Shown: in pieces, positions 1 through 64,000 of the stretch
Position numbering within the stretch: position 1 is the stretch's first letter
How the letters are laid out: the number at the start of each line of letters is the position of its first letter
DNA from: Mycobacterium sp.
GTDB taxonomy: Bacteria; Actinomycetota; Actinomycetes; Mycobacteriales; Mycobacteriaceae
Assembly (NCBI GenBank): GCA_018401645.1
Contig: JAGYKK010000005.1
Span: forward strand, 1-64,000
Direction: 5' to 3'
DNA length: 64,000 bases
The notes under the pieces: model-generated
Databases searched by the model: none
Told to the model about the DNA's origin: nothing
Seen by the model: the letters and a program-made list of their open reading frames with translations, nothing else
Translations under genes and position numbers: made by a program

Positions 1-1381
1 TCATACCCGCCCACAGTGGTGCGGACAGCGAAGTGCCCCCGCCCACCAGTTCTTGTTGCTCGAACACGATCCGCATGCCGGTGAAGGGGTCGGCGACCGC
101 GGAGATATCCGGTGTCAGGCGCATTCCGGCGCCGCGGCCGGGATCCAGTGCCGCCTGCCAGTCGGGGCGTTCAAACAACGCGGACACTCCGCCGGCGGTG
201 CCCTGCGACAGCGGCGGGTCAAACCAGGCCTGCTCGGCCAGCCAGGCACCGGCCGCGTCGGTGGACACCGTGGTGCCGCCCACGTTGGTCATCTCGGGCA
301 TCGATGCGACCGCGTCCAATCCCACGTCGTCGGGACTCGGCGGTGACGACCACTCCTGTCCGCCTTTGCATTCCAGGCCGGCCAGGTCGCCGCTGGCGTC
401 GAAAGCCGTGGTTCCGTTGACCTGTGCCGCGGCCAGGGCCGCGCGGGCCGGTGCGAGATCAGCGGCGGTGATCAACTTGTCGCAGCCCCATCCGATCGAA
501 AAGCTCCACACTGCGCCGGGGTAATCCCGGTCAGCCTGCTCCATCATTGCGGCGATCTTCTCGTAGGAACCCGCGCCCTCCACCGTTCCCCTGGCGTTGA
601 CCAACACCTTGTCGGCATCGGGTGCGATGGCATGGATTGCCTGCAGGTCCATCGTGGCCTCGCCCCGACGGGCCGGAGGCTGTCCGCCCACGACCTCCGG
701 GGTGAACTTCGGCAGATTGAAGGTCGTCGCGAAAAGGTCGAGATCAGCCTGATCGAATCCGTCGAAAGCGAACACGATCACCGTGACACCCTTGCCGGAG
801 TAGCCGGCGTCGCGCAGCGGCTGGATGTTGTAGGTGCGCAGTACCTCATCCGGCGTCAGGCCAACCTGTGCGAGATCCTGGTCCGGTGCCTCGGTCGGAA
901 ATACCCAACGGTTGGCCTCACGGTGCGGTGTGTAGCCGAGGATGCGGCCTAGTTCGGCCACCTCGGCCCGCAGCACGGCCGGCACCACGGGTTGCTGCGG
1001 GGATGCGTAAAAAATTTGACCGCCCCGACCGCGGTAGTCGTTGACAGCGACGCCGAACGCCTCCGCTACGGCGGGCGCAGGACCGTCGACGATCGCCCAG
1101 TTGTCGTCGGCGCGCCAGCGGACCTCCAATCCGCGGCTGCGCGCCCACCCGATCAGCTCATCAGGCTGATGGGACCCACGCAAGGCGGCGGTCAGTTGCA
1201 CGTACTCGTCGTGCGCCGGGCCGAGGTCCGTCGATGAGTCCAGCAGGGCGGCGTAGGGTCCCCCAATCCGGCCGACCGCGGTCGCCGGTTCCGACCCCCG
1301 CGCCAGCGCGAAGTAGGAGGCGACGGTGACCGCGACGAAAAGCATCACGGTCACCGTCCGCCACAACGACTTACGCTCCAC
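1..1381 (-). CDS. S53 family (sedolisin-like) serine peptidase, 3' end truncated by window edge
   Basis: Reverse-strand reading from GTG at 1381 gives VERKSLWRTVTVMLFVAVTVASYFALARG..., GGPYAALLDSSTDLG, WAIVDGPAPAVAEAFGVAVNDYRGRGGQIFYASPQQP, VTVIVFAFDGFDQ, EATMDLQAIHAIAPDA and GGTSLSAPLWAG. It is collinear with the complete paralog at 27139-28788. Confidence 0.85.
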   Translation of the reverse strand, partial: MERKSLWRTVTVMLFVAVTVASYFALARGSEPATAVGRIGGPYAALLDSSTDLGPAHDEYVQLTAALRGSHQPDELIGWARSRGLEVRWRADDNWAIVDGPAPAVAEAFGVAVNDYRGRGGQIFYASPQQPVVPAVLRAEVAELGRILGYTPHREANRWVFPTEAPDQDLAQVGLTPDEVLRTYNIQPLRDAGYSGKGVTVIVFAFDGFDQADLDLFATTFNLPKFTPEVVGGQPPARRGEATMDLQAIHAIAPDADKVLVNARGTVEGAGSYEKIAAMMEQADRDYPGAVWSFSIGWGCDKLITAADLAPARAALAAAQVNGTTAFDASGDLAGLECKGGQEWSSPPSPDDVGLDAVASMPEMTNVGGTTVSTDAAGAWLAEQAWFDPPLSQGTAGGVSALFERPDWQAALDPGRGAGMRLTPDISAVADPFTGMRIVFEQQELVGGGTSLSAPLWAGM

Positions 1382-1417
1382 CGCCTGCGGCACCGCTACA
1401 CGCCGGGGACCGAGCGG

Positions 1418-1705
1418 TTAGTTCGCCGGTACGACCGGTATGACGCCGCCGGGATTTGGCCGCAGGCTCGGGGCACCCGGTGCCTTGACCGTTGGGGAGA
1501 AGGAGTTGGTTGGGCCGGGACGAACGGCCTTCTCGGTCGGGGCCGGGGCGTTCGTGGGTGTGGCGGGCGCGCTGGAACCCGGCGACTTCGAAGGCTCGGC
1601 CGGCTTCTCCTTCTCGGTGCTGCACGACGCGAGTGCACCCATCCCGACGACAGCGACCGCACCGGTGACCAAGGCAATCCGTCTAGTCAAACGTGTTGAG
1701 AACAT
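1418..1705 (-). CDS. Small proline-rich lipoprotein (95 aa)
   Basis: MFSTRLTRRIALVTGAVAVVGMGALASCSTEKEKP...: signal peptide with lipobox LASC followed by a Pro/Ala/Thr-rich tail. Confidence 0.7.
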   Translation of the reverse strand: MFSTRLTRRIALVTGAVAVVGMGALASCSTEKEKPAEPSKSPGSSAPATPTNAPAPTEKAVRPGPTNSFSPTVKAPGAPSLRPNPGGVIPVVPAN

Positions 1706-1755
1706 GTTGTTTTCCCACTTTCTGTACCCGATTGTTCGGGCTCTATGCAGTACAA

Positions 1756-3033
1756 CTATACGTCCGAGTCCGTTGTTCCATTTTCCCGCACCGGCGGAGA
1801 CTGCCTGCGTATCCGGCGTGAGGCACGCGATGACGCTCGGGCCGCCGCGCCGCAGGCCGGACAGAAGGCCATATCGGGCACCACTCTTTCGCAGTGCACG
1901 CATAGCAGCGGTTGTTCGGAGAACGGATCGGGCTCCTCGTGCAGCAATGCCAACTGAACGCAGACCCGAACCGCTATCAATGCTGCGGCGGTCATCAGCA
2001 GGTGCAGAACGAGTTGCGGCAACTTCGCCAACCGGACGGCATCTATCGCCCAGATCGCGGTGTAGATCACGGCGACGAGGCCGCTGAAAATCAGCAGCGC
2101 AGCGCGAACCTTTCCGGGGTGCTCGCCGGCACGATGCCCTGGCTTGAACCACAGCAGGATGCCGACCAGACCGCCGGTGGCAGCCGCTGTCAGCGGGACG
2201 GCGACGCCGTACAGCACGGACTCGACTAGCAACCGCATCGGACGTGCATTGTCGATCAACCCCGAAACAAACTGCGGCGCAAGGCGAGTTGTGGTCGAGG
2301 CCCAGGTGAACGCAAGGGCACCCAGTGCTCCGATCGTGAAACCATCCAACGATTCCCGCGGCGACCGCTGAGTCCGGACAATCAACAGCCGGATCACGAT
2401 GGCGGGAACAGCCATCAGGATCGCTCCGCCTATGGAGATGACCAGGCCAACTCCCAGCAGATTCTCGAGCACGAATCCCGCGGAAAGCGGAATGCCGTAG
2501 GCGCGAGCAAGCACGCCGCCGGTGGTGAGCACCCAGGCGATCCCGAGTCCACCACCCAGAACCGCAGTGGTCACCAGCGCATGACCGGGCAGATCCCGCA
2601 TCAGACCGGACTGCCACAGATAGAGCACGAAAAGTAGCGGAACACCCAGGGCGGCAATAACGATTAGGGGCCCGAGAATTCGAAGCAGGGCGCAGCCGAC
2701 CAGCCCGGCCAGCAACAACACCATGCCGATCCGGAAGGGAATACGAGAGGTCTGCGGCAGGTGTGGAAACAACGAACTCATGACCATCGGCGTGGCGACG
2801 TGTTCGCCGGGGGCGACCGCGAAGACCCGCGGCCGCAACAGATGCAACCGGTCTGCAGGCCGGTCGAGTTCAGCACCACAGCATCCGCAGAACACCCCGG
2901 CCGGAACCGGCCGGCCGCAACCCGCGCACACCCTCGCGGCCACCTCGCCGGGGGACGACTCTCCGGGGGACGACTCGCCTGGGGACTCGGCGTGGGAGGG
3001 TCCGCCGTCGCGGTGGCCTGCCACTCGTCTCAT
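1756..3033 (-). CDS. Multi-pass membrane protein with zinc-ribbon motifs at both termini
   Basis: N-terminal CAGCGRPVPAGVFCGCCGAEL and C-terminal CVHCERVVPDMAFCPACG flank hydrophobic helices. ATG at 3033 overlaps the stop of the upstream phosphatase gene (ATGA). Confidence 0.75.
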   Translation of the reverse strand: MRRVAGHRDGGPSHAESPGESSPGESSPGEVAARVCAGCGRPVPAGVFCGCCGAELDRPADRLHLLRPRVFAVAPGEHVATPMVMSSLFPHLPQTSRIPFRIGMVLLLAGLVGCALLRILGPLIVIAALGVPLLFVLYLWQSGLMRDLPGHALVTTAVLGGGLGIAWVLTTGGVLARAYGIPLSAGFVLENLLGVGLVISIGGAILMAVPAIVIRLLIVRTQRSPRESLDGFTIGALGALAFTWASTTTRLAPQFVSGLIDNARPMRLLVESVLYGVAVPLTAAATGGLVGILLWFKPGHRAGEHPGKVRAALLIFSGLVAVIYTAIWAIDAVRLAKLPQLVLHLLMTAAALIAVRVCVQLALLHEEPDPFSEQPLLCVHCERVVPDMAFCPACGAAARASSRASRRIRRQSPPVRENGTTDSDV

Positions 3034-3716
3034 CCCATCGGATCGACGGACCGCAACGCGTCCTCGACCGGATGCACATCGGGTTCGGGATAGAACGGCG
3101 GGGTCCTCGACCCCCACTGCACACAGCTCCAGCGGCCATCGGTCACCGGAAGCAAGACCAACGCTTCGGTATTGGCCAGGTGATGGTCAAGGACAAAGCT
3201 GCTCTGAACACCCGCCAGCGTCGCACCGACAAGCCGGATCGCCGCGCCGTGGCTGACCACGACGATGTCATTCGACCAGCCAGGGTCGTCAAGGTACCGC
3301 AGTCGCAGGTCGCCCAGCACCGGCAGATATCGGTCAAGAACATCGCGGCCACTCTCGCCGCCGGGCATGGCGACACCGAGTTCGCCCTCGCACCAGCGTT
3401 GATAGACGCTGGTGAACTCCGCGATGGCGGCATCATCGGTCCGATCCTCCAGATCACCCGCCTGCACCTCGTGGATTCCGTCAACTTCGCCAGTGCCCAT
3501 GGCGAATTCATCACCGATCTCATTCGCTGTCTGCGCCGCCCGGCGGGCAATCGAGTGCAGGAGGAGACCGGGTGGATGGGGTCGGGACCGGGCAAAGTCA
3601 CGAGCTTGTTCGCGGCCCAGTTCAGTCAACTCGGCACCCGGTGGCCTGGTATCGAGGCGACGTTCCAGGTTGGCGTGCGACTGCCCATGACGGACGAGAA
3701 TCAGTCGCCCGCTCAT
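3030..3716 (-). CDS. Histidine phosphatase / phosphoglycerate mutase family protein (Rv3837c-like)
   Basis: LILVRHGQSHANLERRLDTRPPGAELTELG (RHG motif) plus VVSHGAAIR. Confidence 0.93.
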   Translation of the reverse strand: MSGRLILVRHGQSHANLERRLDTRPPGAELTELGREQARDFARSRPHPPGLLLHSIARRAAQTANEIGDEFAMGTGEVDGIHEVQAGDLEDRTDDAAIAEFTSVYQRWCEGELGVAMPGGESGRDVLDRYLPVLGDLRLRYLDDPGWSNDIVVVSHGAAIRLVGATLAGVQSSFVLDHHLANTEALVLLPVTDGRWSCVQWGSRTPPFYPEPDVHPVEDALRSVDPMG

Positions 3717-4627
3717 AGCCCGCCGTCACGTAACCGGGTGAGCCACCGGTCCGCGTCATCGAGTTGCGGGGGTACGGCGCCGGCAGCGGCGCCGGTCGGC
3801 CACGAGCCCAGGTAGCGCACATCTGCGCAGCGCCGATACAGGGCCTTGAGAGCCTCGGCCACCGCGCTGTCGTCAATGTGGCCCACACAGTCGAGGAAGA
3901 AGACATAGGTGCCCAAGCCGGTACGCGTGGGTCTGGACTCGATACGGGTGAGATCGATGTCACGGATGCCGAACTCGTTCATCGCTGACACCAGGGCGCC
4001 GGGCGCACTGTCGATGCGAAGCACCACCGATGTGCGATCCGCGCCGGTGCGTCCGGGCGGCGGGCCGGGACGGCCCACGAGCACGAAGCGGGTGCGGGCG
4101 TTGGGTTCATCGACGACATCACCGGCCAGTTCCGACAACCCGTAGCGTTGCGCAGCCAGCGCAGTGCTGACCCCCGCGTCGGCCCGGCCGGCGACGACGT
4201 CAAGGGCAGCGGCCGCGTTGGAATTCGCCGGAACCACCGCGGCACCGGGAAGGTGCGCGGCCAGCCAGCGACGCACCTGGGCGGCGGCGACCGGGAACGC
4301 TGCCACGCTGTGCACCTGTTCGGGGACGACACCCGGCCGAACGACGATGCTGAAGGACACCTCAAGCGTCAATTCGGCGTAGATCTGCAGTGGCGGCCCG
4401 CCGGCCAGGCTGTCCAGCGTGGGCAGCACACTGCCCTCGATCGAGTTCTCGATCGGAACGCACGCGAATTCAGCGGCACCGGATCGGACGGCCTCCAATG
4501 TGGCAGGGGTACCAGCCGGTTCGGGCTGCAACTCGCCCGCGCTCGGCACCACTCCCGCGGCGGTCATCTTCAGCAGCGCCGCTTCGGTGAACGTCCCCTC
4601 GGGTCCGAGGTAAGCGATGCGGGGCAC
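3713..4627 (-). CDS. pheA: Prephenate dehydratase with ACT domain
   Basis: MPRIAYLGPEGTFTEAAL..., FACVPIENSIEGSV, ARTRFVLVGRPG; C-terminal ACT region APGALVSAMNEFGIRDIDLTRIESRPTRTGLGTYVFFLD. Confidence 0.96.
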   Translation of the reverse strand: MPRIAYLGPEGTFTEAALLKMTAAGVVPSAGELQPEPAGTPATLEAVRSGAAEFACVPIENSIEGSVLPTLDSLAGGPPLQIYAELTLEVSFSIVVRPGVVPEQVHSVAAFPVAAAQVRRWLAAHLPGAAVVPANSNAAAALDVVAGRADAGVSTALAAQRYGLSELAGDVVDEPNARTRFVLVGRPGPPPGRTGADRTSVVLRIDSAPGALVSAMNEFGIRDIDLTRIESRPTRTGLGTYVFFLDCVGHIDDSAVAEALKALYRRCADVRYLGSWPTGAAAGAVPPQLDDADRWLTRLRDGGL

Positions 4628-4701
4628 CCTCCAACAGTATCGTCTGATCCCGGGCCCGCGGGTCGCGAATCGGTGCCGGAGGAGGCGCTACCGTTGCATC
4701 G

Positions 4702-5463
4702 GTGAACGCCACCCACGGCGAGTTCCTGGCAGCCGATCGGCGGACCCTGCGTATCGAGGTCGGGGTCATGCTTGCCGTGACCTTCGGTGTCAGCGCGCTC
4801 GTGGCCGTTTTCCGACTCGCTGACGCGGTGCTCTCGGGACTTCCCGCCTACCGGGTGCGACTCAATACGAACCAGTCCCGGTTCGATCTGATCAACCTGG
4901 GCCTGAACCTGGTATCGGTCGGGCAGTTGATGGCGTGGGGAGCGTTGGCGCTCTACCTGCTGTGGCGAAGCGGCATCAGCCCGGCGGCTATCGGTCTGGG
5001 CCGGTTGCGCTGGCGTCCGGACATCCTGGGTGGGATCGGCCTTGCGGCGCTCATCGGCATTCCGGGACTGCTGTTCTATCTTGGGGCCCGCACGCTGGGC
5101 ATGAACGCCGAAGTGGAACCGGCGGCCCTGAGCAGCTCTTGGTGGCGGATTCCGGTCCTCGTCCTGGCGGCCTTCGCCAACGGCTTCGCCGAGGAGGTCG
5201 TCGTCGTGGGCTATCTGATCACCCGGCTCCGACAGTTGGGCATGACGCCATCGCAGGCGGTACTGACCTCCAGTGTTCTGCGTGGCGTCTATCACCTCTA
5301 CCAGGGCTTTGGCGCCGGACTCGGCAATGTGGTGATGGGACTGGTTTTCGGGTACGCCTGGTGCCGAACCGGTCGGCTGTGGCCGTTGGTGTTCGCACAC
5401 GGGATCATCAACACCGTGGCCTTCGTCGGGTACGTGCCTCGGGCACCTGGCTGGCTGCGATGA
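4702..5463 (+). CDS. CPBP family intramembrane metalloprotease
   Basis: Hydrophobic protein with NGFAEEVVVVGYL, SSVLRGVYHLYQGFGAGLGNVVMGLVFGY and WPLVFAHGIINT motifs. Confidence 0.88.
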   Translation: MNATHGEFLAADRRTLRIEVGVMLAVTFGVSALVAVFRLADAVLSGLPAYRVRLNTNQSRFDLINLGLNLVSVGQLMAWGALALYLLWRSGISPAAIGLGRLRWRPDILGGIGLAALIGIPGLLFYLGARTLGMNAEVEPAALSSSWWRIPVLVLAAFANGFAEEVVVVGYLITRLRQLGMTPSQAVLTSSVLRGVYHLYQGFGAGLGNVVMGLVFGYAWCRTGRLWPLVFAHGIINTVAFVGYVPRAPGWLR

Positions 5464-5542
5464 GCAGGACCAACCCGCGGGGACGGACCCGCCGACCGAT
5501 CGGATTCCGCGGCAGTCCAGACCGGTCACCGAGCCCGCACCG

Positions 5543-6852
5543 GTGATCCGGACGCGTCCGTCACGGCTCGTGCCATATCCCCGGGTTCCCGGGCCGCCAC
5601 CCACCCCACTGCGGTCTCCGCAGCCACCCACACCGCAACGCCGCGTGGTGCCATCGCCGCCGGAACGGCCAAGACCCCCGACCCCGAACACCACCACGGG
5701 CCACGCCCGACTTCACACTGCCGACCCCCACCACCAGTACGCGGGGCGGCCGGGTTGGCAGCGCGGCGCGGCCAAGCCGACATCGGGTGTCCAACCACCC
5801 CGGCGGCGCGGGCGCAAAGGCGGGAAAGGTCCGCACGGACCACCCCGCGCGCCCCAACAAAATCCAGTCGGACCGCAGCAAAGAAGAAAGCCCGTTGGGG
5901 GAGACGGATTGCGTTGAGCACCTTCATGATCGGGCTTGTCACGATCGCGGCAATCCTGACAACGGCGATCTGGACCGAGTCGGCACTGCGGCGGGTCGCC
6001 GTTTTCAGCGAATACCCCGATCGCCCGGCGGCGGGCAGCGGCACCAACTGGCTACCGGTCGGATCCGACAGCCGACGGATCTGACCCCGCAGCAGCAGAT
6101 CGAAACTGTCCACCGGCGGCGATATCGGCAACGGCCACACCGACACCATTCTTCTGGTGCATATTCCCCGGGTTGGTTCCGGCCAACCGGCGACCATGGT
6201 GTCGATCCCGCGGGACTCCTACGTCGACATTCCGGGCTACGGGACAGACAAGATCAACACCGCCTTCGCCCAGGGTGGCCCACCACTGCTGGCGCAGACG
6301 GTCGAGGAGAACACCGGCATTGCGCTCGACCACTACGTCGAGATCGGGTTCGGGGGGTTCGGCGGCATCGTCGACGCCCTCGGCGGCGTCGGAATGTGCC
6401 TACCCGAGCCCATCACGGACCCGCTCGCGGGCATCGACCTACCGGCCGGCTGCCAAAGTCTGGACGGGCGAAACGCGCTGGGCTACGTGCGAAGCCGGGC
6501 CACCCCGAGAGCAGATCTGGACCGGATGCGCCACCAACGCGGGTTCGTGTCGGCGATGCTGCACCGCGTGGCGAGTCCGGCCGTGTGGCTCAATCCCTGG
6601 CGGTGGTACACCGCCCCGCACGCGGCGGTGGCGGCACTGACGGTAGACCAGGACGCACATGTGTGGAACCTCGCCCGATTGGGATTTGCGTTACAGGACA
6701 TCGGCGCCGCGGTCACCGTTCCCATCGGCGAGTTCACCGACAACGATTCCGGTTCCGTCGTGATCTGGGACTCCGGGGCCGCCACAGCGCTGTTCGACGC
6801 CCTGCGAACCGATTCGCCGATACCCCAGGAGGTGCTCGACGCGCAGCCGTGA
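5543..6852 (+). pseudogene. LytR-CpsA-Psr (LCP) family protein, locally frame-disrupted
   Basis: TM segment, then GTNWLPVGSDSR and, further on, MVSIPRDSYVDIPGYGTDKINTAFAQGG...ALGYVRSRATPRADLDRMRHQRGFV. TDLTPQQQIET lies in another frame between about 6070 and 6112, implying two compensating indels. Confidence 0.82.
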
Positions 6853-6878
6853 GCAATCCAGATGCACCGGCCCGCCCC

Positions 6879-7706
6879 TCAGTCGGGGTCCGCGCCGTCG
6901 AACCCGTTCTGCAGCCAGGACTTGGTCCGGCCGGGGTGGTTCGTAGCGATCCAGCCCACTCCGATGTCTCGGCAGAATTCGACGTCCTCGTAGTGGTCGA
7001 CGGTCCAGCAGTACATCGCTCTGCCCTGCGCGGCCGCCCGGTCGACCAGATCGGGATGCTCGCGCAGGGTGGCGATCGACGGACCGACGGCCGTCGCCCC
7101 GACGGTCGTCGCCGCGCCGCCGCCGAGGTAGCGCGAGGTCTCGCCGAGTAGCACGGTGGGCAGCATCGGGGCCGCGCGGCGAATGCGCCACACCGCCGCA
7201 GCCGAGAACGACATTACGACGGCGCGAGACAGATCCGCCGAAGCCGGCGAGGCGATACCGTAGCGGTTCAACATCGCCAGCACTTTGCTCTCCACCAACG
7301 CGCCATAGCGCACCGGATGCTTGGTCTCGATGAAGACCTTTATCGGCCGGTTCCAATCCAAGACCAGTGCCAACAACTCGTCGAGGGTGAGAAGCCCGGT
7401 ATCGCCGACAGGGGCGCCGGGCCGGCGGCCGCCAGGCCCAACACCCCAATCGAATTGCTTCAGTTCGGCCAATGTCATGTCGCTGACCAGACCAGTCCCC
7501 GTTGAAGTGCGATCAACCCGCCGATCGTGGACGCACACCAGATGTCCATCAAGGGTAAGGCGCACATCGCACTCCACACCGTCGGCGCCCTCCCGAAGAG
7601 CGAGTTCGTACGCGGACAGGGTGTGTTCGGGTCGATCAGCCGAGGCACCGCGGTGGGCCACCACGAAAGGGCGGTGCTCCGCGCGCGCTGCGCCAGCCTG
7701 GGACAT
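6879..7706 (-). CDS. glpQ1: Glycerophosphodiester phosphodiesterase
   Basis: FVVAHRGASADRPEHTLSAYELALREGADGVECDVRLTLDGHLVCVHDRRVDRTS; synteny with Rv3842c. Confidence 0.94.
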   Translation of the reverse strand: MSQAGAARAEHRPFVVAHRGASADRPEHTLSAYELALREGADGVECDVRLTLDGHLVCVHDRRVDRTSTGTGLVSDMTLAELKQFDWGVGPGGRRPGAPVGDTGLLTLDELLALVLDWNRPIKVFIETKHPVRYGALVESKVLAMLNRYGIASPASADLSRAVVMSFSAAAVWRIRRAAPMLPTVLLGETSRYLGGGAATTVGATAVGPSIATLREHPDLVDRAAAQGRAMYCWTVDHYEDVEFCRDIGVGWIATNHPGRTKSWLQNGFDGADPD

Positions 7707-7709
7707 GAA

Positions 7710-8804
7710 CTACGCCACCGGTTCCCGCTGCTCGGCTTGGAGGGCCGACTCGGGTTCGACGTCCATCGGGGAGTCATCTGGCGGGTCAGGTGACACTGGG
7801 CCGCCGTCGGGGTCCGACACTGGGCCGCCGGCGCGATCGGTGCTATCCAGATCGGCGGGCACCATCACCCAGCGGTGCATAGGTCGCTCTACCGGCCTGC
7901 GATCGAAACCATCGAAGAGTCGCCACAACAGGATCAGAACCGCCAATCCGGCGAGATAGGCGATGATCACGGTCACGGTGTTGTCGGCGATCCCCTGCGG
8001 GTCGGTGGCAGCACTGGTCCAGATCGCCCACGCCGAGATCGCGGTCGAGAAGGTCCAGGCGATCCACCACATCACGATCGGCCCGCGCAGGCGCGCCTGA
8101 GACTGCTCGGCCCGGGCCAACTCGAACAGGAACACCGGTGCCCAAACGAGATTCACGACCGGTGTCAGGCAGCCGGCCCACAACTCCCACTCCGATCGCG
8201 GATCGTCATGGCCGAGGAACCCGAATACGGCGGCGCGGCGGCCGATCAGCCACGAGGTCAACACCGCCGTTGTGACGATGACCGACACCATCGCCGCCAA
8301 GCTGACCAACACCCCCATCAATAAGATGCCGCCAGCCACCAGGGGCGGCAGGAGGGTCGTCCGATTGACGAGCAGGAGGAGATAGCGCGCTACATGTGCC
8401 AGGGCGGCCAGGGCGAACACTGCCGCCGCGGCCACCAGGGTGACCCGCACCGCGGCGGCCGACGCGTTCTTCCGCGGAGTCGTGTCGCCGCCCGCATCAG
8501 CGACCGGCCGGTCGGTGAGACCCCAGCGTGGAATGCTGCGGTAACTCGGCGTGGGCCCCAGCGGCCGACGGGTCGGCCCCGCGGCGGCGGCGGACCGGGC
8601 TCACGCCAGTTCTCGGCCCGCAGTGGTCCGCGGCTGCCGGGGTCGATCTCGGATGACCGCAGTGCCCGGGAGGCGACCGGCCGCGGGCGGTCCGATCGGC
8701 GCCGACGGCGGGAGCAACGCACTGTGGCAGCGCGGACACCACACCCGTTGGCTGTCGCGCACGTTCCACCGTGTCGCGCACCGGGAGCAGACCTGAATCA
8801 CCAT
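7710..8804 (-). pseudogene. DUF4328-like membrane protein with N-terminal zinc ribbon (Rv3843c-like), frame-disrupted
   Basis: N-term MVIQVCSRCATRWNVRDSQRVWCPRCHSALL (8804 downward) is in the same frame as the membrane part (7710-8450 ORF), but an in-frame TGA at 8601-8603 separates them. The intervening segment reads better in another frame (AENWREPGPPPPRG). Confidence 0.72.
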
Positions 8805-9000
8805 CCCAGACTAGCCAGGACACACCCGGGCCCGGGCGATCGCCAATGGTTCAGTTCCGCACCATTCGGATGACCCGCGATCCCTTGGGGCCCGCCACCA
8901 CAACGCCCCGCAACCACAACGCCCCGGAGCACCGAACACCAAGGGGCAATGTGGCACGCGGTGCCGATTGCGGGGTTGGGACGACGCAGCAATATCGGGC

Positions 9001-9100
9001 CTATCCACAGCTTCCACAGGTCTATCCACACCCCTGTCGCCACACGAATACCCGCTGACATCCCGATATCCCAATAATGCGTAATCGCGTCTGTGGATAA
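9001..9100. promoter_or_regulatory. Cluster of three DnaA-box-like 9-mers
   Basis: CTATCCACA at 9001-9009 and 9022-9030 (one mismatch to TTATCCACA); perfect TTATCCACA on the minus strand at 9092-9100 (TGTGGATAA). Confidence 0.5.
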
Positions 9101-9392
9101 CCCACCCCCGGTTCATGCACCGATCAACAGGCCGCGATGCGCCGGGCGAAGTGTGTTGGCGGGCTAACAGTTGTCAACCGCGTTGCGACTCACCGCCCGA
9201 CACGCCGGTTCGCCCGGCCTCGCCCGGCCTCGCCCGCGATTCACCCGTGGGGGCCGCAAAAAGTTTTCCCTTTGAACCCGAACCGTTCACCGGCTATGCT
9301 CGCGAACGCACTGCAGTGTTGTGACCAATTTCACTGCGTTCGACCGTCAATCGACTGCCCAAGCGGTCGACCACCCCGGCCGGGAGGCTCCC

Positions 9393-9551
9393 ATGGCATT
9401 TCAGCCACTTGAGGTGGCCTCGACCGCCCCGGTTTCCCCGTGGTCGGATCGGTCGTCGGCCTGCAACCGGTCCTACCTGGTGGCCGCGATGCGGGCCGGT
9501 TTGATCGCCCTAGTCCTGCTGGGCGTCCTCGCCCTCGTCGTCCTGTTCTAA
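9393..9551 (+). CDS. Small single-TM protein (52 aa), uncharacterised
   Basis: GGGAGG Shine-Dalgarno a few nt before [55 protein letters not shown]. Confidence 0.4.
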
Positions 9552-9687
9552 GCCGATCCCGGGTCGAAGGCCGTGGCTGACGGGTCCACCGACCTGCTCG
9601 CCCCAGGCAGTCCTTGCGGTGCGCGCGGGGATAGAGCAAGGTGAAGCCCGGACCGCCGATCGCATACCGCTTACACAAAGGATTCTT

Positions 9688-10311
9688 GTGGCTGATTACA
9701 CCTTGCCTGAATTGGACTGGGACTACGGCGCATTGGAGCCCCACATCTCAGGGGAGATCAACGAGCTGCACCACAGCAAGCATCACGCCGCCTATGTGGC
9801 CGGCGCCAACGCCGCCATCGCCAAACTCGAGGAGGCGCGGGCGAACGACGATCATTCCGCCATCTTCCTCAATGAGAAAAACCTCGGCTTTCACCTCGGT
9901 GGCCACGTCAACCACTCGATATGGTGGAAGAACCTGTCCCCAGACGGGGGCGACAAGCCCACTGGTGACCTCGCGGCGGCAATCGATGACGCCTTCGGCT
10001 CGTTCGACAAGTTCCGGGCGCAGTTCACCGCAGCAGCGAACGGCTTGCAGGGCTCGGGCTGGGCGGTGCTCGGCTACGACAGCCTGGGCGGACGACTGCT
10101 CACCTTCCAGCTCTACGACCAACAGGCCAACGTACCGATCGGCATCGTCCCGCTACTCCAGGTCGACATGTGGGAGCACGCCTTCTACCTCCAGTACAAA
10201 AACGTCAAAGCCGACTATGTGAAGGCGTTCTGGAATGTCGTCAACTGGGCCGACGTCCAGAATCGCCACGCGGCAGCGATCTCCAAGACCAAAGGGCTCA
10301 TCTTCGGCTGA
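9688..10311 (+). CDS. sodA: Superoxide dismutase (Fe/Mn family), 207 aa
   Basis: GTG start; [37 protein letters not shown]...[28 protein letters not shown]. Confidence 0.97.
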
Positions 10312-10430
10312 CGGGTAACCGCCCGGAATGCATTTTTCGCGTCCTGCCGCCCGTGTCGCGTTGCGCAGCGGCGTTCGCGTGGCTCATGCTGTGAGCCAAC
10401 CTGGTGTGAGCCCGGTCTGGAGGCGGCGAG

Positions 10431-10964
10431 ATGGAAAACCACTCAGGACGCGCGGTGGAAATTGCGCCCTTTCACGCCGGTGGGTGCCTCAAGGGTTTCG
10501 TCGTTTTGGGCCGCTGGCCAAACTCCACCAAGGAATGGGCTCAACTCCTAATGGTCGCGGTCCGCGTTGCCTCTCTGCCCGGACTGCTGTCCACCACAAC
10601 GATTTTCGGCGTGCGAGAGGAACTGCCGGACCGTCCGCAGCCAGGGACCGTAGGACTGGTTCTCGCCGAGGGCACGGTCGTCGGTGAGACGGCGATCGCT
10701 CCCGGATATTTCGCCGGCAAGCAACCCCCCGCGCTGATCATGCTGCATCCGCCCTCGGAGACGACCCCGTCGCTTCCGGAGTGCTCAGGCGCGGCATCCG
10801 GGTGCCTGCTGCTTCCCGGCCTACCTCATCTTGGTCTGGAACATCGGGCCGCGTGGGTCGAGGCGGAGGCAGACGGCACGATCACCGGCATGGTCAGCAG
10901 GGTCGGCGTCGACCCGATCAACCATCCGGACACCGCGATCTTGGCCATGTTGCTCGCCGCGTAG
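10431..10964 (+). CDS. Conserved mycobacterial hypothetical protein (Rv3847-like, 177 aa)
   Basis: Position directly after sodA and length match Rv3847 as recalled. Confidence 0.75.
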   Translation: MENHSGRAVEIAPFHAGGCLKGFVVLGRWPNSTKEWAQLLMVAVRVASLPGLLSTTTIFGVREELPDRPQPGTVGLVLAEGTVVGETAIAPGYFAGKQPPALIMLHPPSETTPSLPECSGAASGCLLLPGLPHLGLEHRAAWVEAEADGTITGMVSRVGVDPINHPDTAILAMLLAA

Positions 10965-11360
10965 CCGGTGGACTCGCCACACCTCCGGTGGCTCACCCGG
11001 CTGATAACAGGCTTAACGTTCCCTGAAGGTTTCCAGCAAATGCTGCGCCACGGATCGGGGGCGGTCGGAAAGGTTGCCCAACGGGTCGACCGGTGGTCCC
11101 GCCCCGGCGTCCGGCACCGACCCGAACCACCGCAACAGCCGCCCGGCTGACTGCGTATTTTCTCAGCCTCAGCACAGTTTCCGCAGCTCTGATCACGGGG
11201 ATCCGCTGTGGCCGCCGGCTCGGCCCGACCAACTTCACGGCAGTTGTTTTCCCGCATCAGGGAGTTTGCGCTTGGTGTTTGGTTCCCAACCGGCTACATT
11301 GAGCAGCAAACACCTAGAGGGCCCAGAAAGCTCTTAGTTCGTCTCTGGAGGTCATTTTCG

Positions 11361-11759
11361 ATGAGCACAACGTTCTCGGCGAGGTTGAATCGCCTTTTCG
11401 ACACGGTCTATCCCCCGGGTCGCGGGCCGCACACCTCCGCTGAAGTAATCGGCGCGCTCAAGGCTGAGGGCGTGACCATGTCGGCCCCGTATCTGTCGCA
11501 GTTGCGGTCTGGTAACCGCACCAACCCTTCCGCAACGACGATGACGGCACTGGCTAACTTCTTCCGCATCAAGCCGGAATACTTCACCGACGACGCGTAC
11601 TACGCGAAGTTGGATGCCGAGCTGACCTTCTTGGCAAGCATGCGCGACGACGGCGTCCGCCGGATCGCCGCGCGTACCGTTGGTCTGTCCCCGGAGGCAC
11701 AGCGCGACGTCGCGGAAAAGGTCGACGAACTGCGTCGTCGGGAACAACTCGACGCCTAG
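11361..11759 (+). CDS. espR: Nucleoid-associated transcriptional regulator EspR (HTH)
   Basis: MSTTFSARLNRLFDTVYPPGRGPHTSAEVIGALKAEGVTMSAPYLSQLRSGNRTNPSATTMTALANFFRI...; 132 aa. Confidence 0.95.
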   Translation: MSTTFSARLNRLFDTVYPPGRGPHTSAEVIGALKAEGVTMSAPYLSQLRSGNRTNPSATTMTALANFFRIKPEYFTDDAYYAKLDAELTFLASMRDDGVRRIAARTVGLSPEAQRDVAEKVDELRRREQLDA

Positions 11760-11763
11760 GACC

Positions 11764-12894
11764 TCAACCGGTCACCGGGCGCGGGGTGGCACCCGCACCG
11801 TCGTCGGCGTTCGATCCGGAGGATCTTCCGACGTTGCGATATTGACGAGCGATCTCCAGAATCCACTCCCGATCCGAGCAGTTCGCGGGTTGCCGCAGCC
11901 AACCGTGACCCGGGAAGGCGCCGGCTGCATCGGCGGCATGAATCCATTGTGCGACGGCGAGTGCCTGCGCGGACGCGGAGGTACCTGGCGGCACATCCGC
12001 GCTCCCGGCGAAGTCCGGCGTCTGACGGGCCGCCTCGGCCTCCAGATACAGCGCGTCTGAGATCAATGAAAGTTGTTCCGCGACACGGAATACCAGCGGC
12101 CCACGGGGTCGCACGCCGATGCCGATGTCGGGGTGGCGCCGTGACATCTCCCGGCGCAGCGGCCCGATGAGATGAAGTTCACGACGTGCGCCGAACCAGT
12201 CCTCAACGGCCGGCAGCAGCGATCCCGCCGCCACGACGGCCATTGCACACATCAGGAGGGTCGCGGCGGTCCCAACGCCCACCAGGGGCGTGCTGCCCAC
12301 GGCACGCATCAGGAAAAAGGCGCTGGCCGCCACCATCAGGGCGATCCCGATCGTGAAGATGAACAGTGCCCGGCCGCGGCGACTGGGATTGGCAAATCGC
12401 ATTCCGACCCAGGCCACCAACGTCAGGGCAAAAAGCACATACAGCAGTGGAACCAGCCAGTGCAACGCCGTATTCGCCGAGCCGAGATTGCGCGTCAGGT
12501 ACTCCCGCGGCGCCATCTCAGGTTGACGCTCACCGCCGAGGAACAACGTCACGGTGAGCACCGCGATGAGTGCCCCCAGCCCGTACTGCAGCACGGCACG
12601 GCGGCGCGTGACCCCCGGCTGCCGGGTCGAGGCGACGGAGGTGATCATCACGCAACTGCCGGTGGCCGAGGCGACCAGCGCCACCTGACTGAGTCCGATC
12701 GCGATATTGGGCCAGCCCAACGCGGTATCGACCAACAGCGTCAATGGCGCCCAGTTCAGAGTGGCCACCACGGCCAGACTGCCCAGCGCGATGATCATCG
12801 CGCTGCTGACCACCGACCGTTGGTTGACCAGCGCCCAACCGATCCGCAGGCCGGTGGCCATCCCCAACAGGCCGGCGATGACCCAGACGATCAA
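11764..12894 (-). CDS. MAB_1171c-like (DUF6545) multi-TM putative transporter/membrane protein
   Basis: Multiple TM helices followed by a soluble C-term (LHLIGPLRREMSRRHPDIGIGVRPRGPLVFRVAEQLSLISDALYLE). TTG start at 12894 overlaps the upstream stop. Confidence 0.75.
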   Translation of the reverse strand: MIVWVIAGLLGMATGLRIGWALVNQRSVVSSAMIIALGSLAVVATLNWAPLTLLVDTALGWPNIAIGLSQVALVASATGSCVMITSVASTRQPGVTRRRAVLQYGLGALIAVLTVTLFLGGERQPEMAPREYLTRNLGSANTALHWLVPLLYVLFALTLVAWVGMRFANPSRRGRALFIFTIGIALMVAASAFFLMRAVGSTPLVGVGTAATLLMCAMAVVAAGSLLPAVEDWFGARRELHLIGPLRREMSRRHPDIGIGVRPRGPLVFRVAEQLSLISDALYLEAEAARQTPDFAGSADVPPGTSASAQALAVAQWIHAADAAGAFPGHGWLRQPANCSDREWILEIARQYRNVGRSSGSNADDGAGATPRPVTG

Positions 12895-13379
12895 CCAAAC
12901 GCCTCTCCGAGGCGGACCTGGACGATCGACGCGCGGTCGCTGGGCAGCCGGCCGAGCCGGTAGATCAGGAGTGCGGCGAAGTCCTCGGCCTCCTGCTCGA
13001 CATCCTCGCCACCGGGTCCCATACAGCCCGTGCGCTGGTTGAGCATGTAGCTGATCAGATCGTCGCCGGCCACCTCGGCGACTTCCCGGGCCGCTTCGAT
13101 GACCGGCATGCCATCGTGGCCCAGGACCAGATGGCCCAGTTCGTGGGCGAGGGTGCGATCGGCGGTGGGCAGGCCGTCCTGGATCAGGAATTCGTCGTAA
13201 TCGGCGTACTGCCGCCACTGCCCAGAGACACCCCGCGGCAAGACGGCCGTGCTCACCACAATGCTCCTCCCCCGGTGCTCGCCGACCGCGGTCACCAGGC
13301 CGGCCAGTGACACCTCGCCGTGGCGGGGTGCCAGCGCGAGCACGTCGTTCACCGCCCGGCCCACCCGGTGTTCGGTCAC
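12891..13379 (-). CDS. ImmA/IrrE-type HExxH metallopeptidase-like protein (162 aa)
   Basis: TLAHELGHLVLGHDG with downstream EQEAEDFAALLIYRL, a plausible third zinc ligand. Confidence 0.78.
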   Translation of the reverse strand: MTEHRVGRAVNDVLALAPRHGEVSLAGLVTAVGEHRGRSIVVSTAVLPRGVSGQWRQYADYDEFLIQDGLPTADRTLAHELGHLVLGHDGMPVIEAAREVAEVAGDDLISYMLNQRTGCMGPGGEDVEQEAEDFAALLIYRLGRLPSDRASIVQVRLGEAFG

Positions 13380-14300
13380 TGCAGGAACCGGGCGATCCCG
13401 CCGGCGGGCAGCGCGTAACCGGCCTTGGCCTGGCGATAGCCGAGGAACCCGCCGAAGGCGGTGATGCCGAGAAGGCCAGCCACTCCCGGCAACGCCAGCG
13501 CAGCGACGTCCGCGATGTCCGCCTCGCGGAGATAGTTCGGGTATCCCACCCGGCCCGCCTCCGGTGGCCGGGTATCGGCGCCGGGCCGCGTAGGGGGCGC
13601 AGCCGGCGGCGCGATAACCCGGGCCAGCGGGGTCGGTTCAATCGGACCGCTGGTAGCGAGAGCCGCTCGCGGGGATTCCGGCGGAGATGTTGCGGGAGCC
13701 GCCACTGGCGACTCCGAGAGCGCCGTGCCGCCGGATGTCGCGGGACTGCTGAGCCCCTCCATTCCGAGCCCGGGCAACGCGCGCCCGGTCGTTGCCGGGA
13801 ACTGGGCGAGCGGAGGGGCCGGCGGAGGGGCAGTTACCACCCAGAAGTTGCCATCCCATCCGCCGTTTCTCCACGCCAAGGGGCAATGGCACCGGCCGGA
13901 CCGGTAAATCCGGCCAGACCGGCCAGTTGATGTGAGGCCAGTTGATGTGACAGTGCCACTCGGGCGACTGCGCGGAGTGGGCGTTTTCCCCCGGAGCTTC
14001 ACCGGCGGACCCGCGCCCGGCGGGCCGCCCGGGGCTTCGGCGCTGCGCAGTCGAGTCAACGGGGCGAATCCCCGGCACTTGGCTGCGGGCCCGGGGTTGT
14101 CCGCCTACGGGATTGCCGCGACGGTCCGCGCCGGACGAGCGGGGCGAGTTGTCCGGCGCCCGGTCCACCGCGGCGGGTTCCGCCTGAGCGGGCGCGGCCA
14201 GACCTATGCTCGCCGCGGCGCTGACACCCCCTGTGCCGCACAGGACTCCCGCGGTGAGCGTCCAACTCATCACCACGGCGCGTCGTCGCGACCGGTTCAC
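13376..14300 (-). pseudogene. Secreted/anchored W/P-rich protein with signal peptide and C-terminal TM, split over two frames
   Basis: N-term MNRSRRRAVVMSWTLTAGVLCGTGGVSAAASIGLAAPAQA; ...WHCHINWPHINWPVWPDLP; C-term in another frame WRNGGWDGNFWVVTAPPPAPPLAQFP...ALALPGVAGLLGITAFGGFLGYRQAKAGYALPAGGIARFLQ. Confidence 0.55.
13921..13950. repeat. Two tandem copies of GGCCAGTTGATGTGA (encode HINWP HINWP)
   Basis: Exact 15-bp direct repeat. Confidence 0.85.
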
Positions 14301-14464
14301 GGATACCCCTTGACATATGCGGGCGTCGCCCGGGTTTGCGGAGTTCCCCCAATTGTGGCATACCCGCAGGTCGTGAATCCAAGGCTTGGACCGGGCGATA
14401 GTGTTAAGCGCACCGATCGACGAACCCCGTCTCGCCGATCGCCGACGATCGGAAGGCAGCGACC

Positions 14465-15121
14465 ATGGGCCTGTTCATCAAGCGCAAGAGTCGGGCGACA
14501 AAGCGCGCGGAGGCCCGGGCACTCAAGACCAAGGCCAGGTTGGAAGCCAAACTCGCCGCAAAGAACGAGGCCAAACGCATCAAGGTCACTGCCGCGGCGC
14601 AGGGTAAGGCGGTCAAGGCACACCTCAAAGCACAAAAGGACAGCGATCGCGCAGCAGTGCGGGTCGCCGAGACCCGACTGCGCACCAAACGCGAGGGCAG
14701 ACTTCTCTCACCCGGCCGGGTGCGCCGAACGTTGACGGTGTCCCGACTTCTGGCGCCGGTCGTCGTGCCGATCGCCTACCGGGCTGCGATGGCCGCCCGG
14801 GGTGCGATAGACGAACGCCGGGCGGATCGACTCGGCGTGCCACTGACAGCGCTGGGTCAGTTCTCCGGCCAGGGTGGACGGCTTTCGGCCCGGATCTCCG
14901 GAGCCGAGAAGACCCTGCGACTGGTGGCCGAGAAGAGACCCGGAGATGACGAGAACCAGCAGTTCGTCGCCGCGATGACCGACCGATTGACCGCATTGTC
15001 GGCAGCCGTGCCGGCCGCGGAGAACATGCCCGGCCCCCGCCGACGGGATGCCCAAAACTCGATCAGCGGACAACTCGACGGCATAGAGGCCGACCTGTTG
15101 GCGCGGCTGGGGGTGTTGTAG
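14465..15121 (+). CDS. DUF6474 family protein (Rv3850-like, 218 aa)
   Basis: MGLFIKRKSRATKRAEARALKTKARLEAKLAAKNEAKRIK...; position and length match Rv3850. Confidence 0.85.
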   Translation: MGLFIKRKSRATKRAEARALKTKARLEAKLAAKNEAKRIKVTAAAQGKAVKAHLKAQKDSDRAAVRVAETRLRTKREGRLLSPGRVRRTLTVSRLLAPVVVPIAYRAAMAARGAIDERRADRLGVPLTALGQFSGQGGRLSARISGAEKTLRLVAEKRPGDDENQQFVAAMTDRLTALSAAVPAAENMPGPRRRDAQNSISGQLDGIEADLLARLGVL

Positions 15122-15262
15122 TCAGAGGTGGCGCGGACCACGGCAAGGGTCATCGTTGCGACCGCTCTGGTCAGAATGATCTGGAGAAACTCCGGGGCTT
15201 CGCCGGGCAATCGACGCCATTGACAATCGGCGCTGTTGAAAACTTTTAGGGAAGGCAATTTC

Positions 15263-15709
15263 ATGGCAGACCCACAGGGCGGGCCCGACAATACGTCCGG
15301 CGCGATCCCCTCCTCTCCGGCGAAGAAGACGCCCGTCAGGAAGGACGCGGCTCGGAAGGCTCCGACGGTGCCCGCCAAGAAAGCACCCATAAAGAGGGTG
15401 CCCGCCAAGAAGGTGCCCGCCAAGAAAGCGGGCAGCAAGAAAGCTCCCGCGAAAGCGGCCACCGAATCCGCGCAGCGGGCCGCGCCCGCGCCCCGACCGC
15501 CCCGGGCGCACACAGCGGCAGTACCCGGGCCGTTGGGCGAGACGCCTGTGGTCGGCATTCCCACCGCAGTGACGAGCGCTGCTGAACCGACGGATGCGAA
15601 GCCCGCGCGGGGAAGCGCGGCCAGGACCCCGATCCGTATCCCCCTGGCGATCGGGCTGACCGCGGCCAGCCTCGGCGCGATGCTGATTCGGCGACTTCGT
15701 CGCCGCTGA
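15263..15709 (+). CDS. hns: H-NS-like/Lys-Ala-rich nucleoid-associated protein with C-terminal TM (Rv3852-like)
   Basis: MADPQGGPDNTSGAIPSSPAKKTPVRK...PAKKAPIKRVPAKKVPAKKAGSKKAPAK...IPLAIGLTAASLGAMLIRRLRRR; downstream of the Rv3850 homolog as in Mtb. Confidence 0.85.
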   Translation: MADPQGGPDNTSGAIPSSPAKKTPVRKDAARKAPTVPAKKAPIKRVPAKKVPAKKAGSKKAPAKAATESAQRAAPAPRPPRAHTAAVPGPLGETPVVGIPTAVTSAAEPTDAKPARGSAARTPIRIPLAIGLTAASLGAMLIRRLRRR

Positions 15710-15748
15710 GACCGGAGATTCGGCGACTTCGTCGCCGTTGGGACCGGA
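15685..15748. repeat. 32-bp tandem duplication, each copy containing hairpin CGGCGAC-TTC-GTCGCCG
   Basis: GATTCGGCGACTTCGTCGCCGCTGAGACCGGA / GATTCGGCGACTTCGTCGCCGTTGGGACCGGA (two mismatches). Confidence 0.9.
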
Positions 15749-15820
15749 TCAGCACCGTCATCAGGGGCGATCGGATCCCCGCTCTGGAGCTCCCGGTTCC
15801 CAGCATTTAAGGTAACCGGC

Positions 15821-18425
15821 ATGTCGGACGTCTATCCCCCGGCGAAGCCGACGTTGCGCCGGATGGCCCTGTTCTGCCTGTTAGCAGGCGTGTTGACCGC
15901 CGCGTTGTTGTTTCCGGTCGTTGGCGGCATCGGGATGGCGAGCAACCACGCATCAGAGTCGGTGACTCAAAGCTCCGAAGACATCGTCGGCGGGAAGGTA
16001 CCCGCGGTCTCGACGATGGTGGACGCCGCCGGTACTCCGATCGCGTGGCTCTACCTACAACGCCGCTGGGAGGTGCCCACCAACCGCATCGCCGACACGA
16101 TGAAACTCGCGATCGTGTCCATCGAGGACAAACGCTTCGCCGATCATAACGGCGTCGACCTCCAGGGCACCCTCACCGGCCTGGCCGGGTTCCTCAAAGG
16201 CGGCGGGAACACCCGCGGTGGATCCACCATCGAGCAGCAGTACGTCAAGAACTACAACCTGCTGGTCACTGCCGACAGCGATGCAGAGCGCCGGGCCGCG
16301 GTAGAGACCACCCCGACCCGCAAGCTCCGGGAGATCAGGACGGCTCTGGCGTTGGGTACGCAACTCACCAAGCCCGAGATCCTCACCCGCTATCTGAACC
16401 TGATTCCGTTCGGCAACGGCGCCTACGGCATCCAGGACGCCGCCCGCACCTACTTCGGGATCGATGCGGTAGGACTCAACTGGCAGCAGTCGGCACTGCT
16501 GGCCGGGATGGTTCAGTCCACCAGTGCCCTGAACCCCTACACCAATCCGCAGGGCGCCCTGGATCGGCGCAACCTGGTGCTCGACACCATGATCGGAAAC
16601 CTGCCCGCCTTCACCGACGAGCTTCGCGCCGCACGAGAACAACCGTTGGGCGTTCTGCCGAAACCAAGTACCCTCCCGCAGGGCTGCATCGCCGCGGGCG
16701 ATCGCGCGTTCTTCTGCGACTACGCGCTGGAATACCTGGCCCGGGCGGGCATCAGCAAGGAGGAGGTGGCCCGCAACGGCTACCTGATCAAGACGACGCT
16801 GGATCCTAAGGTTCAAACCAGCGTCAAGCGGGCGATCAACGCCGTCGCCGCTCCCACCTTGGACAGCGTCGCCAGCGTGATGAGTGTCATCCGGCCCGGC
16901 AAGGATTCGCATCGGGTGCTCGCGATGGGTGACAACCGCGGTTACGGGTTGAAATTGGAGGCCGGCCAAACCGTGCAACCGCAGCCCTTCACCCTTCTAG
17001 GTGACGGTGCGGGTTCTATTTTCAAGATCTTCACCAGCGCCGCGGCGCTGGAGATGGGAATGGGCATCAACGCAATGCTCGACGTTCCGCCCGGGTTCCA
17101 GGGAAAGGGACTCGGCGACAGCGACACCAAGGGGTGCCCGCCCAAAACCTGGTGCGTTCGCAATGCAGCGGGCTATCGCAGCCCGCTGAGCATGACCGAT
17201 GCCCTGGCGTTGTCGCCGAACACCACCTTCGCGAAACTCATCGAACAGGTCGGGGTTGGGCGAACGGTCGACATGGCGGTGCGCCTGGGCCTGCGCTCCT
17301 ACGCCGATCCCGGCACCGCTCGGGCCTACGTGCAGAACAGTGACGAGAGCCTCGCCGAGTACGTCAAGCGGGAGAACATCGGCTCCTTCACCCTCGGGCC
17401 CTTCGAAGTCAATGCGTTGGAATTGTCCAACGTCGCCGCCACCTTGGCCTCCGGGGGCGTGTGGTGTCCACCGACCCCCATCGACAAGGTGCTGGATCGC
17501 GGGGGTAAGCCGATCGACGTCCCGACCGCGAAGTGCGAGCAGGTGGTACCCGAAGGTCTCGCCAACACCCTGACCAACGCTCTGGCCAAAGACACCATCA
17601 CCGGGACCGGGACCGAGACGATCGTCGTCGGCTGGGGCCTGCCGATGGCCGGGAAGACGGGAACCACCGAATCCCACCGCTCCTCCGGATTTCTGGGTTA
17701 TACCAATCAACTCGCTGCGGCCAGTTACGTATTCGACGACTCCCCAAAGCCCGCGGCCCTGTGCGCCTTCCCGTTGCGCAAGTGCGGCGGTGAGGGCAAC
17801 CTCTACGGCGGAACATCACCGGCCCAAACCTGGTTCCTGGCGATGAGCCCGATCGCCACCAGTTTCCCGGTCCGGTGACGTTGCCGCCGACCGATCCTCG
17901 CTACTTGAACGGTGCCCCGGGCAAGGCTGTGCCCGTCGTGGTGGGTCTGAATCTCGATGCCGCGCGACAACGCATCCGGGAAGCGGGTTTCCGGGTGTCG
18001 GATCAGTCGATACCGGTGAACAGCACGGCGTCACGGGGAACCGTCGTCGGGACCAGCCCATCCGGGCCGGTCCTACCCGGCTCGGTCATCACGATAACCA
18101 CGAGCAGTGGAAGCGCTCCGGCGCCGCCGCCGGTGTACCGCGCCCCGGTTCCCCAGTACGACCCCGGCAACAACAACAACTACAGCGAGAACTACGACGC
18201 CCTGCGCCGCCACCCCCGGCGCAGGTCCCGCCGCCGCCACTGGGTGCGAACGTTATCGAGATCCCGGGTCTACCGCCGATCACGGTTCCGGTCCCCACCA
18301 GCCGTCCCCGAATTCCTGCCGCCGCCACCACCACCGCCGCCACCACCACCGCCACCACCACCGCCCCCGCCACCACCACCACCACGCCGCCACCACCACC
18401 CGGCGGAATCATTCCGCCGGCCTGA
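15821..18425 (+). pseudogene. ponA2: Class A penicillin-binding protein (PonA2-like transglycosylase/transpeptidase) with PASTA domain, frame-disrupted near the C-terminus
   Basis: TM, GT51 region (SIEDKRFADHNGVDLQG, GGSTIEQQYVKNYNLL), transpeptidase motifs (SIFKIFT, SPNTTF, KTGTTE). PASTA segment GAPGKAVPVVVGLNLDAARQRIREAGFRVSDQSIP continues in another frame from 17875; the tail GANVIEIPGLPPITVPVPTSRPRIPAAATTT... is in a third frame. Confidence 0.88.
18400..18420. repeat. 21-bp perfect inverted repeat CCGGCGGAAT-C-ATTCCGCCGG at the end of the PBP gene
   Basis: Exact palindrome read from sequence. Confidence 0.8.
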
Positions 18426-18511
18426 TAACAATCGGCTAAGGACTGCCACCTTGCGCCTACCAACGACGACCTGCCACCAACGCGAGGCTCGACGTTTTCT
18501 AAGGTGGGGTA

Positions 18512-19705
18512 ATGACCACCGCTATCGACGCCGACCAAGTCGCCAAGATCGCTGAGGAGGTCGTCGCCGAGCACGACCCCAAGCAAGTACCACTGCCGGA
18601 CTTCCTCGGCGCATGCTTCGATGCGGGACTGTCGTGGGTCCACTTCCCTGAAGGCCTGGGCGGGCTGGGCGCCTCCCGTGGCCTACAGGGCGTGGCCGAC
18701 GAAATCCTGCAGGGTGCGGGCGGCCCGGTACCTCTTGGGTTGAATCCGATGGGCTACGGAATGGCCGCACCGACCGTGCGCGAGCACGCGCAGAGCGAAG
18801 ACATCAAGAAGTTTTTCCTGCGTCCGCTGGCCACGACGGAGGACATCTGGTGTCAGCTCTTCTCTGAGCCGGGGGCGGGCTCTGACCTCGCGGGGTTGGC
18901 CACCTCGGCGGTGCGCGACGGAGACGGTTGGGTGATCAACGGGCAGAAGGTGTGGACCAGCCTGGCCCACAAGGCCCGCTGGGGCCTGCTGCTGGCCCGC
19001 ACCGACACCGACGCACCCAAACACAAGGGGCTGACCTACTTCATTCTGGACATGCACGCCCCCGGCGTCGAGACCCGGCCACTGCGCCAGATGACCGGAC
19101 AGGCCGAGTTCAACGAGGTTTACATCACCGATGCGCGCATCGGTGACACCCATCGCCTCGGCGGTGTCGGCGACGGTTGGCGAGTGGCGATGACCACACT
19201 GATGAACGAGCGCAGCGCCCTGGGAGCCAGCGGTAGTCGCCGCGGCGCCGGAACGATCGCCGAGGCCGTTGCGCTATGGGCCGCACGCCCGGATCTGCAC
19301 ACCCCGGTGATGCGCGACCGCCTCGCAGCGCTATGGCTACGCGCCGAGGCGCAGCGGCTCACCTCCGAACGATCACGCGCATCGGCAACCGCCGGCGATC
19401 CCGGCCCGGAAGGGTCAATCGGCAAAATGGTCGGTGCCGAACTAAATCAAAAGATCTACCAGTTCTGCATGGATCTGCTTGGGCCGGAGGGCATTCTGTA
19501 CCACGGTTACGCCATGCACGGATCGCACCGAGACGGTGATTGGCGCGGTCCAATCCAGCAGCGTTACCTGCGAAGTCGTGCCAACACCATTGAGGGAGGT
19601 ACCTCCGAGGTGATGCGCAACATCCTGGGCGAGCGGGTGCTGGGCCTGCCCGGCGATCTGCGGGCCGACGCCGGGATGCCGTGGAAGGACGTACCCCGTG
19701 GCTGA
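18512..19705 (+). CDS. Acyl-CoA dehydrogenase (FadE17-like)
   Basis: LFSEPGAGSDLAGLATSAVRDGDGWVINGQKVWTSLAHKARWGLLLARTD; ANTIEGGTSEVMRNILGERVLGLP. Confidence 0.93.
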   Translation: MTTAIDADQVAKIAEEVVAEHDPKQVPLPDFLGACFDAGLSWVHFPEGLGGLGASRGLQGVADEILQGAGGPVPLGLNPMGYGMAAPTVREHAQSEDIKKFFLRPLATTEDIWCQLFSEPGAGSDLAGLATSAVRDGDGWVINGQKVWTSLAHKARWGLLLARTDTDAPKHKGLTYFILDMHAPGVETRPLRQMTGQAEFNEVYITDARIGDTHRLGGVGDGWRVAMTTLMNERSALGASGSRRGAGTIAEAVALWAARPDLHTPVMRDRLAALWLRAEAQRLTSERSRASATAGDPGPEGSIGKMVGAELNQKIYQFCMDLLGPEGILYHGYAMHGSHRDGDWRGPIQQRYLRSRANTIEGGTSEVMRNILGERVLGLPGDLRADAGMPWKDVPRG

Positions 19706-20858
19706 GTTCACGTTCACCACCGAACAGCAGCAACTGCGAACCGCAGTGCGCAAGTTCAACGCCGAGAACTTCACCGAGCCGACAGTGCGCCAGTTGATGG
19801 AGTCCAAGGTCGCCTATGACCCCGCGGTATGGCGGCGACTGGGCACCGAACTCGGCGTGCTCGGTATGTCGGTGCCCGAAGTCGACGGCGGGGTGGGCGG
19901 TTCACTCGTCGATCAGGCGGTCGCCGTCGAGGAGTTCGGGGCCACCCTGTCCTGTGGACCGCTCTTCGGCACGGTTTATCTCGCCGTCCCGGCCCTGGTT
20001 GCCTGCCCGACCGGAGCCGCCCGCGGCGATCTACTGGCCGCTCTCATCGACGGTGATCGCACCGCCGCGTTCGCGGTACCCGACACCGCCGGAGTCTTCG
20101 CGGAGGATGCCACCGTCACCGTCGCCGCCGGGGGCACCGGCGATGCAGTGGTGCTCACCGGAAAGACCGCACGCGTGGTCGACGCCACGATGGCCGACGT
20201 CTTTCTGGTGGCCGCCCGAGGGTCTGACGGCGTGGGCCTCTACGCCGTCGATGCCGCCGATGTCGCGCTCACTCCGCTGGTCACGATGGATCTGACCCGG
20301 CCGCAGGCCGATATCGAATTCTCCGACTCCCCCGCGCGTCTGCTAGCCGCGCCGGCAGAAGCCGACCGGGTGATCAACCACGCGCTGCAGGTTGGCGCGG
20401 TGCTGCTCGCAGTCGAGCAGGTTGGTGCCGCCCAACACCTGCTCGACCTGTCGGTGCAGTACGCCAAGTCCCGCTTGCAGTTCGGCCGTCAGATCGGCTC
20501 CTTCCAGGCGGTCAAGCACAAGCTCGCCGACATGCTCGTTGATCTCGAACATGCCCGCTCGGCCGCCTACCACGGCGTCTGGTCGCTGTCCGAGGGCACC
20601 GACGACCCGGCGTTGGCCGCGAGTATCGCGCAGGCAATCTGTTCGGCCTCGTTCAGCCGGATCGCCGCCGACACCATTCAGGTGCACGGCGGTATCGGCT
20701 TCACCTGGGAACACCAAGCGCATTTGTATTTTAAGCGTGCCGCCACCGATGCGGCACTACTCGGCAGCGCCGAACAGCACCGCGCGCGGGTGGCCGATCT
20801 AGTGCTCGACGCCGCAACCATCGATGAACTACCGCCGATCGCAGTCGGCGTCGCCTGA
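19698..20858 (+). CDS. Acyl-CoA dehydrogenase (FadE18-like partner subunit)
   Basis: MAEFTFTTEQQQLRTAVRKF..., QFGRQIGSFQAVKHKLADML, TIQVHGGIGFTWEHQAHLYFKRA. Overlaps the preceding fadE. Confidence 0.92.
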   Translation: MAEFTFTTEQQQLRTAVRKFNAENFTEPTVRQLMESKVAYDPAVWRRLGTELGVLGMSVPEVDGGVGGSLVDQAVAVEEFGATLSCGPLFGTVYLAVPALVACPTGAARGDLLAALIDGDRTAAFAVPDTAGVFAEDATVTVAAGGTGDAVVLTGKTARVVDATMADVFLVAARGSDGVGLYAVDAADVALTPLVTMDLTRPQADIEFSDSPARLLAAPAEADRVINHALQVGAVLLAVEQVGAAQHLLDLSVQYAKSRLQFGRQIGSFQAVKHKLADMLVDLEHARSAAYHGVWSLSEGTDDPALAASIAQAICSASFSRIAADTIQVHGGIGFTWEHQAHLYFKRAATDAALLGSAEQHRARVADLVLDAATIDELPPIAVGVA

Positions 20859-20868
20859 CATCGCCTCG

Positions 20869-22191
20869 TCACGTCCGCCCGGCGGCGCCGCGTAGTTCTT
20901 CGTAGGCGCGGGTAATCGCGTCGGCGAGTTCGGCGATACCCGAAAGCGCGGAGGGATCGGTGCACAGTCCGATTCCGATATCACCGGAGCACGAGATCGC
21001 CGAAATCCGTAGGGAGTGGTGGGTTCCCGGCTCCGACGATGAGAACAACTGCTGGACTTGGCGGCCGGCGACGGTGACCGGGTTCGACGGACCGGGCACA
21101 TTCGAGATCGCGAGGCTGAATTCGGCTGCGCTGTTGGCGAAGCGCTGAACCGCTCGGTCGATGAGTTCCACCCGACCAAGGGCATGAAACAGGTCGTACA
21201 TTTCTCCGGCATCCTCAAGATGCTTGCGCTTGGTGGTCTCAGCGCTGATCAGGTCCAGTCGGACGAGTGGATCGCTCTCGGCCAGGGGCAGATCAACATT
21301 GATGAACGAGTCATGGTTGCCCGCGGCGGGTATGCCCTCGTCACGGTGATGAAGACTAACCGGCACCTGAGCGCGGAGGTGCCGGGCGCGCGACGCATCG
21401 GCGGGCAACCACTCGCGCAATCCGCCGGAGATGATCGCCAGGAGCACGTCATTGACGGTGGCGCCGCCCGGCCGCGAGGCGCCGATTCGTTTCATCTCCG
21501 CCAGGGGCGCGACGCTGAAGGCCAACTCCCGTGCAGCAGTGATGGGCTGGTCGAAAGGTGAGCGCGAAGCGCGGTGACCGAGTTCGCGAAGGACCGCCGC
21601 GGGCATCCGACGGGCCTTTTCCCGGCGGGAAGTCGCCGGGACTACCGGTCGCGGACCCGACCGGACCTCCCCGGATGCCGGAGTGTCAGGGTGGGTATCG
21701 AAAAGCACGGCGTCGAGGAACCGCACGCCGGCGATTCCATCCGCCATCGCGTGGTGAATTCGCGCCGCGATGGCTTCCCGGCCGTCGGCCAGGGGACCGA
21801 TCACATCGAATGTCCACAGTGGCCGGTCGCGGTCGAGATGCTCGGACATCAGCGTGCTGACGATCCGCCACAGGTCGGCCTGCGTAGCAAAATCTGGCGT
21901 TACTACACACCGGACGTGATCCTCGATATCGAAATCGGTGGCCGCCACCCAGCGGGGCGCGGTTCCGCCGGAATCAACGCGCTGGATTGCCCGCGGTTGG
22001 GCTGAAAGTCGTTGGCCAACATGCTTTTTGAGCGCACCTAGGTCGAGCCGTTGCGATCCCGGCTCGAGGATCACCAGCTTCAGCGTGTGCCCGGTGATCG
22101 CCGCCGACTCCAGCTTGAGGATGTGAGCATCGTCCGTTGAGAGCTGATCGGGATTGTCCTGGGGCTCCACCTGGTGGAGTCTATCGGGCAA
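20869..22191 (-). CDS. WS/DGAT family wax ester synthase/diacylglycerol acyltransferase
   Basis: HHAMADGIAG (HHxxxDG catalytic motif), ATDFDIEDHVR, NDVLLAIISGGLREWL, NVPGPSNPVTVAG. Confidence 0.93.
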   Translation of the reverse strand: MPDRLHQVEPQDNPDQLSTDDAHILKLESAAITGHTLKLVILEPGSQRLDLGALKKHVGQRLSAQPRAIQRVDSGGTAPRWVAATDFDIEDHVRCVVTPDFATQADLWRIVSTLMSEHLDRDRPLWTFDVIGPLADGREAIAARIHHAMADGIAGVRFLDAVLFDTHPDTPASGEVRSGPRPVVPATSRREKARRMPAAVLRELGHRASRSPFDQPITAARELAFSVAPLAEMKRIGASRPGGATVNDVLLAIISGGLREWLPADASRARHLRAQVPVSLHHRDEGIPAAGNHDSFINVDLPLAESDPLVRLDLISAETTKRKHLEDAGEMYDLFHALGRVELIDRAVQRFANSAAEFSLAISNVPGPSNPVTVAGRQVQQLFSSSEPGTHHSLRISAISCSGDIGIGLCTDPSALSGIAELADAITRAYEELRGAAGRT

Positions 22192-22194
22192 CTC

Positions 22195-25100
22195 TCAGGC
22201 CAAGACCACGTCGATGGCGCGGTAGATGCGCTGCTCGCTGACGGGTCGGGGGGTACCCAACTGCTGGGCCCACAGGCTGACCCGCAATTCCTGGATCAGC
22301 CGTGCGATGTCGCGGACCTCGTCTGTGCCGGCTCGTGCCGGCGACAGCGCCGCAAGGAGTTCGTCGTAGGCCTGCTGGACGGCGTGAACGCGCGCCATCC
22401 GCTCGCGGTCGGCGGCTACGGCGTGCGGAAGCCGTTAAGCCGACGAACGATCGCGGTGAGGTAGCGGGCAAGATCTGCCAGGTGCGTGGCGCCGGTCGCG
22501 GCGACGAATCCGGGTGCCACTAGAGCTCGAAGCTGCGTCTTGACATCGGCGACGGCGGCGGTCTGTACCGCCGGTGGGCTCCCCGGTAGTGCCACCTCCG
22601 CCGCATGCAGTGCCACCAGAACGGTCTCGACGCGGCCCAGGATCGCCGATGTGGTCGCCGCCAGGTCCGCAGCCACCCGTTGGCGCAGCGCATCGAATTC
22701 CGTCCTGGTCCACACCGGTGCTGACACCAGCGCATCGACGGCGGCATCGGCGCAGTCGTCCAGCAGCGCCGGCAACGACCCGTCGGGGTTTGCCGCGAGC
22801 GCCAGCTTCCGACGCGGATCCAGGTCCTTCTCCAGGGACTTCAACGGCGACGGCGTACTGCGCCTCAGCAGGCGGCGCAACCCCATTCCCATCGCCGCGT
22901 CTCTCTCGGCTGCGGTCGTGAACACTCGGATGGCCGCCGACTCGCCGGTGTCGACCAACCCCGGGTATCCGCGCACACCGTGTCCGCCGACAAAGTTCTC
23001 CACGCAGCGCGGCAACTCCGTGAGATCTTCGGGCCAGGCGTGCAGCCCGCTGCGCTGGAGTTCACCGGCCACCGCGTCGGTAACCGCGCGGTCGGATTGC
23101 CTCCCAAGGCGGATCTGCAGTGCACCGAGATCCTTTCCGCGCGCCACTTCGGCTCCGTCGGCACCTTCGACGGCGAAGGTCACCCGCAGATGCGACGGCA
23201 GCTTGTCGAGATCGAAAGCGGTGATCGGTACCAGGACACCGGTCCGCCGGTGAAGTTCGCGCTGCAAGGTCTCCAGGAGCGACTCGTCGCCGGGGCCGAG
23301 ATCGGCCAGCACCGCGCGCGCGGTGTCCGGTGCGGGAACGAAATTGCGCCGCAGGTCTTTGGGGAGGGACCGGATCAGCGCGGTGACCAGTTCCTCGCGC
23401 AGGGCCGGGACCTGCCAGCTGAACTGATCACCGCCCAGGCGGGCCAGCACTCCGACGGGGACATGCACGGTGACGCCGTCATCGGGCGTACCCGGGGAGA
23501 ACCGATAGCTCAGCGGCAGCGCGAGATCTTCGGCCTGCCAATGGTCGGGTTGTTGGTCGTCGGCGTCGTGGAGTCTCAGCAGATCCCCGCGGGTCATCGT
23601 CAGCAGGTCCGGGGTCTGGTGGCGCTGCTTTTTCCACCACCCATCGAAGTGCCGCGCCGAGGTCACCTCGACCGGAATACGGGTGTCGTAGAAGCTGTAG
23701 ATCTCCTCATCGCCGACCAGGAGGTCGCGGCGGCGGGCCCGTTCCTCGAGAGCGGCGAGTTCAGTTCGCAACCGGGCGTTGTCGGCGAAGAAATGATGGC
23801 GGGTCTGCCAATCGCCATCCACCAGTGCGTGCCTGATGAACAGTGCGCGGGCCAGTTCCGGTTCCACCGCCGCGTAGTTGATGCGGCGACGTACGACCAA
23901 CGGCAGTCCGTAAAGGGTGACTCGCTCGTAACCCATTGCGGCGCCGCGCCGGGCATCCCAGTGCGGCTCACTATGACTGCGCACCACCAGATGAGCGGCA
24001 AGGCGCTCGACGGTCTCCGGCTCGATGCTCGCCGCGGTGCGGCCATAAAGCCGGCTCGTCTCAACTAGGTCGGCCACTACGATCCAGCGGGGTGGACGGC
24101 GGGTGAGCACCGACCCGGGGGCCAACACAAACTTGATGTTGCGCGGCCCTGCGAACTCTCGTGTCTCGCCCTCCCTCAATCCGATGTGGGACAGCAGGCC
24201 TGCCAGGAGGGCGGCATGCACGCGGGGCAGGTCAGCGGGGGTGGAATCGTCACGTTCCGCTGCGCTCACGAGCCCGATACCCGCGGCGATGCTTTGCAGC
24301 TGTCCGGCTAAGTCCTGCCACTCCCGAATCCGCAGATGGTGCAGGTATTCCTCACGACACATCCGGCGAAATGCGCTGCCGGACAATACTTTGCGCTGTC
24401 CACCCAGATAACGCCACAGGTTGAGGTAGGAGATGAAATCGCTGGTCTCATCAGCGAAACGCGCGTGCATGGCACGCGCCGCCTCCTCCCGGCCGACGGG
24501 ACGTTCCCGGGGATCGGGAATGGACAGCGCCGCGGCGAGTACCAGCACCTCCCGCAGACAGCCCTCGGTATCGGCCTGCAGGATCATCCGGCCCAACCGC
24601 GGGTCTAGCGGCAACTTGGCTAATCGGCGGCCGACATCGGTGATGTCCCCGGCGGCGTCGAAGGCGCCGAGTTCCTGCAGCAGTGCCACGCCATCGTTGA
24701 CACTGCGTCGTTCGGGCGGATCAAGGAACGGAAAACTCCCGACCTCGCCGAGTTGCAGGGCGGCCATCTGCAAAATGACCGACGCTAGGTTGGTGCGCAG
24801 GATCTCCGGATCAGTGAAGCGCGGCCGGTCGGTGAAGTCCTGTTCGGAGTAAAGCCGGATACAGACCCCGGGCGCGGTGCGCCCAGACCTCCCGGCCCGC
24901 TGCGCGGCCGATGCCTGGGAGATGGGTTCGATCGGCAGCCGTTGCACCTTGGTGCGCCTGCTGTACCGCGAAATTCGGGCGGTGCCCGGGTCTATGACGT
25001 ATCGGATTCCCGGAACGGTCAGTGATGTCTCGGCGACATTGGTCGCCAGCACCACCCGACGGATCAACCGGCTGGCATTGGGCACGAACACCTTCTGCTG

Positions 25101-26144
25101 ATCGGCCGTGGGTAACCGCGCGTAGAGAGGCAGCACCTCGACGTTAGCCATCTCGGCGCGTATCGCCTCGGCGGTGTCGCGAATCTCCCGCTCACCGGAC
25201 AGGAAGATCAGTACATCGCCGGGAGGCTCGCTGGCAAGCTCGGCCAGTGCCTCGAGGATCGCCTCGGTCTGGTCGCGCGGCTCGACCCGGACCACCTCCC
25301 GGTCCGGATCGTCGGGGTCCTGAGAGTCGGAATCACGGTTGCTCGGGAAACCGGCTTCTAAAGGCCGGTAACGGATCTCGACCGGAAAGGTCCGCCCCGA
25401 CACCTCCACGATCGGTGCCCCACCATCAGCGCCACCGAAATGGCGGGCGAAGCGCTGCGGTTCGATGGTCGCCGATGTGACGATCACCTTCAAATCGGGT
25501 CGCCGTGGCAACAGCTGGCGCAGGTACCCGATCAGGAAGTCGATGTTTAGGCTGCGCTCGTGAGCCTCGTCGAGGATCAGAGTGTCGTATCGCAGAAGCC
25601 GGCGGTCCCGCTGGATCTCGGCCAACAGGATCCCGTCGGTCATCAACTTGATCAAGGTGCGTTCCGAGACCTTGTCGGTGAATCGCACCGCGTAGCCGAC
25701 CACATCACCGAGTTGGGTACCCAATTCATCAGCGATACGCTGCGCGACGGTGCGAGCCGCGAGTCGCCGCGGCTGGGTGTGACCGATCGTGCCGCGCACA
25801 CCGCGTCCGAGTTCCAGACAAATCTTGGGCAGCTGGGTCGTCTTGCCCGAGCCGGTCTCACCTGCCACCACCACCACCTGGTGTTCGGTGATGGCCGCGG
25901 CCAACTCCCCCCGGAACGCAGCGACCGGAAGATCCGGATAGGCGATCGTCGGCACGGCGGCTGACCGCTCAGCCACCAGCGCCTCGGCCGTGCCGATCCG
26001 ATCGGTGAGATCCCGCAATCTCGCCGCGCTGACCGGACCTCGAATCGCCTTCAGCCGCCGCCCCAGTCGGACCTCGTCGGCGATGGTCAGGCCCGTCAAT
26101 CGCGCGCGCAAGCCGCGCGCGTCACCGAAGGCCTCGCCAGACAC
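22195..26144 (-). pseudogene. hrpA: ATP-dependent RNA helicase HrpA (DEAH), single frameshift near 3' end
   Basis: VVVAGETGSGKTTQLPKICLELG, DEAHERSLNIDFLIGYL, SATIEPQRFARHF, QRAGRSGRTAPGVCIRLYSE. The C-term MARVHAVQQAYDELLAALSP...RIYRAIDVVLA lies in another frame (22195-22398) after a 1-nt loss near 22436. Confidence 0.93.
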
Positions 26145-26219
26145 TCACGACACGATAGGCGGCGCAGGACCACCGGCCAGATTCGCGGTGCGTAAACTGG
26201 CGCCCGGAAAGGGCATCTC

Positions 26220-26453
26220 ATGACGACTGCCGTGATCGTCGGCGGTGTGATGCTCGTCGGGATGGGCATGGTGGCCAGTCAGCTGTTTCGACTGAAGGAC
26301 TGGCTGGAACGACAGCCGCCACCACCGCCCCCGCGGTCGAGGGCGAGGGCCCGGACGGCCCCGCCAGCCCCCAGGGTCCCGACTCGTCATAGCTTTCAGC
26401 GGGGTGGATCGCCCCGCCAGCTGAAGCTGTTGACGTACTTGCCCATGTCCTGA
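26220..26453 (+). CDS. Small hydrophobic N-terminal protein, uncharacterised (3' frame uncertain)
   Basis: GGAAAGGG SD; MTTAVIVGGVMLVGMGMVASQLFRLKDWLERQPPPPPP... An alternative frame after the C-run gives AVEGEGPDGPASPQGPDSS* ending before the convergent gene. Confidence 0.4.
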   Translation: MTTAVIVGGVMLVGMGMVASQLFRLKDWLERQPPPPPPRSRARARTAPPAPRVPTRHSFQRGGSPRQLKLLTYLPMS

Positions 26454-27142
26454 GCGATTTCTAGGTTCGCCGGGGACGGCGGCCCCGGCCCGACGTTCGG
26501 CGTGAACTCCCGGAATGGCCCCTGAGCGGCAGCGATCAGAGCTAAATCGTTCTTGACCGCGACGACGATGATCAACCGGATTCGATTGGAACCGCCGGTG
26601 GTGCCGAGCGGCCAGAAGTCGGCGACCTCGCCGTAACCCAGGTGAAAGCCGACAGTCGCATTCGGCAGTTCGTAGGCGGTCTGGACATCGGGGAACCCGC
26701 TCCGCAACGAATCTTTGGCGACCTGTTGCGCGTCGCGGCCGTTGGCAGGCTGACTGAACAGCCGCAGGGTGCCACCGTCGCCGACTGTCCAATCCGCGAT
26801 GACGCCATTGGGTTGCAGTGCCACATCGTAGGCCGCGCCGGGTACCGGGTAGGACACCGAGAACGAACCGTCCGGCGCTGTGAAACGGGGATTGGTCGCC
26901 ACCGGTAGGCCGATTGGTGGCCGACCACAGTCCGGGGGGCACGCGTAGCGGCTGGTTACGTTATCGATCCGACTATCCACCAGGGCGAGGACCATCATGC
27001 CCGCTAACAGGATCAGCACCCACAGCCCGAGGGTGGCGAAATACTTCGGGCCCCGGACCCGGCGGGCGGTGTACCGCCCCGGCGGCACGGCATAACCCTC
27101 GAAGGATCCAATGGGGGTCGCATCCGTTTCTGGGCCCCTCAT
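26396..27142 (-). CDS. Membrane-anchored protein of unknown function (248 aa)
   Basis: Single TM (YFATLGLWVLILLAGMMVLALV) plus ectodomain. Start overlaps the stop of the S53 peptidase gene. Confidence 0.7.
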   Translation of the reverse strand: MRGPETDATPIGSFEGYAVPPGRYTARRVRGPKYFATLGLWVLILLAGMMVLALVDSRIDNVTSRYACPPDCGRPPIGLPVATNPRFTAPDGSFSVSYPVPGAAYDVALQPNGVIADWTVGDGGTLRLFSQPANGRDAQQVAKDSLRSGFPDVQTAYELPNATVGFHLGYGEVADFWPLGTTGGSNRIRLIIVVAVKNDLALIAAAQGPFREFTPNVGPGPPSPANLEIAQDMGKYVNSFSWRGDPPR

Positions 27143-28788
27143 CGAGCCACCGATCGCACCAGCAAGATGTTCTTCAGCAGGTTTTCGACGTTCGGGCTTC
27201 CCAGCCCGGTCACCATGTCGTACCCGTCACGACCGGGACTGACCGCATTGCCGCCAAGCCTTACGTCACGGAAGCCGGGCACCGCGGCGCCCTGGGCGAC
27301 CTGGTAAAGCAGCGGGTTGAAGTCACCCAGTGGTGCGAGGCCGCGGTCGTCGAGATGCTGGTTGATCAAAGCCGCGAACCCGGCCCAGATCGGCGCGGCC
27401 TGTGACGTTCCGCCGCCGACGACCACCTGCTGGCCGAAAACGAATTTGACACCGGTGAACGGGTCGGCAACCGCGGATACATCGGGGACGAGTCGCCGGT
27501 CGACCGGCCCGGCGGCGGTGTCAACTGTCTGCCAGGACGGCCTGGCGAATAACCGCGAGGCCCCGCCCGCGGTGCCCTGCGTCAGCGGAACGTCATACCA
27601 GGACTGTTCGCCCAGCCAGCGGCCGTTGGCATCGGTGGTTAACGTCGTGCCGCCGACGGCGGTGATCTCCGGCACCGATGCCACCGCATCTACTCCGACG
27701 TCGTCCGGGGTCGGCGGGTCCGACCAGTTCTTGCCACCCCGGCACTCCAGTCCGGCCAAGTCGCCGGTGGCGATAAAGGCCGTTGTCCCGCGGCGATGGG
27801 CGGCCGATAGTGCCGAGCGGACCGGCGCGAGATCCGCCGCAGTCATCAGCCGGTCGCATCCCCAACCGATGGAAAAACTCCAGATCGCTCCGGGAAATTG
27901 ACGGTCGACCGACTCCATCAGTCGGCCCAACTTCTCGTAAGTGCCACCGCCCTCGACGGTCGGGCGGGCGTTGACCAGCACAAGCCTGGCATCGGGCGCG
28001 ACGGCATGGACCATCTGCAGATCCATCGTCGCCTCCCCGCTGCGCTGGCTCGGCATGCCGCCCACGACCAGTGGCGTGAACCGCGGCAGGTTGAACAAGT
28101 CGGCGTAGCTGTCCATGTCCTCCTGGTCGAACCCGTCGAAACTGAAAATCACGACCGTGGTGCCCTCGCCGGTGAGCCCCCCTTCCGTTAGGGGCGTGAC
28201 GTTGTAGGCGCTCAATAGTTGATTCGGCAAAAGGCCACCGTCGGGAACATCGAGCGGCGGAGTGGGCGGAAGGCCCTCGCGAAACGGGGTGTAACTCACG
28301 ATCCGGCCAAGACCGACGACCTCAGCGCGAGCGGCATCCGGGACTTCCGGCTGTTGCGGGGACGCGTAGAAGACCCTGCCGGAGTCCGGGCCGCCGAGGA
28401 AACGGTAGTCGCGCACCGAAACATTGAACGAACCAGCGATCGCCTCGGCTGCGCCCTCGATGATCGCCCAGGTGTCGCCGTCGCGCCACCGCACCGTCAG
28501 TCCGCGAGCCGTGGCCCAGTCCGTTAGTTCCAACGGCCGGCTGGGCCGACTCAGGGCGGCGGTGAGTTGAACCCGCTCAAAACGGGCGGTGCCGAGATCA
28601 ACGGCTTGCGCGAGGAGGCGCCCGTACGGTCCTCCGATGACACCTGCCGGGCCGGGCACGGTGCTGTGATCCGCGACGAGCAACCCCAGACCCAGGGCCA
28701 CAGCGCCGAGCAACCCTGCGGCCGCCACCGGCCGGCGGCGTCGGCTGCCCATACAACCAGCATCGGCTTGCCATCCGCGCCGCCGCAA
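27139..28788 (-). CDS. S53 family (sedolisin-like) serine peptidase with pro-domain and N-terminal TM/signal
   Basis: GEATMDLQMVHAVAPDARLVLVNA (Glu/Asp catalytic region), SIGWGCD, VVVGGGTSQAAPIWAGFAAL (catalytic Ser). Confidence 0.92.
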   Translation of the reverse strand: MRRRGWQADAGCMGSRRRRPVAAAGLLGAVALGLGLLVADHSTVPGPAGVIGGPYGRLLAQAVDLGTARFERVQLTAALSRPSRPLELTDWATARGLTVRWRDGDTWAIIEGAAEAIAGSFNVSVRDYRFLGGPDSGRVFYASPQQPEVPDAARAEVVGLGRIVSYTPFREGLPPTPPLDVPDGGLLPNQLLSAYNVTPLTEGGLTGEGTTVVIFSFDGFDQEDMDSYADLFNLPRFTPLVVGGMPSQRSGEATMDLQMVHAVAPDARLVLVNARPTVEGGGTYEKLGRLMESVDRQFPGAIWSFSIGWGCDRLMTAADLAPVRSALSAAHRRGTTAFIATGDLAGLECRGGKNWSDPPTPDDVGVDAVASVPEITAVGGTTLTTDANGRWLGEQSWYDVPLTQGTAGGASRLFARPSWQTVDTAAGPVDRRLVPDVSAVADPFTGVKFVFGQQVVVGGGTSQAAPIWAGFAALINQHLDDRGLAPLGDFNPLLYQVAQGAAVPGFRDVRLGGNAVSPGRDGYDMVTGLGSPNVENLLKNILLVRSVAR

Positions 28789-28991
28789 GGGTACTCAGAC
28801 CCGTACGGTCAGTTGGTCATAGATCAGCGGTGCGATTTTCTCCGCCATCGCGCGAAGACCCGGTCTTTTCACAGACACTCACCTCCAGCACTCACCTCCA
28901 GCGGTCCAGGTCAGCCTAGGGTCGGTTCACCCCGCAGGCCGTCAGGCGCGCAGCGTGGGCCGCGACGCCGCAGCCGGGATCCGCGAGCCTG

Positions 28992-30559
28992 CTATAGGAC
29001 GTCGGTGATGTCGTTCTTCAGCGCCTCTGCCTGGGTGCCGAACACCGCCTGCACGTTGTTACCGACTTCGATGACGCCGGCGGCTCCCAGTGCTTTCAGC
29101 CGGGCCTGATCGACCTTCCCGGGGTCGGCCACCTCCATCCGTAGCCGGGTGATGCAGGCGTCGACGTTGACCAGATTGGACCGGCCCCCAAACGCCGCGA
29201 TGAGTTGCTCGGCCTTGCTCTCCACGGCGGTCACCGCCGTCGCGCCCGACCCCCCGGACGCGTCCGGGATGGCCGATACCGGACCCTCACTGAGGTTGGC
29301 TCGCTCCTCGGCCTCGAACTCACCCTCCGGTTCGCGACCGGGGGTGCGCATATTCCACTTCGTGATCGCAAACCGAAACAGCAGGTAGTACACCGCGAAG
29401 AACACCACGCCCATGAGAATCAGTAGTGGGACATTCTTGGCCGCCGGGGCGGTGCCGTAGAGCAACAGGTCGATCAAACCCGCGGAGAATGAAAACCCGA
29501 GATGGATGTCCAGCGCGTAGGCGATCGCCAGCGACGCCCCGGTGAGCAGGGCGTGAATGACGTAGAGCGGGAACGCCACAAACATGAATGCGAATTCCAG
29601 CGGTTCGGTGACGCCGGTCAGAAACGCCGTCAACCCGGCCGCTGAGAGGATGCCGAAGGCAACTTTTCGCTGGCGGACGTTGGCGACATGGATCATCGCC
29701 AAAGCGCCGCGGGCAGCCCGAACATCAGGATGGGGTAGAAACCGGCGGTCAGATGCCCACCGGTCGGGTCGCCGGCGGCGAAGCGCGTCAGTTCACCGGT
29801 GACCACACTGCCATCCGGCGTCTTGTAGTCGCCGTAAATGAACCACACATAGGAGTTCAGGATGTGGTGCAGGCCAATGGGAATCAGCATGCGGTTGGCG
29901 AATCCGTAGACGAATGCACCGAGCGCGCCCGCACCTCCGATGAACCTGCCCAGCCCGGTAAGCCCGGCGTCGAAAACGGGATAGAAGTAGCTCATCCCGA
30001 AGGCGACCACCAGGGTCGCCAGCGACACGGCGATGGGTACGAAGCGTCTACCGCCGAAGAAGCCGAGGTACGGCGGCAATTGGATGGTGTGGTACCGGTC
30101 GAAGAGCCACGCGGTCAGCAGGCCCACGATGATGCCGCCGAACACGCTGTAATTGATCTGAGCCTGACCGCCCGCGGTATCGACCTGACCGGCGAGCACG
30201 AACGGCGACATCGTCTTGAATACCGCCTGCATCACCAGGTACCCGACCACTGCGGCCAGCGCGGTGGAGCCGTCCGCCTTGCGGGCGAAACCAATCGCGA
30301 CGCCGACAGCGAACAGCAGAGGAAGGTTGGTGAAGAGCGCACCACCGGCAGCACTCATGGCCTGGAAGAACGGCCCGATCACCGGGGCCTGAATCCGGCC
30401 GAGCAGATCGTCCTGGCCCAGTCGCAGCAGAATTCCTGCGGCAGGCAGCACGGCAATCGGCAGCATCAGACTCTTGCCGAGTCGCTGCAATTGCGCGAAT
30501 CCCGGGATGTTCAGACCTGACTTCGATTGTGCACCTGCAGCTTTGGTCGCTTTACTCAT
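28992..30559 (-). pseudogene. nagE: PTS N-acetylglucosamine/glucose-type EIICB, single frameshift near 29697
   Basis: 29693-30559 ORF is EIIC N-term (LQRLGKSLMLPIAVLPAAGILLRLGQDDLL); 28992-29702 ORF is EIIC C-term (TGVTEPLEFAFMFVAFPLYVIHALLTG) plus EIIB (VDACITRLRMEVADPGKVD). The frame is restored by one extra base: GCG GCG (G)CT TTG GCG ATG ATC. Confidence 0.9.
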
Positions 30560-30699
30560 ATCCGGCGGGGCCTTTCCTGTGTCGCAATTCAGCGAAGCTT
30601 AAACCCAATCCGGTGACGCGAGACCCGGTTTTGGCCTCCCCGGCAACTCCTGGTCTCTATCCTGGTGCCCAAACACCCCGCCCTTGAGGAGATCACCCG

Positions 30700-31170
30700 A
30701 TGAGTTCGACACCGGTACTTGCGCCCGTGCAGGGCCACGCACTCCCGCTTTCCGAAGTCCCAGACCCGGTGTTCTCCCAGGGCATGGTCGGATACGGCGC
30801 CGCCATCGACCCACCCCGGCAAGTGGTTGATGCGATCGCGCCGGTGAGCGGCAAGATCATCAAACTACTGCCGCATGCCTACGTCATCATGACTGCCGAG
30901 GGTGTCGGGGTCCTGGTGCATCTGGGCCTTGACACCGTGGGGCTCAACGGCGCGGGATTCACCACGCACGTCGCACAGGGCGACACCGTGTCGGCCGGGC
31001 AACCGGTCATCACCTACGACGTCCCGGTGATCGTGGCGGCAGGTCTTAGCCCGGTGGTGCCGGTGGTGGTGATGGACGAACGGGAGCCGGCCAACATCGC
31101 CGTCGGGGAAGCAGTCAGCACCGGTACCGACATTGCTGCGGGTGCAACGCTTTTCGTCGCGAACAAGTAG
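30700..31170 (+). CDS. crr: PTS glucose-family EIIA component
   Basis: LAPVQGHALPLSEVPDPVFSQGMVGYGAAIDP, VGVLVHLGLDTVGLNG (phosphorylatable His). Confidence 0.94.
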   Translation: MSSTPVLAPVQGHALPLSEVPDPVFSQGMVGYGAAIDPPRQVVDAIAPVSGKIIKLLPHAYVIMTAEGVGVLVHLGLDTVGLNGAGFTTHVAQGDTVSAGQPVITYDVPVIVAAGLSPVVPVVVMDEREPANIAVGEAVSTGTDIAAGATLFVANK

Positions 31171-31178
31171 ACGCGGCC

Positions 31179-31964
31179 ATGGAAGTCATCATCCTGGACG
31201 GAGCGGCAGAGATCGGTCGCGTCGCCGCCGATGCGATCGAATCCCTGATTACCCGAAAGCCCGATGCGGTGCTCGGACTGGCCACCGGATCGTCACCGCT
31301 GTCGATCTACGACGAACTCGCGGCCCGCCACGGGGCGGGACGACTGTCGTTCGCCGCGGTTCGGGGCTTCACCCTTGATGAATATGTCGGATTGCCCCCT
31401 GACCACCCCGAGCGTTACCGCAACGTCATCGACACCGTGTTCGTCTCCCGGGTCGACTTCGCACCCGGTGCGGTGGCCGGACCGGATGGACTGGCAACCA
31501 ACATCCCGGGCGCCTGCGCACGCTACGAGGAGGCCATCGCAGCCGCGGGCGGCATCGACATCCAGATCCTGGGCATCGGCACCGACGGCCACATCGGGTT
31601 CAACGAACCGGGTTCCTCGCTGGCCTCGCGCACCCGGATCAAAACGCTCACCCAGCAGACCCGTTTGGACAACGCGCGTTTCTTCGACGGCGAGATCGAC
31701 GCCGTTCCGACCCACTGTCTCACCCAGGGGCTGGGCACCATCATGGCCGCCCGCCACCTGTTGCTGGTGGCGACCGGCAAGAGCAAGGCCGAAGCGGTGC
31801 ACCACATGGCCGAGGGCGCGGTCACCGCGATGTGGCCGGCGAGCATCCTGCAACACCACCCGCACGCCACGGTGCTGGTCGACGACGCCGCGGCCCGGCG
31901 GTTGCAACTTGCCGACTACTACCGGGAGACCTACCGTGCCAAACCTGACTGGCAGGGAATCTGA
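31179..31964 (+). CDS. nagB: Glucosamine-6-phosphate deaminase
   Basis: MEVIILDGAAEIGRVAADAIESLI, LGLATGSSPLSIYDEL, FTLDEYVGLPPDHPERYRNVI, GIGTDGHIGFNEPGSS. Confidence 0.97.
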   Translation: MEVIILDGAAEIGRVAADAIESLITRKPDAVLGLATGSSPLSIYDELAARHGAGRLSFAAVRGFTLDEYVGLPPDHPERYRNVIDTVFVSRVDFAPGAVAGPDGLATNIPGACARYEEAIAAAGGIDIQILGIGTDGHIGFNEPGSSLASRTRIKTLTQQTRLDNARFFDGEIDAVPTHCLTQGLGTIMAARHLLLVATGKSKAEAVHHMAEGAVTAMWPASILQHHPHATVLVDDAAARRLQLADYYRETYRAKPDWQGI

Positions 31965-31988
31965 GGTGCTCTCCTACCGCTTTACGCC

Positions 31989-33123
31989 GTGCTGACCGGG
32001 CTCGGAGTTGTTGGGGGCCCGGTTGGATTGAGGTGTCAGGCTCCGCCGTGACCGCGGTCGGCGCCGGGTCACCACCTCGCCCGCCGGATCGCGACTTCTC
32101 GGCAATGACGGTAGTGCCTGGATTCGTCGACACGCACGTGCACGGTGGCGGTGGTGGCAGCTCCCCGGCGGTGCCGGACCAGACAGCGACCGCGGTCGCG
32201 TTCCACCGCCGCCACGGCACCACCACACTGCTGGCGTCGCTGGTTTCCGAGACGCCCGGTGACCTGCTGCGCCAGGTGCGGGAACTGACCGAACAGGTGC
32301 AGACCGGTCTGGTGGGCGGCATCCACCTCGAGGGTCCCTGGCTGGCCACCCATCGATGCGGGGCCCATGACCCTGCTCTGTTACGAGATCCCGCGGCCGA
32401 TGAACTGGATCGTGTCCTTGACGCCGGGGAGGGGGCGATCCGGATGGTGACCCTGGCGCCGGAACGGGCCGGTGGACTCGAGGCCATTCGCCGCATCGTC
32501 GATGCCGGCGCGGTCGCCGCGGTCGGTCACACCGAAGCCACCTACCAGCAGACCTGCGCCGCGATCGAGGCGGGAGCGACGGTGGGCACCCACCTCTTCA
32601 ATGCGATGCGGCCCATCCACCATCGCGAACCCGGTCCGGTGATCGCGCTGCTGGAGGATCCGCGGGGTGACCGTCGAACTGGATCGCCGACGGTGTCCAC
32701 ATCGACGCCGCCCTCTACCGCCATGTGACCCGGACCGCCAGCATCGACCGGGTATCCCTGGTGACCGATGCGATGGCTGCCGCCGGGATGGCCGACGGCG
32801 CTCACCGGATCGGGCCACTGGCCGTTGACGTCACCGACGGAGTGGCGCGCCTTCTTGCCGGCACCGAGACCATCGCCGGCAGCACCGCCACCATGGACTC
32901 GCTGTTTCGATTCAGCGTCAAACACAGTCGATTGGACCGCGACGAAGCGCTGATGCGGGCGGTGCGGCAATCCTCGGTAAACCCGGCCCGCGCTTTGGGG
33001 TTGCCCAACCCGGTACTGCGGTCCGGTGCCGGCGCCGATCTGGTGGTTCTCGACGTCGGACTCAATGTGCATGCCGTGCTGTGCAACGGCCGATGGATCG
33101 GCGAATCGGTCTCAGGCGCCTAA
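31989..33123 (+). pseudogene. nagA: N-acetylglucosamine-6-phosphate deacetylase, at least two frame disruptions
   Basis: VVPGFVDTHVHGGGGG, TIAGSTATMDSLFRFSV, KAxGLPNPVLRSGAGADLVVLD. Frame changes near 32000 and 32670-32690 (DPR[g]VTVEL[g]IADGVHIDAALYRHVTRT). Confidence 0.92.
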
Positions 33124-33193
33124 CGATTGGGCGTTGGCTCGGCAACTTCCTGAGCCGGCGCTGGCCCAGCGGTGTAGGAGTGTGCTCTGGTGG

Positions 33194-33793
33194 ATGTTAA
33201 TGAATACCACTACCTTGCGTAAATCCGGTCTGATCGCCGCCGCGGCGGCGGTCTCGGCAATGATCGCCGTCAGCCTGCCGCTTGCCCTCGCGACACCCAC
33301 TGCGGTGCCCCCTGCGGACAGTCAGGGTTACCTCAACTCCACCGCCCGTTGCACCAAACCGGACACCGCCGTGGTCTTCGGCACCACAGAGACTTCCCGA
33401 GTGGCGATCTGCAAGACCACCAATGGGGACTTCGAGTACCGCGGCGTTAGGGTGCGCGATGGCGCGCGGTTGATCGTGACGGCGTCGCGTACCTCCGACG
33501 GTGCGTACGTCGCATCCAACGACGGGGTGACCTACACCGTCTCGGCCACGACACTGAGCGTCAGCGTCGGCGGGGACACCGTGCGGACCGAGTCGTGGAC
33601 TGACTTCAACAACCCGCAGTCACCGGCGAACTCGACGCCACCCGCGGCAACCACCAAGCCGAGCACATCGGTCTCCGCCACCGCATCGAGTCCCGCCACC
33701 GCATCGCCATCCAAGACCACGGCGACGCCGTCGACATCCAAGGTGCCGTTACCGCCACCCCTGCCCGCCGAAGTCGGGGGCAGCGCTTCTTAG
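33194..33793 (+). CDS. Secreted protein with Ser/Thr-rich C-terminal tail
   Basis: Signal peptide LRKSGLIAAAAAVSAMIAVSLPLALATP; globular region; tail STSVSATASSPATASPSKTTATPSTSK. Confidence 0.75.
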   Translation: MLMNTTTLRKSGLIAAAAAVSAMIAVSLPLALATPTAVPPADSQGYLNSTARCTKPDTAVVFGTTETSRVAICKTTNGDFEYRGVRVRDGARLIVTASRTSDGAYVASNDGVTYTVSATTLSVSVGGDTVRTESWTDFNNPQSPANSTPPAATTKPSTSVSATASSPATASPSKTTATPSTSKVPLPPPLPAEVGGSAS

Positions 33794-35626
33794 GCCCAAC
33801 GAATGCCCGGCGCCTTCCAGGTGCCGGTCAGTATCTCCTCACTGGGGACATACATCCGCAGGTACGCCTCGAAGAATCCGAGCGGCACCGGCAACCAGTT
33901 CACGTCCGGATCACCGGGATCTTTGTGCGAGAAGACGATGGTTAATGACCCATCGGGTTGATACACCAATTCCTCGGGCCGGCTGTTGCTGACGCTGTAG
34001 CGATTTGCGGGGTTCTTGTAGAGGTTCCCGTTGCCGTCGTAGACCGTCACCGACCAGAATCCGTCGGCGTCGACCGGCGGGGTCTCACCGGGCGCGAAGT
34101 GCAGCACCCGGCTCGGAAAGCCGAACAGCGGCAACAGGTACCGGCCCAGCAACCCCGGATAGTAGGTCGCCTCCTCGGGGGTGTTGGCGACCCAGCCGAC
34201 TTCGGCAACCCCGGCCCGGAACAAGTAGTCGGTGCCGTAGTCGCCAATGGAGGGGTTGGGAATCGCCCAGCCCTGATTCTGCACGGCAGAGGTGAACTGG
34301 ATCAGACTGGCCAACAACGGAAGCGCGGCCGAGGTGGCGCGCACCGCCAGGTCGACGGCAATGGTAGAGAAGAATCCCAGGTTGGCATCGGAGATCTGCA
34401 AACCGGGTCCAACCCCGATCTTGGCCAACTGGGCCAGCTTCGGGCCGTCGATGGCCGGCGCCGGGTTGACCGCCATCGCGTTGCTGATGGTGTTGAGAAT
34501 GTCGACACCGTTCCGCGACGCGGGGACGAAGAATGGTGGGTCATTCGGCTGACCGGTTGGCGTCAGCGTGTACTGCTTCATCAGTTCAATCGCGATCGCC
34601 TGATCGGCGGCGTCGCCGGCCAGGGTTCGTCCGAGCATCAACATGCTGGCGTAGGGGACCTCCACGACCTCGACGTCGTCGGGGAACTCGACCGGGGGTC
34701 CGCCGGACCAGGTGATCGCATACCTGCCCGGCCCGGGACCGGTGGTGCGGGAACCGATGTAGGCGGCGACGCTGATCCACGGCTCGGTCAACTGGAAGCT
34801 GAAATAGCGATCACCCATATCCGGAATGGAGAGCACAACCGGGCCGTCGCTGAGATCCAAATACGCAAGCGAGTAGAACGTGTCGGTGTTGGGCCGCTTG
34901 CCACCGCCGATTGCTTGCCAGACCGGGTCGACGTCGGGGTTGGCGAAGCTGGTGAGCGAGTAGATCGTATTGAGTTCTTCCACTTCGGCGCGGGCACGCT
35001 CGAACTCCAGCAGCGGATAGCCGTAGATGAAGGCCTGTGCAGCAAGGATCGCCGCCCGGATCGGGCCGATCGGGATGTTGAGGCTGGCGTTGGCCGACGG
35101 CGCGGTTGCCCGCGCGGCCGGTGTCGGGACAGCGGTGATCACGGAGGCGACGGACACAGCTGGTGCCGCCTGGACCGGCTGAGCCTCCGCCGAGGGCTGG
35201 GCGGGTGCGGCCACGGATGCTGGAACCGAAACCGGTTGAGGGACAACGGCGTTGCCCCGCCTGATTGACGCCGCGGCCGCGGCCTTCCGGGCCGGCGCCG
35301 CGGCTGCGGCCTTCCGGGCCGGCTCCCGCGACTGCGGCCATCTGACGGTCGGTAAGCGGCGTTGTCGCGGGCCTGTTCGCGGTGCGCTGCGCGCCCCGCG
35401 CCGCGGGTGCGCTCCGGCTTGACCGCGCGGGCGCACTCGCGCCGCTGCGGGCGCGGCGTCGGCCGTTCCGCGCTCGCCGCGCCCCGGTCGGCCCCGGACT
35501 CTTCACCCGGCGATGCGGCCGCGATCCCGGGTGCGACGACCAGTGCGGCGCCGACCCCGCGGCGACCACTCCCGCGCGCGTCCACGAGACGACCCACGGC
35601 CGGTGGTCGGCATTTCGATGCGTCAT
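33790..35626 (-). CDS. DUF1254/DUF1214 domain-containing secreted protein (N-terminal segment may be frame-disrupted)
   Basis: AAQAFIYGYPLLEFERARAEVEELN, NPDVDPVWQAIGGGKRPNTDTFYSLAYLDLSDGPVVLSIPDMGDRYFSFQL. The signal-like N-term (GRRGVGAALVVAPGIAAASPG) lies in a different frame from the 33790-35436 ORF. Confidence 0.82.
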
Positions 35627-35688
35627 GAAAACTCCCCGGTGACGGCGGTAAAGCGTGTAACTAGCATACGGCCCGCCGGCACGGATCC

Positions 35689-36645
35689 TTAGGGGAACTC
35701 GATATAGCGACCGGTACCGGCCGCGGTGGCACGGTCGAGGACCAGCGAACTCAGCGCCACATCGTCCATGGCGATACCCATGTTGAGGAACATCCGCCGC
35801 CCGGTCACCGGCACGTCGTATTCGCCGGCGACTACCGCGGCCAGGTGGGTGTCGGGTTTGGGCAGTCCGAAGAAGTACACCGAATCGGCGACCGAGCCGT
35901 ACTGACCGAGGTCGTCAACGCAGTAGACGACGGCATCATCGAATGCCTTCTGGGCCATCGCGTCGTCGTAGTCCACCGGAAGCAACAGGGCGTTCGGATC
36001 GGTGTTACCGCAGTCAAGTTTCGGATCCAGTGGGACGGTGATGGTGGTGATGACCAGGTCCGCACCCGTCACCGCATCGGTCGGCGACGACGCCGCCCGG
36101 GTAATCCGGTCCCCGCCCAGCGCGAGCATCTCCAGTGCGCGGCCTTCGTTGCGGTCGTAGGCCGTCACATGGGTCAAGCCTGGGTGCACATCGAGGGCGA
36201 CCTCGAGGTGGCGATGTCCCTGTAGGCCGCAACCGACGATCGCCAGGTGTCGCGGATCACCGGGCACGTGCCGCATGGTCACCCCGGAGACCCCGGGGGT
36301 GCGCATCTCGGTGATCCAGCCGCCGTCGAGCAGTGCGATCGGCCGGCCGGTCTCGGCGTCGTTCATGATCATGACGCCGTAGATGTAGGGCAGGCCCTTG
36401 GCGTTGTTCTGCTCGTAGCCGGCCACCCACTTCAGTCCGATCCGGTCCGAACCGCCCAGATAGGCCGGCATCGCGTGGATGAAGGAATCCTCGCGGGAGG
36501 TGACCTTCGGTTTGGGCGGGTTCTGCACCAAGCCCCGGGCCTTCTGCTTGAACGCATCGTCGAGCACGTCGACGATCTCGGTCCAGGTCAGACCGAGGCT
36601 TTCCAGGTCGGCACGGTTGAGGACCAGCATCTGGTTTTCACTCAT
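35689..36645 (-). CDS. Ornithine cyclodeaminase/mu-crystallin family protein
   Basis: GGWITEMRTPGVSGVTMRHV, LAIVGCGLQGHRHLEVAL, VTAYDRNEGRA. Confidence 0.92.
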   Translation of the reverse strand: MSENQMLVLNRADLESLGLTWTEIVDVLDDAFKQKARGLVQNPPKPKVTSREDSFIHAMPAYLGGSDRIGLKWVAGYEQNNAKGLPYIYGVMIMNDAETGRPIALLDGGWITEMRTPGVSGVTMRHVPGDPRHLAIVGCGLQGHRHLEVALDVHPGLTHVTAYDRNEGRALEMLALGGDRITRAASSPTDAVTGADLVITTITVPLDPKLDCGNTDPNALLLPVDYDDAMAQKAFDDAVVYCVDDLGQYGSVADSVYFFGLPKPDTHLAAVVAGEYDVPVTGRRMFLNMGIAMDDVALSSLVLDRATAAGTGRYIEFP

Positions 36646-36681
36646 CGGTCGACCCTAACGCGCAGGCCTCGCCGAACGCTC

Positions 36682-38154
36682 TCAGCGCTGGGGCTGCAGT
36701 TCGGCCGAGAGTTCGGCGCCGACCCTCCGCGCGGTCGTGGACGCCGCGACAGCGATCACCAGTCCCGCAGCGCACCAGTACAACCCGAGCAGTGGCGGGG
36801 CCAGCCACCCGACTGAGTCCTTGACGCTGAACCACAGCACCACCAGGATCACCAGCGCGCCGACGGCCGGCAGCAGCACACCCGTCAACCGGGCCGCGCG
36901 GGCGTGAATTGCGGCGAACCTCGGCGCCCCGACGAACCACACGGCGGCGATCTCAACCAGCAGATAGCACATCATTAAGCACACCGACCCGGCGACGGCG
37001 AACAGGAAGTAGGTGTCGATGGCCCGGTCGCCGGTGGTGGCTGCCGGCCATCCGGTTGCTGCGCACAGCGCGTTCACCGTCAACGCCACGACCACGACCA
37101 GCCAGGTGGCCCGGCGCGGCGAACCCGTGGCAGGGTCGATGTGGGACAACGCTTTCGGACCGAACCCGTCGCGTCCGAAGGCGAAGAGCATCCGGCCCGA
37201 GGTGGCGGCGGTGGCCATGTGGCAGCCGAACGCTCCGACGGTGGTGGTGAGGATCACCAGCAGGCTGAACCACTGACCGATGTAGGTGTCGCCGAGTTCC
37301 CCGAGGGTGTTCGCCGAGCGCTCGAAGTCCGCCAGGCCCGCCTTGTCCGTGCCGAACCCGATCGTCTGGGCGAACATCACCACGACGAACAGCACCCCGG
37401 TGAGCACCAGGGTGCCGGTGATCGCGCGGGGGATGTTGCGCTGCGGATCGGCGGTCTCCTCCCCCATTGAGGCACACGCCTCAAACCCCGCCCAGCACAG
37501 GAACGCCGCAACCACCCCGCCCAGGATCGCCGACGTCGACACCCCGGAAGCCGAGAAGGTACTCCAGTCGACACCGGTCGGCCGGGCACCGCCGCGCGCG
37601 AAGATCAACGCCGCGAGCACCACCATGGCCGCGATGCCGAATCCCTCGATGCCCAGCAGGATCTTGGCCAGCAGGCGCGCATCGCGTCCGGTCAATGCCA
37701 ACGCTGCCGCGGCTGCGATCGCCACCGGGACCAGCCACGGCAACTGGAACGGGTCGGCGGCGCCGCGCTGCAACTCAGCGAGAAACGAGTTGGCGAATGC
37801 CGCTGAGAGCGCCAGTGTCGCGATCGAAAAACCCACGTACGCACCCAGCATGGCGAAACCGGAGAAGAAGCCGGCCCGCGGGCCGACCGTCGCGCCCACC
37901 AGCGCGTAGGCCGACCCGGCGTTGTTGATGTGCCGGGTCAATCGCACAAAGCTTTATCCCACCAGCGAGACCCCGACAAGTCCGATCACGAAGACCAGCG
38001 GAATGGCCTTACCGACAGTGCCCACCAATCCCTGACCGTTTCCCGCCATCGCCAGGGACGGACCGACGGTGGCCACCGACAGTGCCACCGCCACCCACAG
38101 TGGGAGGGTCCGCCGCGGCAGTGTCTCTTCGCTGTCCGGTGGCGGTGACGGCAT
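36682..38154 (-). pseudogene. APC family amino acid permease interrupted by an in-frame TAA
   Basis: N-term LPLWVAVALSVATVGPSLAMAGNGQGLVGTVGKAIPLVFVIGLVGVSLVG then TAA (37954-37956), continuing in the same frame SFVRLTRHINNAGSAYALVGATVGPRAGFFSGF. Confidence 0.9.
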
Positions 38155-38271
38155 TAACGATCCTCGGTCCGGTCGGCGGGTCGGTGATGGGCGTTCCGCA
38201 CGAACCGTAGCCCCAGTGCAACGCGTCTAATTCGGCACTAAGGTATCGAAGCCCGGCATGATCCGCCGACC

Positions 38272-39156
38272 TCAGAGTCCGGCGTCGCGTTGTGCCAGGG
38301 TCGCGATGGCCGACCAGTCCAGATCCCCACCGCCCGACGCCAGCAGCGCCAGGAATCGGTCGCGCAGCAGGCTGGCGATGGGCAGGGGCACCCGCAGGTC
38401 CTCGGCGGCAGCTAGGACAAGGCGGATGTCTTTGATCCCGAGTCGCGCCGCGAAGCCGGCCGGCTCAAACTCCCCGCGGGCGATCAGATCGCCGTAGGTG
38501 ACGTAGGCGGGCGCGCTGAACAGCGTGGACGTGATGATGTCGACGTAATCCTGCTGATCCACACCGGCTTTGGACACCAGCGCGATCGCTTCGCCGAGGG
38601 ACTCAATGACTGTGGCGAGCAGAAAGTTGGCACTCAACTTCACTACGTTGCCCACTGCCGCGATATCCGAGACCCGAAAAGTGCGCTGCCCCAGTGCATC
38701 CAACACCGGCATCAACGGTTCGACCGCCGCCGGGGGACCCGCGGCAAGAACGAAGAGTTTGCCAGCGGCGACGGCCTCCGGACGGCCCAAAACGGTTGCT
38801 GTGATGAACTGCTGTCCGGCCGCGGCATGCGCCGCCGTGAGGCGCTCGGACAGCCCGGCGCTGATGGTGCTGGCGGACACGTGGGTGGCCCCGGTACACA
38901 ACGCGGCGAGCACACCGCCCTCGCCGTTAACGACCGCTTCCACGGCGTCGTCGTTGGCCAGCATCGTGATGACCACATCGCCGGAGCAAGCCTCGGCCAC
39001 GGAGGTGGCGACGGCGGCACCGCGCGCGGCGAGAACGTCGGTCTTGGCCGCAGAACGGTTGTAGACCGTCACCGGAAATCCCGCATCGAGTAAGCGGGTC
39101 GCCATCGCCGCGCCCATGTTGCCCAAGCCGACGAAACCCACCGATGGAGTACGCAT
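38272..39156 (-). CDS. NAD(P)-dependent 3-hydroxyisobutyrate dehydrogenase-type oxidoreductase
   Basis: VGFVGLGNMGAAMATRLLDAGFPVTVYNRS; KLSANFLLATVIESLGEAIAL. Confidence 0.94.
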   Translation of the reverse strand: MRTPSVGFVGLGNMGAAMATRLLDAGFPVTVYNRSAAKTDVLAARGAAVATSVAEACSGDVVITMLANDDAVEAVVNGEGGVLAALCTGATHVSASTISAGLSERLTAAHAAAGQQFITATVLGRPEAVAAGKLFVLAAGPPAAVEPLMPVLDALGQRTFRVSDIAAVGNVVKLSANFLLATVIESLGEAIALVSKAGVDQQDYVDIITSTLFSAPAYVTYGDLIARGEFEPAGFAARLGIKDIRLVLAAAEDLRVPLPIASLLRDRFLALLASGGGDLDWSAIATLAQRDAGL

Positions 39157-39294
39157 CAGCCTCCGCCCCGTATCCGCACTGCAACATCCGCGGCACCGCG
39201 ACGGGAAATCCGCAACGGATGCGATCGCGTCACCGCCGGTGACTCTATCCGTGCGAAGCCGCGGCGTGGTAAGAATCCCGGCTAACCTAATCCA

Positions 39295-40887
39295 ATGACG
39301 TGGCTAGATTCGGCCACCCTGGTGCGCGGTCCTGCCGTTCCGCAACCATCCGACCTCTCACCTGGTTTTACCGACGCTCGATTCGTCGATGTCCTGATCT
39401 CCCACTGGCCGGTGTTCGCACTGCTCGCCGCAATCCTTGTGACCGCCGCCGGCACCGCGCGTTGGCGCCGGGGATCCGGGCGCGGTGAACCGGTTCCGGT
39501 GCGCGATGTCGCCGGTTGGGCGGCCGTGCTGATACTGCCGCCGCTGGTCTATGTGTTTGCGCTGGCCTCTGGGTTGAGTGTGCAGGCGTCGATCTTCGCG
39601 GCGCTACTGGGCGCCACGGTGCTGCTGTGGGTGTTCAGTCTGGTCGCGGAGTTCGTTCCGGCACTCGTCGCGGTCGTCGCGACACTGGTCATTGGGCTGG
39701 CCCCGCCGGACATCGCGCTGGCGGGGTTCTCCTCGCCGAGCCTGCTTTTGCTGCTCGGGGTTTACGCATTGTCGGCCGTGATCATCTCCTCCGGACTGAG
39801 TTACCGGCTGATCACCCGACTGCTGCTTCGACTGCCGGACAAGCCGGTCTGGCACCAGATCACACTGCTGGGTTCGGGTTACGTCCTCTCACCGCTGATG
39901 CCTTCGGCCAACGCTCGTCTCTCGTTGCTCACGCCGGTGTTCAAAGACATGGCCGCGGGCCTGAACCTGCCGGCGCGCGGTCCGGCTATCACCGGGTTGC
40001 TGGCCGCGATGTTCGGCGGCGCGCTGCTCTTCTCGCCGATGATGGTGACCAGTAAATCGTCGAACATCGCCGCACTGAGCTTGCTGCCACAGCAGGTGCA
40101 ATTTGAGTTCGCCGGTTTCTTCTGGCTCGTCGCGGCGGCGGTGGCGGCAATCGGGGTGACGATGGTGCACCTGCTGGTGCTGCCACGGATCTTCCCACCC
40201 GGAGCCCAACCGCCCCTGCCGCGGGAGCACATGCAGCACCGCCTAGCCGACATGGGGCCCCTAAAGCCGGCGGAATGGATCGCCGCAGGGGGATTCATCT
40301 TTTTCCTCCTCGGATCGGCGACAACCGGCTGGCACCACGTCAAACCGTCCTACCTCGCGGGGTGCGTGTTGCTGGCACTTCTGCTGACCGGAACGTTGCT
40401 GCGCAAAGGCTTTCAGCGCGAACTGGACTGGCCGATGATCGTTTTTCTCCTAGGCATCGACAGCCTGATGCGGATCATGAACCACCTCGGACTGGCGCAG
40501 TCCCTAGCCCGGGTGGTGGGCCATGTCTTCGACTTCGTCGACGGCCGAATCGGAGTCTTCATTCTCATCACACTGGTTGTCACGTTGGCCGTGCGTCTGG
40601 TTCTGCCGGTTACGGCAGGCATGCTCACAGCAGTCATCATTTTGCTGCCGGTCGCGGCCGCGCAGGGTATCCACCCCTGGATTTGCGTGTTCTGCGCTGC
40701 CGTGTTCAGTGACATCTCGTTCTTCCGCCACCAGGGCACCAACGGGATCATGCAAATCCGGGCCGCGGGTCTGTTCGAGGAAACCGACGAACAGTCATTT
40801 CTTCGGTACAACATGGTGATGAACGCGGCCCGGGTAGCGGTCGTCTTCGCGTCGATCCCGTGGTGGGGTTGGCTGGAGTTGCTATGA
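39295..40887 (+). CDS. SLC13/DASS-type anion permease
   Basis: Roughly 12 hydrophobic segments; SGYVLSPLMPSANARLSLLTPV, LGIDSLMRIMNHLGLAQSLARVVG, MLTAVIILLPVAAAQGIHPWICVF, SDISFFRHQGTN. Confidence 0.82.
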   Translation: MTWLDSATLVRGPAVPQPSDLSPGFTDARFVDVLISHWPVFALLAAILVTAAGTARWRRGSGRGEPVPVRDVAGWAAVLILPPLVYVFALASGLSVQASIFAALLGATVLLWVFSLVAEFVPALVAVVATLVIGLAPPDIALAGFSSPSLLLLLGVYALSAVIISSGLSYRLITRLLLRLPDKPVWHQITLLGSGYVLSPLMPSANARLSLLTPVFKDMAAGLNLPARGPAITGLLAAMFGGALLFSPMMVTSKSSNIAALSLLPQQVQFEFAGFFWLVAAAVAAIGVTMVHLLVLPRIFPPGAQPPLPREHMQHRLADMGPLKPAEWIAAGGFIFFLLGSATTGWHHVKPSYLAGCVLLALLLTGTLLRKGFQRELDWPMIVFLLGIDSLMRIMNHLGLAQSLARVVGHVFDFVDGRIGVFILITLVVTLAVRLVLPVTAGMLTAVIILLPVAAAQGIHPWICVFCAAVFSDISFFRHQGTNGIMQIRAAGLFEETDEQSFLRYNMVMNAARVAVVFASIPWWGWLELL

Positions 40888-41915
40888 GGAAACCGGTTGC
40901 GACGAAACTCGTGAAGAACCTTCTCATCGGCGGCTTCATCGTGGCCTTCGTTGTGTTGCTCGGAGTCTTCAACGTGACCAAGCCACGGATACTCGTACTG
41001 CATTCGGCAGCGCCAGACTCACCGTGGGTGCAACAGGTTGACCGGGGTATGCGCGAGGCGCTCAAACAGAACCGAAGGCCGGTCAGCGTGGAGTGGAATT
41101 ACCTCGGCTTGGGTTCACCGACCGCCACCCGAAGCACCGAAGAGGCCCGGGCCCAGGCCCGTCGGGCTATCGAGCAAATGAACCCCGACGTACTGATCGC
41201 GGTGGACGATGAAGCGAACTCTCTGGTGGCACGGGACTACATCGGCCGTGAGACGCCGCGCATCCTGTACCTGTCGATCGACCGCACCCCGGCGGAGTTC
41301 GGCTACGCCGATGCGGCGAACGCGACGGGTATCGCGGAGCGAATGCCATGGGCGGCCGTTCGGGATGCGGTGACGGATCTGTTCCCCGGACGGTCAACGA
41401 CCATGGCGGTTGTCGGGATCGACAACGAAACCGATCGGGCCGAATTGGCGCAGTTGCAGGCCTTCGACTGGGGCCCGGTCACGGTCGAGACCACCGCACT
41501 CGTCGCGACGGCCGGGGCCTGGCGCGATTTCGTCGGCCGGTCGGCCGGGGCGGACGTACTTCTGGTGCTCGGTGCGCAGGATCTCCCCGACGAGGATGGC
41601 GCGGTGGTCACCGCGGCCGAACTCAATCGCTGGACTCAGGACAATGCGCGGCCACTGCCGATCGGCGTCCAAGGGGATTTCGTCGCCGACGGCGGCGGGC
41701 TGAGCCTGTCGCCGCCGCCGGATGACTACGGACAGCGTGCCATTCGTCTTGCCCTCGACTGGCTCGATGACCGGGCGACTCCCGGTCCGCCGTCACCGGT
41801 TGAGTCGTCGCACTTCGACGTCGCGGTCCGGCAGGCGCCGTTGGCACAGCGCGGAATCGTCCTGCCCCCCATCTACATCGAGGCGGCAAGAAGCAACGGC
41901 ACGCTCTTTCCCTGA
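40884..41915 (+). CDS. Membrane-anchored periplasmic-binding-type (ABC_sub_bind-like) protein
   Basis: N-terminal TM then PRILVLHSAAPDSPWVQQVDRGMREALKQNRRPVSVEWNYLG... NPDVLIAVDDEANSLVARDYIGRETPRILYLSID. ATGA overlap with the permease stop. Confidence 0.75.
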   Translation: MRKPVATKLVKNLLIGGFIVAFVVLLGVFNVTKPRILVLHSAAPDSPWVQQVDRGMREALKQNRRPVSVEWNYLGLGSPTATRSTEEARAQARRAIEQMNPDVLIAVDDEANSLVARDYIGRETPRILYLSIDRTPAEFGYADAANATGIAERMPWAAVRDAVTDLFPGRSTTMAVVGIDNETDRAELAQLQAFDWGPVTVETTALVATAGAWRDFVGRSAGADVLLVLGAQDLPDEDGAVVTAAELNRWTQDNARPLPIGVQGDFVADGGGLSLSPPPDDYGQRAIRLALDWLDDRATPGPPSPVESSHFDVAVRQAPLAQRGIVLPPIYIEAARSNGTLFP

Positions 41916-41950
41916 GGCCCGGTCGGGGACCTTTCCCCAAGGTTCCACAT

Positions 41951-41967
41951 ATTGACAAACTGTCAAT
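41951..41967. promoter_or_regulatory. Candidate TetR operator ATTGACA-AAC-TGTCAAT
   Basis: Perfect 7-3-7 inverted repeat containing a consensus TTGACA -35, 20 bp before the tetR GTG start. Confidence 0.75.
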
Positions 41968-41986
41968 TATACCCCAGGCTGGGCCG

Positions 41987-42631
41987 GTGACCGCGCCGAC
42001 GACGAGACGAACGCGCACGCGGTCGGCGTTGCTCGTCGCGCTTCAGGAGTTGTTGCTCGATCCGAACGCCCCGGCCGTCTCCGTCCCCCAGGTGGTTAGC
42101 CGGTGCGGAGTCGCCCAGGGCACCTTCTACAACTATTTTGATTCCCTGCCTGAGGCCATCGACGCCATCGGCGCCTTGCTGCTCACCGAGCACACCCGGG
42201 TGCTGCAGATAGTCACCTCCGGCGCCGCCGATACGGCCGAGATCGTCGCGCGCTCGGCCCGCCAGACGTTGACGCTCGTCGCCCGCCGGCCCGATGTCGG
42301 CCGCCTGATGTTTGATTCCGGACTGCCGGTCGACCGGTTCGCCGGTGGTCTGCGCGGCCATTTCCACGACGACCTGAGGCTGGGGATAGACCGCGGCGAC
42401 TTCGCGGTCGCCGACTTCGATGTCGCGAGCACCGTCTATACCGGCACGATGATCGGCGCGTGCCTGGACCTGCACCGCGGCCGTCTCCTTACTGACTCCG
42501 TTCCCGACGTCGTGGGCTCCCTGCTGCGCGCACTCGGCGTCACCACACGCAAAGTGCATCGGCTCGTCACTGCACCGCAGGAGTTCATCCCGTGGGCACC
42601 GTTACCGCTATCCGCGATCGAAGGGATCTGA
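41987..42631 (+). CDS. TetR family transcriptional regulator
   Basis: RTRTRSALLVALQELLLDPNAPAVSVPQVVSRCGVAQGTFYNYFDSLPEAIDAI. Confidence 0.95.
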   Translation: MTAPTTRRTRTRSALLVALQELLLDPNAPAVSVPQVVSRCGVAQGTFYNYFDSLPEAIDAIGALLLTEHTRVLQIVTSGAADTAEIVARSARQTLTLVARRPDVGRLMFDSGLPVDRFAGGLRGHFHDDLRLGIDRGDFAVADFDVASTVYTGTMIGACLDLHRGRLLTDSVPDVVGSLLRALGVTTRKVHRLVTAPQEFIPWAPLPLSAIEGI

Positions 42632-42634
42632 AAC

Positions 42635-43993
42635 ATGGCAGAACCGACACTGACGGCGGGTCGCGCCTTAAACCGTGACGACGCCGGTTACGAGACCGCC
42701 CGCCGCGACACGGTGTGGCGAACGAATATGCCGGATCGGTTCCCCGAGTGCATCGTGCAGGCCAACTCCGTCGGCGACGTGGTGGCCGCGGTACGGGCGG
42801 CGAAGGCCGAGGGTCGGCAGGTGGGCGTGCGCTCCGGGGGGCACAGTTGGTCGGCAAACCATGTTCGCGACGGCGGTGTGCTCATCGACGTGTCCCGCTT
42901 GAAAGCGTTCACGGTTGACAAGTCAGCGATGACCGCCACCGCCGAACCCGGTCTCGGCGGCAGCGTGCTGCTGGCCGAACTGATGAAGCGCGACCTATTC
43001 TTCCCGGTGGGCCATTGCCGCGGCGTGGCGGTCGGCGGCTACCTATTGCAGGGCGGTTTCGGGTGGAACGGACGCGCGTTCGGCATAGCGTGCTCGAATG
43101 TCATCGCCATCGACTACGTCGACGCCGACGGCGAGTTACGCCATGCCAGCGAAACCGAGAACACCGACATGTTCTGGGCCGCAAGGGGTTCGGGCCCAGA
43201 TTTCTTCGGTGTGGTGGTGCGATTCCACCTTCGCGTCTTTCCTAAACCCGGATTCATCGGGTCATACGTCACCACGTACCCGATAGAGCGGCTCGCTGAC
43301 TTTGTCCGCTGGGTGGACCGGGTAGGCCCGAGTGTCCCTCCCGGGGTGGAGATGCAGTTCGTCATCTCGCGCAGCCCCTCGTTCCCACCGCCGCTACGCT
43401 CACGCTCGGTCACATCGCCCGTGCTCATCGAGTTGGCCGCGACCGTCATGGCCGACTCCCGCTCGGAAGCTAAAGCCGCGACCGCGTACATGGCGGGTGC
43501 GCCGAAGGGCGCGCGGCTGCGCGTGCCACTGCTGTCCATGCCGATGTCGCTGATGTACACGGCAGCGATGCAGCACTACCCGGTAGCCAACTGGGAGACC
43601 GACAACCTCTGGACGCATGCCAGCGCCGACGAACTGCTACCGCACATCCAGCGCATCGCCGACACCGTGCCGGCCCCACCCGCGCATTTCTTGTGGCTGA
43701 ACTGGGCGCCGCAGGGAAACCTCCCCGACATGGCGTACACGGTGGAGGACAAGACATATCTCGCGTTCTACGGCGGCTGGCTCGACGGCGACGACGGCGC
43801 CGCCACCACCCGTTGGTCGCGCGACAACGCCGCAGCCATGGAGTCGCTATCGACCGGGGTGCAGTTCGCCGACGACCCTGGACGGCCCTCGCGCGGTATC
43901 TCCGAGGCTGCGCAACAGCGGCTTGAGTCGATACGCGCCGTGCACGACCCCGAGGGTCGCTTCAACCGATGGATCGGAGCTGTAAGCGCATGA
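42635..43993 (+). CDS. FAD-binding oxidoreductase (VAO/BBE-type)
   Basis: GRQVGVRSGGHSWSANHVRDGGVLIDVSRLKAFTVD, GVAVGGYLLQGGFGWNGRAFG, FWAARGSGPDFFGVVVRFHLRV. Confidence 0.94.
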   Translation: MAEPTLTAGRALNRDDAGYETARRDTVWRTNMPDRFPECIVQANSVGDVVAAVRAAKAEGRQVGVRSGGHSWSANHVRDGGVLIDVSRLKAFTVDKSAMTATAEPGLGGSVLLAELMKRDLFFPVGHCRGVAVGGYLLQGGFGWNGRAFGIACSNVIAIDYVDADGELRHASETENTDMFWAARGSGPDFFGVVVRFHLRVFPKPGFIGSYVTTYPIERLADFVRWVDRVGPSVPPGVEMQFVISRSPSFPPPLRSRSVTSPVLIELAATVMADSRSEAKAATAYMAGAPKGARLRVPLLSMPMSLMYTAAMQHYPVANWETDNLWTHASADELLPHIQRIADTVPAPPAHFLWLNWAPQGNLPDMAYTVEDKTYLAFYGGWLDGDDGAATTRWSRDNAAAMESLSTGVQFADDPGRPSRGISEAAQQRLESIRAVHDPEGRFNRWIGAVSA

Positions 43994-44814
43994 AACTACC
44001 CGCGGTCAAACCCGTGCCGGGACGTCGGTTGGGCTGGTCCGCCCACGAACTCGCGACCCTGCCCTACGCGCGGTTCTTCAACCCCGACATGGCCGACATC
44101 TCCGCCGACGCGCACCGAGCTGTGGCCAACAGCCCGATGGCCGAAGCGTTGTTCCCCCCGATGGCCGACGCCATCGGCAACATTCCCGACGCCGAGGTGC
44201 AGAACGGTTTCACCATCACCTCCGACGGCGCCATGCACGTGAACATCCTCACCGAGATGCCCGGCGTGACACCGGCGATGATCGACTGGTGGTTCGGCTG
44301 GCACAGCGACAGCCCCGACCGCTACAAGCTCTGGCATCCGAAGGCACACGTTCACGCTCAGTGGGCGGCGCTGCCGCCCAAAGGCACATCCGGCCGAGCG
44401 CGCTACGTCGGCTACACCTCCGAAGTCGACGAGTACCTCGGTAACACGATGATCCGGGGAGCCATCCAGTTCCGCCGGCCCGAGGAACTGGGTCTGGTAG
44501 GCGCCGCGGTCGCCGCCGGCGTGGACGCCCCCGCGGTGTGTGCCCGCACCGGCCTGGTGGACCTTCCGGTCGACATCGGCTATCTCGCGCACCATATCGC
44601 GGCCGTGCCCGGCGGCAGCGTGATGCGGTCACGCTTCTGGATGGGTGGACCCTACCTGGCGGCGCGCACGACCTCGTTGCGCGCGGCGGTACCCATCGCC
44701 AAACGCGTTGTCGGACTGAGCGAACTCGATGCCCGCGCACTACTGGTGCACTGCTCACAGGAGATGACTCACCTGGCCACCTTCCTGCCCGCGCTCTACG
44801 AACAGGAGTCTTGA
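43990..44814 (+). CDS. DAPG hydrolase (PhlG) family protein
   Basis: GWSAHELATLPYARFFNP, MIDWWFGWHSDSPDRYKLWHPKAHVHAQW, DIGYLAHHIAAVPGGSVMRSRFWMG; His-rich PhlG-type fold. Confidence 0.85.
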   Translation: MKLPAVKPVPGRRLGWSAHELATLPYARFFNPDMADISADAHRAVANSPMAEALFPPMADAIGNIPDAEVQNGFTITSDGAMHVNILTEMPGVTPAMIDWWFGWHSDSPDRYKLWHPKAHVHAQWAALPPKGTSGRARYVGYTSEVDEYLGNTMIRGAIQFRRPEELGLVGAAVAAGVDAPAVCARTGLVDLPVDIGYLAHHIAAVPGGSVMRSRFWMGGPYLAARTTSLRAAVPIAKRVVGLSELDARALLVHCSQEMTHLATFLPALYEQES

Positions 44815-44815
44815 C

Positions 44816-45181
44816 ATGGCGATCGACCCCCGCGGCGCCGACCTGAAGCGATTGCTCGTCGAAGACGACGGCGGCCCCTTCGTGATGCTGAATCTGTTGC
44901 GGTTCGCCGAGGGCAAACGCGAGCAGTATGACGAGTACGTTCGGCGGGCTGGTGAGTTCGTCACCCGCTATGGCGGCGAATCCGTCTACTACGGTGAGGG
45001 ATCCACGGCGTTGGTCGCCGAGGCGGGTCAGGAGTGGGACGCGGTCGTGCTGGTGCGCTATCCCAGCCGCGCGGCATTCAGCCGGATGGTGGCCGACCCC
45101 GAGTATCACCTCATCTCCCACCTCCGCACCGGGGCACTCACCGAAGCCGTGCTGCAGGCGACCACCCCTCGGGACCCCTAG
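44816..45181 (+). CDS. DUF1330-like family protein
   Basis: PFVMLNLLRFAEGKREQYDEYVRRAGEFVTRYGGESVYYGEG...AVVLVRYPSRAAFSRMVADPEYHLISHLRTGALTEAVL. Confidence 0.85.
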   Translation: MAIDPRGADLKRLLVEDDGGPFVMLNLLRFAEGKREQYDEYVRRAGEFVTRYGGESVYYGEGSTALVAEAGQEWDAVVLVRYPSRAAFSRMVADPEYHLISHLRTGALTEAVLQATTPRDP

Positions 45182-45186
45182 GCGAC

Positions 45187-46308
45187 CTACGGGACGGCAG
45201 AGAAGAACAAAAACGTCGCCATCAGCACCAGATGGACCAGGCCTTGTAGCGCCAGTGCGCGGCCCTGGGCCAGGGTCAGCACCGAGACGACCACCGAGAC
45301 TGCCAGGAGCACGATCTGCATCGGCTCCAACCCGAGCGTGAGCGGCCCAGGTAACCAGATCATCGCAACGGCGATCGTCGGAATCGTCAGACCGATCGAC
45401 GCCATGGCCGATCCGTACGCCAGATTGAGGCTGGTTTGCACATGATCGCGGTTGGCGTTCCTGACCGCCGAGATGCTTTCGGGGGCCAGCACCACCAGGG
45501 CGATCACCACACCCACCACGGCGTAGGGCAGTCCCAGTGCCCTGACAGCACCCTCGACGCTCGGCGATAACAGTTTCGCCAACCCAACGACGGACACCAG
45601 TGCCACCACCAGCAGGACGAGACTGAAGGTGGCCTCGCGCGTCGATGGCGGATCGGCATGGCCGTCGCCGTCCAGATCCAGCACACCGGTGACGTGACCG
45701 TGCCGATCAGAGGAGACCGGCACGAAGAAGTCCCGGTGCCGGACAGTCTGGGTGAACACGAACCCGCAGTACAGGACCAGTGACGCCACCGCCGTGAACG
45801 CAAGTTGCGATGTCGAGTACTCCAGACCGACGGCGGTCACCGTGAACCCGGGCAGCACCAGGCACACCCCGGCCAACGTGATCACGGTCGCCAGTGCCGA
45901 CCCGGAACCGGAGGCGTTGAACGAGACCAGACGGTGGCGCAACGCGCCGACCAACAGGCTCAGTCCGACGATGCCGTTGAGGGTGATCATCACGGCGGCA
46001 AAGACGGTATCGCGAGCGTAGGTAGCGGCACCCGGCCCGCCACCGACCATCAGCATCACGATCAGGCCGACCTCGATCACCGTCACCGCAACGGCCAACA
46101 CCAACGACCCGCCCGGTTCCCCGACCCGGTGGGCGACCACCTCCGCGTGGTGCACCGCCGCGAGTACCGCGCCAACGAGCAACACCCCGATAAGGGCCAG
46201 CATCAGCGGGCCCTCGTGTCGGGACCAGGTTGCCACCAGCACCACCAGCGCCGCCACCGGAACGACGACCGTCCACTGCAAAGGCCCGCGCCGCGCCGTC
46301 TGGTCCAT
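45187..46308 (-). CDS. Calcium:proton antiporter (ChaA/Cax-like)
   Basis: ATYARDTVFAAVMITLNGIVGLSLLVGALRH, VVIALVVLAPESISAVRNANRDHVQTSLNLAYGSAMASIGLTIP. Confidence 0.92.
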   Translation of the reverse strand: MDQTARRGPLQWTVVVPVAALVVLVATWSRHEGPLMLALIGVLLVGAVLAAVHHAEVVAHRVGEPGGSLVLAVAVTVIEVGLIVMLMVGGGPGAATYARDTVFAAVMITLNGIVGLSLLVGALRHRLVSFNASGSGSALATVITLAGVCLVLPGFTVTAVGLEYSTSQLAFTAVASLVLYCGFVFTQTVRHRDFFVPVSSDRHGHVTGVLDLDGDGHADPPSTREATFSLVLLVVALVSVVGLAKLLSPSVEGAVRALGLPYAVVGVVIALVVLAPESISAVRNANRDHVQTSLNLAYGSAMASIGLTIPTIAVAMIWLPGPLTLGLEPMQIVLLAVSVVVSVLTLAQGRALALQGLVHLVLMATFLFFSAVP

Positions 46309-46345
46309 GGCTCAGATCCGCTTAGCTCAGGTGTCGCACAGGGGG

Positions 46346-47008
46346 CTACGAACCCGGGCGGCCGGGTGATGGCGTCGCCGCCGCAGAATTCCGCTCCGCC
46401 GGTGTCAGGTACTCGTATCCCGGAGGCGGAGGGCCATCCAGAGGGTAGTAGCCCGGAGGGAGGGCCGGGCCGCTCACCGGCGGCCCGGCGTCGGCGGGCG
46501 CATCCGGGGATTCTGAACCCGGCAGGTTGATCGAGACATATCCGGGTGGCAATGGCGCACCGGCGCCGAGATGGGTCGCTGCGCGCCGCCGGGCCGCGCC
46601 GTCTCGTCCGGGGCGGGTGGGGTTCTGGACCTGCTGCCAGAGGTCTTTGAGGGTGCCGAAGATGCCCCCGCCGGAAGCGCCAGCACCGTAGGACTGATCC
46701 TGAATCTCCGGCACGTAGGGCACGAAGGGATCGCGCGGCGGCAGGGCGGCCGCCTCCCCGGGCACCGGATCCACGAGCGCCGGGTCCACGAGCGCCGGGT
46801 TCACGAGCGCCGGGTCCACGAGCGCCGAGTCCACCGGTACCGAACTTGATGGCACCGGAGCCGGATAAGTCGGGACCGGTGCCGAGGGGTCTGCCGGCTC
46901 GGCCGAGACGAGTCCGGCCCCGGCCAATGCCGCGCTTGCGGCGGCCAGTCCGACGAGGGCCGGTAGGACTGCGCGCAGACGGTGGGTCACCGGCTGATCG
47001 TCGCACAC
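46346..47008 (-). CDS. Secreted Pro-rich protein with VDPAL pentapeptide repeats
   Basis: Signal peptide LRAVLPALVGLAAASAALAGAGLVSAEP; VDSALVDPALVNPALVDPALVDPVPG. Confidence 0.7.
   Translation of the reverse strand: MCDDQPVTHRLRAVLPALVGLAAASAALAGAGLVSAEPADPSAPVPTYPAPVPSSSVPVDSALVDPALVNPALVDPALVDPVPGEAAALPPRDPFVPYVPEIQDQSYGAGASGGGIFGTLKDLWQQVQNPTRPGRDGAARRRAATHLGAGAPLPPGYVSINLPGSESPDAPADAGPPVSGPALPPGYYPLDGPPPPGYEYLTPAERNSAAATPSPGRPGS
46771..46830. repeat. Four 15-bp tandem repeats (CCACGAGCGCCGGGT)
   Basis: Copies at 46771, 46786, 46801 and 46816 with one mismatch each in the last two. Confidence 0.92.
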
Positions 47009-47118
47009 CGTCGCAACCTGCGCCTATTACTCAGTCAGGGCCGTAGCGCACCTGCCAGCGATCCGATAGTGTTTCTCTCAGATAAAATTCAGCAAATTTT
47101 CAGCAGAGCGGGGGCACC

Positions 47119-49085
47119 GTGGGCACCAGCAATCTCGTCGGTCGGGTCGGTGGTTTGGCGGTTGCCCTCGGCGTGGGTGCTGCCGCCTTCAGCGCGTCCG
47201 CGGTCGCCTGGGCCGATACTCCCGCGGCAGGTCCGGACACCACCTCAGCAGGGGCTGATGCGGATTCGGGTACTCCAGCCGCCGCACCGCGGCGAAGTGC
47301 CAACCCGGCCAGAGTCGTCGGCGGCACTACGTCCCGATCGGCCGCCCAACAAAACGGCACTACGCCCCGGTCGGCCGCCCAACAAAAACGGCACTACGCC
47401 GCCGTCATCGACCGCCGCAACCCCGTCAGGCCCGCGGGCGGCATTGACCAGCCTGTCGCGCACCGCGGCCCGGGCGTCGGTTGCCTCGCCGGCGGCGTCC
47501 CCGCCAATCGGACGGATTCAGCACCTGGCTGCGCGGGCCGCACCGGCAACGGAGATGGTGAGCGCATCGGCCGCTATCCCCGGCGATCCGCCCGCAGAAG
47601 GATCGCCGGCGGTTCCGGTCGGTTCACCGTTGGAATGGACCGGGTTGGCGGTGGTCGGCCGCCGCGGTGCCGCAGCGGCGATACCGGCAGCCGCGGTCCG
47701 TCCAGCGGCACCCTGCCACTGGTCCTGGCCCCAGCGGTGTGCCGATTCCGACGCAGCGCTACGTCGACACCGTCATGGACTGGTACGTGCTACCCAACAG
47801 CCCGGGGGGCGTCACCACACCGCAGGTCGTCTTCACTCCGGAGGGGCTCTATCCGATCACGGGTGTGAAGAGCCTCCCGCTGAACACCTCGGTGGATCAG
47901 GGCATGAAGATCCTGTCGGACATCCTGGATCCGCTGCCCGGTGGCACACCGACAACGGTTTTCGGTTATTCCCAAAGCGCGATTATCGGCTCGCTCCTGC
48001 AGATGGGATACATCTCGCCGACCTCGCCGTACACAGACCCCTCACCCGCTATCCCCGAGCAGCTGACCGACTCGATCAGTTTCGTGTTCGTGGGTAACGA
48101 GATGAACCCCAACGGCGGATTCCTCTCGCGGTTCCCGGACCTTTTGCTCCCGAGTCTGGGCATCCCTTTCTATGGGGCAACTCCCGAGGATGCCTACCCC
48201 ACAACGAATTACGCCCGCGAGTATGACGGCTTCGCCGACTTCCCTCGGTATCCGCTGAACATCCTGTCGGTTCTGAATGCGGGGCTGGGGATCGTCTACG
48301 TCCACACCAAGTACGCCCCCGCGTCGAACTGCCAAACCTTCTGCCTGACCCAGCAGGAAGTGATGGACGCAGTGGAGTTGCCGAGTACCTCGGCTTCTCA
48401 AAAGTACTACTTCATACCCACCGAGAATCTGCCTCTGCTCGAGCCGCTGCGGGTGATCCCACTGATCGGCAATCCGATCGCCGATCTGATTCAACCGGTG
48501 CTGAAGGTGCTGGTGAATCTCGGCTACGGCGATCCGGCGCACGGGTTCACCACGGCGCACCAACCCGATGCCAACGTGCAGGTGTCGTTCGGGCTTTTCC
48601 CCGAAGTCAGCCCTCTTGAGGTGCTCACCCAGCTGGTGGCCGGGGTGCAGCAGGGCATCACCGACTTCTTCGCCGCTCTCGGTCCCGACGGCTCGCTCGC
48701 CCGTGAGATCTCCGCGATCTCGTTTCCGGCACTGTCGTTCTCCCCACCGACGGCCGAAGCCCTCATCCCGGCGATCCAGCACGCGGTGTCCGCGATCACT
48801 AACCGGATCTCCTTCTCCGTCGCCGGTCTCTATGCGGCACTGTTGCCGACTGCGGACATCATCAACGCCATCGTGATCTCGCTGCCGGGCTACAGCGTCA
48901 ACCTGGCTCTCGACGGCGTGCAGCAGATCCTGCGCGGCGATCTGATCGGAGGCCTGGTCAACGCGATCGGGCTTCCGATCGCGGCCAACGTGGGACTGGT
49001 CACCACGGCCAGCTTGATCGGGGTATTGGTGTGGCTACAGGCGGCGGTAGCGGTTCTGTTGCCGAACTACGTGATCGGCACCTGA
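47119..49085 (+). pseudogene. PE-PPE domain (PF08237-type) hydrolase with N-terminal signal peptide; N-terminal linker frame-disrupted
   Basis: N-term VGRVGGLAVALGVGAAAFSASAVAWADTPAA; C-term ORF 47667-49085 GVPIPTQRYVDTVMDWYVLPNSPGG...TTVFGYSQSAIIGSLLQMG (GYSQS nucleophile), FVFVGNEMNPNGGFLSRF. Confidence 0.82.
47322..47400. repeat. 33/34-bp tandem repeat with A4 vs A5 homopolymer difference
   Basis: CGGCACTACGTCCCGATCGGCCGCCCAACAAAA (47322-47354) / CGGCACTACGCCCCGGTCGGCCGCCCAACAAAAA (47355-47388) / partial copy from 47389. Confidence 0.92.
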
Positions 49086-49188
49086 CGGCTTCACCGCCGG
49101 TGGAAGGCTCCGCGCGTCCGGATGACAGGGGTGCGCGACCGTCCGGATTGGCTGGTTTCGGTCCGGGACTAATAGCATCGATACCGCG

Positions 49189-50829
49189 ATGACCTATCAC
49201 GACCTGCAAGTAGGCTCGGCCGCGCCAGGGCCCGCGGCAAAGCGCCTGGCGGCCGAAGCTCTCCGCCGAAGGACATTCGCGGTAATCAGTCACCCCGACG
49301 CCGGTAAGTCGACACTTACCGAGGCGCTGGCACTGCATGCTCGCGTGATCACCGAGGCGGGGGCCATTCACGGCAAGGCCGGCCGGCGCGCGACGGTTTC
49401 GGACTGGATGGAGATGGAACAGGCACGGGGCATCTCGATCACCTCCACGGCGTTGCAATTCCCCTACCTTTCCCCCGACGGGCAGGACTGCGTCATCAAC
49501 CTGCTCGATACCCCGGGGCACGCCGACTTCTCCGAAGACACCTACCGGGTACTGAGTGCCGTCGATTGCGCGGTCATGCTGATCGACGCGGCCAAAGGCC
49601 TCGAACCCCAAACCCTCAAGCTGTTTCAGGTATGCCGCCACCGCGGCATTCCGATCCTGACCGTGATCAACAAATGGGATCGCCCGGGCCGCGATGCCCT
49701 GGAACTCCTCGATGAGATCCAGAAACGCATCGGACTTAGACCCACGCCATTGACCTGGCCGGTCGGGATCGCCGGCGACTTCAAGGGGGTACTGGATCGT
49801 CGCACCGGCAACTTCATCCGGTTCACCCGCACCGCGGGCGGTGCCACCGCGGCGCCCGAGGAGCACATTGCGCCCGAGCGCGCCGAGGATGCCGCCGGTA
49901 CCGATTGGACCAACGCGGTCGAAGAATGCGAGCTGTTGTCCGCCGACGGCAGCGACCACGATCCCGCGGCCTTCCTGCGGGGCGAGACGACACCGGTGCT
50001 GTTCACCTCGGCGGCGCTGAACTTCGGGGTCAACCAGTTGCTGGATACGCTGGTCCGACTCGCTCCCCCGCCGAGTGGACAACTCGACGTCGACGGCAAT
50101 CTGCGAGCGGTCGATGCGGCGTTCAGCGCGTTCGTCTTCAAGGTCCAGGCCGGTATGGACTCAGCCCACCGTGATCGCATCGCCTACGCGCGGGTCTGCT
50201 CAGGCACCTTTGAACGGGGCGAGGTCCTTACCCACGGAGCAACCGGCAAGCCCTTCGTCACCAAGTACGCGCAGTCGGTGTTCGGCCAGCAGCGCACAAC
50301 GCTGGACAGCGCATGGCCCGGAGACGTGATCGGCCTGGCCAATGCCGCGGCGCTTCGACCGGGAGACACACTATTTCGCGATGTTCCGGTCCGATTTCCA
50401 CCCATTCCCAGCTTCTCCCCCGAGCATTTCGCTGTCGCCCGGGGAATCGACCCGAGTAAGCACAAGCAGTTCCGGCGCGGCATCACACAACTCGAGCAGG
50501 AAGGAGTGGTGCAGGTGTTGCGATCAGACCGGCGCGGCGACCAGGCGCCGGTGTTCGCCGCAGTGGGCCCGATGCAGTTCGAGGTCGCGAGCCACCGGAT
50601 GGCGACGGAGTTCAACTCGCCGATCACGCTGGAGTCCCTTCCCTTCACCGTCGCCCGGGCCGTCGATCCCGAGGATGCCCCGTTCGTCGCCACACAGGTC
50701 TCGGTGGAGGTGTTCACCCGAACAGACGGCGTCATGCTCGCACTGTTCAGCACGAAGTGGCGACTGCAGGGATTCCAGACCGACAATCCCGACGTACGGC
50801 TGCACTCACTGGTGGCCGCGGGCGACTGA
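49189..50829 (+). CDS. prfC: Peptide chain release factor 3
   Basis: RRTFAVISHPDAGKSTLTEALALHARVITEAGAIHGKAGRRATVSDWMEMEQARGISITSTALQF; LLDTPGHADFSEDTYRVLSAVD. Confidence 0.97.
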   Translation: MTYHDLQVGSAAPGPAAKRLAAEALRRRTFAVISHPDAGKSTLTEALALHARVITEAGAIHGKAGRRATVSDWMEMEQARGISITSTALQFPYLSPDGQDCVINLLDTPGHADFSEDTYRVLSAVDCAVMLIDAAKGLEPQTLKLFQVCRHRGIPILTVINKWDRPGRDALELLDEIQKRIGLRPTPLTWPVGIAGDFKGVLDRRTGNFIRFTRTAGGATAAPEEHIAPERAEDAAGTDWTNAVEECELLSADGSDHDPAAFLRGETTPVLFTSAALNFGVNQLLDTLVRLAPPPSGQLDVDGNLRAVDAAFSAFVFKVQAGMDSAHRDRIAYARVCSGTFERGEVLTHGATGKPFVTKYAQSVFGQQRTTLDSAWPGDVIGLANAAALRPGDTLFRDVPVRFPPIPSFSPEHFAVARGIDPSKHKQFRRGITQLEQEGVVQVLRSDRRGDQAPVFAAVGPMQFEVASHRMATEFNSPITLESLPFTVARAVDPEDAPFVATQVSVEVFTRTDGVMLALFSTKWRLQGFQTDNPDVRLHSLVAAGD

Positions 50830-50846
50830 CGCCACCACCGCCGACG

Positions 50847-52509
50847 CTAACGTTCCTTCACCCGGCCGTGGTCGACCACCCAGTACCGATCCAGTCGGAC
50901 GTTCTGCAACATTCGGCGATCGTGAGTAACCAGCAGCAGAGCGCCGTCGTACGTCTCGAGTGCCTGCTCGAGTTGCTCGATGGCGGCGAGATCGAGGTGG
51001 TTCGTCGGCTCATCGAGAACGAGCACATTCGTGCCGCCCGCCTGTAACAGGGCAAGGCCGGCGCGGGTTCGCTCACCGGGCGATAACTCGTCGACCGCGC
51101 GTTCCACATGGTCTGCGCGCAACCCGAACTTCGCCAGAAGGGTACGCACATCGGCGGTCGACCATGACGGCACCCGTTGCTCAAAACGGTCGACGAGTCT
51201 GCCCGGACCGGAGAACTCGGCGCGAACCTGATCGATCTCGCCGATGGCGACGTTGGCACCCAGGCTCGCCCGACCCTCATCGGGCTGTTGACGGCCGAGA
51301 AGCAGTCGCAGCAGTGTCGACTTACCCGCGCCATTAGGACCGGTGATACCGATCCGCTCGCCGGCATCAACCTGAATCGACACCGGTCCGAGGACAAAAT
51401 CCCCTTGCCGCACAACGGCATTAGCCAGAGTCGCGACCACCGAACTTGATCGGGGCGCAGATCCGATGGTGAACTCCAGTGTCCATTCCTTACGGGGTTC
51501 GTCAACTTCTTGGAGGCGGGCGATACGGCTCTCCATCTGGCGAACCTTCTGGGCCTGCTTCTCGCTGGACTCGGTGGCCGCGCGGCGCCGGATCTTGTCG
51601 TTGTCCGGAGACTTGCGCATCGCATTGCGGACACCCTGACTGGACCACTCCCGCTGGGTGCGTGCGCGGGCCACCAGATCGGATTTCTTGTCGGCGAACT
51701 CGTCGTACTGTTCTCGGCGGTGACGGCGGGCGACCTCACGCTCCTCCAAAAAGCTGTCGTATCCGCCGCCGAAGACGGTGGTGGTGTTTTGGGCCAGATC
51801 CAGTTCCAGAACCCGCGTCACACTGCGGGCGAGGAACTCGCGGTCATGACTCACCAGCACGACGCCACCGCGAAGATCGCGGACGAAGTCCTCCAGTCGT
51901 TGCAGTCCGTCGAGGTCGAGATCGTTGGTCGGCTCATCAAGGAGAACGATGTCGAAGCGCGACAGCATCAGTGCCGCCAATCCGACCCGCGCCGCCTGTC
52001 CGCCCGACAATGCGGTCGTTGTCGTCGATGTCGGGCTCACCGCGCCGCTGTGCAGACCCAGATCCGCCAGCACCGCGGGAATTCGGTCGTCGAGGTCAGC
52101 TGCGCCGGTGGCGAGCCAATGCTCCAATGCCACGGCGTAGGCGTCGGCCGGATCCGCGTCTGTTGGACCCTGGGCTGGGTCCGCTAACGCCGAGGCCGCG
52201 GCATCCATGGCACGAGTCGCCGCGGTGCACCCGGTGCGCCGCGCGATGTACGGCGACGGTCTCCCCGGGCACCCGTTGATGCTCCTGCGGCAGCCACCCG
52301 ACGAAGGCGTCGGCGGGTGCCGCGCTGACCGTGCCCTCCAGTGGCTCGACGTCACCGGCCAGGATCCGTAGCAGGGTGCTCTTACCGGCGCCGTTGGCGC
52401 CGACGACCCCGATGACATCACCCGGCGCCACCGTCAGGTCCACACCCTCAAACAGGGTGCGGTGGGCGAATCCGCCGGCCACGCCTTTGGCGACGAGCGT
52501 TGCGGTCAT
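50847..52509 (-). pseudogene. ABC-F family ATP-binding protein, single frameshift near 52249
   Basis: N-term MTATLVAKGVAGGFAHRTLFEGVDLTVAPGDVIGVVGANGAGKSTLLRILAG...PGETVAV in one frame, YIARRTGCTAATRAMD... in another; LSGGQAARVGLAALMLSRFDIVLLDEPTNDLD; second NBD GITGPNGAGKSTLLRLLLG, LDEPTNHLDLAAIEQLEQAL. Confidence 0.92.
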
Positions 52510-52563
52510 CGATCCATCGTCGCACCCGCGCCGCTGCCGCCGGGCTTCCCTACAGTACAAACC

Positions 52564-52854
52564 ATGGCCTTCACCCATGTAGTGACTTTTAAGTGGCTCG
52601 ATGACGACTTCGCCGACGGTGAGATCGCTGATGCTCTGCGCGGACTTGTCTCCGGTTTCGACGGCGTCCACAACTACCTGTGCGGATCCGATGTCGGATT
52701 CACCCCGTCGGCCTACGACTTCGCGGTGGTGGGTACGTTCGACGATCGCGAGTCCTTCCTCGCCTACCGCGATCACCCCGAACATCAGCGGATCCTCGCC
52801 GAGATGATCGCTCCAAATCTTCAATCCCGCCACGTCGTTCAACTGGAACATTGA
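52564..52854 (+). CDS. Dabb (stress-responsive A/B barrel) family protein
   Basis: MAFTHVVTFKWLDDDFADGEIADALRGL...DFAVVGTFDDRESFLAYRDHPEHQRILAEMIAP. Confidence 0.9.
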   Translation: MAFTHVVTFKWLDDDFADGEIADALRGLVSGFDGVHNYLCGSDVGFTPSAYDFAVVGTFDDRESFLAYRDHPEHQRILAEMIAPNLQSRHVVQLEH

Positions 52855-52916
52855 CGCGGTTAGGGTGGCGGGGTCCGGCTTCAGCGAATGAGCCGACGGA
52901 ACAGTTGGGCGAATGC

Positions 52917-53939
52917 ATGACCGCAGCATCAGAGGCACCGGATCTCGAATCCCGGGTCGGCCACCACTATCAGATGGACGGCACCTATCTGGTCGGCCGC
53001 GAGAAGATCCGTGAGTATGCCCGCGCCGTGCAGGACTACCACCCGGCGCACTGGGATGTCGACGCAGCCAGGAAGCTCGGTTACCCGGAGTTGGTCGCAC
53101 CACTGACCTTCACCTCTACCCCGGGCATGTCCTGCAATCGACGGATGTTCGAGTCGGTGGTCGTCGGTTATGACACCTACGTACAAACTGAAGAAGTCTT
53201 CGAGCAGCACCGGCCCATCGTGGCCGGCGACGAATTGCATATCGACGTCGAGTTGACGGCGGTGCGCCGGATTGCCGGTCGGGATCTGATCACGGTGACC
53301 AACACGTTCACCGACGCTGCCGGGGAACGGGTGCACACCCTGCACACGACCGTGGTCGGCGTCACCTCCGAGGACATTAATCCGGCGGTCAAGGCGGCCG
53401 TGCAGAAAATGATGATGCACGACATGGACATCATGGCCGTTGGCGAGGGCGCCTACACCAAGACGGTCCGCGCCGGCAGCCAGGGCAGGATCGCCGACGA
53501 TGCGTCCCGGAGCCCCGGGACGGCGAACTTCGAGGACGTCACCGTCGGCGATGAGTTGGGGGTCCATCACACCCGGCTGTCCCGGGGCGATCTGGTGAAC
53601 TACGCCGGTGTGGCCGGCGACGCCAACCCGATCCACTGGGATGAGGACATCGCCAAACTGGCCGGCCTGCCCGACGTCATCGCCCACGGGATGCTCACCA
53701 TGGGCCTGGGTGCGGGCTTCGTCTCCGCCTGGACCGGCGATCCCGGTGCGGTCACCCGCTACGCCGTTCGACTGTCCGCTCCCGCGGTCGTGTCGTCCAA
53801 CGACGGCGCGGACATCGAGTTCAGCGGCCGGGTCAAGGCATTGGACCCGGCAACCCGAACCGGTGTCGTCCTCGTCGCGGCGAAATCCGACGGGCGCAAG
53901 ATCTTCGGCCTGGCGACGTTGGACGTTCGCTTCCGCTGA
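52917..53939 (+). CDS. Fused (3R)-hydroxyacyl-ACP dehydratase HadA/HadB-like (double hot-dog/MaoC)
   Basis: VGREKIREYARAVQDYHPAHWDVDAARKLGYPELVAPLTF (HadA-like) plus GDELGVHHTRLSRGDLVNYAGVAGDANPIHWDEDIAKLAGLPDVIAHGMLTMGLGAGFVSAW (HadB-like). Confidence 0.9.
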   Translation: MTAASEAPDLESRVGHHYQMDGTYLVGREKIREYARAVQDYHPAHWDVDAARKLGYPELVAPLTFTSTPGMSCNRRMFESVVVGYDTYVQTEEVFEQHRPIVAGDELHIDVELTAVRRIAGRDLITVTNTFTDAAGERVHTLHTTVVGVTSEDINPAVKAAVQKMMMHDMDIMAVGEGAYTKTVRAGSQGRIADDASRSPGTANFEDVTVGDELGVHHTRLSRGDLVNYAGVAGDANPIHWDEDIAKLAGLPDVIAHGMLTMGLGAGFVSAWTGDPGAVTRYAVRLSAPAVVSSNDGADIEFSGRVKALDPATRTGVVLVAAKSDGRKIFGLATLDVRFR

Positions 53940-55082
53940 CTAACCGGTTCGGGAGCCGCCGCAGACCCGGTGCAGCGCCCACGCCGCCGGGATCGTGATC
54001 AGCATGGTCAACCCGTAAAGGCCCGACAATGAGCCGGTAAAGAGCGGCCAGCGCAGCACCACGCCCATCACCAACGCCATGACCAGCACGTGCAGCAGGA
54101 AAATCTCGTAGGAGATTTCGCCGAGCCACACCATCGGCCGGCTCCCCAAGAGGCGGCTAAGCCGGCCACCGCCTCCCAGTACCACCGACGCAACGACCAG
54201 CGTCGCGATAACGGTGTAGAGCAGGCTCTTGGTGAGTGGTTCCCACCAGCGAACCGGCCCCAGGCTCACCGTGCCCGCGATGGGCGACGAGACGGCGAGA
54301 TAGGCGAGCAGTGCCAGCGCAAGCGCCACGTCCGCCCGGCAACGCACTCCGAGGGTATCGAGGACCGCCAGCGCCATCCCGCCGGCGAACAGCGCCAGGT
54401 GGGCGGGCAACCACATGCCGGCGGAATTGGGCAGCAAGTCGTTGGTCTGGATCACGATCAGCCACAACGGTGTGATTCCGGCCAGCACGGCGAGGCCGAC
54501 CAGCAGCCGTACCGGCTGCCAGCGCCCACGGCAGAACATCGTCAGCAATACGTAGGCCAGTAGCGGCAGAACGGCATAGAAGGCCACCTCGACCGCCAGA
54601 CTCCAGGTCTGCGACAGGGCGGGGTGCAGATAGGTCAGCAGGTAGTTGTTGGTGTAGATCTGTGTGAGGGTGAGGTGGCGCATCAAGCCGACCCAGTTCT
54701 GGGCAGGATTCGGTCCCGCGGAATAGAACGAATACACCCCGTAGGCCAGCATCACGGTGATCACGTAGGCGGGTATCACCCGGCGCACCCGGCGCCGCGC
54801 GTAGTCGCCGATCCGCGGGGGCGCACAGTCGGTGGCGGCCGAGTGAACCCAGGGTCGGAACAGCAGAAAACCGGACAACACGAAAAAGATCGGCACCCCG
54901 ATTTCGAGGCGCGCCAGCATCATCCCCGCGTAGCCGTGCGCCAGCGCACCGGTTGCGAACGCCGCATGGGTACCCACCACGAGGAATACCGCCACCGCCC
55001 GCAGGCCTGTCCAGGACGCGACGCGGGCAGACCCCGGGAGCCGGCGTCGGGGACGCACCGCGCCGGACGCACTGACGGACAC
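53940..55082 (-). CDS. Acyltransferase 3 (OafA-type) membrane protein
   Basis: WTGLRAVAVFLVVGTHAAFATGAL, LEIGVPIFFVLSGFLLFRPWV, YARRRVRRVIPAYVITVML. Confidence 0.93.
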   Translation of the reverse strand: MSVSASGAVRPRRRLPGSARVASWTGLRAVAVFLVVGTHAAFATGALAHGYAGMMLARLEIGVPIFFVLSGFLLFRPWVHSAATDCAPPRIGDYARRRVRRVIPAYVITVMLAYGVYSFYSAGPNPAQNWVGLMRHLTLTQIYTNNYLLTYLHPALSQTWSLAVEVAFYAVLPLLAYVLLTMFCRGRWQPVRLLVGLAVLAGITPLWLIVIQTNDLLPNSAGMWLPAHLALFAGGMALAVLDTLGVRCRADVALALALLAYLAVSSPIAGTVSLGPVRWWEPLTKSLLYTVIATLVVASVVLGGGGRLSRLLGSRPMVWLGEISYEIFLLHVLVMALVMGVVLRWPLFTGSLSGLYGLTMLITIPAAWALHRVCGGSRTG

Positions 55083-55144
55083 CGCAAAAGTCTACGGACC
55101 AAGCGCCCCGACCGCCGAAGCGCGCGAAGCCGTAGAATCGTCAC

Positions 55145-55831
55145 GTGGTCAGCACCGACGCGGCCAGCAGTCGATGGCCGCACTTCTTGCGGCTGGCACT
55201 GTTCGTCGCCGTCCTGCTCACGATGTTCTATCTGGTCGCTGTTCAACGAGTCATCGACGTCGAGGTGGTTCGCGAGGCCGTGGCCCGGGCCGGCCCCGCC
55301 GCGCCACTGCTCTACATTCCGGTCGCCGCCCTAATGGCGGCGATTTTCGTTCCCGGCCCGCTTCTCGCGGCCGGCAGCGGATTTCTGTTCGGGCCGGCGC
55401 TCGGGACCGTCGTCACCCTGAGTTCGACCGTCTTGACGGCGACGATCGCCGCACTCCTGGGCAGGCGCGCGGGCCGGGACAGTGCGCGGGCGCTGATCGG
55501 GCCGCAGTGGGCCGATCGGATCGACACTCAGATCCAGCGGCGTGGACTGTGGGCCGTGGTCGGCCAACGTTTCATCCCCGGTATCTCCGACGCCCTGGCC
55601 TCCTATGCATTCGGCGCCTTCGGGATGCCGCTGTGGCAGATGGCGGTCGGGGCCCTCATCGGATCGGCACCGCGGGCATTCGTCTACACCGCGTTGGGAG
55701 CGTCGATCTCGAACCTGAACTCCCCGCTCGCCTATGCGGCGATCGCCGTCTGGTGTCTCACCGCGATCATCGGCGCATTCGCCGCGCACCGCGGTTATCG
55801 CAGTTGGCGGGCGCGCGGCCGCAATTCATAA
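55145..55831 (+). CDS. TVP38/TMEM64 (DedA-like) membrane protein
   Basis: FVPGPLLAAGSGFLFGPALGTVVTLSSTVLTATIAALLGRRAGRDSARALIG, QRFIPGISDALASYAFGAFGMPLWQMAVGALIGSAPRAFVYTALG. Confidence 0.93.
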   Translation: MVSTDAASSRWPHFLRLALFVAVLLTMFYLVAVQRVIDVEVVREAVARAGPAAPLLYIPVAALMAAIFVPGPLLAAGSGFLFGPALGTVVTLSSTVLTATIAALLGRRAGRDSARALIGPQWADRIDTQIQRRGLWAVVGQRFIPGISDALASYAFGAFGMPLWQMAVGALIGSAPRAFVYTALGASISNLNSPLAYAAIAVWCLTAIIGAFAAHRGYRSWRARGRNS

Positions 55832-55864
55832 CGCCGGTATCGGCGGCGACGCGGAGACATGCGA

Positions 55865-56701
55865 TCAGCCTTTCGGGGCTTTCGTCGTGGTGGCCGCGGC
55901 CAAGACGGCGTCATTGATCGCGGTGGGCGTCAATCCCACGACGGTTTTTTGAACGCGACTGGCGACGTCGAGGAGGTACCGGCTTTTGGGGCGCCGGGCG
56001 CTGAGTGCGTGATCCACGGCCTTGACGACCTTCGCCGGATCGGCGGCGAGTTTCTGCATCCGGGCCAGTAGTTTCCGGGTACCGGCGAGATGAGATGCAT
56101 AGAGCGCCCGATGGTCGTCGGTGAGCGCTGCCGCCATCCGGTCGTGTTCAACAAGAACCTCACCCCACATGTCGGTGCGGATCGGGCCCGGCTCGATGAG
56201 TGAGACGCGAATGTCCCACGGCCGCAGTTCGATACGAAGTGCGTCGGCCAGGGCTTCGAGCGCGAATTTCGACGCGTTGTAGGCGCCGGTGCCTGGTGTG
56301 GCGATCAGCCCGCTCACGGAGGAGATGAAGACAATCCGGCCCTTGGCTGCCCGGATCTTCGGCAGCACCGCTTGGGTGACACCGATCTGCGCGGTGACAT
56401 TGACATCGAGTTGCCGGGAAAGATCCGCCAGGGCGAGCCCTTCCACCGGGCCGTTCACGATGATGCCGGCGTTGTTGACGACGGCGTCGAGTTGGGCCGG
56501 CAGTTGAGCAGCCAGGGCGGCCAGGGACGCGCGGTCACTGATGTCCAACCGGGTCGGGTGGACGCCGGGCAGGCGGGCGAGGTCGACCAGAGCACTCGCC
56601 GAGCGTGCGGCAGCGTAGACGTCCCATCCCCGGGCGCTCAGGTGCCGGGTTATCGCCAGTCCGATTCCTCTACCCGCGCCGGTCACCAATACTGAGGGCA
56701 T
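55865..56701 (-). CDS. Short-chain dehydrogenase/reductase
   Basis: SVLVTGAGRGIGLAITRHLSARGWDVYAAARS, VNNAGIIVNGPVE, GAYNASKFALEALADALRIEL. Confidence 0.95.
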   Translation of the reverse strand: MPSVLVTGAGRGIGLAITRHLSARGWDVYAAARSASALVDLARLPGVHPTRLDISDRASLAALAAQLPAQLDAVVNNAGIIVNGPVEGLALADLSRQLDVNVTAQIGVTQAVLPKIRAAKGRIVFISSVSGLIATPGTGAYNASKFALEALADALRIELRPWDIRVSLIEPGPIRTDMWGEVLVEHDRMAAALTDDHRALYASHLAGTRKLLARMQKLAADPAKVVKAVDHALSARRPKSRYLLDVASRVQKTVVGLTPTAINDAVLAAATTTKAPKG

Positions 56702-56871
56702 GCGTTCCCTACTTTCGCTCGCAGTTAGTGGAATGTTCGCACGCACCGGGTTACGGCGATCCGCTTGCAGGATCTAGCTAAGCCACCTGCGCAGCCGCGA
56801 GGAGGCATCCCAGTGAAAATCCCGGGTTCTCCGCGACAAAACGATTCCGGCCCTCCGCTACCGTCGAACAG

Positions 56872-58272
56872 GTGAAGGTCTCTCGGTCATGCGCCGCCGG
56901 ATCCGGCCTGCTCATCCTTGCCGTGCTGGTGTCGTGCGCTCCGGCTCCGCGCCCACCGATTGAGGCGAGTACGACGACAACCCCGACGTCGCCGGCTGCG
57001 GCAGCCGCGCCCGCGCCGATCGTGACACCCCGGGGGGACTTCTCGGCCGTCGCAAAATTGGTGAACGACGACATCGCGGCCCGTCGGCTGCCCGGTGCGG
57101 TGGTCCAGGTCGGGCACGACGGCTCGATCGTCTTCCGCCAGGCCTACGGCGAACGCAAACTCGCCGGCGAACCAGGGCTGAACGGGGCACCCTCGCCCGC
57201 TGAGCCGATGACCGAGGAGACCATCTTCGATCTGGCGTCGCTGTCCAAACCCCTCGCGACCACCCCGGCGGTTCTGCAACTCTATGAGCAGGGCAAGGTT
57301 GCGCTCGACGAACCCGTGCAGACGTACCTGCCCGCTTTCAACCCGGCGAACGACCCACGGCGCGCCCGGGTGACGCTGCGGACGTTGCTGACGCACACCT
57401 CGGGTATCGGCGGCGACCTGAGTCGCCAGGGGCCGTGGGGGCTGGTGGCGGCCGATCGATCCGATGGCCTTCAGCGCGCGTTGACCGCGCCGTTGGAGTT
57501 CGATCCGGGTACGGTCTTCCACTACTCCGACATCGGCTTCATCATCCTCGGTGCACTCGTCGAGAAGATCTCCGGTGAACCGTTGGATGTCTATGTGCAG
57601 GACAACGTCTTCGCGCCCCTGGACATGGTCGACACCCGCTACCTTCCGGCGTCCAAAGCGTGCGGGCCGCACCAAATCCTCGGTAACGCCCTCACCTACG
57701 GCGCGGAGGCGGCCGGCGCTGCGGACTGCCCGCAGGGATCATGGAACGTCGATCTGTTGACCCGTGTTGCGCCGACGGCCCGCGACGAGGACACCCCGGG
57801 CATCAACCCCGACTATGGCCGACTGCTGCGCAGCACCGTCCACGACCCGACGGCACGCCGCATGGGTGGAGTAACCGGCAGTGCGGGGGTGTTCTCGACG
57901 GTGTACGACGTCGGCAGGTACGCGCAGGCCCTCCTCGATCGCCTCGCCGGGCGGCCGAGTCCGTTCCCGCTGAGGCAGGCCACCGCGGAATTGATGACAA
58001 CGCCGCAGCAGCCCGACGGGGTGGGAGACCTGCGTGGCTTCGGCTGGGATATCGACACCTACCAGTCCAGTCCGCGCGGGCTGATCTTTCCCGTCGGCAG
58101 CTTCGGCCACACCGGTTTCACCGGGGTGACCCTGTGGATGGACTCGGGCTCCGACAGCTATGTGGTTGTCCTCGGGAATGTCATCCATCAGCGTGGCGGT
58201 CCGCCCGTCGCTCCGCTGAGCGGCGAGATCGCCACCGCCGCCGCACGCGCGCTGAACCTCTACGGCAGCTGA
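56872..58272 (+). CDS. Serine hydrolase / class C beta-lactamase family lipoprotein
   Basis: Lipobox LVSCAP; IFDLASLSKPLATTPAVLQLYEQGK (SxxK), HYSDIGFIILGALVEKISGEPLD, GHTGFTG. Confidence 0.94.
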   Translation: MKVSRSCAAGSGLLILAVLVSCAPAPRPPIEASTTTTPTSPAAAAAPAPIVTPRGDFSAVAKLVNDDIAARRLPGAVVQVGHDGSIVFRQAYGERKLAGEPGLNGAPSPAEPMTEETIFDLASLSKPLATTPAVLQLYEQGKVALDEPVQTYLPAFNPANDPRRARVTLRTLLTHTSGIGGDLSRQGPWGLVAADRSDGLQRALTAPLEFDPGTVFHYSDIGFIILGALVEKISGEPLDVYVQDNVFAPLDMVDTRYLPASKACGPHQILGNALTYGAEAAGAADCPQGSWNVDLLTRVAPTARDEDTPGINPDYGRLLRSTVHDPTARRMGGVTGSAGVFSTVYDVGRYAQALLDRLAGRPSPFPLRQATAELMTTPQQPDGVGDLRGFGWDIDTYQSSPRGLIFPVGSFGHTGFTGVTLWMDSGSDSYVVVLGNVIHQRGGPPVAPLSGEIATAAARALNLYGS

Positions 58273-58997
58273 CTCGTCGAGTACGCATCCAGTATTCGCC
58301 TCAGCTTCGTGACTTCACCATCGTCGATTCCCACGGCCGTGAGTTCCTCGGCCATGTCGGGGTTGGTGTAGCGCATTCGTGACGGTTGTGGTGATCGGGC
58401 CGAGCTGTGAAATGCCCGGGCACCGGTGAACTTCGCCAACTCCAATACGTTGCCGGACCGCACGCCGGAGCCCGGCATGATCGTGATCCTGTCCCCCGCG
58501 GCATCGACAAGGGACCGCAGCATGTCCTTCCCGAGGTCGACATTGGGATGCAGGCCACTGGTGAGAACGCGTGTACACCCCAGGTCGATGATCTGTTCCA
58601 GTGCTGTCAGTGGATCCCGAACACGATCGAATGCACGGTGGAAGGTGACATGCATCCCGGCGGCGTGCTGGACCAGTTCCCCGCATCGATCGATGTCGAC
58701 CTGGCCGTCCTCAGCGAGCATTCCAATCACCACACCATCGCAACCCAAGTGCCGACACTGTTGAATATCGGCGATCATGGAGTTGAATTCCATTGCCGTA
58801 TAGAGAAAGTCGCCACCGCGCGGACGGATGATCGGGAACAGCTGAATCGACGTATGTTCTCGTGCCAGGGCAATCATCCCGTAGGACGGCGTTGTCCCAC
58901 CTTCGTGGGGATTCGCACACAATTCGATGCGATCGGCGCCCTGAGTCTCCGCTGTCACACATGACGCGAGGTCAAAGCCGATGACTTCCAATTCCAT
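58260..58997 (-). CDS. cutC: CutC family protein
   Basis: MELEVIGFDLASCVTAETQGADRIELCANPHEGGTTPSYG, PIIRPRGGDFLYTAMEFNSM, VTFHRAFDRVRDP, VLTSG, IMPGSGVRSGNV. Confidence 0.95.
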   Translation of the reverse strand: MELEVIGFDLASCVTAETQGADRIELCANPHEGGTTPSYGMIALAREHTSIQLFPIIRPRGGDFLYTAMEFNSMIADIQQCRHLGCDGVVIGMLAEDGQVDIDRCGELVQHAAGMHVTFHRAFDRVRDPLTALEQIIDLGCTRVLTSGLHPNVDLGKDMLRSLVDAAGDRITIMPGSGVRSGNVLELAKFTGARAFHSSARSPQPSRMRYTNPDMAEELTAVGIDDGEVTKLRRILDAYSTSQLP

Positions 58998-59044
58998 GCC
59001 GCCATTATGGCTGGTTCCCAAAACCGGCCGACTAGCATCGTTGG

Positions 59045-60592
59045 GTGCAGCAGCCGTCAGTCACCGGGTTCGCGGCCGTCATGACGACGGTGGCGATGGG
59101 CCTGGGCAGTGCGGTCGCGGTGGGCGATCTGCGAATCCTCGCGGCCAACATCTCCATCGTCAGCGATGGCATGGATTTCTCGAAGAATACGAACATCTTC
59201 GTGTCGTCGCTGGCGACCCTGACCCTGGCCGCGTCGGTGCTCGGCGCAGGCGTGCTGGGCGACAGGTACGGCATGAAACGGATGTTCGTCACCGGCGCCT
59301 GGGGCGCCGTCGCCTTCGGACTACTCGGCGCACTCGCCCCCAACACGGTCGTGATGATCATCGCCAGGGCCGGCATCGGGGTGGCGTTCGCATTCCTCAG
59401 CGGTCTGTCGCTGGCCATCATGAATGCGGTTTTTCCTCCCGAACGCCGCGCGCGTGCGATCGCCCAGTATCTTGCCGTGGTCTACTTCTTCGGTGTGTTT
59501 CCGCCTACGTTGGGCAGCCTCCTGGCTGATCAGATCGGTTGGCGCACCGGGCTTCTTGTCACACCCGTCCTTGCGATTGTGGTCGTCGTCATGACCATTC
59601 GCTATGTTCCGGAGACGGCTAGTTCGCACCGCAGGATCGATATCGCCGGGCTGCTGCTGGTGGCCACCGCACTCATCGGCGTCACCTACGGAATCTCCCA
59701 GTTTCAGTCCCGGGTGAGCCCCGCGGCGCTGATTCCGATCCTGATCGGCCTGCTGGCCGGCGCCGCGTTCGTGTGGTGGGAGCTGCGCTGTGATGATCCG
59801 GCACTGGAAACGCGGATCTTCCGCTCGCCCCGATTCAACGCCGTGCTCAGCGCAGGTGCGGCCAACAATCTGGTGCAGGGCGGATCGCTGACCATGGTCA
59901 CCTTCTATCTCATCCTCGTGCGTGACCTTACGACCTGGGAATTTTCGTTACTGCTCATTCCGGCAACGCTGGTGTCCGCGCTGGCCGCCGTGGTGGCGGG
60001 CCGGGCCGCATTGCGTTTCGGGAATTGCGCCGTGGTGGTTGCAGGCCTTACGGTGTTGGCGGCGAGCGTGTTGGCGCGGCTGTCGTTCACGATCGACACC
60101 CCGATTGTGTTGGTGGGGGCTGCGATATCGCTGACGACGATCGGCGGTGCCATCCTGGGGACGCCGCAGACGACGGTGATGATGGCCAGCGCGCCGGCGA
60201 ATCTCGGTGGCGTGGTCTCGGCGGTGAAAGCGTCGGTGGGCGGAACCTTCTACGGGTTCGGTGCGGCACTGTTCTCAATATTCGGCATCATTCTGTTCGT
60301 CCGCGACTCCGGCGCGACACTGGCCGCCGCCGGCATCAGTCTTGAGCAAGCCGGTGACATTCTGCGCACCACGACAACCGCCGGTAAGTCGGTCGCTTAC
60401 GTGGTCGATCCCGAGCGCACTGCGATGGTGATCACCGAGGCCAACTCAAGCATCCTCGAGGCGGCGCACGTACTGAATCTGACCATGGTGCTGATACCCG
60501 TGACGGCGATCGTCATCGTGCTGGTGTTGTTCCGGCGTGAGCGCGATACTCCGTCGAGCAGACGTAAACTCGCACTTTCCGACCCCGATTAA
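59045..60592 (+). CDS. MFS transporter
   Basis: GAGVLGDRYGMKRMFVTGAWGAVAFGLLGALAPNTVVMIIARAGIGVAFAFLSGLSLAIMNAVFPPERRARAIAQYLAVVYFFGVFPPTLGSLLADQIGWRTGLLV. Confidence 0.95.
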   Translation: MQQPSVTGFAAVMTTVAMGLGSAVAVGDLRILAANISIVSDGMDFSKNTNIFVSSLATLTLAASVLGAGVLGDRYGMKRMFVTGAWGAVAFGLLGALAPNTVVMIIARAGIGVAFAFLSGLSLAIMNAVFPPERRARAIAQYLAVVYFFGVFPPTLGSLLADQIGWRTGLLVTPVLAIVVVVMTIRYVPETASSHRRIDIAGLLLVATALIGVTYGISQFQSRVSPAALIPILIGLLAGAAFVWWELRCDDPALETRIFRSPRFNAVLSAGAANNLVQGGSLTMVTFYLILVRDLTTWEFSLLLIPATLVSALAAVVAGRAALRFGNCAVVVAGLTVLAASVLARLSFTIDTPIVLVGAAISLTTIGGAILGTPQTTVMMASAPANLGGVVSAVKASVGGTFYGFGAALFSIFGIILFVRDSGATLAAAGISLEQAGDILRTTTTAGKSVAYVVDPERTAMVITEANSSILEAAHVLNLTMVLIPVTAIVIVLVLFRRERDTPSSRRKLALSDPD

Positions 60593-60671
60593 TGCGACTT
60601 AGCGTCTGCTCGCGGCAGGGGACCGCGCCTAAGCTGCTGTCCATGCCTCAAATCACCACCGCACTACCGGC

Positions 60672-62832
60672 ATGAATGCCCGGCCTTCGGACACCGCCTT
60701 CGCGGCCGCGGTGGAAGCCGTTCGACACGGCGACCAAACCCTCGACGCCGCCGTGGCGGACCTGATCGACCGGCTGACCGAGCGCGAGTTGCTGTGGCTG
60801 CTCGACGGTGATCTGACGATCCTGCGGGGGGTGCGGGAGATGTCGCAGCGGTACAACAAAGTGCCGTTCGAGGGCGGCCGCATCGACCGACTCTGATCCC
60901 GGCATTCGGTTCACCGACGGCCCTCGCGGGGTGGCACTGGGCGCCTCGACTGCATTCCCGGTGGCCATCGCCCGGGCCGCGACCTGGGATATCAACCTTG
61001 AGCGAGAAGTCGCCAGTGTCATCGGTGCCGAAGCCCGTGCGCAGGGCGCCAACCTGTGGGCCGGCACCTGCGTGAACCTGGCCTATGCCCCCGGCTGGGG
61101 TCGGACGCAGGAGTCCTACGGCGAGGACCCGGTTCTGCTCGGCGCGATGGGGCCGCGTCGGTCGAGGGTGTCAACCCGTGGGTGATGTCGTGCGTGAAGC
61201 ACTTCGCGCTCAACTCAATGGAAGAGGCCCGCTTCCGCGTCGACGTCGATGTCGCCGAGGACGTGCTGCACGAGGTTTACCTTCCGCACTTTCGCACGGT
61301 CGTCGAGGCGGGCGTGGATTGCGTGATGAGCGCCTACAACTCGGTGAACGGAACCTGGGCGGGGCAGAACCGATACCTGCTCACCGACGTCCTGCGTGTG
61401 CAGTGGCAATTCACCGGATTCGTGCTGACCGACTTCATCTGGGGGCTTCGCGACCCGGTCGGGTCGGTGGCCGCCGGCCAGGACTTGGAGATGCCCTTCC
61501 GGCAGCAGCGCGCGGGGGCCCTGCCCTCGGCACTGGCGGCCGGAACCCTCAAGCGCACCGACGTCGAACGTGCCGCACACCGGCAACTGTCGGCCCAGAT
61601 CCGATTCGCCGTGCGCGCGCCCGCCCTGGGACAGCCACGAGGACCTCGAGCAGAACCACCGCCGCCTGGCCCGGGAAGTGGCCTGCCGCGGCGCGGTGCT
61701 GCTGTGCAATCAGGTCATCGGGCAGACACCAGCCCTGCCGTTGGTGCAGGATTCACTGTCGCGGGTCGCGCTGCTCGGCGCGTTGGCCGACCGACCCAAC
61801 CAAGGCGATGTCGGCTCGTCAATGGTGAGCCCGCCATCCTCGGTCACGATCCTTGGGGGACTGCGGGAACGGTTGGGCAACAAATTGTTTTATGTCGAGG
61901 GCACCGATCCGACGACGGCGGTTGCCGCAGCGCGCGGCGCTGACGCCGCAGTGGTCGTCGTGGGACTTTCTTCACAGGACGAGGGCGAGTCGATGATCGG
62001 GGTGGATACCGCCTCGACGCAATTGCTCGGCGGGATCGCCCGCTTTCGGCCGGTTGCCGCCGTCGTGGTGCGGATCGCAACCCGGGTGGCCAGGTTCAAG
62101 AAATTCGGTGGCGACCGCCGCGATCTGCGACTGCGCCCCGAGGACGTCGCACTCATCGAGGCGGTGGCGAAGGTCAATGACCGCACCGTGGTGGTGGTCA
62201 TCGGCGGTGGGACGATCGTGCTCGACCCGTGGGACAGCCGCGTCGCCGCGGTGTTGTTGGCGTGGTACCCGGGCATGGAGGGCGGGCACGCAGTTGCCGA
62301 CGTGCTGCTCGGGGATGCCGAGCCGGCTGGGCGGCTCCCGATGGCAATCCCACACCGGCAGGCTGATCTGCCGCAGGTTGATTGGGACACCGATACCGTC
62401 ACCTACGACCGGTGGTGGGGCCAACGCAAACTCGACCGCGACGGCGTCGCCGCTGCCTATCCACTCGGATTCGGCCTGGGCTACACCACATTCGATGTCG
62501 CAGACCTAGAAGTCGGACGACTCGACGGCGAACGGTTCAGTGCCACGGTCACCGTCACCAACACCGGGGTCCGTCGGGGCCGCCATGTCGTCCAGATCTA
62601 CGCGGTGCAATCCGCCGACACCGGACGTCCCGTGCATCATCTGGTCGGCTTCGGGTCGGTATACCTGGAGGCGGGAGCCGGCAATCGGATCGTCATCTAT
62701 TGCTCGCTTCGTCCCATTCAACGCTGGGCCGGAGCCAGTTTCACGTTGGTGGCCAACGACCTCACTATTCGAGCCGCCTCCTATGCCGGTGATCCGGCGG
62801 CGGTAGACGCGACGCTGGCCTTACCGGAGTAG
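60672..62832 (+). pseudogene. Glycoside hydrolase family 3 (beta-glucosidase type) in at least four frame segments
   Basis: MSQRYNKVPFEGGRIDR; GIRFTDGPRGV; GRTQESYGEDPVLLGAM; VNPWVMSCVKHFALNS; YNSVNGTWAGQNRYLLTDVLRVQWQFTGFVLTDFIWG; SRVALLGALADRPNQGDVGSSMVSPPSSVTILGGLRERLG; ERFSATVTVTNTGVRRGRHVVQIY. Confidence 0.9.
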
Positions 62833-62859
62833 CGGGGTTTGCCGCTACTGTCACAACCC

Positions 62860-63579
62860 GTGAGCGCTCGTTTCGAGGAGTTGGGTTGGCAGCAGACATC
62901 GATGGGGGTGATGAGTCTGCGCCGGCGCTTCGACCTGACGGTGCAGGCCGACGTCTTCGAGGTCAAACTCGATGACGAACATTTAATGTCAAGCCTGTTC
63001 ACCGCCGCCGAAAAGGAGTTGGCCCGCCTTGGTCTGGCCCGCGCCCCGGGAACGGCGCTGGACGTCATCGTCGGCGGCCTCGGCTTGGGCTATACGGCCC
63101 ATGAAGCGTTGCGCTGCAGTCGGATTCGAACCCTGACCGTCATCGAGTACTGCGATGCGGTGATCGGCTGGCATGAGCGAGAACTATTTCCGGACACAGC
63201 CGGTCTGGCCGCCGATGACCGGGTCGCGCTGGTGTGTGGTGATTTCTTCGTCGCCGCCATGGACGGGGTTGGATTCGATCCGAACCGCCCGGGACGGACC
63301 TACGACGCGATCCTGCTCGACATCGACCACTCGCCCCGACACCTGCTTCATGACCCGCACGCGCCGTTTTACACCGCCGCGGGCCTGCATTGCGCATCCT
63401 CGCGTCTGGTGCCGGGCGGGGTGTTCGCCATGTGGTCCGACGATCCCCCGGACGACGTCTTCAGCGCGCTGCTTGATTCCGTGTTCACAGATGTCGAGGC
63501 CCGCACGGTCTGGTTCGACAATCCGCTGACCCGCGACCGATCAGCGGCAACCATCTACCTCGCGACGCGGCGCCAGTAA
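62860..63579 (+). CDS. Spermidine synthase-like protein
   Basis: LDVIVGGLGLGYTAHEALRCSRIRTLTVIEYCDAVIGWHERELFP, YDAILLDIDHSPRHLL, LVPGGVFAMWSDDPPDDVF. Confidence 0.88.
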   Translation: MSARFEELGWQQTSMGVMSLRRRFDLTVQADVFEVKLDDEHLMSSLFTAAEKELARLGLARAPGTALDVIVGGLGLGYTAHEALRCSRIRTLTVIEYCDAVIGWHERELFPDTAGLAADDRVALVCGDFFVAAMDGVGFDPNRPGRTYDAILLDIDHSPRHLLHDPHAPFYTAAGLHCASSRLVPGGVFAMWSDDPPDDVFSALLDSVFTDVEARTVWFDNPLTRDRSAATIYLATRRQ

Positions 63580-63635
63580 CACCGCACACTCCGCGGCGTA
63601 ACGCCCGCCAGCGCGGCAGGTCAGGTTTATGGCGC

Positions 63636-64000
63636 TTAAGCGACAGTGATGTGGATGTGGTCAAAGTGGGCCGGCACCCGCCACATCGTGTAGATCACAC
63701 CGAAGCGGACCGCCTGACTGTGAATGTCGGCGAGGATCGCATCCCCAAGGCCCATGTCATCGAGCATGATATCGATCGCGCGCCCGCTCGGATGATCCGG
63801 AAGCGGATCAGCACGCACGCCGCCGATGGACCGCACGCCGGGGTAGGTGGCCATGACGTAGCCGGCAAGGCTGCGAGCATTGGGCACCAGACCACCCATG
63901 CCCACCGTGGGGATCGGCCTGATCGGGCCCAACGCCGCGACCACCGCCGCCGGCATCACGGTCAACACGGCCTGTTGCGAGGGGGGAAGCAGGGCGAACT
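63636..64000 (-). CDS. M15/extensin-like cell-wall peptidase-like domain protein, 5' end beyond window
   Basis: VPNARSLAGYVMATYPGVRSIGGVRADPLPDHPSGRAIDIMLDDMGLGDAI...VIYTMWRVPAHFDHIHITVA; HxxxRAID and HFDHIH metal-ligand pattern. The open frame continues past the listed start. Confidence 0.6.
   Translation of the reverse strand, partial: FALLPPSQQAVLTVMPAAVVAALGPIRPIPTVGMGGLVPNARSLAGYVMATYPGVRSIGGVRADPLPDHPSGRAIDIMLDDMGLGDAILADIHSQAVRFGVIYTMWRVPAHFDHIHITVA

What the first reader, a model, noticed from the sequence alone, without database searches (positions are those of the whole stretch)
11361..14300. espR convergent with a coupled operon: anchored secreted protein / HELGH metalloprotease / MAB_1171c-like membrane protein
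Three minus-strand genes are translationally coupled by about 4-bp stop/start overlaps (13376/13379 and 12891/12894) and end 4 bp from the espR stop. The products are a signal-peptide protein with a W/P-rich ectodomain and C-terminal TM, an ImmA/IrrE-like protease with HELGH, and a multi-TM protein with a cytosolic tail. Established knowledge: ImmA/ImmR and IrrE/DdrO use such proteases to clip XRE-type repressors. Inference: this is an envelope-sensing protease module that could act on EspR (an HTH nucleoid regulator of ESX-1) or on another HTH regulator. In Mtb, as I recall it, espR is followed directly by Rv3850, so this would be an accessory insertion. This is the strongest candidate here for an undescribed signalling unit.
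Basis: partly seen in the sequence, partly recalled or inferred. Interest (0 to 1): 0.65.

Follow-up and report, generated by a model that had tools for sequence, protein, structure and literature searches.

The report
EspR's lost partner protease module
Next to espR, a gene best known as a master regulator in the tuberculosis bacterium, about half of mycobacterial species carry a small protease and a seven-span membrane protein that, by genome-wide evidence, probably exist to cut EspR in response to a signal; the clade whose EspR is closest to that of M. tuberculosis has lost them.

Summary
The genes are real, and the linkage runs far beyond this genome. A 162-aa M78 (IrrE/ImmA/CapP-fold) protease and a 7-TM DUF6545-like protein lie convergent to espR in 140 of 249 Mycobacterium genomes; 248 have espR. 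On a flanking-gene tree rooted on Mycobacteroides the pair is ancestral and was lost at least twice, so it is not an insertion. In Nocardia, Tsukamurella, Rhodococcus plasmids and many other actinobacteria, ~40%-identical EspR paralogues sit beside the same two genes, usually as an operon HTH > M78 > DUF6545. EspR-like loci had an M78 neighbour in 26/30 cases, against 2/30 for generic HTH_3 loci. EspR's best PADLOC hit is CapH and the protease's is CapP, a known substrate/protease pair. EspR residues 104-107 (ARTV) are near-invariant where the protease is present and vary freely where it was lost; they lie in the C-terminal dimerisation domain, near the position where DdrO is cut by PprI. I propose receptor-gated proteolysis of EspR. 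Cleavage itself is untested. The anchored secreted protein gene is frameshifted in this assembly but intact in most relatives. Verdict: new variant of a known kind.

The parts
11361..11759 (+). espR: HTH nucleoid-associated regulator (132 aa), proposed protease substrate
   Evidence: PDB EspR E 2.4e-63; best PADLOC hit capH, residues 35-126
11670..11681 (+). EspR codons 104-107 (ARTV): proposed recognition/cleavage stretch in the C-terminal dimerisation domain
   Evidence: near-invariant with the module, diversified without it; R105 in 88/88 module-bearing EspRs and 57/57 M78-linked EspR-like paralogues
11764..12894 (-). DUF6545/MAB_1171c-like membrane protein (376 aa), predicted 7 TM plus cytosolic helical domain
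   Evidence: same place in all 55 named mycobacterial modules
12891..13379 (-). M78-type (IrrE/ImmA/CapP fold) zinc protease, 162 aa
13131..13145 (-). HELGH zinc motif (protease residues 79-83); third ligand position E132 in AEDFA at 12984-12986
   Evidence: HELGH and AEDFA in 61/61 orthologues
13376..14300 (-). anchored secreted protein gene (signal peptide, Pro-rich ectodomain, C-terminal TM, RQA[KR] tail), frameshifted in the window
14465..15121 (+). Rv3850 homologue, far boundary of the module (directly follows espR where the module is lost)

Best explanation
The locus is an ancestral mycobacterial signalling module. A seven-span DUF6545-family membrane protein (with an accessory anchored secreted protein) senses an envelope or extracellular cue and gates a small cytosolic M78 zinc protease. 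The active protease cuts EspR in its C-terminal dimerisation domain around residues 104-107 (by analogy with DdrO, most likely near the 104|105 bond). This removes the last part of that domain, breaks EspR dimers and lifts or changes EspR control of its regulon. The same HTH/M78/7TM trio probably controls other genes (for example P450 operons) elsewhere in actinobacteria. The clade that carries EspR closest to that of M. tuberculosis has lost the protease and the receptor, leaving EspR unregulated by this route. Shown here: conserved linkage, ancestry and loss, protease fold and zinc-ligand conservation, and the residue footprint. Inferred: that the protease cuts EspR, where it cuts, and that DUF6545 gates it.
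For: (1) Linkage: module convergent to espR in all 21 module-bearing genomes inspected first and in 54 of 55 named mycobacterial loci, the 55th ending at a contig edge. (2) Distant linkage: EspR-like HTH beside M78 in 21 of 25 further named loci from about 13 actinobacterial genera and on Rhodococcus plasmids. Starting from EspR alone, 8 of 15 paralogues sit in complete HTH-M78-DUF6545 operons; with the family profile 26/30 have M78, against 2/30 generic HTH_3 loci, p 1e-10. (3) HTH and protease distances correlate: r 0.92, and 0.84 without the espR-locus modules. (4) The EspR profile matches solved CapH (7t5u), DdrO and SinR sequences; PADLOC capH and capP are the best hits of EspR and the protease; the protease fold matches CapP, IrrE and PprI. 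(5) Footprint: A104 87/88, R105 88/88, T106 87/88, V/I107 88/88 with the module; T106 0/31, A104 1/31, R105 20/31 without. 104-107 is the most rate-shifted 4-residue window of 89, p 3e-6. Both independent losses changed 104 and 106. (6) Removing 10 C-terminal residues of EspR abolishes dimerisation (PMC3315491); PprI cuts DdrO between Leu108 and Arg109 (PMC4374696).
Against: No cleavage experiment and no complex model. Only two independent losses carry the footprint, so a lineage-specific change in EspR's dimer or DNA role could explain it. Residues 104 and 106 in the module-less clade often become L and A, which are common in protease-linked paralogues, so the change is not simply 'loss of a cleavable site'. 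A second rate-shifted stretch lies at 94-97. The EspR profile matches DdrO only over the HTH domain. In mycobacteria the pair is convergent, not an operon. DUF6545 gating is inferred from co-occurrence and topology only; its structural hits are weak (best E 5e-3).
Confidence: 0.6

Rival explanations
1. The protease binds and antagonises EspR (or is itself held at the membrane by DUF6545) without cutting it; the 104-107 stretch is a docking surface rather than a scissile site.
For: The footprint covers two stretches on either side of an unchanged GVRRIA core (94-97 and 104-107), which suits a binding surface; the protease (162 aa) lacks the extra domains of IrrE and CapP.
Against: HELGH and the AEDFA glutamate are in 61/61 orthologues; H79, E80, H83 and H88 are invariant in the 45-row family alignment, which suggests catalysis.
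Confidence: 0.14
2. The true substrate is something else (the anchored secreted protein's cytosolic tail, or an unrelated regulator), and adjacency to espR is inherited synteny.
For: Convergent genes need not be functionally tied; the secreted protein has a conserved cytosolic RQA[KR] tail.
Against: The anchored protein is not recognisable in about 8 of 60 mycobacterial modules and was not recognised outside mycobacteria, while the EspR-family HTH is the constant partner. The window's genome and most module-bearing relatives hold only one EspR-like gene. The footprint lies in EspR.
Confidence: 0.12
3. EspR residues 104-107 changed because EspR took on a different dimer or nucleoid role in the module-less clade, and module loss is a side effect or unrelated.
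For: EspR evolves faster overall in that clade (83.7 against 45.7 changes per unit tree length).
Against: The shift is concentrated at 104-107 and 94-97 rather than spread over the C-terminal domain, and the separate loss in G002 also changed 104 and 106.
Confidence: 0.11
4. The module is an accessory insertion next to espR with no ancestral tie to it.
For: Many species have espR directly followed by Rv3850.
Against: Present in Mycobacteroides and across fast growers; two losses on the tree; EspR paralogues elsewhere carry the same partners.
Confidence: 0.03

Closest known systems
CapH/CapP (HTH repressor and M78 protease regulating CBASS)
   Same: Best PADLOC hits of EspR and the protease are capH and capP; best fold match is CapP 7t5t; HTH plus M78 gene pair.
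   Different: No CBASS genes seen at the locus; the protease is 162 aa against 278-291 for CapP chains; a 7-TM partner is added; CapP is activated by ssDNA (PMC10904395), no such domain is evident here.
IrrE(PprI)/DdrO of Deinococcus
   Same: M78 fold and zinc ligands; HTH partner of about 130 aa; proposed cleavage in the C-terminal dimerisation domain at a similar position (DdrO 108|109).
   Different: No HTH/GAF C-terminal domains in the protease; C-terminal domains not alignable by sequence; EspR is a nucleoid protein, not a simple DNA-damage repressor.
ImmA/ImmR of ICEBs1 and TnSmu1
   Same: Short M78 protease next to an HTH regulator (PMC10233336).
   Different: Here chromosomal and vertically inherited in mycobacteria, with a membrane partner; no mobile-element genes at the locus.
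DUF6545 / MAB_1171c family
   Same: Profile, topology and operon position; relatives at the same operon position reach 101.7 bits against a cut-off of 24.4.
   Different: The window protein is below both curated cut-offs; annotated as 'putative transporter', whereas 7 TM plus a cytosolic helical domain looks receptor-like.
M. tuberculosis EspR (Rv3849)
   Same: Orthologous; same HTH and dimer domain.
   Different: Mtb EspR has QRAH at 104-107 (alignment) and groups by identity with the module-less clade.

Membership tests
M78 / IrrE-ImmA-CapP metalloproteases | HEXXH plus downstream Glu zinc-ligand positions | tested here: met
   HELGH and AEDFA in 61/61 orthologues; H79, E80, H83 invariant in the 45-row family alignment
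M78 / IrrE-ImmA-CapP metalloproteases | Pfam PF06114 gathering score | tested here: not met
   16.8 bits against 22; a score threshold, not a biological feature; the fold search is the stronger test
M78 / IrrE-ImmA-CapP metalloproteases | IrrE/CapP fold | tested here: met
   Foldseek 7t5t E 3.7e-4, 3dti 3.9e-3, 8sln 6.1e-3, all prob 1.00; model pLDDT 76.8 with a poorly predicted loop
M78 / IrrE-ImmA-CapP metalloproteases | Cleaves a cognate HTH regulator | not testable with these tools
   needs biochemistry
CapH/CapP | capH and capP profiles hit the pair | tested here: met
   E 2.5e-4 and 1.1e-4, weak scores
CapH/CapP | Associated CBASS effector and cyclase | tested here: not met
   None recognised among the ORFs of the window (by reading) or in the conserved flanks
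DUF6545 (PF20182) / MAB_1171c (NF042915) | Curated cut-off score | tested here: not met
   18.4 of 24.4 and 31.1 of 100 bits; distant relatives at the same operon position pass PF20182
DUF6545 (PF20182) / MAB_1171c (NF042915) | Multi-TM N-terminal part plus cytosolic domain | tested here: met
   7 long helices then a helical C-terminal domain
EspR | Sequence match to Mtb EspR over the full length | tested here: met
   phmmer 1-132, E 2.4e-63
ImmA/ImmR mobile-element switch | Carried on an ICE or prophage | tested here: not met
   Conserved chromosomal synteny sodA-espR-Rv3850; no phage hit

The most novel reading that the evidence does not exclude
EspR descends from a large actinobacterial family of HTH regulators controlled by a seven-span receptor through a dedicated M78 protease (receptor > protease > HTH, with no kinase). 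M. tuberculosis-type EspR is an orphan that escaped proteolytic control when its clade lost the receptor and protease, which may have contributed to its nucleoid and virulence role.
Probability: 0.42. Interest if true: 0.85.

Novelty: new variant of a known kind. Interest (0 to 1): 0.7.

Why it matters
EspR is a much-studied nucleoid-associated regulator of ESX-1, yet nothing found in the open-access library ties it to a protease. If EspR is the substrate of a receptor-gated protease in fast-growing mycobacteria, there is a direct way to ask how EspR activity is switched, why the clade with Mtb-like EspR lost that switch, and what the widespread DUF6545 family does. It would also add an envelope-linked branch to the M78/HTH switches (IrrE/DdrO, ImmA/ImmR, CapP/CapH), which so far are mostly tied to DNA damage.

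Tried and rejected
First EspR/IrrE paper searches matched unrelated words. PDB sequence search with the protease profile gave only weak ADAMTS-5 and CapP hits, so the fold search was used. DUF6545 fold search gives only 7-helix GPCR-shaped hits at E 5e-3 or worse; taken as topology only, not homology. Chance adjacency: rejected by the HTH_3 control. Accessory insertion: rejected by the tree. Independent-pairs sign test for the EspR residues: only 2 pairs, cannot reach significance, so a rate-shift test was used (the first attempt failed on a script error). Phage origin: no hit. Own-genome search with PF06114 or PF20182 finds nothing over threshold, because these divergent members score below the models. 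The EspR structure paper PMC3158157 is not held.

Full report
Observation. The stated ORFs and overlaps exist. espR is 11361-11759 (+). On the other strand, a DUF6545-like ORF (11764-12894) and a HELGH ORF (12891-13379) overlap by 4 bp; the former stops 4 bp from the espR stop. The 'signal-peptide protein' is split between two frames (13638-14300 and 13376-14059). In the nearest relatives L082 and L083 it is a single ORF of 290 and 281 aa, also overlapping the protease start by 4 bp; an intact gene with the conserved RQA[KR] tail is found in 52 of 60 mycobacterial modules. Several other genes of this draft window (a PTS permease, an ABC-F protein and a beta-glucosidase) also appear split between frames (by reading), so an assembly error is likely. 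The window lies in a 142-contig, 86%-complete assembly.

Conservation in mycobacteria. A first sample of 36 same-genus genomes plus the window's own gave 21 module-bearing genomes, all with the same convergent layout. In 249 genomes, 151 had a protease match; 11 of these were only distant paralogues, leaving 140 with the orthologue (my count from the table). 248 of 249 have espR. Named carriers include M. rhodesiae, M. litorale, M. senegalense, M. llatzerense, M. peregrinum, M. iranicum and M. elephantis. Where the module is missing, espR is followed by the Rv3850 homologue after about 70-210 bp.

Ancestry. A tree of flanking genes rooted on Mycobacteroides (identity of that group checked by 80-88% syntenic DNA matches over several kb to named M. 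franklinii for three of the genomes) needs two changes: loss in one clade (30 of the genomes sampled) and a separate loss in G002. Mtb EspR is most similar to the module-less clade; that Mtb itself lacks the module follows from established gene order (Rv3849-Rv3850), which I did not search directly. The rooting rests on the accepted basal position of Mycobacteroides; the long branch to that group would also attract a midpoint root.

The wider family. Searching with EspR alone, 8 of 15 distant paralogues (about 25-47% identical) in Mycobacteriales lie directly before an M78 gene and a DUF6545 gene. Searching with the protease, 21 of 25 further named loci (Nocardia, Tsukamurella, Mycobacteroides second copies, Actinokineospora, Crossiella, Kibdelosporangium, Amycolatopsis, Actinoplanes, Virgisporangium, Streptomyces, Kitasatospora, Microlunatus, Dermacoccus) have an EspR-like HTH next door, and 20 a DUF6545 hit. 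In Pseudonocardiaceae-type genomes (the family of G049), 26 of 30 EspR-like loci have M78 and 23 have DUF6545; of 30 generic HTH_3 loci, 2 and 0. The search profile was itself built from module-linked HTHs, so 26/30 is an upper figure and 8/15 the less biased one. Two layouts occur: co-directional HTH > M78 > DUF6545, and convergent M78 > DUF6545 facing the HTH (Mycobacterium, Nocardia, Tsukamurella and, with a PAP2 phosphatase gene added, Rhodococcus plasmids). Genes after the co-directional operon include cytochromes P450 and an acyl-CoA ligase. HTH and M78 distances correlate across 42 modules (r 0.92; 0.84 without the espR-locus modules).

The proteins. The protease model (pLDDT 76.8) matches CapP, IrrE and PprI and no other enzyme family better. 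H79, E80 and H83 are invariant in the 45-row family alignment; E132 is nearly so, and AEDFA is in 61/61 mycobacterial orthologues. The DUF6545 model has seven long helices followed by a cytosolic helical domain; positive charges sit in the loops and tail that would be inside, consistent with N-out/C-in (sequence, my reading). All top structural hits are seven-helix receptors but none is significant. The only functional record found for the family is that an M. abscessus MAB_1171c mutant forms about 50% less biofilm (PMC8707978).

EspR as substrate. PADLOC's capH is the only hit of EspR (over 35-126) and capP the top hit of the protease. The EspR family profile also matches DdrO, SinR and the CapH structure. 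In 88 module-bearing mycobacteria EspR 104-107 reads A-R-T-V/I with two exceptions (one A104S, one T106S); in 31 module-less ones T106 is never kept and A104 once. Normalised for the faster evolution of EspR in that clade, 104-107 is the most shifted of 89 four-residue windows (28 against 8 changes, p 3.3e-6, about 3e-4 after correction); 94-97 is next. R105 is invariant in 57 of 57 M78-linked EspR-like paralogues, in 8 of 11 without M78, and in 20 of 31 module-less EspRs. PprI cuts DdrO between Leu108 and Arg109 in its C-terminal domain and needs specific residues there (PMC4374696; PMC10904395). EspR dimerises through its C-terminal domain and loses dimerisation when 10 C-terminal residues are removed (PMC3315491). 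A cut near 104-105 would remove 27-28 residues. This is inference; there are two independent losses only, and the module-less residues L104 and A106 are common in protease-linked paralogues, so 'release from a protease-specific constraint' fits better than 'loss of a cleavable site'.

Conclusion. Most likely mechanism: signal > 7-TM DUF6545 protein (with or without the anchored protein) > M78 protease > cleavage and inactivation of EspR. I put 0.6 on EspR being cut by this protease, and less on DUF6545 being the gate. It works like IrrE/DdrO and CapP/CapH; it is an M78/HTH pair by fold and neighbourhood, but not a CBASS, ICE or Deinococcus system.

Noticed in passing
window 13376-14300: Secreted/anchored protein gene is frameshifted in the window; intact copies exist in most relatives.
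   Followed up: yes
window 28992-30559, 50847-53103, 61056-62832: A PTS permease, an ABC-F ATPase and a beta-glucosidase also look split between two frames, suggesting assembly errors in this draft genome.
   Followed up: no
L082 (CAMDFY010000041.1): Contig titled Bifidobacterium breve MAG carries the mycobacterial sodA-espR-Rv3850 locus, 97% identical EspR: mislabelled or contaminated bin.
   Followed up: no
L282, L283 (Rhodococcus plasmids): M78 > DUF6545-like > (PAP2 phosphatase) facing an EspR-like HTH; one more HTH gene lies just upstream of the EspR-like gene. 35 plasmid records, mostly Rhodococcus, carry the protease.
   Followed up: partly
L059, L060, L155, L159; L147, L157; L156: The co-directional HTH-M78-DUF6545 operon is followed by cytochrome P450 in several genomes, by a conserved 281-286 aa protein (oxygenase-like by eye, no Pfam hit for the L157 copy) in two, and by an acyl-CoA ligase in one: possible targets of the switch.
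   Followed up: partly
L094, L103, L113, L124, L130, L132-L134: Modules without a recognisable anchored secreted protein upstream of the protease; that component seems dispensable.
   Followed up: partly
L140, L141: Mycobacteroides second copies have two tandem DUF6545-like genes between the protease and the convergent EspR-like HTH.
   Followed up: no
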